Of a stretch of 64,000 nt of DNA, positions 1-64,000 are shown in pieces; positions within the stretch are counted from its first letter, which is position 1, and each line of letters begins with the position of its first letter. The DNA comes from Methylococcaceae bacterium TMED69 (GTDB taxonomy: Bacteria > Pseudomonadota > Gammaproteobacteria > Ga0077536): contig NHDW01000009.1 in assembly GCA_002170535.1 (NCBI GenBank), positions 7,021-71,020 of the forward strand, in the 5' to 3' direction. A program made the position numbers and the translations under genes. Under the pieces are notes generated by a model. The model ran no database searches. It was not told the origin of the DNA and saw nothing but the letters and a program-made list of their open reading frames with translations.

Positions 1-93
1 ATTAATGTCCTAACTAGCTCGCAACCAATAGGTGTTGATGGAGGAGTTCCTTTTCACGATATCAAGGTCGGAATAAAACGTGATAGCGATTAA
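1..93 (+). CDS. C-terminus of an SDR-family oxidoreductase (partial, 5' end outside window)
   Basis: Frame 1 reads ...INVLTSSQPIGVDGGVPFHDIKVGIKRDSD*; the 'G.DGG' ending is typical of SDR C-termini. Confidence 0.6.
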   Translation: MNVLTSSQPIGVDGGVPFHDIKVGIKRDSD

Positions 94-96
94 CCT

Positions 97-1890
97 CTAT
101 TGATTGCGCCTTCGCGCTCTTTCCTTCTCAGTCGCGTCGACATCAATTGAAAGAGCATCTTGCTCTGATTTCAGGATCACTCCATAAACGTCAGTCGCCC
201 TTTCCAGAGTCTCCCATCTTTGTTGAACGTCTTTCAAAACCCGGCAAGGATCCCTATCCAAAGGATCACCGTACCCTCCCCCTCCTGCATCAAACCCTTG
301 AATCCACTCGCCAGGTTGCAACTCGCATTCAGAGACTCCTGGCAACTTTTCTTTGGTTCCACAAGCTTTGATTTTATAAGTTTGAGCTGGAGGTCCTGAA
401 TGCCCACCCTGCACACCTTGGGGAGCATTGATGTGAGCATCACACATTGTGACGACAGTCATTGGGTCAAACCTGGGACCATACATGACATCAGCTCCGG
501 GAGCACCGCGAAACTCGCCCGCGCCTCCGCCACCTGGAATAACACGCATATGCTTTATTAAAATCGGATGTTTGGACTCCTCTACTTCTACAGAACCTCT
601 GTACATAAGTCCCGCAGCGACCGGCAGACCATAATTCAACCAGCCGTCTGACGTTGGGGTGCCAGGACCACCGTTTACCACCAGCCACTCCTGATTGATA
701 TAAGGCGCTCCTCCGAATCGTTTATCCTTCCCCGATATCACCGCAGCACCTATTCCCATACCCATACTACCTTCCGCCAGCCCATACCCTTTCCCAAATT
801 CAGCAAAGGCCGCTTGGGTCGCATTAACGATCCTATCGCCGATATTAGTAGTAGCCATAGAACAGCTCAACGGGAACTCTGGTATTCCAGTTACACATCC
901 TTGTCTTAACTTAACAGATACCCGTTTAAAACTACCCGCATTATGAGGCACATCAGAATCGATGCAATTAAATACCCCGCAAAGTGCATTGCTTGTTGCG
1001 CAAGCAACTGACTCATTCAGCCCAAACTCCTTACTATCCTCGTTTTTCGTAAGATCAACTTCTATTTTTGCATTTTTTGGATCAATCTCAACGGACACAT
1101 TAATTGGTAAGCCTTTTGGCAAAGTCGGCTCCATTGGATCGTATACAGTTGTTTTAGAAACAGTTCCGGCCGGAAGTTTTTTTATCGCTTCAACCATCAT
1201 TGTTTCAGAATAAGCAAACCAGTCTTCGATGAACTGCCTGATTTCATCTTTACCATATCGATCCACTAGTTCCTTGAGTCGTCTCTCCCCAATCCGAGCC
1301 GCTCCTACGGTCGCAAGATAATCTCCATACCATTGATCTGGAACTCTAATACGCCTTCGGCACATTCGAATTATATCGTCCACATCTTGATAATTTTCTT
1401 GAACTTTTACACACGGAAATATTAAAGCTCCCTCTTCGTAAACATCTTTGGCATAAGCATGATAGGTACTTGGAATGGAATTACCACAATCAGCTTGATG
1501 CGCTTTCGCACAAGCAGTAAACATATGTTCGCCGTCAATAAAAACCGGAACCATATACATATGGTCGGCGGCATGAGTGTTTCCCATGTAAACATCGTTG
1601 TGCAAAAAAGCATCCCCTTCCTTTAGACTGGGGTGCGTTTCAAGCAAGGAAGTGGTTTGCAAACTGCTTCCAAATATATGAACCGGCACCCCTTCACCGG
1701 GTGCTAAAAGCCTGTTGTCAGCAGTAACTAATGAACAAGAAAAATCCCTAACGACGGCCAAAACAGCTGAGCGAGCTGTTCTCAGTAGGGTGTTTGTCAT
1801 TTCACCAACAATCGCATTTAGGCGATTCGCTAAAATTGCCATAAGAATGGGATCGGTTTTATAACTTTTTTCAGATGGGCTTGATGACAT
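97..1890 (-). CDS. Hydantoinase B/oxoprolinase family protein
   Basis: 597 aa; DPILMAILANRLNAIVGEM, HNDVYMGNTHAADHMYMVPVF and C-terminal GG.GGYGDPLDRDP motifs typical of HyuB. Confidence 0.92.
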   Translation of the reverse strand: MSSSPSEKSYKTDPILMAILANRLNAIVGEMTNTLLRTARSAVLAVVRDFSCSLVTADNRLLAPGEGVPVHIFGSSLQTTSLLETHPSLKEGDAFLHNDVYMGNTHAADHMYMVPVFIDGEHMFTACAKAHQADCGNSIPSTYHAYAKDVYEEGALIFPCVKVQENYQDVDDIIRMCRRRIRVPDQWYGDYLATVGAARIGERRLKELVDRYGKDEIRQFIEDWFAYSETMMVEAIKKLPAGTVSKTTVYDPMEPTLPKGLPINVSVEIDPKNAKIEVDLTKNEDSKEFGLNESVACATSNALCGVFNCIDSDVPHNAGSFKRVSVKLRQGCVTGIPEFPLSCSMATTNIGDRIVNATQAAFAEFGKGYGLAEGSMGMGIGAAVISGKDKRFGGAPYINQEWLVVNGGPGTPTSDGWLNYGLPVAAGLMYRGSVEVEESKHPILIKHMRVIPGGGGAGEFRGAPGADVMYGPRFDPMTVVTMCDAHINAPQGVQGGHSGPPAQTYKIKACGTKEKLPGVSECELQPGEWIQGFDAGGGGYGDPLDRDPCRVLKDVQQRWETLERATDVYGVILKSEQDALSIDVDATEKERARRRNQ

Positions 1891-1991
1891 TAGAACTCCT
1901 TTGTTTACCAGAAAAAGAATACTGTTTGATTATAGTACTAATGTAACAAATTCAATAGTGTTACCAAAGCAATAATTAACGAGAAAAGAAG

Positions 1992-2822
1992 CTACTGTCT
2001 CTTAAGCGCTTCTATTCTCTTGGATAGAGGCGGGTGCGTTGATAATAATTCATTTATGCCGCCACTTATTGCGAAGGCCTCAACTTCTTTTGGTAAGGAT
2101 TCAGCAAGACCCAAAGACTCCAGTTTTTTAAGCGCTTTTATCATCTTATCTCTTCCAGCTAGTGCGGCTCCTCCAGAGTCTGCTCGGTATTCCCTAAATC
2201 TACTGAACCACATCAAAACAAAAGAGGCCAGAAACCCTAGCACGCTTTGAGCAATAAAATAACCGATAAAATAACCCACCCCTCGCCCTCTGCCTTTATC
2301 TATTATAGAGGCCAATACGTGGGCAAAAACCATGACAAAGGTATTCATGACACCTTGGAGCAAGGTAAGTGTAACCATATCTCCATTCGCAACATGACTA
2401 ACCTCATGAGCTAAAACGGCTTCAACCTCGTCCCTATCCATAGCATGAAGCAATCCAGTGCTTACTGCCACTAAAGAGTTATCTCTACTTGAACCAGTGG
2501 CAAATGCATTAGGAACTTGAGAGACAAAGATAGCAAATTGGGGCTTTGCGATATTGGTAGCTTCGGCTTGTTTGGCGACTTGGTCTACCAACCATTTTTC
2601 CATATCGTTTTGAGGCTTTTCAATTATTCGTGCGTTCACACTTCTTATAGCCATAGACTTTGACATCGTTAATGATATAAATGCGCCACCAAAACCAAAA
2701 ATTGAAGCAAATATAATCAAACCCAAATGATTCCCTGTGCCACCAAAACCAAATAAGCTAAGAACAATGCTTAACACGAACATGACAGCCAAATTCGTAA
2801 CTAAAAATAATCCAATCCTCAT
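1992..2822 (-). CDS. htpX: Membrane M48 metalloprotease HtpX
   Basis: 276 aa; HEVSHVANGD zinc motif, N-terminal TM helices, THPPLSKRIEAL C-terminus. Confidence 0.95.
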   Translation of the reverse strand: MRIGLFLVTNLAVMFVLSIVLSLFGFGGTGNHLGLIIFASIFGFGGAFISLTMSKSMAIRSVNARIIEKPQNDMEKWLVDQVAKQAEATNIAKPQFAIFVSQVPNAFATGSSRDNSLVAVSTGLLHAMDRDEVEAVLAHEVSHVANGDMVTLTLLQGVMNTFVMVFAHVLASIIDKGRGRGVGYFIGYFIAQSVLGFLASFVLMWFSRFREYRADSGGAALAGRDKMIKALKKLESLGLAESLPKEVEAFAISGGINELLSTHPPLSKRIEALKRQ

Positions 2823-2849
2823 CGCAGATGCTCCGTTTAATTTAATTAT

Positions 2850-4124
2850 CTATCGATCAATTCTGATCTTGACAGTGGTACCTTTTTTTAACTCACTCTT
2901 TAATTCGAGATGCCATCCAAATCTGTCTATAATTCTTTTAACGAGATTCAGCCCAATTCCATTGCCACGGGCAAATGATGGAGCTGAATTTTCATTCATC
3001 ACTTGAAATAATTGTTCTTTGGTCATCCCTATCCCGCTATCGGCAACAGATACACTATTCGCATCAACGCTAACAACGACGTTACCCGAATCTGTATACA
3101 CAAAAGCATTTCGAATTATATTTCCAAATATTATAGAAATGAGTTTAGGAGAATTGACTGTGGATAGAATAGCTTTTTCTTTCAAGTTATATTCTAAGGG
3201 CTTATCACCATAAATTAGTGAACAATTGGAAATTTCTTGCCTAACTATGTCATTTATTATCACTTTTTCCTTTATCAAAGCTCCCTCATAATCTCTAGCT
3301 AGTAGAAGCAGTACCTCCGTAAGCTCTTCCATATCCGTAGTTGCTCTTTCGATCTTTTCGACAATGGTTCTTAAGTCTTCGTCTAAAGGCTTCTTTTTTT
3401 TAAGCGATGATACGGCGATACGCATTACCGTAAGTGGTGTTCGCAACTCATGACTTGCTTCTCTGGTAAATGTACGTTCTCTTTCAATTGATGTATCAAC
3501 TTTTTTAAGCAAATCATCTATAGCACCAGCTAATTGAAGCGTTTCAAGATTTAGTCGACGAAATTTAAATTTTTCAAGAAAAGCGTCTATCTGAGGTCTG
3601 TCTAAATCTATATTTTTAACTGTACGTGCCAAAAGAATGACCGGAGAAACAGCTCTATGAATTAATACATATGTTCCCCAAGCAGAGCTATACAAAAACA
3701 CTAAAAGGATCGCAAGTGGGATTATGCCAAAATAAGTCGCAAGTTCCCCGACATTATCCGCGTCAAAAACTAAGTACAGACGTGCATCTTGATTTTCACT
3801 AACATGGACAACTCCTCGATTTACGGGTGAAATAAAGTCATGAATTCCTGAAGTAAGTCCAGCAAACTCAGCGGGGACTTCTGCGCTGTCTTTATCGAAA
3901 AGGTATCCAATTAAAGTATTAGTATTCGGTGGGGGAGTCTCTCTCTCTATTGAATCCCGGGACCAGAAATACTCAGCTTCCCTTTTTAAGGCCGAAACTA
4001 TCAACACTTCTCTTATGGCAAATTCCGCAATATATACCCCACCAACCGCGACTACACTTATAATTGTGAGTTGCAACAAAAATGCACGTAGCAAACTCTT
4101 ATTGAGAGGCTTTTCTGTCTTCAT
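2850..4124 (-). CDS. Sensor histidine kinase
   Basis: EASHELRTPLTVMR H-box, N-box (IFGNIIRNAFVYT), GIGLNLVKRI G-box, two TM segments; likely start MKTEKP rather than the upstream start in the ORF track. Confidence 0.92.
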   Translation of the reverse strand: MKTEKPLNKSLLRAFLLQLTIISVVAVGGVYIAEFAIREVLIVSALKREAEYFWSRDSIERETPPPNTNTLIGYLFDKDSAEVPAEFAGLTSGIHDFISPVNRGVVHVSENQDARLYLVFDADNVGELATYFGIIPLAILLVFLYSSAWGTYVLIHRAVSPVILLARTVKNIDLDRPQIDAFLEKFKFRRLNLETLQLAGAIDDLLKKVDTSIERERTFTREASHELRTPLTVMRIAVSSLKKKKPLDEDLRTIVEKIERATTDMEELTEVLLLLARDYEGALIKEKVIINDIVRQEISNCSLIYGDKPLEYNLKEKAILSTVNSPKLISIIFGNIIRNAFVYTDSGNVVVSVDANSVSVADSGIGMTKEQLFQVMNENSAPSFARGNGIGLNLVKRIIDRFGWHLELKSELKKGTTVKIRIDR

Positions 4125-4803
4125 CAACAGCTTGAAGTCTCCAACCAACGCTAGGGACAGTATGAATCAGTGGGCTCCTGAAAGGCTTGTCAACAGATTT
4201 TCGCAAGGCATAAATATGGCTTCGTAGAGCATCGCTGTCTGGAGGAGAATCACTCCAGATGAATTTCTCGATTACCTTTTTATGAACAACTCCAGGAGAC
4301 TCCGTCATCAAAATCGAAAGAATTTTTCTGCAGATCGGGGTAAGTATAACCTCTTGCTCGTTCCTAAACACTTTTTGAGTATTTTGATCTAGGATTAAAT
4401 CAGCAACCTGTAATTTTTGATTAACGCTTTTCGCCTGGGTTCTTCTAATCAAAGCTTTTAATCTAGCGGAAAGCTCCTCCAAATCAAAAGGCTTCAGCAG
4501 GTAGTCATCCGCCCCAACCTCAAAACCCATGAGTTTGTCTTCTAAAGTATCGCGAGCGGTAAGCATTAATATAGGGCATCTCACATCATTTTCAGTCCTA
4601 AGCTTTTTGCAAACTGTCAGCCCATCTATTCCCGGTAACATAACGTCGAGAACAATAGCATCGTAAGAGTTCTCCTTCCCTAAATTATAGCCCAAATTTC
4701 CATTATCGGCATAATCAATAACGAAGTCGTCTCGTTCAAGGTGTGCTGCAACCATTTCTGCAATATCTCTATGGTCTTCTACTAGCAAAATTTCGTGAGC
4801 CAT
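4099..4803 (-). CDS. OmpR-family response regulator
   Basis: Receiver domain (VLDVMLPGIDGL, LKPF) plus winged-helix effector domain; adjacent to the histidine kinase. Confidence 0.93.
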   Translation of the reverse strand: MAHEILLVEDHRDIAEMVAAHLERDDFVIDYADNGNLGYNLGKENSYDAIVLDVMLPGIDGLTVCKKLRTENDVRCPILMLTARDTLEDKLMGFEVGADDYLLKPFDLEELSARLKALIRRTQAKSVNQKLQVADLILDQNTQKVFRNEQEVILTPICRKILSILMTESPGVVHKKVIEKFIWSDSPPDSDALRSHIYALRKSVDKPFRSPLIHTVPSVGWRLQAVDEDRKASQ

Positions 4804-4813
4804 TTGTCCCTAT

Positions 4814-5686
4814 CTAAACATAAGTATTTCTAGATTCAATGAACATAAGCGCCGAGTCAAAGTCAATAATCGATTCATCAATCCAGTGAAGCAACCATGT
4901 CGCACCGACGCTTTTAAAATTCACAACCGGCGTTCCCTTTGTTTTATTCTGTCCTAAAATCACACTTGCTACAAAGTCAAAATGAGATAATTGTTCAGAA
5001 TCAAGGTGTTCCTTTCCAAATTTCACGACATCGCGAAATTCTTCAAACGAAGGCAACCAATGACTCCATCCTGCATCAGTAACATCCTTTGTAGGTCTCG
5101 ATACTGGAAAAATTCCGTCCCAATTCAGCGACCGTTTAAGACCTGCAGTTGCCGGTAATGTGCCCGCTATCCAAATCGGAAATCGAGGATTTTGATAGGC
5201 TTTAGGATTAAATCGCACACTATCTACTGCATAATACTCTCCAGTAAATTTTACAAGTTTCCCCATCGATAGTTGGTCTATTATTGTAAGGCTTTCATCG
5301 ACTTTTTTGGCTCGCACCTTTGCCGTAGAATCTTCTCCAAAAGCAGTAAACTCGAATTCTGGCGGTTCGCCTAGGCCAGCCCCAAAGACAACCCTTCCCT
5401 TGCTCAAATGATCTAATGACACTAATTCTCGGGAAACTTTCCAAGGCCTTCTTCTTGCTAACGGAGTAACGACGGGGCCAATTGAAATAGATTTGGTTTC
5501 GGAAGCTATTGCTGCCAGTGCAACCGTTGGGTCAACAGTATTCATAGCATCACTACCGGTGATATTGATATGATCCCAAAGAAAGAATCCATCAAAACCT
5601 GATTTTTCCGCAACCACTGCCAGCTTTACCAATTTTTCAAGGCTGCCAAACTCACCGAAGTTGGGAGCGTAGATAGCGTTCCTCAT
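4814..5686 (-). CDS. LLM class flavin-dependent oxidoreductase
   Basis: 290 aa; AEKSGFDGFFLWDHI, GRVVFGAGLG luciferase-like motifs. Confidence 0.9.
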   Translation of the reverse strand: MRNAIYAPNFGEFGSLEKLVKLAVVAEKSGFDGFFLWDHINITGSDAMNTVDPTVALAAIASETKSISIGPVVTPLARRRPWKVSRELVSLDHLSKGRVVFGAGLGEPPEFEFTAFGEDSTAKVRAKKVDESLTIIDQLSMGKLVKFTGEYYAVDSVRFNPKAYQNPRFPIWIAGTLPATAGLKRSLNWDGIFPVSRPTKDVTDAGWSHWLPSFEEFRDVVKFGKEHLDSEQLSHFDFVASVILGQNKTKGTPVVNFKSVGATWLLHWIDESIIDFDSALMFIESRNTYV

Positions 5687-5730
5687 TTTATTGCCGTTCT
5701 TAACTTTCTCATTTAAAATAAAAGTCAGTT

Positions 5731-6963
5731 TTATCCTGCAGATGCACTCCCAACTCTTGTAAGATTAGAAGGCTTTATCTTATCAGTAAACTCTGGCCAT
5801 ACTTTTTCAGTAAGAAGCTCGAGGCTTTTCATCAAAGGCTTATGAGGCATATGGTTATAAACAAAATGCCAAAAGTAATCTACCGGATAGGTCTTTAGTT
5901 CTTTCTCCAGCTTTTTACATACCGTGGAGGGGCTCCCATGAATACAAAGGCCCGCCTCAGACAGAGACTCAAATGTTGCCGGCTTGTCCCACGGGCCTTG
6001 GCCAGGGTCAGCTATCGCGGCACCAAAACCAAAAGGAACAAAGAAATTATTCCAAATGAATGAACCAGCCTCCCTAGCAAGTGCTTCGGCTTCTTGATCC
6101 GTATCTGCTACTATAATTTCGCGGGTTATTGCCATTCCACCGCCAAAAGCTAGGTCTCGGCCAGCTGCTGCTGCTGCCTCTTGACCTGCTCTAAAATGAG
6201 GTACACAAATCTCAGGATGGGTAATTATAGTAATGGGAACCACTCCTCGCTCCATCGCCCATTTTATTGAGCGTTCCGAGGTCGCAAACGGCATAAACAT
6301 ATCCAGCATCTTGTTTTCATACAAACCAGGCGCAATACCAACTTGCCTAATTACCCCCTCTTCGTCACAGCCCTTCCCGTACTTATGAGCGACATCTTTT
6401 GCAATCCAGTTAATGTTATCCGTCGGGATACTCCAATGCTTACCTTGATGTTCAAAAACATCATTTTTCCAAGCCTTCATGATTATCTCAAAATGTTCTT
6501 CGAAAAGTTCCCTTTTCAAGATTTCATAGTCCTCGCCCTCAGCTGGTTCACTAAGTCCGGCTTTCTGCCCGATCACATTAACCCACCGCGGCTGATATCC
6601 CCTAGCGAATCCGGCGAATGCTCTTCCTTTATTCATCTGAGACATCATAGCAATGTCTTCAGCAAGATTGATGGGATTACGGGAAGGCAATACGTTTCCA
6701 AGTTGACCAAATTTCATATTTTTTGTCTTACTTCCAAAGTAGACATTAAGTAAAACTGGATTAGTCGAAACCTCCTCGCCCTCAACGTGGAAATGATGCT
6801 CTGTTGTGCCGCAACCGTAATATCCATGCTCGTCGGCATACTGCAATTGTTCGGTAATTTCAGCCAACATCTCTTGATATAAGTCGGTACGTTTTCCCGC
6901 CATACCGGCCTCGATATCTTTTTTACGCCCTACTGACGGTAAATAAAAAAGTCCTACCTCCAT
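5731..6963 (-). CDS. LLM class flavin-dependent oxidoreductase (bacterial luciferase-like)
   Basis: 410 aa; GTTEHHFHVEGEE, NPINLAEDIAMM.QMNKGRAFAGFARG. Confidence 0.9.
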   Translation of the reverse strand: MEVGLFYLPSVGRKKDIEAGMAGKRTDLYQEMLAEITEQLQYADEHGYYGCGTTEHHFHVEGEEVSTNPVLLNVYFGSKTKNMKFGQLGNVLPSRNPINLAEDIAMMSQMNKGRAFAGFARGYQPRWVNVIGQKAGLSEPAEGEDYEILKRELFEEHFEIIMKAWKNDVFEHQGKHWSIPTDNINWIAKDVAHKYGKGCDEEGVIRQVGIAPGLYENKMLDMFMPFATSERSIKWAMERGVVPITIITHPEICVPHFRAGQEAAAAAGRDLAFGGGMAITREIIVADTDQEAEALAREAGSFIWNNFFVPFGFGAAIADPGQGPWDKPATFESLSEAGLCIHGSPSTVCKKLEKELKTYPVDYFWHFVYNHMPHKPLMKSLELLTEKVWPEFTDKIKPSNLTRVGSASAG

Positions 6964-7096
6964 TGTTAAATCCTCCAGCTGCTCAAAGTTTTTAAACGAC
7001 TTTTCTTATCCATACAAATCTTAGATTACTATAAATGATAGGAGTACCGCCACTTTAATTCGAATAACTTGTCTCAATGGCAATAAGTTGGAGACA

Positions 7097-7492
7097 TCAC
7101 GAGCTTTTAGCGGCTACTGCCTCTATCTCAAATCGCCATTCTTTTTTCACCAAAGCTTTTACCAAGATTGCGGTTGATGCTGGCCTCGCGTCACCTAAAA
7201 ACTTAGATCGACTGTTCGCAAAATATGGATAATCTCCCTCGTCAGTGAGAAAAGCAGTGATTTTAACAATGTCCTCTGCCCCCATGCCAGCTTCGTTAAC
7301 ACACTCAATTACATTTTCCCAGGCTTTATCTGCCTCTAATTGAGGATCTTCTGGCAGCGAACCATCTAAATTAAGTCCCAGTTGACCTGAAATAAATAAA
7401 GTTTCTGCGTTTGGAGGGATTACGACACAATGATGATAAGCATTATTAAAAGGTTTTACTACGGCACTTGGATTAAATTTCTTTATGGTCAT
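7097..7492 (-). CDS. RidA/YjgF family protein
   Basis: FISGQLGLNLDG, ITAFLTDEGDY, ARPASTAILVKALVKKEWRFEIEAVA; likely start MTIKKF inside the longer called ORF. Confidence 0.88.
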   Translation of the reverse strand: MTIKKFNPSAVVKPFNNAYHHCVVIPPNAETLFISGQLGLNLDGSLPEDPQLEADKAWENVIECVNEAGMGAEDIVKITAFLTDEGDYPYFANSRSKFLGDARPASTAILVKALVKKEWRFEIEAVAAKSS

Positions 7493-7636
7493 TTTTATTT
7501 TTACCTCACTATTTGTTGAATCCGTATTTTGACTAACTATTCTATTTCCCACATGCTATTTTAAGCAGATGAAGTGCATGTTCACGAAAACAACATAATG
7601 CCAGATTATTACTAAATTTAAAGGAGGTTTTTTATT

Positions 7637-8398
7637 ATGGTGTCATTAAAGGATAAAGTAATTTTCGTTGCAGGTGGTAGTACCGGAATAGGTAGAGCAG
7701 CCTCCCAAATTCTATGCGAAAATGGTGCAAAAGTTATTATAGGTGATATCAATGAAAAAGAGGGCCAAGTTTTTGCAGAGCAGCTATCATCTGAAGGACT
7801 AAACATTGAATTTTTTCCCCTTGATGTGACTGACTTTAAAAGCATTAACAGCTGTATCGATAATATATGTGATAAACACGGCGCTATAGACGGTGCATTC
7901 AATAATGCGGGGATAGAAGGTCCAACAGCAAAGGCATCTGAATACAAACTCGACGATTGGTCCAAAGTACTGCAAATTAACCTCACCGGGGTTTTTAATT
8001 GTATTCAAGCAGAAACAGCGGTCATGATTAAACAGCGTAGGCCGTGCAGTATTGTTAACACTGCATCAATTGCAGGCTTAGTCGCGATTCCTGGAGCAGT
8101 GGGATACAATAGCGCTAAGCACGGGGTGATTGGCTTAACAAAAACCCTTGCCCTAGAATTGGCGGCTAAAAACATCAGAGTAAATGCAGTTTGCCCTGGG
8201 TTTACCGAAAGCCCAATGTTAACAAGAGTGGCCGGTGCAAGTAAAAAAATTAGGGAGCAACTTTTTAAAAGCATCCCAATGAAGCGAATTGGTCAACCGG
8301 AAGAAATTGGGAATGCGGTTGCGTGGTTGCTGTCCGAAGAATCAAGCTACATCACCGGTGTTGCCTTACCGGTAGATGGGGGCTGGATGGCCCAATAA
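7637..8398 (+). CDS. SDR family oxidoreductase
   Basis: 253 aa; GGSTGIGRA, NNAG, YNSAKHGV, PVDGGWMAQ. Confidence 0.95.
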   Translation: MVSLKDKVIFVAGGSTGIGRAASQILCENGAKVIIGDINEKEGQVFAEQLSSEGLNIEFFPLDVTDFKSINSCIDNICDKHGAIDGAFNNAGIEGPTAKASEYKLDDWSKVLQINLTGVFNCIQAETAVMIKQRRPCSIVNTASIAGLVAIPGAVGYNSAKHGVIGLTKTLALELAAKNIRVNAVCPGFTESPMLTRVAGASKKIREQLFKSIPMKRIGQPEEIGNAVAWLLSEESSYITGVALPVDGGWMAQ

Positions 8399-8415
8399 AA
8401 ATCTGATACGGAGGT

Positions 8416-9225
8416 ATGTTAATGACATCAAAGGAAAAAATTAAGCCATCTAAAGAAAAGCCCTACTACGAGCCAATAAGGGATGAAATACAGGTCTTTT
8501 CTTCTGCATACAAAAATAAATTACCTGTCCTCCTTAAGGGCCCAACAGGATGTGGGAAAACGAGATTCGTTGAGTACATGGCGTGGAAACTCAGACAAAG
8601 ATTAATTACTGTCGCCTGCCACGATGACCTCACTTCGTCTGACCTAATTGGAAGATATTTGGTAAAAGGAGGCCAAACAGACTGGATTGACGGCCCATTA
8701 ACAGAAGCCGTAAGAAACGGTCATATTTGTTACCTTGATGAAATTGTAGAAGCAAGAAAAGACACAACCGTAGTTATCCATCCGTTGTGTGACGATAGAA
8801 GGATTTTACCAATCGAAAAATTGGGAGAATTTTTATCAGCTCCACCCGAATTTTCTTTAGTTATCTCATATAACCCAGGTTATCAATCAATTCTAAAAGA
8901 TTTAAAACAAAGTACACGTCAACGGTTCGTAGCGATAGAATTCGACTATCCTTCCCACGATTTAGAATTAAAAATTCTAATGACTGAAAGTAAAATTAAA
9001 AAACCAATAGGACAAAAATTAATAAAATTTGGACACATGACACGAAACCTAAAAGAAGCGGGTCTTGAAGAAGGGGCGAGCACTAGGTTATTGGTAAACG
9101 CAGCAAAACTAATTGACGGAGGGATTTCTCCTTTTACAGCAACAAATACTGCGATCGCTCTACCATTGACTGACGATTATGAAATGCTTAGAGCACTAGA
9201 CGAATTAAGCAGAACGATTTTCTAA
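8416..9225 (+). CDS. CbbQ/NirQ/NorQ/GpvN-family (MoxR-like) AAA+ ATPase
   Basis: 269 aa; Walker [22 protein letters not shown], Walker [18 protein letters not shown]. Confidence 0.92.
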
Positions 9226-9256
9226 ATTCTATAGTCAAATTAATAGAGGTATTAAC

Positions 9257-11050
9257 ATCGAAAATCAGACACACAGTAACGATAACAATGTATGTAATTT
9301 TAATGAGATCGCAACGTTTCTTACATACTACCTTAGAGGCCTTGGAGGGGATATTTGTGATATAGAAACCGACCAGAGTATTTATACGGATTCACAGACG
9401 ATCTACCTACCCGAATCGCTTTCGTTTAATCAATCGAAAGAAGCTAGCAGAAAATTATTTCAGATAATCCTTTCTCATCTATGGGCTCAGAATTTTTATG
9501 GAACTTGGAATAATAAAGTTATACTTGAACTCGAGCGTAAAGGTGAGTCACTAAATCAATTTCTAAAAATATTTTACCGTCTCGAGTGCATCAGACTAGA
9601 CTACTGTATAAAACGCGACCTACCTGGATTATGGGCACAACAAGTATCTTTTAAATCAAAAGAGCAAAGAAATATCGATATCTGGAGTCTATGGAAAAAT
9701 AAAAGTAAAATTTTATCAACCGAGCAAAGCACGTCATTCACGTCCCTAGCGCTAACAAGCAAATTAATTGATGATCCCTTGCCGACACTAGAAATATTTC
9801 AACATGAATTTCAAGTTCAAGAACTTCGGGAAATATTAGAATCGAAAACAGAAGCTCAGAAAGACGATTTTCGCTTATCATTACAGAAATTTTTAGATGA
9901 AAACCTTGACCAGCAAGAACAAGGCGAAAGTCAGAAGGAACAAATAGAGATTGATCAATTAGATAATGATCAAGTTAAAGGAAAGCCCCAGTACGAATTG
10001 TCTGTAAATGGCGAGAAATTAGAAATTAGTCAAAATCTATCAGACACGATAGGCGCGATTATAAAAGACATAGGATACCTACCGGATGATTACTTAAAGC
10101 CAAATTCAAATGGTCGATACGTAGACCAATTATCAGCTCAAACTCCGGACGGGAACGAAAAAGAATCAAGCGAAGAAACAAAAACTTTTTTTTATGACGA
10201 GTGGGATTGTACAAGTCAAGCTTATAAAAAATTTTTTTGTCAACTCAACGAGGTAGATATAGTTGAAGGTGACGATGGCTTCATCCAGCAGACTCTTAAA
10301 AAATATAAGGCCAACTTGAAATCAATTAAAAAAACGTTTGAGGCGATAATCGCCGAGAACTCGATCCAAAGAAAACAAGTAGATGGCGACCACTTAGATT
10401 ACAACGCTATTATCGACACTATGCCTGATCTTCTTATGGGCAACGAAATAAGTGAACATTTATATGCTAGATATCAAACCAAGGAACGTAACATAGCTGT
10501 CATGTTTATGGTAGATATGAGCGGCTCGACACTCGGCTGGGTCAATGATGCTGAAAGAGAATCCCTTGTGTTGTTGTGTGAAGCTCTGACTTTGTTGGGT
10601 GACAGATATGCAATATACGGTTTTTCTGGAAGAACCAATAAAAAGTGTGAGGTCTACCGAATAAAAGAATTCGATGAGCCATACGATTATCATGTAAAAA
10701 GTCGAATTAGTGGTATTCGGCCAAAAGCATATACTAGAATGGGAGTTGCTATTAGACATTTGGGGCGTAAATTACAACACACTAACGCGAAGACAAAACT
10801 GCTAGTTACGCTGTCTGACGGAAGGCCCGAGGATTATGGTGGATACAAAGGCACTTACGGAATTGAAGACACTCGCAAAGCCTTGTTAGAACTTAAACAG
10901 TTAGGGATCAATCCTTTTTGTGTAACCATAGATAATGAAGCGCAAGAATACTTGCCACGAATGTATGGCAAGATAAACTACACAGTAATTGATGATGTCA
11001 AAAAATTACCTTACAAAGTTGCTGACATATATCGAAAATTAACCTGCTAG
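9257..11050 (+). CDS. NorD/CbbO-like protein with C-terminal VWA domain
   Basis: MIDAS motif DMSGST and C-terminal VWA fold; the frame is open from 9209, so the called TTG start at 9779 truncates about 174 codons; proposed ATC start at 9257 behind AGAGGT (9245-9250). Confidence 0.8.
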   Translation: MENQTHSNDNNVCNFNEIATFLTYYLRGLGGDICDIETDQSIYTDSQTIYLPESLSFNQSKEASRKLFQIILSHLWAQNFYGTWNNKVILELERKGESLNQFLKIFYRLECIRLDYCIKRDLPGLWAQQVSFKSKEQRNIDIWSLWKNKSKILSTEQSTSFTSLALTSKLIDDPLPTLEIFQHEFQVQELREILESKTEAQKDDFRLSLQKFLDENLDQQEQGESQKEQIEIDQLDNDQVKGKPQYELSVNGEKLEISQNLSDTIGAIIKDIGYLPDDYLKPNSNGRYVDQLSAQTPDGNEKESSEETKTFFYDEWDCTSQAYKKFFCQLNEVDIVEGDDGFIQQTLKKYKANLKSIKKTFEAIIAENSIQRKQVDGDHLDYNAIIDTMPDLLMGNEISEHLYARYQTKERNIAVMFMVDMSGSTLGWVNDAERESLVLLCEALTLLGDRYAIYGFSGRTNKKCEVYRIKEFDEPYDYHVKSRISGIRPKAYTRMGVAIRHLGRKLQHTNAKTKLLVTLSDGRPEDYGGYKGTYGIEDTRKALLELKQLGINPFCVTIDNEAQEYLPRMYGKINYTVIDDVKKLPYKVADIYRKLTC

Positions 11051-11067
11051 AACCAAGGTAAATCAAA

Positions 11068-13038
11068 GTGTTTAAAAATATATTGATTGCAAACAGGGGG
11101 GAGATTGCTTGTCGCATAATAAAAACCGCAAAACGAATGGGAATCGAGACCCATGTAGTCTTTCACAACAAAGATTACTCTACTCCTCATACTAAGCAAG
11201 CTGATTACGCTCATGAGATCTTAGGGTCAAATCCTAATTCAGCTTATTTAGATATGAAGCAATTAGCTGCTATTCTAAAAAGCAAAGAAATTGAAGCTGT
11301 GCATCCCGGCTATGGGTTTTTATCTGAAAACCCTTCACTACCGAAACTATTAGAAAGAGATGGTATAGCTTATATTGGACCACGGTCCGAGAGTGTGGCA
11401 CTAATGGGGGATAAAGTAGAGGCACTTCAGTATGCCAAATCTCTCGGGGTAAACACACTGAAGGGCGCAGTGCTTGATGGGGATATAGAAACTTTTATAT
11501 CAAACTGCAATGATCTAACTTTTCCAATAATGCTCAAATTATCTGGTGCGGGCGGAGGAAGGGGAATTAAGATAATAGATAGCCCAAAAGATCTCAGCCA
11601 AACGATAGCAGATTTAAATAAAGAAAAAGAGCGTAATTTTAGATCAAGCATCATATTCGCGGAGGAATATATATCCAATCCAAGACACATCGAAGTTCAA
11701 ATTATTGGTGATGGAATGGGAAACGTTCGGCATCTATATGAAAGAGAGTGCAGCATACAAAGAAGATATCAAAAAATAATAGAGGAAGCACCAGCACAGC
11801 ATCTAACACCTTCTCAAAAAAAAGGAATGCGTGATGATGCTTTAAAGCTTGCTAGCTCAATGAAGTACTTAAATGCAGGAACCGTAGAGTTCTTGGTACC
11901 ATCGTGTAGTTCAAATCGGCATTACTTCCTTGAAATGAACACGAGAATTCAGGTTGAACATGGAATAACGGAACAAATTTGTTCAATTGATTTAATTGAA
12001 AAGCAAATCTCCGTAGCTTATACAAAAGGCCTTGACTTTGAACAGAAGGACATTACGTTTACCGGGCATGCAATCCAAGCAAGGGTCTGTTGTGAATCAA
12101 CTGAGGATGATTTCAGGCCTCGTACCGGGAAAATTGATGTTCTTAAACTTCCAACAGAGACAAATGTGAGAGTAGATTTTGGTATTGAATGCGGCCATAG
12201 GGTATCTTCAGATTTTGATTCCATGATTGGAAAAATCATTGCTCATGGACAGAATAGAATAGAAGCAATTACGAAACTCAAAAATGGTCTTTCGGATCTT
12301 ACGGTGCTAGGATGCGAAACAAATTTAAATGCTCTGTTAGCTATTATAGGGTCAGAAAGTTTTTATGGCGATGAAATTATCACTACTAATTATATTAAAC
12401 AAAATTTAAACAACATACTTAAACAATATGAAGAATTAACAGAAAAAGAAATCGCGATCGCCGCGCTGATCGCCCTAAAAAAAGAGAGCGCGTTTTCTTC
12501 TTCTAAAATGCGCCAAGAAATTTTCGGTTGGCAAAATTGTGTCAGACCAGTGATTTTACAAACCCGAAAAAACGACAAAATTATTATTCAAGTCATACAG
12601 ATATACCCTTACGTTTTACTAAATCTATCCAATAAAAAGACAATAAAAATTAAATCATTTACTTTTAGAGAATCATCTCTAGAGGCTGTAATTAATAACG
12701 AGAGAATAACGTGCGATTACCTTTCATTTGGAAATTTTTTACACATCAAGGTTAATAATCAACATAAATACCTTGAGTTTGCTAAAAATTTATCGGTAAC
12801 TCGAAGTAATTACGAGCCAGATAAAAACATAAAAGCAGAAATGCCGGGAACAGTAATTTCAGTATTATCTGAAGAAACCATGAAAGTTGAAATTGGTCAA
12901 ATACTTATGGTCATCGAATCGATGAAAATCCAAACCAACATCATCAGTCAGGTAGATGGTACTATTGATAAAATTTACTTTTCAGAAAACGAAAGCTTCG
13001 AACGCGGCTCAACCTTAATTTCAATTTCGGAGACTTGA
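11068..13038 (+). CDS. Biotin-dependent acyl-CoA carboxylase alpha subunit (biotin carboxylase + BCCP)
   Basis: 656 aa; FKNILIANRGEIACRII, KLSGAGGGRGI, EMNTRIQVEHGITE, biotinylation site VIESMKIQTNI; GTG start. Confidence 0.93.
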   Translation: MFKNILIANRGEIACRIIKTAKRMGIETHVVFHNKDYSTPHTKQADYAHEILGSNPNSAYLDMKQLAAILKSKEIEAVHPGYGFLSENPSLPKLLERDGIAYIGPRSESVALMGDKVEALQYAKSLGVNTLKGAVLDGDIETFISNCNDLTFPIMLKLSGAGGGRGIKIIDSPKDLSQTIADLNKEKERNFRSSIIFAEEYISNPRHIEVQIIGDGMGNVRHLYERECSIQRRYQKIIEEAPAQHLTPSQKKGMRDDALKLASSMKYLNAGTVEFLVPSCSSNRHYFLEMNTRIQVEHGITEQICSIDLIEKQISVAYTKGLDFEQKDITFTGHAIQARVCCESTEDDFRPRTGKIDVLKLPTETNVRVDFGIECGHRVSSDFDSMIGKIIAHGQNRIEAITKLKNGLSDLTVLGCETNLNALLAIIGSESFYGDEIITTNYIKQNLNNILKQYEELTEKEIAIAALIALKKESAFSSSKMRQEIFGWQNCVRPVILQTRKNDKIIIQVIQIYPYVLLNLSNKKTIKIKSFTFRESSLEAVINNERITCDYLSFGNFLHIKVNNQHKYLEFAKNLSVTRSNYEPDKNIKAEMPGTVISVLSEETMKVEIGQILMVIESMKIQTNIISQVDGTIDKIYFSENESFERGSTLISISET

Positions 13039-13040
13039 TT

Positions 13041-14648
13041 ATGAGCACTATAAAAACAACTATAAACACATCTTCAAACGAGTTTAATACGAACTATGAA
13101 TTTAACAAAAAGTTAGTTGAGGCATTTAGAAAAAAACAAGAAGAGTCAAGATCAAAAAGAAACGATAAAGATTTAACAAGAGTAAAGTCACAAGGTAAAC
13201 TTCTCCCTCGAGAACGTATTAGTCTTCTACTAGATCAAGGTTCGCCTTTTCTCGAATTGTCTTCACTTGCGGCTTGCAGTGCTTACAATGGGGAAGCTCC
13301 GTCCGCATCATGCGTAACCGGAATAGGATCAATACACGGTAAAGACGTCCTCATAATAGCAAATGATCCAACCGTAAAAGGCGGAGCATGGTACCCACTA
13401 ACGGTAAAAAAAATAGTAAGAGCGCTCGATATAGCTATCGAAAATCAGTTAGCAGTTGTTCATCTATGCGATAGTGCGGGAGGATTTCTGCCTCTACAAG
13501 CAAATTTATTTGCAGATAAGGACCACGCAGGAAGAATGTTTAGAAATCAATGCATTTTATCGAAGTTAGGCGTCAAACAATTAGCTATCGTTTTTGGGCA
13601 CTGCACTGCCGGTGGCGCTTATATACCAGCTCTTTCAGATTACTCTATTGTGGTGAGAGGAAATGGAGCCATATTTCTAGCTGGGCCACCCCTAGTAAAA
13701 GCAGCGACTGGAGAAAATGTTTCTGCAGAAGAGCTCGGCGGTGCTAACTTACATTCCCAGATCAGTGGGACATGTGATTATGCGGCTGATAGTGAGGAAC
13801 AAGCAATTGAACTTGGACGGGAAATTGTTGAATATTGGTCAGAAGGTAATAAGTTTATCTATCCTCGACAAGAAATTTCTGAACCATGTTACCCTCCCAC
13901 AGAACTTTACGGAATCATACCTAATGATATAAAAAAAGCCTACGATAGTAGAGAAGTAATAGCGAGAATCGTTGACGCGAGCAGTTTTCATGAATTTCAA
14001 CCAGACTATGGTAAAACCCTTATTTGCGGATACGCTCATCTCTGGGGTTTCAAAATTGGTATAATTGCAAACAATGGTGTCATATTTAATGAGAGCGCCC
14101 TCAAGGGCGCGCACTTCATCCAACTTTGTGATAAAAACAATACTCCTCTTCTTTTTCTACAAAACATCACTGGTTTCATGGTAGGAAAGGAGTATGAGCG
14201 TCGCGGCATAACAAAAGACGGAGCTAAGTTTTTAATGGCGCAAGTGGGTTGCTCTGTCCCAAAAATAACCATAATGTGTCATGGCTCATTCGGCGCGGGA
14301 AACTACGCGATGTGCGGTCGGGCTTTTGACAGTCGTTTTATCTTCGCGTGGCCTAACCATCAAATTGGCATAATGGGAGGCGAACAAGCTGCAAAGACCT
14401 TAGTAGAGGTCAAGGAAAGACAATTGAAAAAAAAGAAAGAAAAAATAAATAAAAAAGAAATGGAAAAAATTTATGAAGACACTTTAGCGGGATTTAACGA
14501 GCAAATGACAGCCTATTATTCGACATCACAGATTTGGGACGATGGTATCATCGATCCAGTAGATACGAGGGGCTGTCTTGGTATCGTTTTAACAGTGATA
14601 AGTAAATCCAGGCTGAAAGATTTGGGTTACGGCATCATGAGATTTTAG
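13041..14648 (+). CDS. Acyl-CoA carboxylase beta (carboxyltransferase) subunit
   Basis: LLPRERISLLLDQGSPFLELS, GGAYIPALSDYSI, GSFGAGNYAMCGRAFDSRFIFAWPNHQIGIMGGEQAAKTL. Confidence 0.94.
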   Translation: MSTIKTTINTSSNEFNTNYEFNKKLVEAFRKKQEESRSKRNDKDLTRVKSQGKLLPRERISLLLDQGSPFLELSSLAACSAYNGEAPSASCVTGIGSIHGKDVLIIANDPTVKGGAWYPLTVKKIVRALDIAIENQLAVVHLCDSAGGFLPLQANLFADKDHAGRMFRNQCILSKLGVKQLAIVFGHCTAGGAYIPALSDYSIVVRGNGAIFLAGPPLVKAATGENVSAEELGGANLHSQISGTCDYAADSEEQAIELGREIVEYWSEGNKFIYPRQEISEPCYPPTELYGIIPNDIKKAYDSREVIARIVDASSFHEFQPDYGKTLICGYAHLWGFKIGIIANNGVIFNESALKGAHFIQLCDKNNTPLLFLQNITGFMVGKEYERRGITKDGAKFLMAQVGCSVPKITIMCHGSFGAGNYAMCGRAFDSRFIFAWPNHQIGIMGGEQAAKTLVEVKERQLKKKKEKINKKEMEKIYEDTLAGFNEQMTAYYSTSQIWDDGIIDPVDTRGCLGIVLTVISKSRLKDLGYGIMRF

Positions 14649-14649
14649 T

Positions 14650-16233
14650 CTACACCTTGACCTGTAATGCTCGTTCTACGGCTGTTATCTCTTCGATTTT
14701 TGACAGAGCTTCTTCATCTAGCTCACTGGAAACCGCGAGCACCGCTATCGCAAGCTGCATGTTTTCATGCACTCCAACTTGCATTCGCGAAATATTGACA
14801 CCCATTCGGCCAAGAATATCACCCAAGATGCCAATCACTCCGGGTTGATCAGCATGCCACGTTATCAAAATATGTCCTTCAAGGGGCGACTCGACGATAT
14901 AATTATTAATTCTAGTTAATCTTGAATGCCTGCCATCAAAAACACTACCCTCAACGGTAATTGTTTCATTTTCCGAAATCAAAGAAGCTTCTATGACAGA
15001 AACATAATCTTTCGAATCCGATGACTTTATCTCAGTGACTTTTATACCTTGTCTTTTGGCGAGCTGTTTCGCATTAATTTGATTGACAGGCACAGAAAGT
15101 TGGCTTGATAAATAACCTATCAAAAGCGAACTTGTAATAGGATGAGAGTCTAATTTATTGACTTCTCCGTAACTACTAACCTCAATAGATGAAACACTTC
15201 CCACTGACATCGCATTTAGTAGAACTCCTAGTTTCCTACCAAGCTCGATAAAAGGTAAAAATTGCTCTTCCTTACCCTGGTCTATGCTTGGAATATTGAC
15301 TGCATTTATCACTTGGCCTTTTATCAAATATGACGCGATGTTGTGGGCTATTTCTACCCCAACTGCTGTCTGGGCCTCATGAGTAGACGCTCCCAAGTGG
15401 GGAGTGAACTGAATCTTATCGCATCTAAATAGTGGGCTATCACCGGGCGGTTCATTTTCAAAAACATCTAGTGCAGCCCCAGCGAGATGTCCATCCTCTA
15501 CGGCTTCCAGTAAAGCGTTTTCATCAATTAACCCGCCTCTTGCGCAGTTAATTATGTGCGCACCTTTTTTCATCAGTCCTAGGTTTTTTTCGTTTATGAG
15601 ATTTCTAGTATCATCAGTAACAGGACAATGGAGACTCACATAATCTGAGTTTATTAAAAGCTCATCCAGATCAACCTTATTCATATTATGGCTCCTAAAA
15701 GTTTCCTCAGTAACAAATGGGTCAAAACCTATTACAGTCATGCCTAATCCAATACATTTCTCCGCAAATAATCTGCCTATCGTTCCAAAACCAACAACAC
15801 CGACAGTTTTACCTGTTAACTCAATACCCAGAAAATTGTTTCTTTCCCAAAGCCCCGCTCGAACCGAACTATCTGCTTTCGGCAAATTTCTACTAAGAGA
15901 AAACATATGCGCAACCGCCAATTCTGCGGTTGTCGTTGCATTTGCATCTGGTGTATTTAAAACAACTATCCCTCTTTCCGTTGCAACATCCAGGTCAATG
16001 TTATCAACGCCAATTCCGGCTCTTCCAATTACTTTAGCTCTTTTTGCAGATTCCAGAAGCATGCCTTTCATCTTAGTCGCGCTTCTCACAATTATCCCGT
16101 CTGCATCCTCTACAAATTTCTTGGCTTCTTCAGGGGACAATCCAGGCTCAAAGGTCACCTCAAGTTCTGGATATTGCCTTAAAGCATCTATTCCTTCTGG
16201 GGCTAACTTGTCAGCTACAAACACTTTAAACAT
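14650..16233 (-). CDS. serA: D-3-phosphoglycerate dehydrogenase
   Basis: 527 aa; GRAGIGVDNIDLDVATERGIVVLNTP, GFGTIGRL, C-terminal ACT domain. Confidence 0.95.
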   Translation of the reverse strand: MFKVFVADKLAPEGIDALRQYPELEVTFEPGLSPEEAKKFVEDADGIIVRSATKMKGMLLESAKRAKVIGRAGIGVDNIDLDVATERGIVVLNTPDANATTTAELAVAHMFSLSRNLPKADSSVRAGLWERNNFLGIELTGKTVGVVGFGTIGRLFAEKCIGLGMTVIGFDPFVTEETFRSHNMNKVDLDELLINSDYVSLHCPVTDDTRNLINEKNLGLMKKGAHIINCARGGLIDENALLEAVEDGHLAGAALDVFENEPPGDSPLFRCDKIQFTPHLGASTHEAQTAVGVEIAHNIASYLIKGQVINAVNIPSIDQGKEEQFLPFIELGRKLGVLLNAMSVGSVSSIEVSSYGEVNKLDSHPITSSLLIGYLSSQLSVPVNQINAKQLAKRQGIKVTEIKSSDSKDYVSVIEASLISENETITVEGSVFDGRHSRLTRINNYIVESPLEGHILITWHADQPGVIGILGDILGRMGVNISRMQVGVHENMQLAIAVLAVSSELDEEALSKIEEITAVERALQVKV

Positions 16234-16270
16234 TATTCATTCCTTATCTTTTTTATCTATTTCCAATCCG

Positions 16271-17452
16271 CTAATCGTAATATCCATTTTTCACATTTGA
16301 ATAGGCCCAATCAAGCCATGCACATAATAATTCAATATCGGAAGACTCTACAGTTCCACCTCCCCATATACGGAAACCGGGCGGTGCATTTCTATATCCC
16401 TCAATATCAAAAGCAACATTTTCAGTCGCCAGTAGTCCGACAATCTCCTTAATAAAAGCTCGCTGGTCTGATTCTTGTAAGCCAGTGAATCTTACATCTG
16501 ATATTTGAAGACAGATTGAAGTATTAGAAACCGTATCTGGATCTTTTGCCAACATATCCACCCAGGCAGTTTTTTCGACCCATTGCATGACTATTTCTAA
16601 ATTTTTTCTAGAGCGACCAATAAGTTCTTTTAAACCACCATGCTTCAGCACCCATCGCAAGGCAACCAAGTAATCTTCAACGCACAACATAGAAGGAGTG
16701 TTAATTGTCGAGCCCGTAAAAATAGCTAGATTAGGTTTTTTGTTTTTTGCTAATTTAAAGAGCTTTGGAATAGGCCATTTGGGAGTATATTCCGATAATC
16801 GTTGTATCGCCTTCGGGCTGAGTATTAAAATTCCATGTGCTGCTTCTCCTCCTAACACTTTTTGCCAAGAGTATGTAACGACATCGAGTTTCTCCCAAGG
16901 CATTTCCATAGCAAAAACTGCTGAGGTCGCATCACAGATGGTAAGCCCTTGTCGATTGTCAGGAATCCATTCACCATTAGGTACTTTCACCCCGGAAGTC
17001 GTACCATTCCAAACGAACACGACGTCATTTTCAAAATTAATATTCTCTAGATTTGGCAATAAACCGTAGTCGGCAATATGTTTATTTACATTGTCTAATT
17101 TCAATTCACCAACAATATCGCTCAACCAATCAGAGCTAAAACTTTCCCACGCTAAAACATCAACACCTAAATATCCAAGAAAATTCCACATTGCCAGTTC
17201 AATAGCTCCAGTGTCTGATCCTGGTACAATCCCAACAACATAATCTTGAGGCAATTTTAAAATATCTTTTGTCATTTTTAGTGCTTCCTCAAGCTTATTT
17301 TTACCCAATTTAGATCTATGAGACCTGCCAAGAACAGCCGCATCTAGGTCTGCTAATTTCCAACCTTTAAATTTTGGGCATGGTCCCGATGAAAATGATG
17401 GATTATACGGTCGTTTTAGTGGCTTCTCATACATTTGATTTAACATCCTCAT
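16271..17452 (-). CDS. serC: Phosphoserine aminotransferase
   Basis: 393 aa; FSSGPCPKFKGW, LGRSHRSKLGKNKLEEA, VWNGTTSGVKVPN, SWQKVLGGEAAHG; adjacent to serA. Confidence 0.93.
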   Translation of the reverse strand: MRMLNQMYEKPLKRPYNPSFSSGPCPKFKGWKLADLDAAVLGRSHRSKLGKNKLEEALKMTKDILKLPQDYVVGIVPGSDTGAIELAMWNFLGYLGVDVLAWESFSSDWLSDIVGELKLDNVNKHIADYGLLPNLENINFENDVVFVWNGTTSGVKVPNGEWIPDNRQGLTICDATSAVFAMEMPWEKLDVVTYSWQKVLGGEAAHGILILSPKAIQRLSEYTPKWPIPKLFKLAKNKKPNLAIFTGSTINTPSMLCVEDYLVALRWVLKHGGLKELIGRSRKNLEIVMQWVEKTAWVDMLAKDPDTVSNTSICLQISDVRFTGLQESDQRAFIKEIVGLLATENVAFDIEGYRNAPPGFRIWGGGTVESSDIELLCAWLDWAYSNVKNGYYD

Positions 17453-17493
17453 AACTTATTATTTGTGAGTCAATCTTTACATAAACCTCACAA

Positions 17494-20400
17494 CTAATGG
17501 AAATCTCTTGAATTTAAATTTAAATCTGAAATTAAATGGCTAATATTCGATAATTTTTCAACAACAATATGAGCAACATTGTTTTGAATTTGCAATTTGC
17601 CTTTACATTTAATTATACATGATTTGAGTATTGTTTTCCTAAATAAACTAGCTAAATTAGGCCAAATAACTAAGTTAATAAATCCGAGCTCATCTTCTAA
17701 TGTTAAAAACACAACACCTGCTGCAGTCTTAGGCTTTTGCCGACTAATTACCAGACCTATTACCTCTACACTATCTCCGTTTTTTGAGAGCATTAAATCC
17801 TGTGATGATAAAAATTTTTCATTTTTAATCTTAGACTTTAGTATCAAGATAGGGTGCTCCCCAAGCGATGCGCCATAAGATTTATAATCCATTTTACAAG
17901 AATCTATTTCACTCAAACTATTTAACATTGGAGATGAGAGATCATTATTTTTAACCGAATCAAGCAGGCCACCCTCCCCTTTTAATATTATGCTTTGCCA
18001 TACAGCCTCATATCTATTATGAACCAAAGAGGAAAAAGCGCCAGACTGAGCTATCAATGAGGATTGTTTTCTATCAATCTTAATATTTGAAATAAGATCT
18101 TCAATATTTTTAATATCTATCTGATTTCTTTTTCTTATAATTTCATCGATCACAGATCTTTTAATACCTATTATCATGATAAACCCGAGGCGGAGTGAAA
18201 GCTTAGAGCTTTTTGATCCCTTCTCAACAGTACAGAACCATTTACTTTTTTTAATATCAATAGGCTTAACTTCAACATTATGCGCCAAACAATCATTAAT
18301 AATTTGCGATGATGAATAAAAACCCATTGGTTGACTATTTAAAAGACTAGCTGCAAATATCTCTGGATGATGCCTTTTTAACCAAGCGGAAGCATAGGCA
18401 ATGAGAGCAAAGCTTGCCGCATGAGATTCTGGAAATCCATATTCTGCGAAACCTTTGATTCGATCAAATAAATCTTTTGAGAAACCCTCGCTATAACCTC
18501 GATTTATCATTCCTCGGATTAATTTTTTGTGAAATGAATCAAATATTTCATCTTTATCCCATGAAGATAGTGCTCTGCGCAATTCATCTGCTTCACCTGC
18601 AGTAAATCCCGCAGCAACAACCGCTAATCTAATAATTTGCTCCTGAAAAAGAGGAACACCAAGTGTCCTTTCCAAAACCGACCTAATAGCATGGTCAGGA
18701 TAAAAAACCTTTTCAAGACCATCTCTACGTCTAAGGTAAGGGTGCACCATGTCGCCCTGTATAGGGCCAGGTCTTATAAGCGCTATTTCTATGACTAAAT
18801 CGTAATAGCAGTTAGGCTTTAATCTGGGTAACATAGCCATTTGCGCTCTTGACTCTATTTGGAACACACCTACAGTATCTGCTTTTTGAATCATTTGAAA
18901 AGTAGCAACATCATTATCTGGAATATCACAAAATGAAAACGGTTTTTTGTGAATCTCTTCTATTAATAAGAAACTTTTTTTTAAAACCGTAAGCATCCCT
19001 AAACCCAAACAATCAAATTTTAAAATATGCATAAAATCTAGATCGTTTTTATCCCACTGTATTACAGTTCGATTATCCATTGAGGCTATTTCTATAGGAA
19101 CTATGTCACTTAGTTTATTTTTCGAAATAACAAAACCGCCAACATGTTGCGAAAGGTGCCGCGGAAAACCTATTAAATCTCTAACTAGATAAAATAAAGC
19201 TTCCTTTCTTGTTTTAAAAGAACCTGTAAAATCTAAATTTTCACAATTATTTTCCAAAGAAAATTGATTAATAAGACTATAAATTTCATCACTACCAAAA
19301 TCTAATACTTTAGCGACATCTCTTATGGCACTCTTAATTTTATATGTAACAACACTTGCAGCTATAGCAGCCCGCTGTCTTCCATAACGTTCATATATAT
19401 ATTGTATAACTTCTTCTCGACGCCCACTTTCGAAATCCACATCAATATCTGGTGGTTCATTTCTTTCTCTTGAGACAAATCTTTCAAATAACATTTCAAT
19501 TCTTGATGGATCAACTTCCGTTATACCTAAGCAGTAACAGATTACAGAATTAGCAGCAGATCCCCTGCCCTGACATAAAATCCCTTGTGATTTAGCAAAA
19601 GAAACAATATCTTCGACTGTAATGAAAAAATTCTCATAATTAAGTTCAGAAACTAAAGAAAACTCATGCTCAATCAATTCTCTTATCGCTTTACTCTCGC
19701 CATGAGGCCATCTATTCTTTATTCCTTTTTCTAATAAATAACGAAGATAACTTTTAGTAGTATATGTTTTAGGTACAACAATGTCAGAATACTCACAATT
19801 AATCTCGCCCAAGTCGAAAGTACATCGATTGGCGATAATTAAACTTTCTTTTATAAAAGAAACAGGGTAAAGCCTTTCTAACCTACTCAAAGGCCTTAAA
19901 TATCTTTCAGAATTATTAAAAAGACAATCAGGCTGAAGTTCTGAAATTTTAGCATTGTTTCTTATAGCTGCAATAGTGTCAAGAAGGAACCTTCTTTGAG
20001 GTATATGCATATGCACATCACCTATAGCAGTTATAGGAATTTTATATTTATCACTAACTTGAATTAGAAGATTTTCAATATTTTGACGATTGCCTTCATA
20101 GTGATTGCTCAGGCCGATCCAGAAATTTTCAGGGAACACACTTTTTAGTTTCTTAATAGATTTTTCTACATCTATAATATCTAAACATTTAGCTATTATT
20201 ATTGTTTCCTTTAAACTTAAAACATCATCTAATACAATCTTGTAATTGCCTTTAGATTCTCTGAAACGCCCTTTTGTTATTAGGCTAGAAATTTCTTTAT
20301 AAGACTGCTTGCTGCTAGCTAATAAAATTAAATTTAAGTTTTCATGGACCTTAAATTCCGATCCAACAATCATTTTTATTTTATGTTTTTTCGCGGACTT

Positions 20401-20577
20401 ATATGCCCGAACAATTCCGGAAAAAGAGCATTCATCGGTTATTGCTATCGCTGAATAACCGATAGTTGCAGCTGTCTCTACTAGTTCTTCAGGATGAGAA
20501 GCTCCTTTTAAAAAAGAAAAATTTGTTATGCAATTTAACTCGGCATAATTAATTTTTTTTTTGTTAAAATTAAACAT
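17494..20577 (-). CDS. dnaE2: Error-prone DNA polymerase DnaE2/ImuC
   Basis: 1027 aa; PHP domain [86 protein letters not shown]. Confidence 0.95.
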   Translation of the reverse strand: [1027 protein letters not shown]

Positions 20578-20596
20578 AGCAATTGATTTAAATATA

Positions 20597-20616
20597 TACT
20601 GTTAATTATAACAGTA
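20597..20616. promoter_or_regulatory. LexA (SOS) box upstream of dnaE2
   Basis: TACTGTTAATTATAACAGTA matches the CTGT-N8-ACAG consensus, within a longer perfect 14-bp inverted repeat (20591-20622); about 20 nt from the dnaE2 start. Confidence 0.85.
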
Positions 20617-20713
20617 TATATTAAAAATCACTATATTATCCATTAATTAATTTACTATAAAAATCTTGTGTAATTTCAGCTATACTTAGTCCACTCGGAT
20701 AATAAAGAAGCAA

Positions 20714-21904
20714 ATGATGTTTGAAAATATATCACCTCTAACAGCCGATCCTATTCTCGGCCTCATGGCGGAATTCAGAAACGACAAAAGAGAAAAGAAA
20801 ATTGATCTTGGGGTCGGAGTATATCGAGACGATCACGGGAATACCCCAATAATGCGAGCTGTAAAAGAAGCAGAAAAACAAAAATTAACAATCGAATCAA
20901 CTAAATCTTATATCGGCCCTAATGGCTCGGAACGTTATAATGAACTTATTCAAAATATGACACTGGGATCAAATCATGTGGTAATAAAAGATCGCCGCAT
21001 TGCTACAATTCAAACACCAGGTGGTTGCGGTGCACTGAAAATAGGGGCAGAACTAATTAAAAAAGTTAAAGGAAACTCAACAGTATGGGTGAGTTCACCC
21101 ACCTGGGCCAATCATATCCCATTACTGGGTGGTGCCGGCCTCAAAATTAATGACTATCACTATTATTGCCCTGTAACAAAGCGAATTAATAAATCAAAAA
21201 TGTTTGAAACCCTCGAAAAGGCGTCTGATGGGGATATCATTCTGGTTCATGGTTGCTGCCATAACCCTTCTGGTGTTGATCTAGATGAAGAAGATTGGAA
21301 GAATCTGACAGAACTACTAGCAAGAAAAAACCTACTTCCTTTTATTGATCTAGCTTACCAAGGACTTGGTGACGGCCTAGAAGAAGATGTTACGGGTATC
21401 AGAAAACTCTTATCCATTATACCTGAAGCGCTAGTAGCTTGCTCCTACTCAAAAAACTTTGGATTGTACAGAGAACGGACTGGTGGTCTACATGTCATAC
21501 TAAGTTCAGCTGACATAACAAATGCAGTATCCGGTCAATTAGGTTCAATAGCTCGTGGTATTTATTCAATGCCTCCAGCACATGGCGCATTCTTAGTCGA
21601 ACAAATTTTAGATGATGGTTGTCTTAAATCAATCTGGACCGGCGAACTAAACGAAATGCGAGGCAGGATATCAAATTTAAGAATGAAACTTGCGACAGAG
21701 CTAAGTGAAGCTACAAATTTAGACTTTAATTTTATTATGAATCAAAAAGGGATGTTCTCATTTTTGGGAATCTCTAAAGAGCAAATTGATATACTGAAAA
21801 ATAAACATGCCATTTATATGGTTGACTCTAGTCGTATAAATGTTGCAGGATTAAATTCGAATAATCTAGACTTTTTTGTTCAAGGAGTTAAAGCAGTAGT
21901 CTAA
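20714..21904 (+). CDS. Aspartate/aromatic amino acid aminotransferase (class I)
   Basis: 396 aa; DPILGLMAEFRNDKREKKIDLGVGVYRDDHGNTPIMRAVKEAE, CSYSKNFGLYRERTGGL. Confidence 0.94.
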   Translation: MMFENISPLTADPILGLMAEFRNDKREKKIDLGVGVYRDDHGNTPIMRAVKEAEKQKLTIESTKSYIGPNGSERYNELIQNMTLGSNHVVIKDRRIATIQTPGGCGALKIGAELIKKVKGNSTVWVSSPTWANHIPLLGGAGLKINDYHYYCPVTKRINKSKMFETLEKASDGDIILVHGCCHNPSGVDLDEEDWKNLTELLARKNLLPFIDLAYQGLGDGLEEDVTGIRKLLSIIPEALVACSYSKNFGLYRERTGGLHVILSSADITNAVSGQLGSIARGIYSMPPAHGAFLVEQILDDGCLKSIWTGELNEMRGRISNLRMKLATELSEATNLDFNFIMNQKGMFSFLGISKEQIDILKNKHAIYMVDSSRINVAGLNSNNLDFFVQGVKAVV

Positions 21905-21909
21905 CTTGC

Positions 21910-22695
21910 CTATCTGTGAACAACCTTTTTTACATTGCTCTCTAACATCGAACCTATAACTACTTTATTAAATCTTTGAGTAATTGCTAAAGCCATCTCA
22001 GCTATTTCAATTGCATCTTTCAGTTCTCTTTTCGAATCCGCCATATTTATCAATGGTAATATTGTACGTGTATTTGAGTTTTTTAAAAACCCGTTCTCAG
22101 ACACCATCAAATGTACTATATGTTCTTTTGTAATCAAACATCCTGGTGACTCTAGCCAAAGTTCACAAAGCTTATCAACTCTATGAGCAATTCGCGGAGT
22201 CAACTTCTTTCCGAGTACTTTAATAGAAACGATGGGTACTACCAAATCACAAGAATTTGGAATAATTGGTTCATCATCATTAGGACATTTTATAAGTTTT
22301 GCTCTAGCACCATCTGCTTTACAAATCAAAAAGTCAAATTTTTTTGAAAGCCAGACACTATCTAGCTCTGTATTGGATAACCCTTCGACTCTTCCCTCTT
22401 TATCCGATTTTTTGTGAAATGCAACGACTCTATCTAAACGATTCAATTTAAATTTTTTCTCCGGTCCGAGGTCTACTATCTTATCAACTCTGCTATCATC
22501 GTATTCGTACATTCTTGTTGTAGAGGATAAAGCCAGCCGTCCGTTAATAAATTTGCTTAGTGCATACATAAGAGTCTTTTTTCCTCCCGCTCCTACCAGC
22601 GAAATAAAGCCTTTTGTTGATTCTAGAAAGACATTCATAATAAAACTGATCTCATAGCCTGAATATGGTTTAATACTTTGATAAAAACAAGACAT
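21910..22695 (-). CDS. yqeC: YqeC-family selenium cofactor biosynthesis / selenium-dependent hydroxylase accessory protein
   Basis: ISLVGAGGKKTLMYALS P-loop-like motif, KADGARAKLIKCPNDDEPIIP, ITPRIAHRVD. Confidence 0.82.
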   Translation of the reverse strand: MSCFYQSIKPYSGYEISFIMNVFLESTKGFISLVGAGGKKTLMYALSKFINGRLALSSTTRMYEYDDSRVDKIVDLGPEKKFKLNRLDRVVAFHKKSDKEGRVEGLSNTELDSVWLSKKFDFLICKADGARAKLIKCPNDDEPIIPNSCDLVVPIVSIKVLGKKLTPRIAHRVDKLCELWLESPGCLITKEHIVHLMVSENGFLKNSNTRTILPLINMADSKRELKDAIEIAEMALAITQRFNKVVIGSMLESNVKKVVHR

Positions 22696-22732
22696 CGATT
22701 AAAAAATTAAATTAATTCGGAACAAATCTCAA

Positions 22733-23770
22733 GTGGAAGTTTTTACGACTATTGACCAAAAAAATTTAAATTTAGCCTCAAGTTCCGCATTAGGCGCTGA
22801 AGCCCTAGGTTTTGATGGCATTTATACATTAGAAAACAAACATGACCCTTATCTACCATTAGCTTCAGCAACCGTTACAACAGAGAAAATCTCTCTGCTC
22901 ACTGGCATTGCACTGTCGTTCACTAGGTCTCCGATGCTTACAGCAAATCTCGCATGGGACCTCCAAGTTTCTTCTGATGGCCGTTTCATACTAGGCTTAG
23001 GTCCGCAAATAAAGGCCCACAACGTCAGGAGGTTTAGCGTTCCATGGTCCGCACCGGCTCCCAGAATGAAAGAATATGTGCTAGCTATCAGGCATATCTG
23101 GAATTGCTGGAAAAACGGAGCTAAATTAGACTTTCAAGGTAAATTTTACAAATTAGATTTAATGCCCCCTAATTTTGTTCCAGAAAAAAGCAATGTCAAA
23201 CCTCCCCCCATCTTTTTAGGAGCCGTAGGACCTTCAATGATGCAGGTTGCCGGAGAGGTGGCGGATGGTGTAATACTTCACCCCCTTTGCACTGAGAAAT
23301 ATTACAACAAGGTTGTACTCCCAAATCTTACTTTGGGATTAAAGAAAGCAAAAAAAAAGCGTGAGAATTTCAAGGTCGTAGGAGGAAGGTTTTTCAATAC
23401 AGGGAGGTCTGAGGATGATGTAAACCTTAAACGAAAATGGGCAAGAGAAAGGATTGCATTTTACTCATCTACGCCAGCTTACTGGCCCGTCTTAGAATCG
23501 GAAGGGATTGAAGAACTAGGACCCGTCCTAAGGGATTTGACCCGGCAAGGAAAATGGAGCGAAATGGCAGGAATTGTTCCAGAAAACTTTGTTGAAGCCT
23601 GTTGCCTGAATGGCACACACACAGAAATCGCAGAGCACGTAAACAAAAAGGTCGCACAGCAAATTGATACAATTTTAGTAAGTCAAAGTTATGAGCAACA
23701 GATATGGCTCCCAACAGAAACCCTTAATTCTTTGCGATCAATTAACACTCCATTTAAAAAATATATTTAA
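22733..23770 (+). CDS. LLM class flavin-dependent oxidoreductase, TIGR03617-like
   Basis: 345 aa; GFDGIYTLENKHDPYLPLA, TGIALSFTRSPM, GRFILGLGPQIKAHNVRRFSVPW; GTG start. Confidence 0.88.
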   Translation: MEVFTTIDQKNLNLASSSALGAEALGFDGIYTLENKHDPYLPLASATVTTEKISLLTGIALSFTRSPMLTANLAWDLQVSSDGRFILGLGPQIKAHNVRRFSVPWSAPAPRMKEYVLAIRHIWNCWKNGAKLDFQGKFYKLDLMPPNFVPEKSNVKPPPIFLGAVGPSMMQVAGEVADGVILHPLCTEKYYNKVVLPNLTLGLKKAKKKRENFKVVGGRFFNTGRSEDDVNLKRKWARERIAFYSSTPAYWPVLESEGIEELGPVLRDLTRQGKWSEMAGIVPENFVEACCLNGTHTEIAEHVNKKVAQQIDTILVSQSYEQQIWLPTETLNSLRSINTPFKKYI

Positions 23771-23793
23771 AAAAATCAACAGAGGAATATATT

Positions 23794-25191
23794 ATGCGTT
23801 TATATAGCAAAATCACTAGAAGAGCATTCTTCTATTTGATTGGATTACTTTTTGCCGGAATCAGTTCGGCGAAGTCAGTAAATATTCTTGGAACTAAACA
23901 TAACAGAATAAAAGAGTGGAATGATATTCTTAAGGAGGCAAAAAAATTCCCTTTCATAAAAGCCTTATATTCGAGAAGATCGCGCCGTTTCGGTTGGGGT
24001 ATGGAAATTCCCTCTGGCCCTTTAAAATTCAAATCCGACAAACCTCCAATCGGGTTAGATGCTTTCGAGAATGCCTTTATTATTTCGTCTGGTATAGGGA
24101 TCTCAGGCTGGCATAACGGAATTCCCTTTTCCTCATCGCAAGATGGGCTTTGTAGCTATAACGTAAGATTTACTGGAAGAACATTTCCTTGCACAGCCGG
24201 AATTGGAAATATGGATTTATTCTACACAAACGATAATGGAACCTACTTCGTTTCTACCAGAAATGGAGACGGAAGCAACCCTTGGAAGATTTCACAAGAT
24301 AGCGAAGCAGAAAAGTTGATTGCCCAAGTAAATGAGCATACTAAAAAATTGAGCAACACTAGGATTCAACTAAGCAGAGACGGTACTAATTTTAGCGCAC
24401 ACAATATATGGAATGGTAATAAAGAAGGTTCTACTTTATACATACCCGTAAGCAATGTAGCTGAACAGTTGATAGCTATGCTTTTTATTGTTGTAGAGTC
24501 AGGCTATTTAGTCTATGACGACCTAAGCAAAAGGAACGCAGGAAATCTAACGAAATATTTAAATAGTCAACTACTTCAAAAAGATAGAAAATATCCCCTT
24601 TCCTATCTTGAACAATATACCCTTACGCAATGTGCGGTAGAGATGGGTACCATGGGTCAAAATATGGCTTTATCTCTGCAACCATTGGGGCTAGGAGGAT
24701 GGTTTTATTCAGGTATAAACCCTTTCTCTATAATGGGTTTAAAAGTTAAAAAAGGTCAGCCCGGACTTGGATTTAACTTTGAATTTAATGACGATTGGGG
24801 CGTCCCAAACCCGACAGGTATTTCAGATCTATATCATTCTATGTCACCCCCACATTTCAACTCAATGACCGAGGCCGTAGATATGTTTATCGAGAAAAAA
24901 TTTGGGGAAAATGGTGCTTTTAGAGGACAAAATCATCCATACAAAAATGATACATTTACCGACAATGCCAATCTACCAAGTAAAGAAACTATTGAGTGTG
25001 TAAGCGAAATAGCAGAGTACATATACAAAGAATACGGCAAATTTCCAGGCACTGTTCCCAGCATTTTTGTCAGGTATTATATTCAGGCTCAACGGTTAGA
25101 AACTGATTATTACGATAAATTTTTTAAGCCAGGGGCATATACTGAAACACACAAAGCGAATGTCGAAAGATGGAGCAGACAAGATATTTAA
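23794..25191 (+). CDS. Exported hypothetical protein, possible distant nitroreductase-fold
   Basis: 465 aa; N-terminal TRRAFFYLIGLLFAGISSAKS signal (Tat-like); internal YSRRSRRFGWG and TMGQNMALSLQPLGLGGW resemble nitroreductase motifs. Confidence 0.55.
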   Translation: MRLYSKITRRAFFYLIGLLFAGISSAKSVNILGTKHNRIKEWNDILKEAKKFPFIKALYSRRSRRFGWGMEIPSGPLKFKSDKPPIGLDAFENAFIISSGIGISGWHNGIPFSSSQDGLCSYNVRFTGRTFPCTAGIGNMDLFYTNDNGTYFVSTRNGDGSNPWKISQDSEAEKLIAQVNEHTKKLSNTRIQLSRDGTNFSAHNIWNGNKEGSTLYIPVSNVAEQLIAMLFIVVESGYLVYDDLSKRNAGNLTKYLNSQLLQKDRKYPLSYLEQYTLTQCAVEMGTMGQNMALSLQPLGLGGWFYSGINPFSIMGLKVKKGQPGLGFNFEFNDDWGVPNPTGISDLYHSMSPPHFNSMTEAVDMFIEKKFGENGAFRGQNHPYKNDTFTDNANLPSKETIECVSEIAEYIYKEYGKFPGTVPSIFVRYYIQAQRLETDYYDKFFKPGAYTETHKANVERWSRQDI

Positions 25192-25192
25192 A

Positions 25193-25834
25193 ATGCTACT
25201 TTATCTAGCCGAAGGACCATCATCGAGAGTAGTTGAGATTTTTCTTATCGAAAGTGGGCTCAAAATCGAAAAGAAAATAATTAATCTTGCTAGAGACGAG
25301 AATCTTCAACCAGACTTTTTGAAATTAAATCCTCTTGGACAGGTTCCCTGCTTAGATATTGGAAACAATACTATTAGTGAGAGCGTGGCAATTTGTGAAT
25401 ATCTAGAAAAGGTAGGGCTATCAGATAGCCGCCTATTTGGACAAACAGAAATAGAAAACGCCTTAATCAAGATGTGGCAACGTAGGATTGATCTATACAT
25501 ATGGCAAAACATATATTTCTCATATCAATCATCCATAGGCCTAGAGATCTATAAAACAAAAACGCTTACACTGCCAGATTCTTCAGAAGCGTTTGCACGA
25601 ATCGCTTATGATCGCCTCAAGATTTTCGATGACCAACTAAAAGACAACCTATGGATTGGAGGAGATGACTTCTCAATTTGCGATGTATCTCTGTTTTCAA
25701 TATTAGACTTTGGTTTACATAATAAACAACCATTTGATTCAAGCCTTCTGAGGCTAAACGTTTGGTTCTCTACTATGATGACACGCGATAGCATACATGA
25801 AAGCAAACTCAATCTGGAGATGACGAATGAATAA
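25193..25834 (+). CDS. Glutathione S-transferase family protein
   Basis: LNPLGQVPCLDIGNNTISESVAICEYLE thioredoxin-fold motif, C-terminal helical domain; start placed at ATG 25193 after the upstream stop. Confidence 0.88.
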   Translation: MLLYLAEGPSSRVVEIFLIESGLKIEKKIINLARDENLQPDFLKLNPLGQVPCLDIGNNTISESVAICEYLEKVGLSDSRLFGQTEIENALIKMWQRRIDLYIWQNIYFSYQSSIGLEIYKTKTLTLPDSSEAFARIAYDRLKIFDDQLKDNLWIGGDDFSICDVSLFSILDFGLHNKQPFDSSLLRLNVWFSTMMTRDSIHESKLNLEMTNE

Positions 25835-26063
25835 TAGAATTAAAAAAATTCTTGATACTAAAGGACTCAATTGTCCTTTACCTTTGTTAAAAACAAAAAA
25901 AGCTTTACTTTCAATTACACAAAACGAGGTCCTTGAAGTATATGCGACTGATCCTGGAGCTGAAAAAGACTTAAAAAGCTTATGCGAGATCACGAATTAC
26001 GAATTACTATTATTCGAAATTGCAGCTGATGGGACTCTAAAATTTCAAATTATAAAAAAATGA
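25827..26063 (+). CDS. TusA/SirA/YedF-family sulfurtransferase
   Basis: 78 aa; LDTKGLNCPLPLLKTKKAL (CPxP motif), VYATDPGAEKDL. Confidence 0.9.
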   Translation: MNNRIKKILDTKGLNCPLPLLKTKKALLSITQNEVLEVYATDPGAEKDLKSLCEITNYELLLFEIAADGTLKFQIIKK

Positions 26064-26719
26064 ACAGAACAGGTAAAATCATTAGGCCCGTTGATGCTGC
26101 CAGTCTCGTTATCTATAAAAAAAAAGAGGGGCAGATAAAAGTTTTAATGGGGAGACGGGGGAATAGTGCGAAATTTCAACCCGGGTACTATGTGTTCCCT
26201 GGAGGGGTCAAGGAAAGAACAGATTATACCACGAATTTTATAAATCACCTCGACAAAAAATCAATTAAAGATATGGGAGTATCCAATAGTATATCAAAGG
26301 CCCATGCACTAGCCATGACTTCTATTAGAGAAGCCTACGAGGAGGCTGGATTAGTTTTTGGGATACAACTTTCGGTTAATCAAAAAAAAAGTAACAAAAA
26401 TTGGCGATTCTTCCAAGAAAACAATATTTATCCTGATCTAGGTACCCTCGAGTACTTAGGCAGAGCAATAACCCCTTCCTACCTTCCCATCCGTTATCAC
26501 GCAAGATTTTTTTCCATTAATTTAGAAAACCTTTTTTGCACCAGTAAAATCGACGGTGAACTTGAGGATATCAAATGGATCGACCTAAACAAACCACTTA
26601 AAATAAAAATGATGGGTGTCCAAGAAATGATCTTAAAGGTTTTAAAAACAAGACTCCAAACCGGGAAGCTTGCTCCAAAATTTTTGTTTTTCAAATGGAA
26701 CAAAAAAAATATCGTTTAA
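26060..26719 (+). CDS. NUDIX hydrolase
   Basis: YYVFPGGVKER...ALAMTSIREAYEEAGLVFG NUDIX box-like. Confidence 0.87.
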   Translation: MNRTGKIIRPVDAASLVIYKKKEGQIKVLMGRRGNSAKFQPGYYVFPGGVKERTDYTTNFINHLDKKSIKDMGVSNSISKAHALAMTSIREAYEEAGLVFGIQLSVNQKKSNKNWRFFQENNIYPDLGTLEYLGRAITPSYLPIRYHARFFSINLENLFCTSKIDGELEDIKWIDLNKPLKIKMMGVQEMILKVLKTRLQTGKLAPKFLFFKWNKKNIV

Positions 26720-26727
26720 CCACTTCA

Positions 26728-27102
26728 CTATAGCGCCTTCAACTCAATCTTGTTATTCTCAATATCGTAAAAATATAGAGAAGTTCCAAAACCTGATGCC
26801 CCATATCTTTGTTCTGGTTCCTCGTAACGAACACCGCACTTTTTAAAGTGCTCTATTATATCGCAACAGTCAAACGGCGAGACGCGCAAACAAAAATGGT
26901 CGATATTTTTTCTAGTCTTGTCTTTTGAATCTGCGGAGCTAAGTTCAAGTAGATCAATTAGTATTGAGCCTAGCTTAAGTTGAGTCATCGCGGGAATACT
27001 TCGCTCAACTGAAAAACCAAGAACGTTACAATAAAAATCTACCATCTCCACTCTCGATTTCGCTTTTATAACAATATGGTCTATTGTCGCCTTATCAAAC
27101 AT
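26728..27102 (-). CDS. VOC family (glyoxalase/bleomycin resistance) protein
   Basis: MFDKATIDHIVIKAKSRVEMVDFYCNVLGFSVE...YFYDIENNKIEL; the upstream extension in the ORF track is antisense-like low-complexity and overlaps the MFS gene. Confidence 0.9.
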   Translation of the reverse strand: MFDKATIDHIVIKAKSRVEMVDFYCNVLGFSVERSIPAMTQLKLGSILIDLLELSSADSKDKTRKNIDHFCLRVSPFDCCDIIEHFKKCGVRYEEPEQRYGASGFGTSLYFYDIENNKIELKAL

Positions 27103-28309
27103 TATCTGTAATCCTTTCAGTATCCGTATTTTTTTCGACTCCGAAAAAGACAAAAATTGCACCAAAACCGCAAGCAATACCAACAATAAGTATGCCAGCA
27201 TTAAAAGGAAATAAGGCAAGAGATAAGCTCGCAAGAATAGGTCCAAGAGAAGAGCCACCATCAGTCAGCAATCTCCAGATACCAAGAAATTCGCCTTTAT
27301 TATTTGAAGGCGCATTATCAGTTCCAAGCATCATGGTAATCCCAGTAGATAACCCATTTGCTATCCCGAGTACGATAGCTGCGAGACACAGGAGAAAATA
27401 AGTATCTGCAAAAGCTAAGGAAATTAATCCAAAGACAAACAACAAAGAGCTTGGGATCGCCCCCGCCCTACGCCCAAATCGCCCCATTATCACTCCAGCC
27501 GGATAAAATAAAACGAGGTCGATTGCGGCAGATAGTGAAACTATAAATCCTATGGAAGTTACACTCAAACCAATATGATCACCAACTAAAGGGATAAGCA
27601 CGATTCTAGCAGCCCTCATTAACATAAATATAACTGAGGCAAGGCCGGCAGTTAGAAAAACCTTACTATTGTCAACAGCCACCCTAACGTAAGAAGTATA
27701 AAAATTTGCTTTCACTCTATTTTTATCATCGCTTATTTTTGTAGAAACGATATAAAACGCTACCAATAAGAAAAGGGAGCCAATTAGAAACGTTTTTTCG
27801 AAGCCAATAGCTTGAGCAAATATTCCCCCAATAATTGGGCCTATTAGAGCAGTCAATCTCAAGCCTCCTGCTAACATCGCAATAACCCTGCCCCTAAGAT
27901 CAAAATTATACTTATCTGATATATATAGCATGCGTCCGACTAAAAATAGTGCGCTTATGAAACCATGCACTAAAGCTAAAGACAAAAATACGAAAGGTGA
28001 ATCAGCAAAGCTATATAGAATGAATAGGCTAAACAACAAGAAAGAAGCAACAGACATTGCCATTTTGCTTCCTATTCGTGAAACGAGAAATCCAGCTGGT
28101 ATATCAAACAACATCATTCCGAACCCTTTGAGTCCAAGAACTGCCGCTGCTTGAGAAGTAGAGCCCCCTGCATCAAGAACTGCCAAAGGCAATATCAGAA
28201 AGGACGAGTAAGTTACGGTACCTATGAGTAAGAGCGGAAAGTATATTGAGATAAAGGGTTCTTTATGTTCCTGAAAGCCATCCTTGAAAATTTTACTAAA
28301 ATTCACCAA
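27095..28309 (-). CDS. MFS transporter
   Basis: 404 aa; about 12 hydrophobic segments; GFGMMLFDIPAGFLVSRIGSKMAMS. Confidence 0.9.
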   Translation of the reverse strand: MVNFSKIFKDGFQEHKEPFISIYFPLLLIGTVTYSSFLILPLAVLDAGGSTSQAAAVLGLKGFGMMLFDIPAGFLVSRIGSKMAMSVASFLLFSLFILYSFADSPFVFLSLALVHGFISALFLVGRMLYISDKYNFDLRGRVIAMLAGGLRLTALIGPIIGGIFAQAIGFEKTFLIGSLFLLVAFYIVSTKISDDKNRVKANFYTSYVRVAVDNSKVFLTAGLASVIFMLMRAARIVLIPLVGDHIGLSVTSIGFIVSLSAAIDLVLFYPAGVIMGRFGRRAGAIPSSLLFVFGLISLAFADTYFLLCLAAIVLGIANGLSTGITMMLGTDNAPSNNKGEFLGIWRLLTDGGSSLGPILASLSLALFPFNAGILIVGIACGFGAIFVFFGVEKNTDTERITDNV

Positions 28310-28338
28310 CTTAGAACAGCCAAAAATACATTTCCGAT

Positions 28339-29937
28339 TTAACCACCCTCTCTCTCTCTTAACTCAATTCTTCGTATTTTGCCACTTACCGTTTTTGGAA
28401 GGGATTTAACAAATTCTATTTTCCTTGGATACTTGTATGGGGCAGTGATCGTTTTCACATGCTCTTGAAGGATCTTCTTCATCTCTTCATTTGGAGTATA
28501 TTCGTCTCCTAAGATTACAAACGCCTTAACAACCGCGCCTCTCGTTTCATCTGGACTGCTTACCACGGCCGATTCAATTACTGCAGGATGTTTGAGCAAT
28601 GCGCTCTCCACTTCAAAAGGACCAATTCGATAACCAGCTGACAAAATAACATCATCAGCCCGACTGACAAACCAGAAAAAACCGTCTTCGTCCACCATCC
28701 CTCGATCACCAGTAATATACCATTCCTTAACAAAACACCGTGCATATCTGTCTCTATCTTTGTAGTAATCGACAAAAAGACCCGGAGCGCCTGTTGAAGG
28801 ATTCTTAATAGCAATATCACCTTCTTCATTAAAACCTAACTTTTCCCCGTCGCCCCCAATTATAGCCATCTCAAAATCTGGCATGGGTTTCCCCATCGAG
28901 CCAAGACGAATCTCACCATGAGGTAAGTTACCGCATATCAAAACTGTTTCGGTTTGCCCGTAGCCATCTCTAATCGTCAACCCAGTAGATTCTTTCCAGC
29001 TTTCTATAACTTCAGGATTTAATGGTTCACCCGCACCCACACAATGACGCAAATGCCGTGAACTAAAATCAGTTAGATCTTGTTGAATCAGCATTCGATA
29101 AACAGTCGGCGCACCACACATAGTAGAAATAGGGTACCTCTTTAATGTTTTTATCGTTTCTTCTGGTGTAAAAACAGGATTGTTTGAAATGAACAAGGCA
29201 GCGCCTTGGTTCCAGGGACCAAAGTAACTCGAATAAGCTGCCTTCGCCCAACCATTATCACTTATATTCCAATGTAGATCTTCTGGTCTCAAGTCAAGCC
29301 AATATTTCCCAGTAATTTGGTGGGCGTAACCATAACCGTGATTATGAATCGTCATTTTAGGATAACCAGTCGTCCCCGACGTAAAATAGCACAATGCTCT
29401 GTCGGAATATTTTGTCTTACGTTTTTGGAACAATGGATCTTCCTGAGCGATTATTGAATCATAGTGTTGCCATTTCTTTTTTTTGCTGCCAATCTTTATT
29501 TTTATTTTTAGCGTTGGGCACTCCTCAGCTACCTGATCTACTTTTTGCGCATTTTCATCATCAGTAACAATACATGTTGCCCCGGCCGCTTTGACTCGAT
29601 AAGCGATGTCTTCTTTTGATAATTGAGTAGTCCCCGGTGAACAAACAGCACCCATACGCAGACAAGCTGTCAGAACTATCCACCATTGGATTTCTCTTCC
29701 CATGATCAAAAGAACAATATCGTCCTTTTTGCACCCCAGTTTAGCTAGAGCATTTGCAAACTGTTGAGATTGTTGTGAAATATCTTTAAAAGTTAATTTG
29801 ATTTCTTTATAGCCATCTGTCCATAACATCGCAACCTTATTTTTTTCTTCGCTCGCCCATAAATCTATTACGTCCGTTGCAAAATTATAATATAAGGAAG
29901 GTGGCCATTTTAATTTTTCAAATGTATTTCCGCTCAT
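28339..29937 (-). CDS. AMP-dependent acyl-CoA synthetase (medium-chain/MACS-like)
   Basis: 532 aa; YFTSGTTGYPKMTIH, DGYGQTETVLICGN, YPRKIEFVKSLPKTVSGKIRRIELR. Confidence 0.93.
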   Translation of the reverse strand: MSGNTFEKLKWPPSLYYNFATDVIDLWASEEKNKVAMLWTDGYKEIKLTFKDISQQSQQFANALAKLGCKKDDIVLLIMGREIQWWIVLTACLRMGAVCSPGTTQLSKEDIAYRVKAAGATCIVTDDENAQKVDQVAEECPTLKIKIKIGSKKKKWQHYDSIIAQEDPLFQKRKTKYSDRALCYFTSGTTGYPKMTIHNHGYGYAHQITGKYWLDLRPEDLHWNISDNGWAKAAYSSYFGPWNQGAALFISNNPVFTPEETIKTLKRYPISTMCGAPTVYRMLIQQDLTDFSSRHLRHCVGAGEPLNPEVIESWKESTGLTIRDGYGQTETVLICGNLPHGEIRLGSMGKPMPDFEMAIIGGDGEKLGFNEEGDIAIKNPSTGAPGLFVDYYKDRDRYARCFVKEWYITGDRGMVDEDGFFWFVSRADDVILSAGYRIGPFEVESALLKHPAVIESAVVSSPDETRGAVVKAFVILGDEYTPNEEMKKILQEHVKTITAPYKYPRKIEFVKSLPKTVSGKIRRIELREREGG

Positions 29938-29949
29938 TTCGGGCTCCTA

Positions 29950-31749
29950 TTAAAACCAATCCCTTTCCATCTCCACAAAAGAGGAATCAAATCGCGCAAT
30001 AAACTCTAATCTCTCTCTTGCTTTTGGCAAATCGTGATTAAAATAAAATTTAATCGTACTTTTCTTTCCCAAGTAAAACGAATTCGTATCTTCCTCTCTC
30101 AACTTCTCAAAAACTACAATACCTTGTTTAAGCCACATCCAGCCTATCAAAATTAGCCCAAAAGCATCCAAAAAAATACCTGCGCTCGATAACGCCAAGT
30201 AGTCGCTTGAGCTTTTTCTTTTAAGTTTTATTGACTCAACTACCGACTCTAATTGCCTAATTGATGCTTCAAGTTCGTCTCCAAAAATTTTGAGATCCTT
30301 ATCCTCTTTTGCTTTAAAAATAGTTTCCCTAATCAAAGTTAGAAGATAAATAAAAGATCTTCCTTGATTAATAAAAAGCTTTCTGCCGATCAGATCTAAA
30401 GCCTGTATCCCATGGGTGCCTTCGTGTATGGGGTTTAATCTATTATCTCTATAGAATCGCTCTAGTGGGAAATCTCTCGTATAACCGTATCCGCCCAGCA
30501 CCTGAATTGCATGCTTATTAGCCTCAAGACAATATTCCGAAGGCCAAGACTTCGCCACAGGGGTAAGAAGCTCCAACAACAAATTTATTTCCTCCTTAGA
30601 AGAGACATCGGTTTCTACTAAATACCTATCGTATAAAAAGGCACAATATAGTGTTAGGGCAAGACTGCCTTCAACAGCAAGCTTTTGCATCATTAATAAT
30701 CTTTTTATATCTGGATGCTCGATTATACTTACTTGGTTTAATTCTGACTTTGGTGCACCAAGTCTGCGTCCTTGGATCCTATCCTTGGCATAAGACAAAG
30801 AATGCAAGTATCCAGTATAACCTAGGGCCGTTGCATGCATGCCAACACCAATTCGTGCTTCATTCATCATGTGAAACATATACAACAAACCTTGATTTGG
30901 TTCACCTATCAAATAGCCGTAACAATCAGAATTTTCACCGTAATTTAAAACAGTATTTGTTGTCCCATGCCAACCCATTTTATGATTAAGACCCACTACT
31001 TGGATATCATTTTTTTTCGAAAAATTACCTTTATGATCCTCTCGATATTTTGGAACTAAAAATAAAGATATACCAGCGATTCCAGACGGAGCACCTTCAA
31101 GTCTAGCAAGGACCATATGAACTATATTATCAGACAAATCATGCTCACCACCGGAGATCCACATTTTGGTTCCGCTAATTAAGTAATGTTCAGATTTTGT
31201 TGGTTTAGCAAGAACTTTAATATCAGCTAGAGAGGAGCCAGCTTGAGGTTCAGAAAGATTCATAGTTCCAAAAAATCGACCCTCTATCATGGGGCCTAAA
31301 AATCTATTCTTTAAACTGTCTGTTCCATACTTAGCGAGAAGATTAGCAGCAGCCGTAGTTAAAAAACTATAAGCGATGGCACTAACGTTGGCAGCTGCAA
31401 GAAAAGCACCAGCCGCTTGAGCAATAACAAATGGAAGCTGCATTCCTCCAAATGCCATGTCCGCTGACATTTTTGTAAAACCGAGCTCTTTGTATTCATC
31501 TAAGGTATTTTTTAATTCTGGAATTGTTACGACTTTATTATCCTTAAGATAAGGCTCGTTCTGATCAAGAGGTCTGGCTAATGGATAAAATTTTTGCTCA
31601 GCGAAATCCTTCGCTAACTCTATAACCGCCTTAAATGTTTCACGATCATGATGCGAATATCGTTCATTTTTCACTAACTCTTGCACACAGAAAACTTCAT
31701 AAAGAAGAAACTCAACATCTCTTGTTTTTAATTGTAACTCGTCTTTCAT
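29950..31749 (-). CDS. Acyl-CoA dehydrogenase, long (about 600 aa) DmdC-like subfamily
   Basis: MNLSEPQAGSSLADI, QVLGGYGYTRDFPLERFYRDNRLNPIHEGTHGIQALDLIGRK. Confidence 0.88.
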   Translation of the reverse strand: MKDELQLKTRDVEFLLYEVFCVQELVKNERYSHHDRETFKAVIELAKDFAEQKFYPLARPLDQNEPYLKDNKVVTIPELKNTLDEYKELGFTKMSADMAFGGMQLPFVIAQAAGAFLAAANVSAIAYSFLTTAAANLLAKYGTDSLKNRFLGPMIEGRFFGTMNLSEPQAGSSLADIKVLAKPTKSEHYLISGTKMWISGGEHDLSDNIVHMVLARLEGAPSGIAGISLFLVPKYREDHKGNFSKKNDIQVVGLNHKMGWHGTTNTVLNYGENSDCYGYLIGEPNQGLLYMFHMMNEARIGVGMHATALGYTGYLHSLSYAKDRIQGRRLGAPKSELNQVSIIEHPDIKRLLMMQKLAVEGSLALTLYCAFLYDRYLVETDVSSKEEINLLLELLTPVAKSWPSEYCLEANKHAIQVLGGYGYTRDFPLERFYRDNRLNPIHEGTHGIQALDLIGRKLFINQGRSFIYLLTLIRETIFKAKEDKDLKIFGDELEASIRQLESVVESIKLKRKSSSDYLALSSAGIFLDAFGLILIGWMWLKQGIVVFEKLREEDTNSFYLGKKSTIKFYFNHDLPKARERLEFIARFDSSFVEMERDWF

Positions 31750-31772
31750 GTGTTTTATCGCAACTTATTTTT

Positions 31773-32237
31773 TCATTCATCTAATTTTTTAATTTGGAAC
31801 CTTTCCAAGTTGTATCGAGGCTCAGCCGTTGCCACCGATTCAATTAAATTTACTCCAGCTTCTAATAGTGAAAGATGTGAAATATCAAAATTTACAGGCT
31901 CATCTACTTTTGGTTCGATTAAAAGTGCTCCAGCCTCGGCAAGTTTTGCGTCAATGGCTTTTATTGCTTCATGATGTGCCATAGAAGCAGGTTCCTCATC
32001 GATTTTTTCCTGGCTAGCTATTGTTACACTAGCACCTCTCTCCGCCATAGCGGCCTCATACTTTTGGGCTTGCTCTAGAGTAAGGTCTTTTTTTAATACA
32101 ACACTAGAATCAACAAATATTTTTTTTCTCAACCCTACTGGATCAACCTTAAACAGTTGACCTAATCCTACAGCTACTTGTTCTATTGTCCAACCATCTT
32201 TTAACTCGCCTGAAAATACGATATTAAACTTTTCCAT
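31773..32237 (-). CDS. Small protein with an N-terminal 'FSGEL..G...EQVAVGLGQLFKV' domain
   Basis: 154 aa; N-terminal pattern resembles the domain found at the N-terminus of some DUF805-type membrane proteins; C-terminal half has no recognised domain. Confidence 0.6.
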   Translation of the reverse strand: MEKFNIVFSGELKDGWTIEQVAVGLGQLFKVDPVGLRKKIFVDSSVVLKKDLTLEQAQKYEAAMAERGASVTIASQEKIDEEPASMAHHEAIKAIDAKLAEAGALLIEPKVDEPVNFDISHLSLLEAGVNLIESVATAEPRYNLERFQIKKLDE

Positions 32238-32288
32238 ATATTGTATCCCTCAAAAAACGATTACAAATGTCGTATCGTTATTGTATCG

Positions 32289-33326
32289 TTAGTCGCTATT
32301 CACTGCTAATACATTATTAATTTTTGCTGGTAGATCAATAAAAAGACTAGATAAATACTCGCTATCAAGGGAACAATATAATGAGCAGCGGTCCAAAATG
32401 CCCAAATATCTTTCGACGATCCGTTTGGCGATATTTTCAGGATTGTCGATGATTGCAATCTGCTCTAATAGTGCATCAGGAATAAGGTTTCCCATTTTTT
32501 CCATTTCACCTCGTTTAAGAGAAATATTAAGTTTTTTCCCTAACTCATGATAACCATGATATGAGAATAAGCTAGCATAATTGGGTGTTGAGCCGTAAAA
32601 AGCGATTTGCTGGCGGACGATCTCCTCCATCTTAGTTCTGTCCTGATTGGTCGCCCCCGTTATAACAAAAATAGGAGCATACAATTCGAAATATCTAAGC
32701 GGATTTTCCGAAACATTTAAACCTTTCTTGATATTTGGAAGAACCATATCTTTAAGAAACCCTGCCGTGTGCATTGGATGCACGTGAAATCCGTCTGCAA
32801 CCCTACCGGCCACCTCGCACATAAGAGGATTTACCCCTGCTAGATAAATAGGGATATGAGAACATCGATTTGGCCCAGGGTTAAAAAAATCAGTCAATAA
32901 ACTGAATTTATAAAATTCCCCATTAAAATTTGGTGGGCTGCCATTCTGAAAACTGTCCCATATGGCTCTTAAGCAATTTACATATTCTTCTATCTTGGCT
33001 GCCGGTTTTTCGAATTTCGTTGAGTATCGTCTCTCAACATGCGCTTTGACCTGTGTACCTAACCCAAGTTTAAATCGGCCTTCGGATAACCGCTGTAGAT
33101 CCCAAGAAGTCTGTGCTAACGCAAACGGGGAGCGAGCAAATGCGACTGTAATATTTGTACCCAAATCCACTGACCGTGCTGCATCAAGAGCAAGGGATAA
33201 CGGCAGAAATGGATCATTTTGCGCCTCAAAAGTCCACAACCCATTGTAACCTAACCCTTCTAATTGACGGGCTTTATCTTGGATTTTTGAAGGACTAGCG
33301 GATTTTAATAAAGCATCAATTTTCAT
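32289..33326 (-). CDS. LLM class flavin-dependent oxidoreductase, TIGR03617-like
   Basis: 345 aa; GYNGLWTFEAQNDPFLPL, GRFKLGLGTQVKAHVERRYSTKF; paralogous to 22733..23770. Confidence 0.9.
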   Translation of the reverse strand: MKIDALLKSASPSKIQDKARQLEGLGYNGLWTFEAQNDPFLPLSLALDAARSVDLGTNITVAFARSPFALAQTSWDLQRLSEGRFKLGLGTQVKAHVERRYSTKFEKPAAKIEEYVNCLRAIWDSFQNGSPPNFNGEFYKFSLLTDFFNPGPNRCSHIPIYLAGVNPLMCEVAGRVADGFHVHPMHTAGFLKDMVLPNIKKGLNVSENPLRYFELYAPIFVITGATNQDRTKMEEIVRQQIAFYGSTPNYASLFSYHGYHELGKKLNISLKRGEMEKMGNLIPDALLEQIAIIDNPENIAKRIVERYLGILDRCSLYCSLDSEYLSSLFIDLPAKINNVLAVNSD

Positions 33327-33354
33327 ATTTTTTACTTTGTAACTTAATCAATAT

Positions 33355-34005
33355 CTAACTTTCGAATGCTTCTGGAAAAATATTTCTGAGCTCATTAATC
33401 AACTGATCTTTACTCAGAACTTTGATTGTTCTAACCCCTAGGTTTCTGGCGGGCTTTAAATTAATTCCCAAATCATCGAAATAAACTATCTCGCTTGGAC
33501 TCAATCCTATTTTTTTTATTGCTAACTGGTAGATTCTAGCGTCGGGTTTTCGAATCCCAAGCTTGCTGGATTCCAATACATGATCGAAACATTTCATTAC
33601 ACTTTTTAATTTAACATGGTAGTCATCACGGTATAATTCGATTGATAAAGATGGCTTATTTATGTTGTTAGTCAGACATAATTGAAAAACGCCAATAGCT
33701 TTTAACTTCTGAATAATCAAAACCACCTCATCACGGATATCACAATTTATTAAAGGTAATACATCAGCCCCCCTGATTGGCTGCCCCAAGTTTCTTGATT
33801 CCTCCAAGAACATATCATCGAACACAACATTATCGATTTCTCCTTTTTCCAATAGAGCCCAAGCGTTACAATCCGAATTTTGCGAATTAACCGTTCTAAT
33901 AAATCCTTCGGGAAGGTTTTGACGAATTTCAAACTCCTTAAAGTTATCAAAAGGAGACTTTGTTACAACTCCCCCAAAATCCCATATTATGGCCCTTTTG
34001 TTCAT
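33355..34005 (-). CDS. HAD-superfamily hydrolase
   Basis: IIWDFGGVV, LTNNINK, KPDARIYQLA, VYFDDLGINLKPAR. Confidence 0.88.
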   Translation of the reverse strand: MNKRAIIWDFGGVVTKSPFDNFKEFEIRQNLPEGFIRTVNSQNSDCNAWALLEKGEIDNVVFDDMFLEESRNLGQPIRGADVLPLINCDIRDEVVLIIQKLKAIGVFQLCLTNNINKPSLSIELYRDDYHVKLKSVMKCFDHVLESSKLGIRKPDARIYQLAIKKIGLSPSEIVYFDDLGINLKPARNLGVRTIKVLSKDQLINELRNIFPEAFES

Positions 34006-34116
34006 ACCTTAGCTATCACTCCTTATTTTTTAATCTTATAATTATTGGATGTTAAATTTTATCCAGTGTAGAGTAGGAATGGCGTTTATTGCAAACTCAT
34101 TATAGAACCATAATAT

Positions 34117-35277
34117 ATGTTCAGAAACCTAGACAATTGTAGAAACATTAAAGACTTTCAGCTTCTGGCCAAAAAACGATTACCAAGAGCTATTTTCCAC
34201 TACATAGATGGTGCCGCTGAAGATGAAACCACGTATCGTAGAAATACTCTCGCTTTTGAGGAAGTTGATCTCGTGCCAAATGTGCTACAAGATGTCTCAA
34301 ATATCGATATATCCACAACTGTTATGGGTCAAAAGCTTGGAATGCCACTGTTCTGCTCTCCGACAGCCTTACAAAGACTGTTTCATTTTCAGGGAGAAGA
34401 AGCTGTTGCTAAAGCAGCAAGTAATTTCAACACTATGTTTGGGGTTTCGTCTTTAACTACAACTACTCTAGATAAAATAAAATCTCTACCCGATTGCCCC
34501 AAAATTTTCCAATTTTATTACCATAAAGATAAAGGACTTAATCGAGCGATGATTGAATCTGCAAAAGAGGCCAATTTTGACGTTCTTGCCTTGACAGTAG
34601 ACACCATTACTGGCGGTAATCGCGAGAGGGATCTCAAAACCGGTTTCACCTCACCCCCGCGATTAACACCGAAAACATTATTAAGCTTTCTTACTCACCC
34701 AAATTGGACTATTAACTATTTAACACATGAGAAATTCAGGCTTCCACTTATGGAAAACTTTGTAAAAGAGGGTTCTAAAATATCAATTACCGTAGGAGAA
34801 TATTTTTCAACAATGCTTGACCAATCATTAAACTGGGATAAAGCATTAGAGCTACGCGAACTGTGGGGCGGACACTTTTGTTTGAAAGGAATTATGAGTC
34901 CCAGAGACGCAAAAAATGCGGTCTCAATTGGAGCTTCTGGCATCATGGTATCGAATCACGGAGGACGACAATTAGATGGAGCCCGCTCTCCGTTCGACCA
35001 AATAAGTGAGATTGCCAATGCGGTAGGTGATGATCTCGACGTAATTTTAGATGGTGGTATTCGACGGGGAAGCCACGTCTTAAAAGCTTTGGCATCTGGA
35101 GCAAAAGCTTGCTCTGGAGGAAGAATGTATCTTTATGCTCTAGCAGCTGGAGGACAAAAAGGCGTACAAAAAGCTTTGGGTATCATGCGCGAAGAAATAA
35201 TTCGCGATATGAAATTGATGGGAGTTTCCTCGATCAATGAAATAAATGGCTCAATGCTCCGAAGAAGAATTAATTGA
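34117..35277 (+). CDS. FMN-dependent alpha-hydroxy-acid oxidizing protein (L-lactate dehydrogenase-like)
   Basis: 386 aa; FHYIDGAAEDETTYRRN, VSNHGGRQLDG, DGGIRRGSHVLKALASGAKA. Confidence 0.93.
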   Translation: MFRNLDNCRNIKDFQLLAKKRLPRAIFHYIDGAAEDETTYRRNTLAFEEVDLVPNVLQDVSNIDISTTVMGQKLGMPLFCSPTALQRLFHFQGEEAVAKAASNFNTMFGVSSLTTTTLDKIKSLPDCPKIFQFYYHKDKGLNRAMIESAKEANFDVLALTVDTITGGNRERDLKTGFTSPPRLTPKTLLSFLTHPNWTINYLTHEKFRLPLMENFVKEGSKISITVGEYFSTMLDQSLNWDKALELRELWGGHFCLKGIMSPRDAKNAVSIGASGIMVSNHGGRQLDGARSPFDQISEIANAVGDDLDVILDGGIRRGSHVLKALASGAKACSGGRMYLYALAAGGQKGVQKALGIMREEIIRDMKLMGVSSINEINGSMLRRRIN

Positions 35278-35280
35278 TAA

Positions 35281-37192
<1,912 letters not shown>

Positions 37193-38380
37193 CTACTTCA
37201 TTTCTTTTAAAGCCCAACAGCCGCTTTCCATTTGAACTATGATACCTTGCACGGGATGTTCAAAATTCTCACCAGGCAATTGATGAATCACAACATAACC
37301 GTCTTTCCTTAATTGATTCACAAGTTTATGCAATTCATCGCTGTGCACTGAAGGAGCCAGAGCAATCTTTTCTCGTGAGCGGCCCACATTTAGTTTAGAA
37401 ATCCTTGACAGAGATTTTAAATCGGCGCTAAACCCAGTTCCAGGTCGGATGGTTCGGTCTCGAGGAGACATATAGTCATAGCGACCTCCCCAACAGAGTG
37501 GTCTTCCGAGACCCTCTATGTGGACTATAAAACTTGTAGAAGAATGATATTTATATCCTCTCAACTCCGAAAGGTCAATTTTGATATCCATCATCGGATT
37601 TGTTATCAGGAGTGACTCTGCAACATACTTAAGCCTAAGAATCCCTTCGAGCAAGCATGGCGACCCTCTAAATATCTTTTCCGCTTCAAGTAAAACGTCT
37701 AAGGACCCATTTAATTCTAGTAAGGCTTCAAATTTTGAACAAAATGACGGGGCAACTTTCCAGCTTGTTAACCTATGCTGCAAATCGGTTAAATCCCTTC
37801 TAAGTAATGCGTCTAAAATATCGTTTTCAGCTAATTCATCAACCAAAGCATCACGGCAGAGTCTTCTGAAAAGACCCATATCACTTAGCTCAATTACAGG
37901 ATCATCTATTCTTAAAACTTTGAGGAGATCATATAAAAGGTTTATTATCTGAACATCACCGGCCGGGCCTTCGTAACCAAAAAGCTCCGCACCTAATTGT
38001 ATAGGATTTCTAGAGCCTGGATAACGACTGGAATTGGCTTTCAGCACCGGTCCTACATAGCATAACCTGCTAATTTGCTGGTTAGTCATGAAAGATTCTA
38101 TTCTCGCTATTTGTGGAGTGATATCAGCTGGTATACCTACTGTTCTACCGGTTGACTGGTCCACCATTTTCATAGTGTTCAAATTAAGTTCCGGGTCCAT
38201 TCCCTGTAAAAGCGAATCTAGGTACTCTAAAATAGGTGGGTAAACTAATTTGTAACCCCAATTTTTCATGTGCGCAATCGCGTGAAATCTACAAACTTCG
38301 AGTTTGTCTGCCTCGGCAGGGAGAAGATCGTCTATCCCCTCTGGTAAAGTCCATATAGATTGGCTCTTCGTTATTGACAT
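37193..38380 (-). CDS. hisZ: ATP phosphoribosyltransferase regulatory subunit
   Basis: HisRS-like; WTLPEGIDDLLPAEADKLE; conserved position between hflC and purA. Confidence 0.9.
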   Translation of the reverse strand: MSITKSQSIWTLPEGIDDLLPAEADKLEVCRFHAIAHMKNWGYKLVYPPILEYLDSLLQGMDPELNLNTMKMVDQSTGRTVGIPADITPQIARIESFMTNQQISRLCYVGPVLKANSSRYPGSRNPIQLGAELFGYEGPAGDVQIINLLYDLLKVLRIDDPVIELSDMGLFRRLCRDALVDELAENDILDALLRRDLTDLQHRLTSWKVAPSFCSKFEALLELNGSLDVLLEAEKIFRGSPCLLEGILRLKYVAESLLITNPMMDIKIDLSELRGYKYHSSTSFIVHIEGLGRPLCWGGRYDYMSPRDRTIRPGTGFSADLKSLSRISKLNVGRSREKIALAPSVHSDELHKLVNQLRKDGYVVIHQLPGENFEHPVQGIIVQMESGCWALKEMK

Positions 38381-38401
38381 TACTTTGTTTTGCTAGCCCA
38401 A

Positions 38402-39268
38402 CTACTTTACCTGACCATCTGGATTGCCAAAGAATTTAAAAAAGTCGGAATCTGGCTTTAATAATAGAACATCATTATTATTGCCAAAACTCGCCTTATA
38501 AGCATTCAAGCTTCTATAAAAATCATAGAATTCCGAATTTTTGTTGTAGGCTTTAGCATAAATTTCCGACGACTTCGCGTCTCCCGCTCCTCTCATTTCT
38601 TCAGCATCCTTATAGGCCGCCGCTGAAATAACAATGCGTTGCCGATCTGCATCAGCCGTAATTGTAATTGCCTCTTTTTCTCCCCTAGCCCTAAACTCTC
38701 TAGCAACTCTAGCTCGTTCTGACCTCATCCTTTCGTAGACGTTAGCACTAACCTCAACCGGTAGATCGATTTTTTTTAGTCTTAGATCAAGAATCTCCAT
38801 TCCGAGATCTGCCGCTCTCTCATTTGCTGTCCTAGTAACAACTTCCATGATTTTACCGCGCTCACCGCTTACGACTTCCTGCACTGTTCTTTTACCAAAT
38901 TCACTTCTTAAACTATCGTTTATTTTTTGATAAACTAAAAGTCCGGCTCTTCGAATGTCCCCATCTGTGGACTTAAAGAACTGTTCAACGTTTTGGATCC
39001 GCCACCTAGCAAAAGAATCCACGATGACGTCTTTTTTCTCTCCAGTAAGAAAGCGTTGCGGCTCAGCATCGAGTGTCTGTAACCGCTTATCAAATTTTTT
39101 GACATTCTGTACTCCAGGTATTAAAAAATGCAAACCAGGCTTAAAATCAGAACGTTCAATCTTACCGATCTGAAAAAGAATAGCTGATTGATATTCATAA
39201 ACTCTGAAAGTCACGAGGTATAAAATTCCAACTATTATGGCAAATGTTAATGATATTTTTGTGACCAT
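38402..39268 (-). CDS. hflC: Protease modulator HflC
   Basis: SPFH domain; FRVYEYQSAILFQIGKI, MRSERARVAREFRARGEKEA. Confidence 0.95.
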   Translation of the reverse strand: MVTKISLTFAIIVGILYLVTFRVYEYQSAILFQIGKIERSDFKPGLHFLIPGVQNVKKFDKRLQTLDAEPQRFLTGEKKDVIVDSFARWRIQNVEQFFKSTDGDIRRAGLLVYQKINDSLRSEFGKRTVQEVVSGERGKIMEVVTRTANERAADLGMEILDLRLKKIDLPVEVSANVYERMRSERARVAREFRARGEKEAITITADADRQRIVISAAAYKDAEEMRGAGDAKSSEIYAKAYNKNSEFYDFYRSLNAYKASFGNNNDVLLLKPDSDFFKFFGNPDGQVK

Positions 39269-39294
39269 TTATTTTCTCTTTTTGATTCAAATTA

Positions 39295-40434
39295 TTATCT
39301 TGTTGCTCTATCTCTATCCCAGCGCTGACCATCAACCGAATCGTCCCTTTGATTTAAGTTGCTGATATCGCTTCCGTCTCTGTCTGACCCTCTTTGTCTT
39401 GCCCCTGACCCACCGCGCTCTACTAGCTTATCTATTGGGAGATACATTAAGCTAGAGCCACTTTCATTATCCAATATTACTTTGTTCGTTTTCGACAAAA
39501 CTGACTCAATTGCTTCGATGTATAATCTTTTTCTAGTTACCTCAGGTGCCTTACTATATTCTTTGTAAAGTTGATCGAATCGACTCGCCTCACCTTCCGC
39601 CTGAGCAATGACTTTATCCCGATAACCTTCAGCTTCGAGCCTAATTCTTGCAGCTTCACCAGCTGCTTTTTCAACTACTTCGTTTCTGTAGGCTTCAGCT
39701 TCGTTAATTTTTCTTTGCTCATCTTCCCTCGCCTTTATCGCATCGTCAAAAGCGGCCTTAACTGCTTCTGGCGGTTTCGCTGGTTGCATATTTACACTGG
39801 TGACCTCAACACCTGATTCATAGACGTCCAGAATATCTTGGATAAGCGCCATCGCATCTGTGGCAATTTGCGCCCTCCCCTCTGTAATAACGTAAGTCAG
39901 AGTGCTCTGGCCTATTATATCTCTGATGGCTGACTCCGTGACTCGCCGTACAGAGACATCTGGGTCTGCGATCTTAAACAGATAATCGGTTGCCTCTTTA
40001 ATTCGATATTGCACAGCTAGCTCAACTTCCACAATATTCTCGTCCCCTGTTAACATCGACGATTGAGACGTTATAGTTTGAATACGTTCTACGTTTACTT
40101 TAATTACTTCTTCCACAGGCCTTGGTAATCTAACGTGAGGGCCTGGTTGCAAAGAAGTAACATATTTCCCAAACCTCATTACTACCCCTCTTTCTGCTGG
40201 ATCTATTCGATAAACCATCTCATATCCGAGCAACAAAACAAATAATATCCCCGCTATTAGTAATATTGGGCCTTTTGGCTCATCACCGCTTTTTTTAGAG
40301 CCGCTCCCGCCGCCGAAAATTTTCCCGAAGCCTTCTTGCATTTTTTTTACCACCTCGTCCAAGTCAGGTGGTCCTTGATTTCCGGGCCTGTTACCCCAAG
40401 GATCTTTTTCTTTATTATCTGGATTCCATGACAT
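39295..40434 (-). CDS. hflK: FtsH protease activity modulator HflK
   Basis: SPFH domain; PWGNRPGNQGPPDLDEVVK, GRAQIATDAMALIQDILD. Confidence 0.95.
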   Translation of the reverse strand: MSWNPDNKEKDPWGNRPGNQGPPDLDEVVKKMQEGFGKIFGGGSGSKKSGDEPKGPILLIAGILFVLLLGYEMVYRIDPAERGVVMRFGKYVTSLQPGPHVRLPRPVEEVIKVNVERIQTITSQSSMLTGDENIVEVELAVQYRIKEATDYLFKIADPDVSVRRVTESAIRDIIGQSTLTYVITEGRAQIATDAMALIQDILDVYESGVEVTSVNMQPAKPPEAVKAAFDDAIKAREDEQRKINEAEAYRNEVVEKAAGEAARIRLEAEGYRDKVIAQAEGEASRFDQLYKEYSKAPEVTRKRLYIEAIESVLSKTNKVILDNESGSSLMYLPIDKLVERGGSGARQRGSDRDGSDISNLNQRDDSVDGQRWDRDRATR

Positions 40435-40464
40435 CTTTATTTTCCCATTTTTATCTTATTTACT

Positions 40465-41772
40465 CTAATTTTTTAATCCAATATTACCAACATCAAAATT
40501 CTCGTACGAGGACAGTTCATCGGTAGGTACCAAATCATAAATATCTTTATACTTAAGCATCAGTTGCTTATCAAACCGGTCAACCTCAAGCGTCAATACG
40601 ATGTCCCCATTAGTCCCAACGCTTTCATTCAAAACCACACCCCGCTCATAAAATACTGATCTTAGCTTTCCACCGGTGGCTCTTAGTCTAACAGTGATAC
40701 GGTTCTTGGCACCATAAAGATTTTTTACTATCGCCTTTTTAAGTGCCTTTATTCCCTCCTTTGTTGTAGCAGAGACCTCAACACGAACTGTTTTGTCTAG
40801 AGCCAGCGAATTTATTTTTATTGCCCCTTTTGCCAACAGATCGATTTTATTATACACCATTATCGTCGGTACATTATCTGCCCCGATCATCTTAAGGATT
40901 TTATCTACCTCATTAATTCTTTCATATAATTCCGGATCAGCAATATCTACAACATGCAGGATCAGCTGAGATTTAGTGGTCTCTTCTAGCGTTGCGGCGA
41001 AGGCTTCGATCAAAGTAGGGGGTAAATTTTCAATAAATCCAACAGTATCCGCCAAAAGCACGCGTTTATCGATACCAATTTCCATAGCTCTTATAGTAGG
41101 GTCCAGCGTAGCAAACATGAGGTCTTTTGCCTCAACTTCACTTTGGGTTAAAGCATTGAATAACGTAGATTTGCCTGCATTAGTATATCCGACCAGAGCC
41201 ACGGTAGGCAGACCTTTCTTTTTTCTAAGTCCGCCAGCAAGGCTCCTTCTTAATTTGATTTTTTTCAATCGACCAGTTAATTGCTTTATCCTTAAACCCA
41301 AGAGACGGCGATCTGTTTCCAGCTGAGTCTCACCCGGACCCCTCAATCCCAAACCACCTCTTTGTCTTTCGAGGTGGGTCCATTCACGAGTCAACTTGCT
41401 TTTTAAATAATCTAACTGAGCTAATTCAACTTGAACTCGACCTTCAAAAGAACGTGCTCTTTGCGCAAAAATATTTAGAATCAAACCGGTCCTGTCGATA
41501 ATCTGGCAACAAAGTTGTCTCTGAATATTGCGATGCTGGCTAGAGGATATATCTCTATTTATTATCAACAAAGACAAACTGTTAAGTGCAATTAGGTCTT
41601 TTAATTCTTGCAACTTTCCTGACCTAACATAAGTTCTTACATCTGGTTTATCCACTGCAGCAGAACAACTAAATTTTATTTGAAAATCAGCACTTCTAAC
41701 TAGTTCATAAAATTCATCTGGGTCATGGCGACGTCCCTTAAATGAAACAACCAATACACCCACCGTTTTCAA
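40465..41772 (-). CDS. hflX: GTPase HflX
   Basis: GPGETQLETDRRLL, VALVGYTNAGKSTLFNAL, LLADTVGFIENLPP; TTG start. Confidence 0.96.
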   Translation of the reverse strand: MKTVGVLVVSFKGRRHDPDEFYELVRSADFQIKFSCSAAVDKPDVRTYVRSGKLQELKDLIALNSLSLLIINRDISSSQHRNIQRQLCCQIIDRTGLILNIFAQRARSFEGRVQVELAQLDYLKSKLTREWTHLERQRGGLGLRGPGETQLETDRRLLGLRIKQLTGRLKKIKLRRSLAGGLRKKKGLPTVALVGYTNAGKSTLFNALTQSEVEAKDLMFATLDPTIRAMEIGIDKRVLLADTVGFIENLPPTLIEAFAATLEETTKSQLILHVVDIADPELYERINEVDKILKMIGADNVPTIMVYNKIDLLAKGAIKINSLALDKTVRVEVSATTKEGIKALKKAIVKNLYGAKNRITVRLRATGGKLRSVFYERGVVLNESVGTNGDIVLTLEVDRFDKQLMLKYKDIYDLVPTDELSSYENFDVGNIGLKN

Positions 41773-41835
41773 TTTCTACCGCCTGAATCAGGGTAATTGC
41801 TTAGTTGGTTGTCGTGCCTTATTCTTATTGCGAAT

Positions 41836-42069
41836 TCAGTCAATGAGTTTCTGCTCTATTTTCACATTCGTACTTGGTACAACGGTGGAAATTGCATGCT
41901 TATACACCATTTGGTAAACGGAGCTTTTTAGGACGATAACAAATTGATCGAATGAATCGACTGTCCCTTGCAACTTAATTCCATTTACTAAAAAAATAGA
42001 GACCGGAATCTGCTCTTTCCTCAAAGTATTTAAAAAGGGCTCTTGCAAAGATTGATTTTTACTACTCAT
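41836..42069 (-). CDS. hfq: RNA chaperone Hfq
   Basis: 77 aa; Sm1/Sm2 motifs; [27 protein letters not shown]...[10 protein letters not shown]. Confidence 0.98.
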
Positions 42070-42135
42070 AGCGTCTAGTTTAACTAATCAAGCTTCCATT
42101 AATTAATTAATTTGGGTCTAAAACTCCACAATTCT

Positions 42136-43056
42136 TTAATTCTTTAATTCTAACATTATTTTCGCGATCGCATCATTAATACGACCAGATTCTATCCAAA
42201 TGGTGTTTCTTTCCTTTTTAAACCATGTAATTTGACGTTTTGCTAGCTGTTTAGACTCCTGAATCGCTTCACTCCGCATTTCTGTGAAACTTAACACGCC
42301 CGTCAAATATTTTATCACCTGTAAATATCCTATCGCTCTTAGACCTGGGGAATTAATAACCTGAGGATTTCTCAAAAGTAAAGTTTTTACCTCATTTATT
42401 AGGCCGAATTCGAGCATCTTGTTAAATCTTTTTTCAATATTTTTATGGTGGATTTCCTTATTAGGCTCAAACACTACTAACTTTAAGGGGCGACTCACCA
42501 ATGGCTTTATCCGTTCTTTAGATCGAAATGAAGAAAGTGCTCTTCCCGTACTTTCGAACACCTCTAGTCCCCTCATAATTCTCTGCTTATCGTGAGGATG
42601 CAGTGCAGAAGCAAGTTTAGGGTCTATTTTTCTCAATTTCTCATAGAGATAAGGCAGACCCTTATCCTTTAATTCTAACTCGATTTTTTCCCTGAATTGA
42701 CCACCAATCATAGGGACGAATGAAAACCCATGCTCAATTGCTCGAAAATAAAGACCAGTCCCACCAACAAAAAAAGGAACTTGGCCGATATTTTTTTTTT
42801 GACCTAACACAGACGCACAATCATTATAGAATTTAACTGCGGAATAGCTTTCATCAAGCTCTAATTTATCTATTAAAAAATATTCTATTCTCTTTTTTTG
42901 GAAAGGAGTCGGTTTTGCACTACCAATGAATAAATTTTTATAAATTTGAACCGAATCAACGTTAATTGCGAGCAAGGGTTCATTAAATTTTAAATTACTT
43001 AATAATTCGGTCTTACCAACACCAGTAGGCCCCATAATGAATACTGAATCATACAT
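42136..43056 (-). CDS. miaA: tRNA dimethylallyltransferase
   Basis: IMGPTGVGKTEL, VDSVQIYKNLFIGSAKP, RAIGYLQVI, AKRQITWFKKE. Confidence 0.95.
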   Translation of the reverse strand: MYDSVFIMGPTGVGKTELLSNLKFNEPLLAINVDSVQIYKNLFIGSAKPTPFQKKRIEYFLIDKLELDESYSAVKFYNDCASVLGQKKNIGQVPFFVGGTGLYFRAIEHGFSFVPMIGGQFREKIELELKDKGLPYLYEKLRKIDPKLASALHPHDKQRIMRGLEVFESTGRALSSFRSKERIKPLVSRPLKLVVFEPNKEIHHKNIEKRFNKMLEFGLINEVKTLLLRNPQVINSPGLRAIGYLQVIKYLTGVLSFTEMRSEAIQESKQLAKRQITWFKKERNTIWIESGRINDAIAKIMLELKN

Positions 43057-43065
43057 TTGCGTTTT

Positions 43066-44334
43066 CTAATTTTTATTTGGAATTTTCAATAAATCCCCCT
43101 TCTGAATTATGTCGCTTTTTAATTCATTAAATTGGATCAATTCCTCTAAGTCAACGTCAAATTGATGAGCAATTTCTGAAAGTGTGTCACCGATTATTAC
43201 TATATGCGTCCGGCCCTCACTATTCAAAAAATACTTTAGTCCAAAATAATCGCAGACGCCACGATAAATCCAACTGGCAATTTTTATTTGGGTACGAGGT
43301 TCACTTAATCTCTTCTCTTCAATAGGGTTTGAGATAAAAGCTGTTTCTATTAGAACCGAAGGAATATCCAACGCTTTTAAAACCATGAATCCCGCATATT
43401 GCACGAAAGGTTGATGGACGGGTCCATAATTACTTAATTGTTTAATTATGCTATCAGCGACCTTTATACTTTCATCTATCGTGGCTCTCTGGGATAGATC
43501 TACTAAAGTTTCCCACAAGTTTTCGTCTTTTTTTTCTCTTTTTATCGAGCCAATGAAATCACTTTCGTTTGACTTATTTGCCAGCATTCGGGCTATCTCA
43601 CTACTAGCTCCATGCTGAGAAAGCACATAAACTGATGAACCTCTTGCTTGTCGATTTTTAATTGCATCAGCATGAACCGACAAAAACAAGTCAGCATTTG
43701 ACTCTCTGGCAACCCTAACTCTTTGTCTAAGTCGTATTTTACTGTCATCTTTACGGGACAATATTGCTTTCATCTGAGGATGGCCATTAATATAATCAGC
43801 TAGGTAATAAGAAACAGCTAGTGTGATATCTTTCTCCAACACACCAGTTGGCCCAACCGCGCCGCTGTCAATACCGCCGTGTCCTGCGTCAACAACCACT
43901 TTAAATATAGAGTTAACATTTGGACTCGAATTGACTGCGAAAGTGCCTTCTTTAACTTTTAAGCGGAAAGTGAGCTTTGTCGCACTCTCCCTCTCGAGAG
44001 TAAGTTTTGAAGGATCAACGGTTAGCTCGAGAACAACACGTAACAAATCAGGATTGCGGAAACCGTGCCTCATCACTTTTACTATTCCGGCCTTATCAGA
44101 AAGTTTAGCGCTAAATCCATGAAAGTCCAATGATTTAATATCAAGAACTAGTCGAGAGGGTTTTTGTAAAAAAAAAGAAGATACATCATCCAAATCATCC
44201 CCGTTAAGGGTAACAACCGAAAAAGATTCGTAATTATTAACTTCGACCTTCAGAGCTGCGGAAACATTAGCAGGAATCCAAAGCTCATTAAAAACTATTA
44301 TCAGAGTTATGCAACATTTAATATATTTAATAAT
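43066..44334 (-). CDS. amiB: N-acetylmuramoyl-L-alanine amidase with C-terminal LysM
   Basis: DAGHGGIDSGAVGPTGVLEKDITL, SVHADA, LIETAFISNP, LysM HIVIIGDTLSEIAHQFDV; extended upstream of the called TTG (44193) to an ATT at 44334, giving signal peptide IIKYIKCCITLIIVFNELWIPANVSA behind SD GGAGGT (44346-44341). Confidence 0.88.
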   Translation of the reverse strand: MIKYIKCCITLIIVFNELWIPANVSAALKVEVNNYESFSVVTLNGDDLDDVSSFFLQKPSRLVLDIKSLDFHGFSAKLSDKAGIVKVMRHGFRNPDLLRVVLELTVDPSKLTLERESATKLTFRLKVKEGTFAVNSSPNVNSIFKVVVDAGHGGIDSGAVGPTGVLEKDITLAVSYYLADYINGHPQMKAILSRKDDSKIRLRQRVRVARESNADLFLSVHADAIKNRQARGSSVYVLSQHGASSEIARMLANKSNESDFIGSIKREKKDENLWETLVDLSQRATIDESIKVADSIIKQLSNYGPVHQPFVQYAGFMVLKALDIPSVLIETAFISNPIEEKRLSEPRTQIKIASWIYRGVCDYFGLKYFLNSEGRTHIVIIGDTLSEIAHQFDVDLEELIQFNELKSDIIQKGDLLKIPNKN

Positions 44335-44353
44335 ATAAACACCTCCGAACGCT

Positions 44354-44806
44354 TTAAACTGTCAAAGCTTGAACTAATCTTCTGCCCTCTTGCGTGTGCG
44401 CTTCGATTACTGCAACACGCCCACTATCGCTCACTTTAAACGTAATATTCAAATCAATTTTTGAAATAAAGGTTAATTCGAATTTAGGCCACTCTATTAA
44501 ATAAGTGGTTCTATTTCTCGAGTTTGCATCAAGCCCAAGATAATTTAATTCATCGACATCATTTAATCGAAACAAGTCTATATGAAATAAATCGTATGAC
44601 TCAAATTCATAATATTCAATCAACGTAAAGGTCGGGCTTTTAACGGGCCCTCTATAATTAAGCGATTGTAGAAAGCCTCTAGCAAACGTCGTTTTTCCTG
44701 ACCCTATCTGCCCCTCTAATGTGATGGAAGCGCCAGGGGTGTGAGCTGCGCCAATCAGTGCTCCAAGTCTCTGTGTTTCCAACTCATTCCTTAAAATTTT
44801 TACCAT
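44354..44806 (-). CDS. tsaE: tRNA threonylcarbamoyladenosine biosynthesis ATPase TsaE
   Basis: LEGQIGSGKTTFARGFLQ, SPTFTLIEYY, HIDLFRL, IEWP. Confidence 0.95.
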   Translation of the reverse strand: MVKILRNELETQRLGALIGAAHTPGASITLEGQIGSGKTTFARGFLQSLNYRGPVKSPTFTLIEYYEFESYDLFHIDLFRLNDVDELNYLGLDANSRNRTTYLIEWPKFELTFISKIDLNITFKVSDSGRVAVIEAHTQEGRRLVQALTV

Positions 44807-44820
44807 CTAATTTACCATTC

Positions 44821-46287
44821 TCACCTTAACAGATCCCGAATGATCGGCAATAAATCACTAGGCACCATTCCCCTCAAGCCATCATCTTTAGCTTTATCAG
44901 CAGCTCGGTTATGGATGCTCGCACCTAGAGCAGCAGCCTCAAATACTGTTACGCCTTGCCCGACAAGTGAAACGATTATACCCGTGAGTAGATCGCCCAT
45001 CCCACCAGTGGCCATGCCACAATTTCCGCCAGCAATAACTCTAGTGGTTCTCCCCATTCCAGCTACAACAGTTCCCGGTCCTTTCAGCAGACAAACTCCT
45101 CCAAAAGTTTCCGCTATCCTCTCAGCAGAGGAAAATCTATCAGATTCTATTTGGATATCGGTAACCCCTAATAACCTTCCCGCCTCCTTAGCATGGGGGG
45201 TTAAAATGCGGCAATCATTACAATTCGGTTGCTCAGCAAGAAGGTTCAAAGCATCTGCATCGAAAACCATAGGTTTATTAGATTTCAATATTTTTTCATA
45301 CATCTGTCGGCTCCAAGTTGAGAGACCTAGACCAGGGCCGATTCCAATAACAGATGCGCGATCAAGAATTTTATCCATATCTTTGGCATCTTTAATTTTA
45401 TGAAGCATAATTTCTGGCTGACTGCTAATCAAACCCTCTGAGTTTGAAAAATGAGTCGCAAGCGAAACCAAACCGGAACCAGTCCTCAATGCTGCCTGAG
45501 CGGCAAGTAACGACGCGCCGGCAAAGCCAGGCGCCCCGCCAACGATCAAACAATGGCCAAAATCGACCTTGCTTGAGTAGTCTTGTCTGGCTGGAAACAG
45601 ATACCTCAAGCTTTCCAGATCCTCAAGTTTTGACGAATGAAACCTTTTTAATTCATCCCGAACAACAAGAGATAGTTTATTAATCAACACTTTTCCAGAA
45701 TGGCTGCGTCCTTTACAGGTGAAAGTGCCCTGCTTTCCAGCAAAAAAGCTAATCGTCAAATGCGCCCTGAAGGCAATGGCTTCTATTTTTCCAGTTGATG
45801 GATCAACTCCTGTTGGCATATCAATGGCAACCTTTGGATTAGGCGTCTCATTGATTCTAGTTAAAGTATCTTCGACTTCTTGAGATAGGGACCGATTTGT
45901 TTCAATTCCGAATATTGCATCAACTATTATTGCTTCTCTCAGACTAAATTCTTTAAAAGATCGAATAGAGATGCCTGCTTCTTTGCACTCTTCAAATACC
46001 GATAAATGCAACGCTTTTTTTATAGCATTTTGATTCAATATATAAATCCTAACCGAACATCCAACACTCCTTGCATATTTCGCAATATTCAGTCCATCGG
46101 ACCCATTTTTATCTGGCCCGCAAAAAATATCAAAACTGTTGTAGCCAGGAAACTCCTCAGAAATAGTTCTAAACGCACTTGACCCAACAGCGGCCATCAA
46201 CGCGCTTTCGGTTAACCTGAATTTTTTTATAAGGGCCTGGTCAAGTAACTTAGCAGAATGACCACAAACAAGTTCATCGTGCGACAT
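44821..46287 (-). CDS. nnrD: Bifunctional NAD(P)H-hydrate epimerase/dehydratase
   Basis: 488 aa; YjeF N-terminal domain plus dehydratase domain (LTPHAKEAGRLLG, GGMGDLLTGIIVSLVGQG). Confidence 0.94.
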   Translation of the reverse strand: MSHDELVCGHSAKLLDQALIKKFRLTESALMAAVGSSAFRTISEEFPGYNSFDIFCGPDKNGSDGLNIAKYARSVGCSVRIYILNQNAIKKALHLSVFEECKEAGISIRSFKEFSLREAIIVDAIFGIETNRSLSQEVEDTLTRINETPNPKVAIDMPTGVDPSTGKIEAIAFRAHLTISFFAGKQGTFTCKGRSHSGKVLINKLSLVVRDELKRFHSSKLEDLESLRYLFPARQDYSSKVDFGHCLIVGGAPGFAGASLLAAQAALRTGSGLVSLATHFSNSEGLISSQPEIMLHKIKDAKDMDKILDRASVIGIGPGLGLSTWSRQMYEKILKSNKPMVFDADALNLLAEQPNCNDCRILTPHAKEAGRLLGVTDIQIESDRFSSAERIAETFGGVCLLKGPGTVVAGMGRTTRVIAGGNCGMATGGMGDLLTGIIVSLVGQGVTVFEAAALGASIHNRAADKAKDDGLRGMVPSDLLPIIRDLLR

Positions 46288-46293
46288 TTATAA

Positions 46294-46845
46294 TCAATGG
46301 AATTTACTGAACATCATTTTTCTATAGTAACGTAATTCTGCTATGGATTCTCTTACATCATCTATAGCTCTGTGAGAGCCTTTTTTTTTAAATTTTGGCA
46401 CTTCAGGATTCCACAGGCTTGCTAGAATCTTTAGACTACTTACATCAAGATTACGATAATGAAAATAACTGTGCAACTCTGGCATCCACCTTCTCAAAAA
46501 CTGACGGTCCTGACAAATACTGTTTCCACACATCGGAGAGACACCGGGCAGGCAGTGTTGCTCTAGAAACTGCAATACTTCGGATTCCACCCCTTTTGAA
46601 GAGTTAGCACTTTGAACTACCTTTTTATATAAACCTGATTTTTTATGCTGTTTAGTATTCCACGAATCCATGGATTCCATCAACTTTTCTGGTTGCCCAA
46701 TGACAAGATTCGGGCCCTCAACTATCTCGGAAAGATGATGATCTGTAATAGCTACTGCCACTTCTATAATCTGGTCTTGATCAGGATTTAAGCCAGTCAT
46801 TTCTAAGTCTATCCAAATCAAACTATCCGGTGATTTTCGTGTCAT
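46294..46845 (-). CDS. orn: Oligoribonuclease
   Basis: LIWIDLEMTGLNPDQDQIIEVAVAITD, MCGNSICQDRQFL, HRAIDDVRESI; start likely at MTRKS. Confidence 0.95.
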   Translation of the reverse strand: MTRKSPDSLIWIDLEMTGLNPDQDQIIEVAVAITDHHLSEIVEGPNLVIGQPEKLMESMDSWNTKQHKKSGLYKKVVQSANSSKGVESEVLQFLEQHCLPGVSPMCGNSICQDRQFLRRWMPELHSYFHYRNLDVSSLKILASLWNPEVPKFKKKGSHRAIDDVRESIAELRYYRKMMFSKFH

Positions 46846-46859
46846 TAAAGATCCCCTTC

Positions 46860-47456
46860 TCAATATTTCTGTCTTCCTCTGAAGGCATGCAATATGGTAG
46901 TACTATTAACATATTCTAATTCACCACCCGAGGGCACGCCATGCGCAATACGAGTTATCAAAATCGAATAACGTGCAGCTATTTCCTTGAGAAAAAATGC
47001 CGTTGCATCACCTTCCATTGTCATGCTTGTTGCAACAATCAACTCACTTACATTTCCACTGGATAATAGATCCTCTAACTGATCTAAACCCAAATCTTCC
47101 GCTAGTACGTTATCCAGTGGTGACAGTCGTCCAAAAAGAACAAAGTATAATCCATCATAGTCTGAGTTAGCCTCAATTGAATCAACATCCAATGGGCTTT
47201 CCACAACGCATATTTTTGAGCGATCTCTTCTAATATTGGAGCAAATCGAGCATATTTCTAACTCACTAAAGGTTCTACAATTTTTACAACGATCGATTTT
47301 CTCTAAGCATTGGGATAGTGCATCAATGAGAATCCTAGATTTAGTATGTCCTTTTTCAATCATGAAATAGGCTAGTCGTTGAGCCGACTTCGGCCCTATT
47401 CCAGGCAAAAACTGTAATGCGACTATGAGTTCATTTAAAAGTGGTGACGATCTCAT
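46860..47456 (-). CDS. recR: Recombination mediator protein RecR
   Basis: LPGIGPKSAQRLAY, zinc finger CKNCRTFSELEICSIC, TRIAHGVPSGGELEYVNSTTI. Confidence 0.97.
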   Translation of the reverse strand: MRSSPLLNELIVALQFLPGIGPKSAQRLAYFMIEKGHTKSRILIDALSQCLEKIDRCKNCRTFSELEICSICSNIRRDRSKICVVESPLDVDSIEANSDYDGLYFVLFGRLSPLDNVLAEDLGLDQLEDLLSSGNVSELIVATSMTMEGDATAFFLKEIAARYSILITRIAHGVPSGGELEYVNSTTILHAFRGRQKY

Positions 47457-47469
47457 CCAACACTTTCCT

Positions 47470-49080
47470 CTATGTTTCTTCCCTTAAATGGATGTCCTTG
47501 AGTTTTGCGTCAAACAAGTTCTGCAAATCTCGAACTTGAGGCTTGTTGAGCAATCTTTCTTTTTCTTTACTTGTATTCTCCTCCTTGGTAGCTGCTTTCT
47601 GATACGCAGGGGAGTCTACATCAGGAGTTGACTCTTCTAAACCAACCGCCACTTTAAAGGTCCCGCCAAAGACCTTATTTATTCTTTTTTCTATGGAATC
47701 GATATAAGGTTTTTTATTGAGATGCTGATGTTTGAGAGGAATTTTGAGTGAAATATTTTCATTTTTCAAATAGGTCATTTCTGCATTATTTACTAGCTCA
47801 CCGGGCAGGCCTCCTATGTCTAATCTCTCTACGATTTCTAACCAAGTTAGACATTGAATTGCTTGGGCTGAGGTAGAATCTTTTTTATTTATTTTTTTCT
47901 CATCATTTGATGACCCCATACCTTTGGAAGGTGTATCGCCAATAGAAGAATTAGAATATGAACTGCCAGCTTGAGTTTGAGAATTCGATTCGTTGTTAGC
48001 ATCAGACTTGAAGTTTAACAGACGTACTAACATGATTTCGAAAGCAACGTTATGTTCAACTGAATAGATAAGGTTTCGTTTTGAAAGCAAACAAATTTCA
48101 AAAAAAAGCTGGCAAAGCTCAGGGTTTATTTTTTTTGACAACATTATTATCTTATCCTCGTCTTGGGATAATTGGCTTGCGTCTTTAGTTACTTGAAAAA
48201 CAGCAATCTTTTTTAACAAGGATAGCATTTGGTCAAGCATCAACTCATAGTTAGGCGCTAACTCTGCCAAATCACGAATCAATTTGAAAACCTCAGCTTG
48301 ATTATTTTCAGCTATAAGTTCAAATATTTTTATGATAATTGTTTTATCAATAATCCCGAAAAGCTTAGAGACATCCGCCGTCTCTATGCTCCCGTCACTC
48401 AAAACGATTATTCTATCAAGCAGACTTAAAGCGTCTCGAGCACTGCCATCAGCGCTTTCCGCAATAATTTTTATTGCTTCTCTTGATGAAGCAATCCCTT
48501 CGCCCTCTAAAACCTGCTCAATATAATTAATCAAAAATTTATTTGAAATTTTTTTTAAATTTAATTTGAGGCAACGAGAGAGGACGGTAGCTGGGATCTT
48601 TTCATGGTCCGTTGTTGCTAACAAAAATTTCACGTGCTCTGGAGGCTCCTCTAGCGTTTTTAACAGAGCATTAAACGAATGTTTCGAAAACATGTGTATT
48701 TCATCGATCAAATATATCTTGAAACGACCTTGTGTCGGAGCATATTGCACGTTATCGAGGAGCTCTCTCGTTTCTTCGACTTTTGTTCGTGAAGCCGCGT
48801 CTACTTCAATCAAGTCAACCATATTGTTATTATCGATACCCTGGCAACTAAAGCATTTGCCACAGGGATTTGGGGTAACCCCTTTTTCACAATTAAGAGC
48901 TTTGGCAAATATTCTGGCCATGGTCGTTTTGCCAACACCTCTAGTCCCTGTGAAGAGATAGGCGTGATGGACACGCTCAGACGTCAATGCATTTCGGAGT
49001 AGAGAGACAGTTTCAGTCTGCCCCATAACTTCATCAAAATTTTTGGGACGCCATTTTCGCGCCAAGGCCTTGTAACCCAT
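47470..49080 (-). CDS. dnaX: DNA polymerase III subunits gamma/tau
   Basis: ARKWRPKNFDEVMGQ, FTGTRGVGKTTMARIFAKALNC, C..C zinc motif, SARDALSLLDR. Confidence 0.97.
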   Translation of the reverse strand: MGYKALARKWRPKNFDEVMGQTETVSLLRNALTSERVHHAYLFTGTRGVGKTTMARIFAKALNCEKGVTPNPCGKCFSCQGIDNNNMVDLIEVDAASRTKVEETRELLDNVQYAPTQGRFKIYLIDEIHMFSKHSFNALLKTLEEPPEHVKFLLATTDHEKIPATVLSRCLKLNLKKISNKFLINYIEQVLEGEGIASSREAIKIIAESADGSARDALSLLDRIIVLSDGSIETADVSKLFGIIDKTIIIKIFELIAENNQAEVFKLIRDLAELAPNYELMLDQMLSLLKKIAVFQVTKDASQLSQDEDKIIMLSKKINPELCQLFFEICLLSKRNLIYSVEHNVAFEIMLVRLLNFKSDANNESNSQTQAGSSYSNSSIGDTPSKGMGSSNDEKKINKKDSTSAQAIQCLTWLEIVERLDIGGLPGELVNNAEMTYLKNENISLKIPLKHQHLNKKPYIDSIEKRINKVFGGTFKVAVGLEESTPDVDSPAYQKAATKEENTSKEKERLLNKPQVRDLQNLFDAKLKDIHLREET

Positions 49081-49120
49081 TTTTTTCTCAATTTAAAAAC
49101 TAAAATACAAAAACAAGAAT

Positions 49121-49228
49121 GATAGCCGTTCGACTTGAATCATACCCAGCAATTCCAATACCGTTGCTCCTTTTCAGGCCTGGCGGGGTTTTCAGATTTC
49201 TGTCATAACTACGTGTTGAACGACTATC
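49121..49228 (-). ncRNA. ffs: Signal recognition particle RNA, small bacterial (4.5S) type
   Basis: Minus strand GATAGTCGTTCAACACG...CCCCGCCAGGCCTGAAAAGGAGCAACGGTATTGG...GTCGAACGGCTATC; SRP domain IV-like core, 11-bp closing stem with one G-U pair, canonical site upstream of dnaX. Confidence 0.85.
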
Positions 49229-49346
49229 ATCTAAAATAGTAACATATTACTGTTAAGGTTCACCTATTAAATGACCTAGAAGATAAAGCTAGCTCAGGGT
49301 TTTATGTTATTATAAAATTTAAACAGTTAACTAAAAAAGGAGCGTC

Positions 49347-51422
49347 ATGGATTATAGAGTCTCTGTAGACACTGGGGGAACTTTCACAGATGTAGTAGTA
49401 ACCGATAGTGACGGAAACTTTACGGTAGGAAAAGCTCTCACTGACAAAAAAAGAGCTTTCAACAGTATTAATGCGGGGCTAACTGTAGCAGCCGAACAAC
49501 TCCGAACCACGACCGAAAAACTATTGTCGAAAACTAGTGTTTTTATTTATGGAACGACTAGAGCTACCAACGGAATTGTTGAGAGAAAGACAGCTAAAAC
49601 GGCCTTTTTAACAACCAGCGGATTTCCAGATATTTTGCTTTTGAAAGAGGGAGGAAAAACAGAACCGCATAATCTATCGATCCCTTATCCAGAGCCTTAT
49701 ATCCCTAGAGAATTAACATTCGAGATACCAGAAAGAATCAATGCCGAAGGCGGAATAGAACAAGAATTAGACGTGGGCTACACTACTAAGCTAGTTGAAG
49801 ACTTGCTGAAATCAGGCGTTGAGGCTATCGCTGTTTGCTTTTTGTGGTCCGTAGCAAATCCTGAGCATGAACTTAAAGTTGAGCAAATCATACGGTCAAT
49901 CAAAGCAGAATTACCTATTACACTGAGTCATCGCCTGAATCCAATTGTTCGCGAATACCGAAGGGCTTCCTCGGCTGCAATTGATGCGAGTCTCAAGCCC
50001 TTAATGCAATCCTACCTCCTTAACCTTCAAAGTGATTTGGCTGAGGCAGGATACCAAAACGATGTCCTTGTTAGCACCTCCTATGGCGGAGTCATGCACC
50101 TGACGGATATTGTTGAAAAACCAATTTTTTTAGTCAAATCTGGCCCCGCGATGGCACCAATCGCCGGTAAAGCCTATGTTAGCGCCGAAAATCTCGACGA
50201 CAATATTATTGTTTGTGACGCGGGCGGAACAACTTTTGACGTCAGCTTAGTGAGAGATGGCACAATTGAATTTTCGCGGGATACATGGCTTGGACCTAGA
50301 TGGATGGGAGATAATCTTGGAATGGCTTCCGTCGCTGTGCATAGCATTGGGGCAGGTGGCGGTTCAATTGCGTGGGTTGATTCAGGTGGACTGTTAAGGG
50401 TCGGGCCTCAATCAGCGGGTTCGGAACCTGGGCCAGCATGTTATGGATTAGGAGGAACAAGTCCAACAGTGACTGATGCAGCGGTTATGTTAGGTTATAT
50501 CGACCCAGCACATTTTCTCGGTGGAAGAATGGATCTTGATCAAAAAGCGGCTCACGATGCTATCGCTAAATTAGGCGAAGCTTTAGGACAAAGCGTAGAC
50601 AAAACTGCTTTTGCTATAATGGCGGTAGCTAATGAAAATATGATTGAAGCTATTAAAGAACTCACTATAAATGAAGGAATTAATCCTGCTGAATCAACCC
50701 TAGTTGCTGGAGGAGGGGCTGGGGGACTAGGAATTGTTCCAATAGCTAATGAACTAGGATGTAAAAAAATACTAGTTCCGAGAACAGCTGGAGCACTGAG
50801 CGCTTCTGGGATGCAATTTTCCGATATAATTACCGAAGCCGGCGCTAGCAAGCTGACCACAACTGACAATTTCGATTTTGAAGGCGTTAAAGAAGCTCTT
50901 AAAAAAATTGATAATGACTTAGGAGCCTTCAAAGAAAATTTGAATAATCGTGGCATCGAAGACACAGAGATTAGGTATTTCGTAGAAGCAAGATACAGAT
51001 TTCAAGTTTGGGAGCTAGAAATCGAATTGAAAAACGGAGAGTTTAATTCTGAGCTCGATGTAAAAGATTTGATAACGAAATTTCACCAAATGCACGAAAG
51101 AGTATTTGCAATCATCGATGAAGGGCAAACCGTTGAGTGTCTAAACTGGCGAGGACGTCTTATAGGAAAAGTTAAAGCACCATCCCTGGAACCATCCAGA
51201 ACCTCTGAGACGAAATCAAAAAAACATGACAGAGAAAAAGAGACTATTTTTGATGGCAAGAAAGTTAAAACCTCAATATTTAAAGGTGAAGTGCTATCTG
51301 TGGGTGATAAAATTTCAGGGCCAGCAGTCATCGAAGAACCAACGTCTACGCTCGTTGTTTATCCCGACTCTTCTGTGGTAGTCAGTGGAGGTGGTAGATA
51401 TATCATCAGCTTTAATTCGTAG
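49347..51422 (+). CDS. Hydantoinase A/oxoprolinase family protein
   Basis: 691 aa; DYRVSVDTGGTFTDVVV, YGTTRATNGIVERK, VCDAGGTTFDVSLV, SIGAGGGSIAWVD. Confidence 0.94.
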   Translation: MDYRVSVDTGGTFTDVVVTDSDGNFTVGKALTDKKRAFNSINAGLTVAAEQLRTTTEKLLSKTSVFIYGTTRATNGIVERKTAKTAFLTTSGFPDILLLKEGGKTEPHNLSIPYPEPYIPRELTFEIPERINAEGGIEQELDVGYTTKLVEDLLKSGVEAIAVCFLWSVANPEHELKVEQIIRSIKAELPITLSHRLNPIVREYRRASSAAIDASLKPLMQSYLLNLQSDLAEAGYQNDVLVSTSYGGVMHLTDIVEKPIFLVKSGPAMAPIAGKAYVSAENLDDNIIVCDAGGTTFDVSLVRDGTIEFSRDTWLGPRWMGDNLGMASVAVHSIGAGGGSIAWVDSGGLLRVGPQSAGSEPGPACYGLGGTSPTVTDAAVMLGYIDPAHFLGGRMDLDQKAAHDAIAKLGEALGQSVDKTAFAIMAVANENMIEAIKELTINEGINPAESTLVAGGGAGGLGIVPIANELGCKKILVPRTAGALSASGMQFSDIITEAGASKLTTTDNFDFEGVKEALKKIDNDLGAFKENLNNRGIEDTEIRYFVEARYRFQVWELEIELKNGEFNSELDVKDLITKFHQMHERVFAIIDEGQTVECLNWRGRLIGKVKAPSLEPSRTSETKSKKHDREKETIFDGKKVKTSIFKGEVLSVGDKISGPAVIEEPTSTLVVYPDSSVVVSGGGRYIISFNS

Positions 51423-52323
51423 CCCTATTAGCATTGCGAAACCAATTAACCCAAACGACTCCTAAAATAGTAAGGGATCCGCCAAACATAACCGTCTTGC
51501 TTAGATGCTCGTTAATCAAGACATATGACAGACCAGCTCCAAAAATAGGAACTAAATTTAGGTACATGGCCGCAGATGCAGTGCCCAACTCTTTTATACC
51601 TTCGTAATACCATAAAAACCCCAATCCCATAGCTAGGATACCTTGAATTAGAAGCACTACTAAAACATGTCGATTTGCCAACATAATCAATGAGTTTTCA
51701 ATGTTATGCGCCAAAAAAGGCATCAATAGAATCCCCCCGAACAGGCATGGGAAAGCAGTAACCCATATCGGTGGGTTTTTCTCCAAAAGTGGCTTCGCAA
51801 TGATAGAGTAAAATCCCCATCCAACTATAGCCACAAGAAATAACGTTTCCCCAATTCCAATTCCAGACTCCATAACTTCAACTAACTTACCCTCAGTGAT
51901 TACAAGCAAAACCCCAACAAAACTGATTAGAGAACCAACGAGCATGCCAGGCCGAATTGTTTTTCTGAAAAGTAAAAAGTCTAACCCCATCACAACTATT
52001 GGAATAGCTCCGTTAATCAGCGCGCCCTTAGTGGCCGTTGTAAATTCTAATCCAATAAACATCAGATAGTTGTGTACGACAAAGCCGCAAAAACCGAGAG
52101 TAATCAACTGATAGAAAATTTTTTTATTCAAGCTAAATTTTTCTGTGCGAGTTATTTTGGCAAGTATCACCAAAAAGATGAAAGCTGTTAAGACTCGCAC
52201 TACCACAATCGTCTCTGGCGCTTTGTACTGAGCTAACCAGACACCTACGGGATAAGAAGTCGCCCAGAACATTGCCATTAATGTCAATTTCAGGTGACTG
52301 ATAAGATTAGACTTTTGATTCAA
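51412..52323 (-). CDS. EamA/DMT-family transporter
   Basis: 303 aa; about 10 TM segments; [35 protein letters not shown]. Confidence 0.9.
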
Positions 52324-53254
52324 AATATCGCTCTACATCTAAAGCAGCCATGCAACCCGTGCCTGCCGACGTAATCGCTTGCCGATATACAGAATCAGCC
52401 ACATCTCCAGCCGCAAAAACATTTTCTTTACTCGTTTGTGTTTGAAAGTGGCCGCCACCCTTATTTACAACAATATAGCCATCAACCATATCCAGTTGAT
52501 CAATAAAAAGTTTTGTATTAGGTTCATGGCCGATTGCAATAAACACACCATCCAATTGAATTTCTCTTACGCTTTGCTTCTTGTTATCCGTGACTTTTAT
52601 AGCCTTTACAACTTGATCATCGCCTAAAACCTCAACTAACTCAGTCTGCCAAAGGATTTCTATCTTTCCAGCTTCTTGTTTTGTGAGCAGTTTATTAACC
52701 AAGATTTTTTCCGCTCTTAATTTGTCTCGTCGATGAATAAGCAGCACTTTCGATGCTATATTCGATAAGTAGAGGGCCTCCTCTACCGCAGTATTTCCAC
52801 CGCCAACCACAGCCACCGTTAAGTCTTTAAAGAAAAATCCATCACAAGTTGCACAAGCAGAAACACCTTTACCCAAATATTTTTTCTCGGAATTAAGACC
52901 TAGATATTTAGCAGACGCACCAGTAGCTATAATCAAAGTCTCGCAGAAATAACTAGAATTTTCGCCCTCAAGATTTAAATTTTTATCTTCCAGATCAACT
53001 TTTATTACTGAATCATTTATGATTTTTGTTCCAAACCGTTCCGCATGATCTTTCATCCTTATCATCAGTTCGGGACCTTGGACACCCTTGTCGTCACCTG
53101 GCCAATTGTCTACATCGGTAGTAGTTGTCATCTGTCCGCCCACCTCAAGCCCAGTTATTAGTAAAGGCTCCAATGCGGCGCGAGCGGCGTAAACTGCCGC
53201 TGTGTAGCCAGCGGGCCCTGAGCCCAAAATAATCAATTTTTCTCTTTTATTTTT
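52307..53254 (-). CDS. trxB: Thioredoxin reductase
   Basis: [30 protein letters not shown] redox site, [39 protein letters not shown]; start at MKNKREK. Confidence 0.96.
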
Positions 53255-53282
53255 CATCTTTAAACCATTTTCCTTTTGTAAC

Positions 53283-54122
53283 CTATTTGGGAATTTCACT
53301 ACCTATCGTAACTCGCAAAAGAATTCTGTCGTAGCCATCGTATCCGCCCTCAGCTTTGTGGATTACCCGCCTATTGTCCCAAATGACCAAATAGCCTGCA
53401 TCCCAAGACAGTTTGAACTGATGTTCAGTCATAGTTATCTTTCTTATTAGATCATCAATTTTACAGCCAACAGACTCATTGTTGCTATCCAACAAATCCA
53501 CCGTGTAAACAGGATTTATAAATAATGACTTTTCACCGGTTTCAGTAATTGTTCTTATGAGCGGATGATAAACGTAGTCGTTCGCTTCATTCGAAACTCT
53601 GATCTTCATCGCTCGAGTAGAATCGTCATTGGAAAACAAACCGTCAGGCCCATAGGCTTTCGCGGCAGTATGCTTGGCGCGAATTTTTTTGAAAAAACCT
53701 CTTTCGTTGGGACTCATCCTGTCATACGCAGCGACACAGTCAGCAAAAGTCGTCTGCCCCCCAACAGGAGGAACTTTTTTCGCATGGAGAAAAGTATAGA
53801 TCGGAGGTGTTTTTTGAAAACTCCAATCAGAATGCCAATCACTCCCGAAAATGGGAGTCGTTTCTCTTGCGTCTCTTTTGACTTCAATGACATGTTTATA
53901 ATTATCAAGACATCCTAAATACGGATCATCGGCGAAAGGTCCAAACTTGGAGCCTAAATTTTCCAGGCCTGCTGGTTCAAGATTAATATCTCTTATCACA
54001 ACAAATTTATATTTACTTAAAGCCCGTTTTACCTCGGATACATGCTCGTCAACTACTGAACTAGCGACATCAAATCCGTCAATGTAACAACCAAAATTTG
54101 TATTTAATTCCTGTATAATCAA
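53283..54122 (-). CDS. TauD/TfdA-family 2-oxoglutarate-dependent dioxygenase
   Basis: SDWHSDWSF (HxD), [47 protein letters not shown] start. Confidence 0.93.
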
Positions 54123-54291
54123 ATTAAAATCCTATTGTAAAATAATCGTTAAATTCTAACCCAAATCGTGTATAAGTATAAGGAAAATAATCTAGACAAA
54201 ATGGACAAAAAAAAATTTAATTTACATAAAATCAAATTTTCGGAAAGCTCATCTTATTAACCTTGTAATAAAAGTCAAAGGAGATGTCAGT

Positions 54292-56469
54292 ATCAAAGAA
54301 GTAGTTTTAGTTGGGAGTGGTCATGCGAACCTAACCGTAATAAACAAAAAAAGCATGGGATTTTTTCAAAACACCAGGATAACACTTGTAAATCCAAATA
54401 TTGAGCAACTCTACTCCGGCATGATCCCGGGACTAATCTCAAAAAAGTATAATTTCGATGAATCTAGCATCGATTTGATAAAGCTTACCCTAAGCGCCAA
54501 CTGCAGATTTTTTAAAGACACTCTCGTGGCGATTGAGCCAGATAAAAAAATTATATTATGCAAGGAACGAGGGCGCATAGAATTCGATATCTTAAGCATA
54601 AGCACTGGTTCTGATACAAAAAAAATTCCTGGTTCAAAAAACTCTAATTTTTTGAATCTAAAACCATTTCATTCTTTTTTTTCCGATTTTGAGGTTTGGA
54701 TCGCTTCCTTAAAATGCAATCGCCAATACATTCGGATAGGCGTAATCGGCGGAGGAATAGCTGCATTGGAAATCATATTGGCAGTAAAAAAACGATTAGA
54801 ATCTCACCTAAAAGATATGGCTTATAATACTAAACTTGATATTTTCTTTCTCACTAAAGAAGAATCCCTATTTCAATCCCTTGACACTATTTTAAGAAAA
54901 CAATGCCTAAGAGTTGTTAAAGAAAACAAAATCACAGTTATTCCAAGCTTTCTTGCATCTAAAATAGTGGGAAATCATGTTTTTACCCCTGAGGGAAATT
55001 CATTTCAACTTGATCTTGGCATTTTGGCAACGGGACCATCTCCACAACCTTGGACAAAAATAAGCGGGCTTCCTTTATGTGAAAATGGTTTTATTAGAGT
55101 AAACAAGGATCTTACTTGCGAACACTTTGAAAATATTTTTGTCACTGGCGACGCCGCATCTTTAATTAAATATCCAAAACTACCAAAATCAGGGTTAATA
55201 GCGGTCCGTCAAGGACAAACGTTAGTCAAGAATATACAAAAAAAAATAGATAAAAAGCGCCTCGTACCCTTCAAGCCCCAAGCTTTAAAGCTCTCGTTAA
55301 TTGGAACCGCTACCGGCGACGCCATAGCCTCATACAACCGGCTAGCGTTGCGAGGGATGGTTTTTTGGCATCTAAAAAGTTTTATCGACCTTAGATTCAT
55401 TAATAAATTTAAATCATTTGCAAAAATGAAAAAAAACGACCTCCCCCTTAATGAGCTTCAAATAGAGCGATGTGGAGGATGTGGCTCCAAAGTTGGCTCG
55501 AATATCCTGAGAGGTGTTTTAGAAGAATTTAAAAAAGATCAGAGTTTTTCTAACATAGATAACATGGATGAAGATGCAGGTTTTTCAATAAGTTATAGCG
55601 ATAAGCTAAATTTACATACAATTGACGGATTTCGGCAACTTATCGACGAACCTTACGATATGGGGGTAATTACTGCACATCATTCAGTCAGCGATATTAC
55701 AGCGATGGGGGGGACACCTAAAACCGCCTTGGCGTTAGTTGGTGTTCCTTTAAATGATGAAAAGTTAATGAAAAATGATTTGCGTCTAGCTCTAAGGGGT
55801 TTGCTCGATGGGCTTAAAACTTATTCAGTAACTGTGATTGGAGGACACACCAATGAAGCCGAATCTATTTCACTCGGATTAGCTATTAATGGGGTTGTAG
55901 GCAAAGATCAGGTAATCAAAAAAAACAACATTCAGCTAGGCGATCGGATTATTTTAACACAGGCCATCGGGGCCGGTGTAATTTTTGCTGGATTGATGGC
56001 TGGACATACAAAAGGCAAATGGCTAAACCAAATAGTAAACGAAATTAAACAAAGGAGAGACGACATTACAGATTTTATTGGTAAATTTGCAAGCAGTTGC
56101 ACGGATGTTACCGGTTTTGGTTTAGTTGGCCATCTTGTTGAAATGACAAAAAATAATGCTTACGGCATTACAATCAATTTAGAAAAAATTCCATTTTTCG
56201 AAGGAGCTAGAGAATTATCATTAAAAAAGGTTCGGAGCAGTTTGTTCCCGCAAAATATCAATGTGCCGTATGAAGTTGATTGCCAGATAAAGGATGATCC
56301 GCGTTTTGATTTGTGTTTCGACCCTCAAACTGCAGGTGGATTTCTACTTTCTGTTGATGCCAACAAAGCTAATCATTGCGTGGATATGCTGCTTGAGCTT
56401 GGTTATAGCCGTTGCTGTGAAATTGGAACAGTGGTCGACGGCCAAAGTGGCGTTAAAATATGTCGATAA
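54292..56469 (+). CDS. selD: Fusion of FAD-dependent (NDH-2-like) oxidoreductase and selenide, water dikinase (SelD)
   Basis: N-terminal KEVVLVGSGHANLTV dinucleotide-binding motif upstream of the called ATG (54355); YSGMIPGLI; SelD domain RCGGCGSKVGSNIL, SVSDITAMGGTP, GGHTNEAESI; proposed ATC start at 54292 behind AAAGGAG. Confidence 0.9.
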   Translation: MKEVVLVGSGHANLTVINKKSMGFFQNTRITLVNPNIEQLYSGMIPGLISKKYNFDESSIDLIKLTLSANCRFFKDTLVAIEPDKKIILCKERGRIEFDILSISTGSDTKKIPGSKNSNFLNLKPFHSFFSDFEVWIASLKCNRQYIRIGVIGGGIAALEIILAVKKRLESHLKDMAYNTKLDIFFLTKEESLFQSLDTILRKQCLRVVKENKITVIPSFLASKIVGNHVFTPEGNSFQLDLGILATGPSPQPWTKISGLPLCENGFIRVNKDLTCEHFENIFVTGDAASLIKYPKLPKSGLIAVRQGQTLVKNIQKKIDKKRLVPFKPQALKLSLIGTATGDAIASYNRLALRGMVFWHLKSFIDLRFINKFKSFAKMKKNDLPLNELQIERCGGCGSKVGSNILRGVLEEFKKDQSFSNIDNMDEDAGFSISYSDKLNLHTIDGFRQLIDEPYDMGVITAHHSVSDITAMGGTPKTALALVGVPLNDEKLMKNDLRLALRGLLDGLKTYSVTVIGGHTNEAESISLGLAINGVVGKDQVIKKNNIQLGDRIILTQAIGAGVIFAGLMAGHTKGKWLNQIVNEIKQRRDDITDFIGKFASSCTDVTGFGLVGHLVEMTKNNAYGITINLEKIPFFEGARELSLKKVRSSLFPQNINVPYEVDCQIKDDPRFDLCFDPQTAGGFLLSVDANKANHCVDMLLELGYSRCCEIGTVVDGQSGVKICR

Positions 56470-56606
56470 AAATAGGGTTAGATTCTGGTATCAGGAAGTA
56501 CAATTTATGTAAAAACTAATGTATAGTATGCAATAGGGGCTGAAGGAGAGAAAGCACTAAACCCTGCATTTAATCATGAGCAACTTAGAATTAGGGTAGT
56601 AGAAAA

Positions 56607-58400
56607 ATGTCTCACCGAAATTTACTAAAATTATGCGTTTTCGTCACGGCCTTATGGTCATTCCATTCTCACGCCGAAGACCCCCATGCGGCCGTCTTCG
56701 CTGAATCAAATTACCCCAGCGCAATACAATGTGCATCTTGCCACCCGAAAGTCTTTTGGGAGTGGGCCGTTTCAAACCACGCTTACTCTTCTATATCACC
56801 AATGTTTCATAAATTTGAACAAGCCCTTAACAGCCTTGCATCAGGAACTATTGGTTCTTTTTGTGTTAGATGTCATCAACAAGTTGCGACGCAGATGGGT
56901 GAACCTCGCGAAAAAGCGCTTTGGGAGCGGTCAGATATATCTCGCGAGGGGGTGACTTGTATCACTTGCCACCGAATCTCAAATGAGTTCGGAAAAGTAA
57001 ATGGAGAACGACATGTCATGCCTGCACCGATTAATGCTCCAGTTTACGGAGCGGGCACTGGGAATGCTATTGAGCAGGTCTTGACCAATGCTGATAAATA
57101 CGAGGTGAGCGTCCTCACCGACGATACTGCGCCGACTAACGATCAATGGTCAGTAATCCACACAAAACCAATCGAATTTACACAAATATCAAAAAGTGAG
57201 TTTTGTGTTTCCTGCCACCAAGTAGCAGTCCATCCTGGGATCAAACTGGAAGTTGTTTGGGAGCAGTATCGGGCAAGTCCAGCGGCAGATGCCGGAATCA
57301 CCTGTCAAGATTGCCACATGGGAAAAGTTCCAGGCGAACCGGCAGGATACGACACATGGCCAATAGCAATTGTGAACGGACAAACAGTAGGTGACCCAAA
57401 CGCCAAGCATTCCAATCACTTGTTTTATGGTCCTGGGTATCCGATCGCACATCCAGGCCTTTTTCCTTTCAATCCCAAAGCCATTAAATGGTCAATAGAT
57501 GATTGGCTGAAATTCGACTATCGGTCTCCATGGGGAGAACCAAAATGGGAAGAAAAAATAGAGAAAGGGCTGATCAAAGCTGAATTTCCAGAAGAGTGGA
57601 GCAACAGAGAAGATCGCGAAGAAGCTAGATACGTCATTTCACTTAACTATAAGTTGCTAGAAGATAAGAAGAAATCAAGGATCGAGGTGATGGAAAACTC
57701 CATGCACATTGATGGCCCATTTTTTTCAAGCAAAATGGAAACAGGGAAATCACTTAAATTTAGTTATAATATAAAAAACAAGGACAGCGGTCATAACCTG
57801 CCATCGGGCAGTCTTGGTGCGCAACCTGAGCTGTGGTTTAACGTTGCGCTAGTTGACCCTGACGGAGTTACCGTTTGGGAGACCGGTTATGTTGATAAAT
57901 ACGGAGACATGGCCGATATCCATTCACTCGAGGTTGCAGCAGGTACGATTAAATACGATAAACAACTATTCAATTTGCAAACTAAATTCCTTACTACTAA
58001 CGTTAAAGGTACAGATAGAGAAATGTATTTGCCTGTTAATTTTGATGTTGACCAATTGCCCCATATCAGACCTGCTGGATTACCGACTTCAGTAATCAAT
58101 CACCCTCCTCTGATTAGGATGGAAGGAAGAAGCTTACCACCACTTTCTTCAAGAAAGGTAGATTATAAAGTACCTGGCAAATTAATTACGAAACCTGGTA
58201 AATATACATTACAATCTAGGTTTAGAAGTCGTGCTGAACCCATTTACTTTATGAAATTTGTTGGAGCAACAGTTGATATGGAACAGTCCATTAATGAATG
58301 GATGATCGATATCCACCCTTACGCAGCGGAATTCGAAATAAAAAATGGAAAGAAAAATAAAGTAGACAAAAATACGTATCCAGGTTATGTCGCAAAATAA
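56607..58400 (+). CDS. Secreted pentaheme c-type cytochrome
   Basis: Signal peptide plus five CXXCH motifs (CASCH, CVRCH, CITCH, CVSCH, CQDCH) and a beta-rich C-terminal domain. Confidence 0.88.
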   Translation: MSHRNLLKLCVFVTALWSFHSHAEDPHAAVFAESNYPSAIQCASCHPKVFWEWAVSNHAYSSISPMFHKFEQALNSLASGTIGSFCVRCHQQVATQMGEPREKALWERSDISREGVTCITCHRISNEFGKVNGERHVMPAPINAPVYGAGTGNAIEQVLTNADKYEVSVLTDDTAPTNDQWSVIHTKPIEFTQISKSEFCVSCHQVAVHPGIKLEVVWEQYRASPAADAGITCQDCHMGKVPGEPAGYDTWPIAIVNGQTVGDPNAKHSNHLFYGPGYPIAHPGLFPFNPKAIKWSIDDWLKFDYRSPWGEPKWEEKIEKGLIKAEFPEEWSNREDREEARYVISLNYKLLEDKKKSRIEVMENSMHIDGPFFSSKMETGKSLKFSYNIKNKDSGHNLPSGSLGAQPELWFNVALVDPDGVTVWETGYVDKYGDMADIHSLEVAAGTIKYDKQLFNLQTKFLTTNVKGTDREMYLPVNFDVDQLPHIRPAGLPTSVINHPPLIRMEGRSLPPLSSRKVDYKVPGKLITKPGKYTLQSRFRSRAEPIYFMKFVGATVDMEQSINEWMIDIHPYAAEFEIKNGKKNKVDKNTYPGYVAK

Positions 58401-58433
58401 ATAGAATCGGGTCTGGATTGGAGCAACAAACCA

Positions 58434-60116
58434 TTGATGTTAAAGGCAGTAAGATATAATTATAATAGCCTATTTGGCGTCACAGTGGCGCTAGTGGCTC
58501 TTGTCCTTTTATTGTCAATTAACTTTGCTACAGCACAAGTTTTGCGGAAAGGGGTAACTGATACTGAAGCAGATCCAGTAATTCCTGAACCGGCTGAAGG
58601 CAAAGTGCATGGCGAGGATTACCACCATCATCATGAGCCAGTTAAAATGTCGGATGGCGCTAAACCGACAAAATATAATTCCGAAGTCTTCAAGCCAGAC
58701 CCTTCTTATGAAGACAAGCCTTATGATGTTGAAGAACAGCTCAAAATATATGGGGGCAAATATAAAATAGAGGACGGCGCCGCGCATTATTCTCGAGGTG
58801 AAGTACCAAGACCGGTAATAGAATGGGGTTACCCAATGTACCAAGAAGGACCTATTGGAGCTGGCTTCGATGTTTGGGGTAGTAAAAATCTGTTCAGGCC
58901 ACAACTTTTAGTATTCGGTGACTGGAGATTTGGCTTGGTTCATAATGACAATGGAGCACTAGACACCTCTCAAATTGCAACGAGACTTAATCTAAACGTT
59001 GACTTAAGATTAACAGCAACGGAGAGAATACATGTATTTTTAAGGCCGTTTGACAGAGTAGAACAGGGGAAAAGTCTTCGCCACGAATTTGGCGGATCGG
59101 TGCAAAACACGCGAAAAGAGAAAAACGAAACTATTTTAGATGTGACCCCAGAGGCCTTTTTTTTCGAGGGAGAACTGGGGGCGATCGTTTCAGGCCTAAC
59201 AGATACTCACACTAGCTTCGATCTTCCCTTGTCTTTCGGTTTCATGCCTTTATTCTTTCAAAATGGCATTTGGATGGAGGACGCCTTCATGGGCGGAGCT
59301 GTATCGCTCACCGCCCAGAATAGCTCTTTCTTTGATATCACAAACTATGACATAACGCTTTTCGGCGGTTTCGACAGAATTACATCAAAAGCAATTGTCG
59401 AAAACAACGGGAGTTTTGATGATCACAGAGCCAACCTGATAGGTTTAGCCGCTTTTCTTGATATAGATCAAGCATATATCGAAGCCGGTTGGGCCTATAC
59501 GCATGATGGTGGCCCACGGTCAAACGGTGATTTTAGTTATCACAATATGACTTTAGCTATAACAAAACGTTATTTTGGCAAGGTCTCTAATTCCATGCGA
59601 GCTTTTTGGAGCGTTGGTCAAGATCCTGGGAACGGGTTAGGCAAAACAGCAGATGGCTATCTGTTTTTAATTGAGAATTCACTTATAACTTCTAAGCCCT
59701 CAACTTTGGTACCTTACCTCAATCTATTTTACGGGAAAAATAGACCGCAATCTCTCGCACGAGATTTTGGAGCCGGCGGAATTCTAAAGAATACAGGTAT
59801 TAACTTTGAAACAGATGGTATGACAGGATTTCCGAAGCTCGATGACACGGCCCTTGATAGTGCCGGAGGGGCTCTAGGAGTCTCTTATTTGTTTAACTTG
59901 AATCAGCAGCTTGTCGTCGAATTGGCTGGACTGACACCTTTGGGAGATGATGTTATGCGTGGTCGAACCGCGCGTGGGGACCAAATCGCAATAGGAGTGC
60001 GATACCAAAAACCCCTCTCAAAATCTTGGATATTTCGAACGGACGGAATGATAGGTTTTAGAGAGGGTCAAAGCGATATAAATGGAATCCGAGTTGAAAT
60101 GAGAATTAAGTTTTGA
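58434..60116 (+). CDS. Predicted outer-membrane beta-barrel/porin-like protein
   Basis: 560 aa; signal sequence; alternating amphipathic strands in the C-terminal two-thirds; terminal Phe (IRVEMRIKF*); no CXXCH. Confidence 0.7.
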   Translation: MMLKAVRYNYNSLFGVTVALVALVLLLSINFATAQVLRKGVTDTEADPVIPEPAEGKVHGEDYHHHHEPVKMSDGAKPTKYNSEVFKPDPSYEDKPYDVEEQLKIYGGKYKIEDGAAHYSRGEVPRPVIEWGYPMYQEGPIGAGFDVWGSKNLFRPQLLVFGDWRFGLVHNDNGALDTSQIATRLNLNVDLRLTATERIHVFLRPFDRVEQGKSLRHEFGGSVQNTRKEKNETILDVTPEAFFFEGELGAIVSGLTDTHTSFDLPLSFGFMPLFFQNGIWMEDAFMGGAVSLTAQNSSFFDITNYDITLFGGFDRITSKAIVENNGSFDDHRANLIGLAAFLDIDQAYIEAGWAYTHDGGPRSNGDFSYHNMTLAITKRYFGKVSNSMRAFWSVGQDPGNGLGKTADGYLFLIENSLITSKPSTLVPYLNLFYGKNRPQSLARDFGAGGILKNTGINFETDGMTGFPKLDDTALDSAGGALGVSYLFNLNQQLVVELAGLTPLGDDVMRGRTARGDQIAIGVRYQKPLSKSWIFRTDGMIGFREGQSDINGIRVEMRIKF

Positions 60117-61429
60117 AGAAAAATATATATTTCCTATTTACTTTTGGCCTTTCTATAATTGTATCGACAAATACGCTAGCTATTTTAAGCGAAAACCATG
60201 TATTACCAATCGAAATGGAAGGACAATTTTTGGGGGTCGAGACTTGCGGAAGTTCGGAGTGCCACGGATCCGCAGAAAGATGGAGAAACGCTACTGTTTT
60301 GATGAAAGAGCGCTTGATCTGGAACTCGAGTCGCCACGCAAGTGCTTATGATTCATTAAAATCCGAATTAGGGAGAAAAATAACTAGAAACCTCGGATTG
60401 CCAAATGGTGAAAATGTAAAACAATGCCTAAGTTGTCACTCGACTTATGTGCCAAATTCTCAAAGAGGGGAGCGCTTTTCATTAACCGATGGAGTCACAT
60501 GTGAGAGTTGTCATGGACCAGGTGGTAATTTTTTGTCTACACATGTCTATCCAAGTAGCACTCACGAAAAAAACTTATCGGCCGGGATGACGCCAACCAG
60601 CGAGCCTGATTATAGAGCGAATCTTTGCTTGTCTTGTCACCAGGCAAACAAAAAAAACCAATTTAAACATGCCTTTTATGGAGCAGGCCATCCAAGACTT
60701 AGGTTTGAGCTGGAGACTTACTCGGAGAACCTTCCCTATCATTACCGGTATGACTCCGACTACGAACGAAGAAAAGGTCTAGTAAACGGAGTACAGTCAT
60801 GGCTCATTGGTCAAGTTCTTTCCACAATCCAAACTCTAGACTATCTCGAAGAAGCCATCACTCAAGCCAAATTCATTCCCGAGCTAGCTAGTTTTGAATG
60901 TTTCAGCTGTCATCAAAATATAAACAAGCCCTACAGCCGGAAAAATAGCTCCTTTGAATTTGGAACACCATCCGTTTATAGCGGAAATTTACTAATGATT
61001 AAGGCCATAGCCTCCACCTTCCCCAATAGCAAGTCAAAAAGATTGAAACAACTGATTGATGAACTTATGCTCCCTGTTTCTCAAAAACAAGAAACTCTAA
61101 CCTTGATAAAAGAAATACGATTTTTAGTGCAGCGATTAAAATTCGAAGCGCCGTATGAAGAATATCGTCATATTGGTCCGAAATTAATAAAAAATATTGT
61201 TAAATACGCTAACCAAGAAACAGAAATTTCTTACGGTAAAGCAGAGATGATCGCGATGAGCCTGAGCTCTCTCATTACCTCCGCCTCAGGACAGGGGTAT
61301 TTAAAGAGCGGTTCTGAAAATGTCTATGAAAAATCGCTGGATTCACTTTATACCGCGGTCTCAAATTCAATGAATTTTAAAGAAAAACGCTTCAAAAATA
61401 CTCTAAAAACACTTCAGGCAAAATTATAA
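60113..61429 (+). CDS. Multiheme c-type cytochrome, cytochrome c554-like
   Basis: Signal peptide; one CX4CH (CGSSECH) and four CXXCH (CLSCH, CESCH, CLSCH, CFSCH). Confidence 0.85.
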   Translation: MKKNIYFLFTFGLSIIVSTNTLAILSENHVLPIEMEGQFLGVETCGSSECHGSAERWRNATVLMKERLIWNSSRHASAYDSLKSELGRKITRNLGLPNGENVKQCLSCHSTYVPNSQRGERFSLTDGVTCESCHGPGGNFLSTHVYPSSTHEKNLSAGMTPTSEPDYRANLCLSCHQANKKNQFKHAFYGAGHPRLRFELETYSENLPYHYRYDSDYERRKGLVNGVQSWLIGQVLSTIQTLDYLEEAITQAKFIPELASFECFSCHQNINKPYSRKNSSFEFGTPSVYSGNLLMIKAIASTFPNSKSKRLKQLIDELMLPVSQKQETLTLIKEIRFLVQRLKFEAPYEEYRHIGPKLIKNIVKYANQETEISYGKAEMIAMSLSSLITSASGQGYLKSGSENVYEKSLDSLYTAVSNSMNFKEKRFKNTLKTLQAKL

Positions 61430-62776
61430 ATGACGCTATCTATCAAATATGTAAATACGATACTCAGATTAGTTTGCCTAGTTTTTTTAGTTACACCATC
61501 AATTGCCAAAAGCGCTAGTATTCAAAAACTTCACATTGATAATCCCGATGCGAAATATATCGGGTCAGCCTCATGTTCAAGCTCGAACTGTCATGGCGCT
61601 GGGACTGTGCAAAATGAAACTAACGTCAGGCAAAACGAATTCAATACTTGGTATAATCATGACCCACACGCTAATGCTTATGCTGCTTTAAAATCCGAAC
61701 AAGGAAAACAAATAGCAAGTAATTTAGGCTTAGGAGACTCAACTAAAGCCCAGGTATGCCTTAACTGCCACACAACGAATGTATCTGAGGAACGACAGTC
61801 AAGTCGCTTTAGAGCAAGCGAAGGTGTTTCTTGTGAAGGTTGTCATGGTCCTGGCTCACTATGGTTGTCCAGCCATTCGAATCCTAGTACCGCTCGTTCA
61901 GAGTTAATGGTCCAAGGGCTGTACGACACATGGAATTCAACGAGCAAGGCAGAATTATGTCTATCTTGCCATTTAGGGGACCAGAATCAGAGAATTACCC
62001 ATAAAATAATGGCTGCTGGCCATCCACGTCTTGTGTTCGAACTGGTCACCTTTACTGACGCTCAACCTCGACACTATGATGTTGACGAGGACTACATTAA
62101 TCGGAAAAAACCTTACAGGCAAATTAAAGAGTGGGCAGTGGGGCAAGCGCAATATGGATATCAGTTTCTTGACTTGTTGCAGGGCACTGACAAATCGGAA
62201 AATTCTTTATTTCCTGAGCTATCTATGTATGAATGTCATACATGTCATCATAATCCAAAGAACGTTAGATGGAATAGATTAGATGGAGAAAAAGAGACTC
62301 CGGGGAGAATCAAAATAAATGGTAGTAGTTTATTAGCAACTCAAATAATAGCAAACGTGATCGCTCCAGAATACGGGGATCGCATCGGTCAGTTGAGAGC
62401 GGAGATCCGTAAAAAAACGATGTCTAACGAGGGAAATATTTCTGAAATTGCAAATCAAGGAAAGCAATTATTCAAGACAGTTACAGAAATACTTCGATCT
62501 AGAACTATTACAAACGAAGACGGTATCGCTATACTCGAACAAATAGTTACGGTCGGCAAGAAAGGAACTTTACGAGAACTAAGCTCTGCGGAACAATCGG
62601 TTATGGCAATAGCCCTAATAACCAAAGATCTTCCTTCAAACTCCAATTATTTTCATGCTTCAGGAGACATCTCAAATGTAGTCGAAGGTCTATATAAAGT
62701 TTTATCGGACGAAAATGCGTTCAGTCCTCAACGTCTGAAAAATAACTTAAAAAAACTTAAGGTATTGGAAAATTAA
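61430..62776 (+). CDS. Multiheme c-type cytochrome, cytochrome c554-like (paralogue of the preceding gene)
   Basis: Signal peptide; CX4CH (CSSSNCH) plus CLNCH, CEGCH, CLSCH, CHTCH; colinear similarity to 60113..61429. Confidence 0.87.
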   Translation: MTLSIKYVNTILRLVCLVFLVTPSIAKSASIQKLHIDNPDAKYIGSASCSSSNCHGAGTVQNETNVRQNEFNTWYNHDPHANAYAALKSEQGKQIASNLGLGDSTKAQVCLNCHTTNVSEERQSSRFRASEGVSCEGCHGPGSLWLSSHSNPSTARSELMVQGLYDTWNSTSKAELCLSCHLGDQNQRITHKIMAAGHPRLVFELVTFTDAQPRHYDVDEDYINRKKPYRQIKEWAVGQAQYGYQFLDLLQGTDKSENSLFPELSMYECHTCHHNPKNVRWNRLDGEKETPGRIKINGSSLLATQIIANVIAPEYGDRIGQLRAEIRKKTMSNEGNISEIANQGKQLFKTVTEILRSRTITNEDGIAILEQIVTVGKKGTLRELSSAEQSVMAIALITKDLPSNSNYFHASGDISNVVEGLYKVLSDENAFSPQRLKNNLKKLKVLEN

Positions 62777-62777
62777 T

Positions 62778-64000
62778 ATGGCAGAGCATTTTAATATAAT
62801 CATAATCGGCGGGGGTCCTGGGGGACTTTCAGCCACAGCAAGAGCAGCAGAAATGGGAGAATCCCACCTTTTGTTAGAAGCCTCTCCTAACATTGCAAAT
62901 ACGATTTCTAAGTTTCAAAAAGGTAAACATGTTATGGCGGAACCTGCCGTTCTTCCAATCAGATCAAAAATAGCTTTTGAGGCCGGAACTCGAGAAACAA
63001 TACTTGATACTTGGACTGAAAATATTACGGCAATAAATGCAAATTTAAAATTTAATAGTGAAGTTCAAAAAATAGAACGTGATGGAAACGTTTTCCGGAT
63101 CGGTACTAAAGATAGCCAGTATACGGCTGATAACATAGTTCTGAGTATTGGAATTCAAGGAAATGTAAGAAAATTAGGAGTTACTGGCGAGGATTTAGAA
63201 TTCGTTCAGTATCAACTCGACGATCCAGACGAGTATGTGGATGAAACTATAGTGGTCGTAGGAGCTGGTGATGCGGCGATAGAGAATGCTCTAGCCCTTT
63301 CAAAAAATAACAAAGTAATAATACTTAATCGTCGTGATGAATTTGCGAGGGCTAAAGAGGGAAATTTAAGCGCGATTTTATCTGCAATAGAAAAAGGTGT
63401 AATTGAATGCATATATAATGCGAATGCATCTAAAGTAACTAACATCGACAAAGGCGAAGGATCCGAACACAGACTTTGCTTCGAAGTGGCGACTAAGGAA
63501 GAATCAATAGAAATCGAGTGTGATCGAATCATTGCCCGACTCGGTGCTTTGCCTCCACGAAAATTTTTAGAAAGCTGCGGCATTGAATTTGCCAGCGACG
63601 AACCGAACTCGGTTCCATCTGTCTCAGGAAAATATGAATCAAACGTAAAAGGGCTCTTTATAATTGGCTCACTAGCGGGATATCCTTTAATCAAGCAATG
63701 TGTAAACCAGGGGTACGAAGTAATAGAGTTTATTTGCGGAAGAGACGTTGAGCCTGCTGATGAATCACTTTTATGGGACAAGATCAAATGTATTCCAAAT
63801 GTTAAAAATGTCAACGAAGGAATTGAAGTCATTCGATCAGAAGTACCGACGTTTTCAAGTCTAACGCCTCTTCAATTACGAGAATTTTTATTGGATTCTG
63901 ATATATACGAAGCTGATTTAGGTCAAACACTGATTGAGTACAATGATTATACAAATACATTCTTCTCAATCATTAGCGGAGAAGTAGATATCCGACTGAC
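62778..64000 (+). CDS. FAD/NAD(P)-dependent oxidoreductase with C-terminal cyclic-nucleotide-binding-like domain (partial, runs off window)
   Basis: Open from ATG 62778 to the window end (not in ORF track): MAEHFNIIIIGGGPGGLSATARAAEMG, VVVGAGDAAIENALAL, then LTPLQLREFLLDSDIYEADLGQTLIEYNDYTNTFFSIISGEVDIRL. Confidence 0.85.
   Translation, partial: MAEHFNIIIIGGGPGGLSATARAAEMGESHLLLEASPNIANTISKFQKGKHVMAEPAVLPIRSKIAFEAGTRETILDTWTENITAINANLKFNSEVQKIERDGNVFRIGTKDSQYTADNIVLSIGIQGNVRKLGVTGEDLEFVQYQLDDPDEYVDETIVVVGAGDAAIENALALSKNNKVIILNRRDEFARAKEGNLSAILSAIEKGVIECIYNANASKVTNIDKGEGSEHRLCFEVATKEESIEIECDRIIARLGALPPRKFLESCGIEFASDEPNSVPSVSGKYESNVKGLFIIGSLAGYPLIKQCVNQGYEVIEFICGRDVEPADESLLWDKIKCIPNVKNVNEGIEVIRSEVPTFSSLTPLQLREFLLDSDIYEADLGQTLIEYNDYTNTFFSIISGEVDIRL

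Follow-up and report, generated by a model that had tools for sequence, protein, structure and literature searches.

The textbook bacterial gene with an AUU start codon is infC, pcnB is a further gene with a near-cognate start, and IF3 normally disfavors both AUC and AUU as sites of initiation. Well-supported near-cognate starts in bacteria are few, and include those of infC and sigR (PMC5472188). The infC gene starts at AUU in E. coli and at AUC in Streptomyces, and in E. coli infC fidelity mutants, translation from non-canonical codons is 3- to 15-fold higher (PMC5472188). In Streptomyces, a GTC start keeps expression of sigR low under IF3 (PMC5472188). The enzyme described below also has known counterparts. 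Cyanobacteria are among the organisms known to carry fusions of an oxidoreductase to selenophosphate synthetase (SelD), and one proposal for the oxidoreductase part is that it reduces a selenium compound for SelD (PMC2432076).

An oxidoreductase-SelD fusion gene with a long open frame upstream of its first canonical start codon

The window, by which we mean the whole 64,000-nt stretch of DNA that was analyzed, carries on its plus strand a gene of 725 codons plus stop (54292-56469, counted from the start codon proposed below). Judging from profile matches and alignment, this gene is best explained as coding for an NAD(P)H/FAD oxidoreductase, intact and joined to selenophosphate synthetase. The match to TIGR03169 (FAD/NAD(P) oxidoreductase N-terminal to SelD) scored 287.7 bits, slightly under the curated cut-off of 310, and covered the full length of the profile (1-365 of 365), which placed the protein with this oxidoreductase domain. 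Membership in SelD was indicated by TIGR00476 (224.2 bits, cut-off 125); PF07992 was above its cut-off, and PF00586 and PF02769 were also matched. The score for TIGR04369 (fusion_not_SelD) was 399.6 bits, below the curated cut-off of 700, and the protein was not assigned to that family. The SelD (selenide, water dikinase) domain extends from 55459 to 56367 on the plus strand, with the CGGCGSK active-site motif just upstream of and within it, and the R, C, G, C, G and K of RCGGCGSK were invariant in an alignment of fusions. Downstream of selD on the same strand are a gene for a multihaem c-type cytochrome (56607-58400) and a 560-amino-acid ORF without a Pfam match (58434-60116).

The frame of the fusion gene is bounded upstream by an in-frame stop (TAG, 54193-54195) and is open from 54196. 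Its first ATG, GTG or TTG is the ATG at 54355-54357, codon 53 of the open frame. The gap between the upstream stop and the first canonical codon thus amounts to 53 codons, compared to a median of 4.5 among 1160 ORFs selected from 1.25 Mb of the same genome, only 6 of which had gaps of at least 50 codons. The in-frame stretch 5' of the proposed start (54196-54291) contains a Shine-Dalgarno sequence (SD), AAAGGAG (54277-54283), and a spacer of 8 nt, ATGTCAGT, separates it from the ATC at 54292-54294, the proposed AUC start codon. An ATG at 54284 abuts the SD out of frame and reads MSVSKK before a TAG (54284-54304). The initial annotation of this region was confirmed base for base: the frame open to 54196 without ATG, GTG or TTG before 54355, the coordinates of the SD and of the ATC 8 nt from it, and the reading of the out-of-frame ATG.

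In this genome, the distance from GGAG to an in-frame ATG was most frequently 5-8 nt, and the spacing at ATC 54292 falls inside this peak. The only other in-frame codon within 5-8 nt of the SD is AGT. To judge how often such an arrangement arises by chance, we used dinucleotide shuffles of the 159-nt stretch; an in-frame ATH with an SD match of at least 6 nt at good spacing was present in 165 of 5000 (~3%; 3.3%). By itself, the pair of SD and ATC is real evidence, suggestive yet not decisive. Spacing 0, as at ATG 54284, was almost unused (one case in the count). A role for this ATG as a leader peptide or a decoy, suggested in the initial annotation, was rejected: with zero SD spacing and six codons, the ORF shows nothing beyond chance and is probably not functional, no Rfam family matched the start region, and the local RNA around the start folded no more strongly than shuffled sequences. 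A promoter scan of the region upstream found nothing above chance.

Relatives of the fusion carry the FAD-binding strand upstream of ATG 54355

We aligned 15 fusions and surveyed the starts of 94 relatives with a readable N-terminal motif. The first beta strand and dinucleotide-binding loop of the window copy, VVLVGSGHAN (54301-54330, plus strand), aligned with VLVGGGHAH/S of the relatives, and the match to TIGR03169 begins at 54298 (residue 35 of the open frame), before ATG 54355. Every orthologue inspected has its GxGH strand 5' of the position equivalent to 54355. That ATG aligned near an internal Met common to the relatives (FGM), well after the GxGH loop in the 15 fusions, and is internal by homology. 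Because the GxGH strand is found in all related fusions checked and would be deleted by a start at 54355, translation should begin upstream; on this comparison, 54355 cannot be the normal start. The comparison with orthologous fusions that the initial annotation had proposed bore out its claim that a start at 54355 removes the dinucleotide-binding strand.

The codon at 54292 encodes the residue just before the K-E of KEVVLVGSGHAN, aligned with V/I-K-D of the relatives. The distance from the start to VLVGGGH was 8-13 codons in most relatives, compared to 4 codons for AUC 54292. In alignments with solved structures of SQR (3hyv) and NDH-2 (4nwz, 5na1), the AUC-initiated product matches from its residues 2-4 onward. 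Because these solved chains start within a few residues of the first strand, M-KEVVLVG would be a normal N-terminus.

A canonical start 5' of the motif (ATG, GTG or TTG) was present in 93 of the 94 relatives, and none of these orthologues was found to start at AUC. The exception, in Gammaproteobacteria bacterium SZUA-142 (L246), has no ATG, GTG or TTG 5' of the motif and probably starts at a CTG that overlaps the stop of the previous gene (CTGA). Conservation of a non-canonical start was thus not found among orthologues. Identity to the nearest complete orthologues is only 33-37%. A single-protein search of genome contigs found no close relative of the fusion, an alignment-based search found 80 distant fusions, and the sole copy from the same genus (G002:C24) ends at a contig edge before the N-terminus.

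The cell has a pathway that requires SelD

Genes for selA, selB and tRNA-Sec are located together elsewhere in the genome (G000:C7:101371-106260, in L219). SelB scored over its cut-off, and selA was recognized by its sequence and its position beside selB; the start of selB is apparently a TTG overlapping the selA stop. A gene around position 84436 of another contig (G000:C2, in L076) reads ...VPM-TGA-PVCHQTVC..., with the in-frame TGA followed by PVCHQTVCLIARYLEE. The frame 3' of this TGA is conserved in a genome of the same genus, as expected for a selenoprotein, and the gene probably encodes one; we take it to resemble the selenoproteins of glycine/sarcosine/betaine/proline-type reductases. 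A selenouridine synthase was looked for in this genome and not found. Because selA, selB, tRNA-Sec and a UGA-containing selenoprotein candidate are all present, SelD would be needed and should be under selection. It seems unlikely that the fusion gene is a relic.

Few other genes in the genome lack a canonical start codon

We surveyed 1.25 Mb of stretches from the same genome, and found about five genes that lack a canonical start where the N-terminus is expected: infC, an AmiB/C amidase gene, bioF, the SelD fusion and norD. The AUU start of infC in this genome was the positive control of the survey. The gene for the AMIN/N-acetylmuramoyl-L-alanine amidase (AmiB/C; 43066-44334, minus strand), between tsaE- and miaA-like genes, would start at AUU 44334 or at the next AUU, 44331, behind the SD GGAGGT (44346-44341); the whole locus spans 43066-44361. 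It has no canonical start before codon 56, a signal-peptide-like N-terminus follows the tandem AUU AUU, and AUU 44334 opens the sequence where a relative from the same genus has its likely start. In bioF (G000:C3:144975-146138; L083:4975-6138), the apparent AUU start, the third codon of the open frame, immediately follows the stop of the upstream gene; most homologues align from query residues 4-27, and the first canonical codon is number 43. SDs accompany the AUU starts of infC, amiB/C and bioF. A NorD-like VWA gene (9209-11050, plus strand) is a possible third case in the window, with AUC 9257 behind AGAGG, no ATG, GTG or TTG in the first 190 codons, and an N-terminus that is shortened compared to relatives; a search of the 1.25 Mb found no remnant of the missing part. 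This gene overlaps the end of a NorQ-like gene.

Most of the ATH codons with an upstream SD in the survey were the codon just before a normal ATG. Using BLAST against two genomes of the same genus, we could judge 417 genes; leaving aside the gene with the probable Sec UGA, only norD clearly had no canonical start close to its aligned N-terminus. Non-canonical starts are rare in this genome, and the prior for an AUC start is low because no more than about five came up in the survey. We considered a genome-wide relaxation of start selection through an odd IF3, and rejected it: the IF3 gene is present and intact with the usual C-terminal domain, its sequence looks normal, and there are only about five cases. 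Neither tRNA-Met in the stretches searched was identified as the initiator. The bioF and amidase genes, lacking canonical starts and with AUU behind an SD, are a more interesting lead than the SelD fusion.

Proposed initiation at AUC 54292 and alternative explanations

Several findings together favor AUC 54292 as the start: a canonical start is missing at the homologous N-terminus, the SD is at native spacing (8 nt) from the AUC, homology requires a start upstream of 54355, the gene appears to be intact and needed, and there are other near-cognate starts in the genome. We consider it probable that translation of the fusion starts at this codon, giving a product that begins (f)MKEVVLVGSGHAN.... 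The initial annotation had stated that the fusion needs the AUC. ATC 54292 is indeed the codon best placed for the SD, but "needs" is too strong given three alternatives, an indel, GTC 54274 and a base error.

In the indel alternative, which is unlikely, translation truly starts at ATG 54284, which is separated from the fusion frame by an indel of one base (a real mutation, frameshifting or a consensus error), as in MSVSK|EVVLVGSG. With one extra A, ATG TCA GTA TCA AAG AAG TAG would read MSVSKEVVLVGSG, and the resulting 7 codons before the motif are closer to the 8-13 of the family than are the 4 of AUC 54292. This start would require initiation at a spacing nearly absent from the genome; the homopolymer concerned is only 3 A, and about 520 comparisons of homologues gave no real frameshift. 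It is quite improbable that the codon is really ATG, with the base at 54294 miscalled or a rare variant, even though this single substitution would create a perfect start 8 nt from the SD and scattered N are found elsewhere in the assembly. The window itself is without N. Furthermore, if consensus errors had made about 4 near-cognate starts in 1124 genes, extrapolation from that rate predicts hundreds of genes with errors such as premature in-frame stops, and none were seen. A search for breaks covered 525 homologous ORFs of two genomes of the same genus; the seven apparent breaks were all antisense shadows and none was a real frameshift or stop. Because no gene was truly broken, base error is unlikely as a general cause, and sequence error seems an unlikely origin of the non-canonical starts. 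The suspicion of a local error-prone patch, raised by three cases in 64 kb, is weakened by bioF and infC, on contigs C3 and C7, and by the lack of broken genes. In the contigs of this genome (G000), single N letters occur in clusters; between the clusters are blocks of roughly 40-75 kb that have no N, and the window is in one of these blocks.

Among other upstream non-canonical codons (GTC 54274, ATT 54256 and ATA 54268), the most plausible is GTC 54274, and initiation there or at another of them is slightly less likely than the indel. In Streptomyces, sigR has been proven to start at GTC (PMC5472188), and 54274 is 10 codons before the motif, a frequent start position in relatives, but it has no SD upstream, and the good SD would fall within the coding sequence. 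Very little probability remains for a protein that starts at ATG 54355, the first canonical start, or for a gene in decay, as the N-terminally shortened norD in the same window might suggest. The former would be missing the FAD-binding strand that all inspected orthologues have; in the latter case one would not expect 704 remaining codons to be intact with conserved catalytic motifs, in a cell with Sec machinery that requires SelD. Finally, transcriptional slippage on a run of nine A (54207-54215, plus strand), which begins 6 nt from the first base of an out-of-frame ATG at 54201, could join that ATG to the fusion frame, and a transcript with 8 A would be open into the gene. We regard this as extremely improbable: the nearest SD-like sequence, AAGGA, is 16 nt away, and the relatives have nothing equivalent to the extension of more than 30 residues that would result.

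Possible consequences and comparison with known systems

If AUC 54292 is the start, the SD AAAGGAG would place fMet-tRNA on this codon to give (f)M-KEVVLVGSGHAN.... As a near-cognate codon, AUC would be discriminated against by IF3 as at infC, and the yield would be low and IF3-dependent. The outcome could be a low, possibly IF3-responsive supply of selenophosphate for the selenocysteine pathway. We infer the low yield, the IF3 dependence and any regulatory benefit by analogy. It is doubtful that the AUU or AUC starts of the selD fusion, bioF, amiB/C and infC form a small regulon coordinated by IF3 that includes selenophosphate supply; if IF3 control were true, the fidelity of translation initiation would be tied to selenium use. 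A probable AUC start on the enzyme of selenium entry, together with AUU on bioF and the amidase gene of the same small genome, suggests that gene callers underestimate how common such starts are. Callers restricted to ATG, GTG and TTG can delete a cofactor-binding motif, in this case the FAD-binding end of the enzyme.

The SelD fusion is a further gene with a near-cognate start, on an already known enzyme fusion. Its proposed start resembles that of infC, a case present in this genome too, in being an SD-supported AUH codon missed by gene callers. The non-canonical start of infC is widespread and autoregulatory, whereas that of the selD fusion is not conserved and IF3 control is proposed by analogy only. 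As with Streptomyces sigR (PMC5472188), the gene is unrelated to translation and its non-canonical start would lower expression; the sigR start was shown experimentally and is conserved across Streptomyces, whereas that of the fusion is predicted from sequence. Fusions of a COG1252 NADH oxidoreductase to SelD (PMC2432076; TIGR03169 plus TIGR00476) have the same domain order and motifs as the window copy, and differ in the canonical start that 93 of 94 relatives have 5' of the motif. The SZUA-142 fusion is of the same family and likewise has no canonical start upstream; there, the likely start is a CTG in the overlap of adjacent genes, whereas in the window it is an AUC led by an SD.
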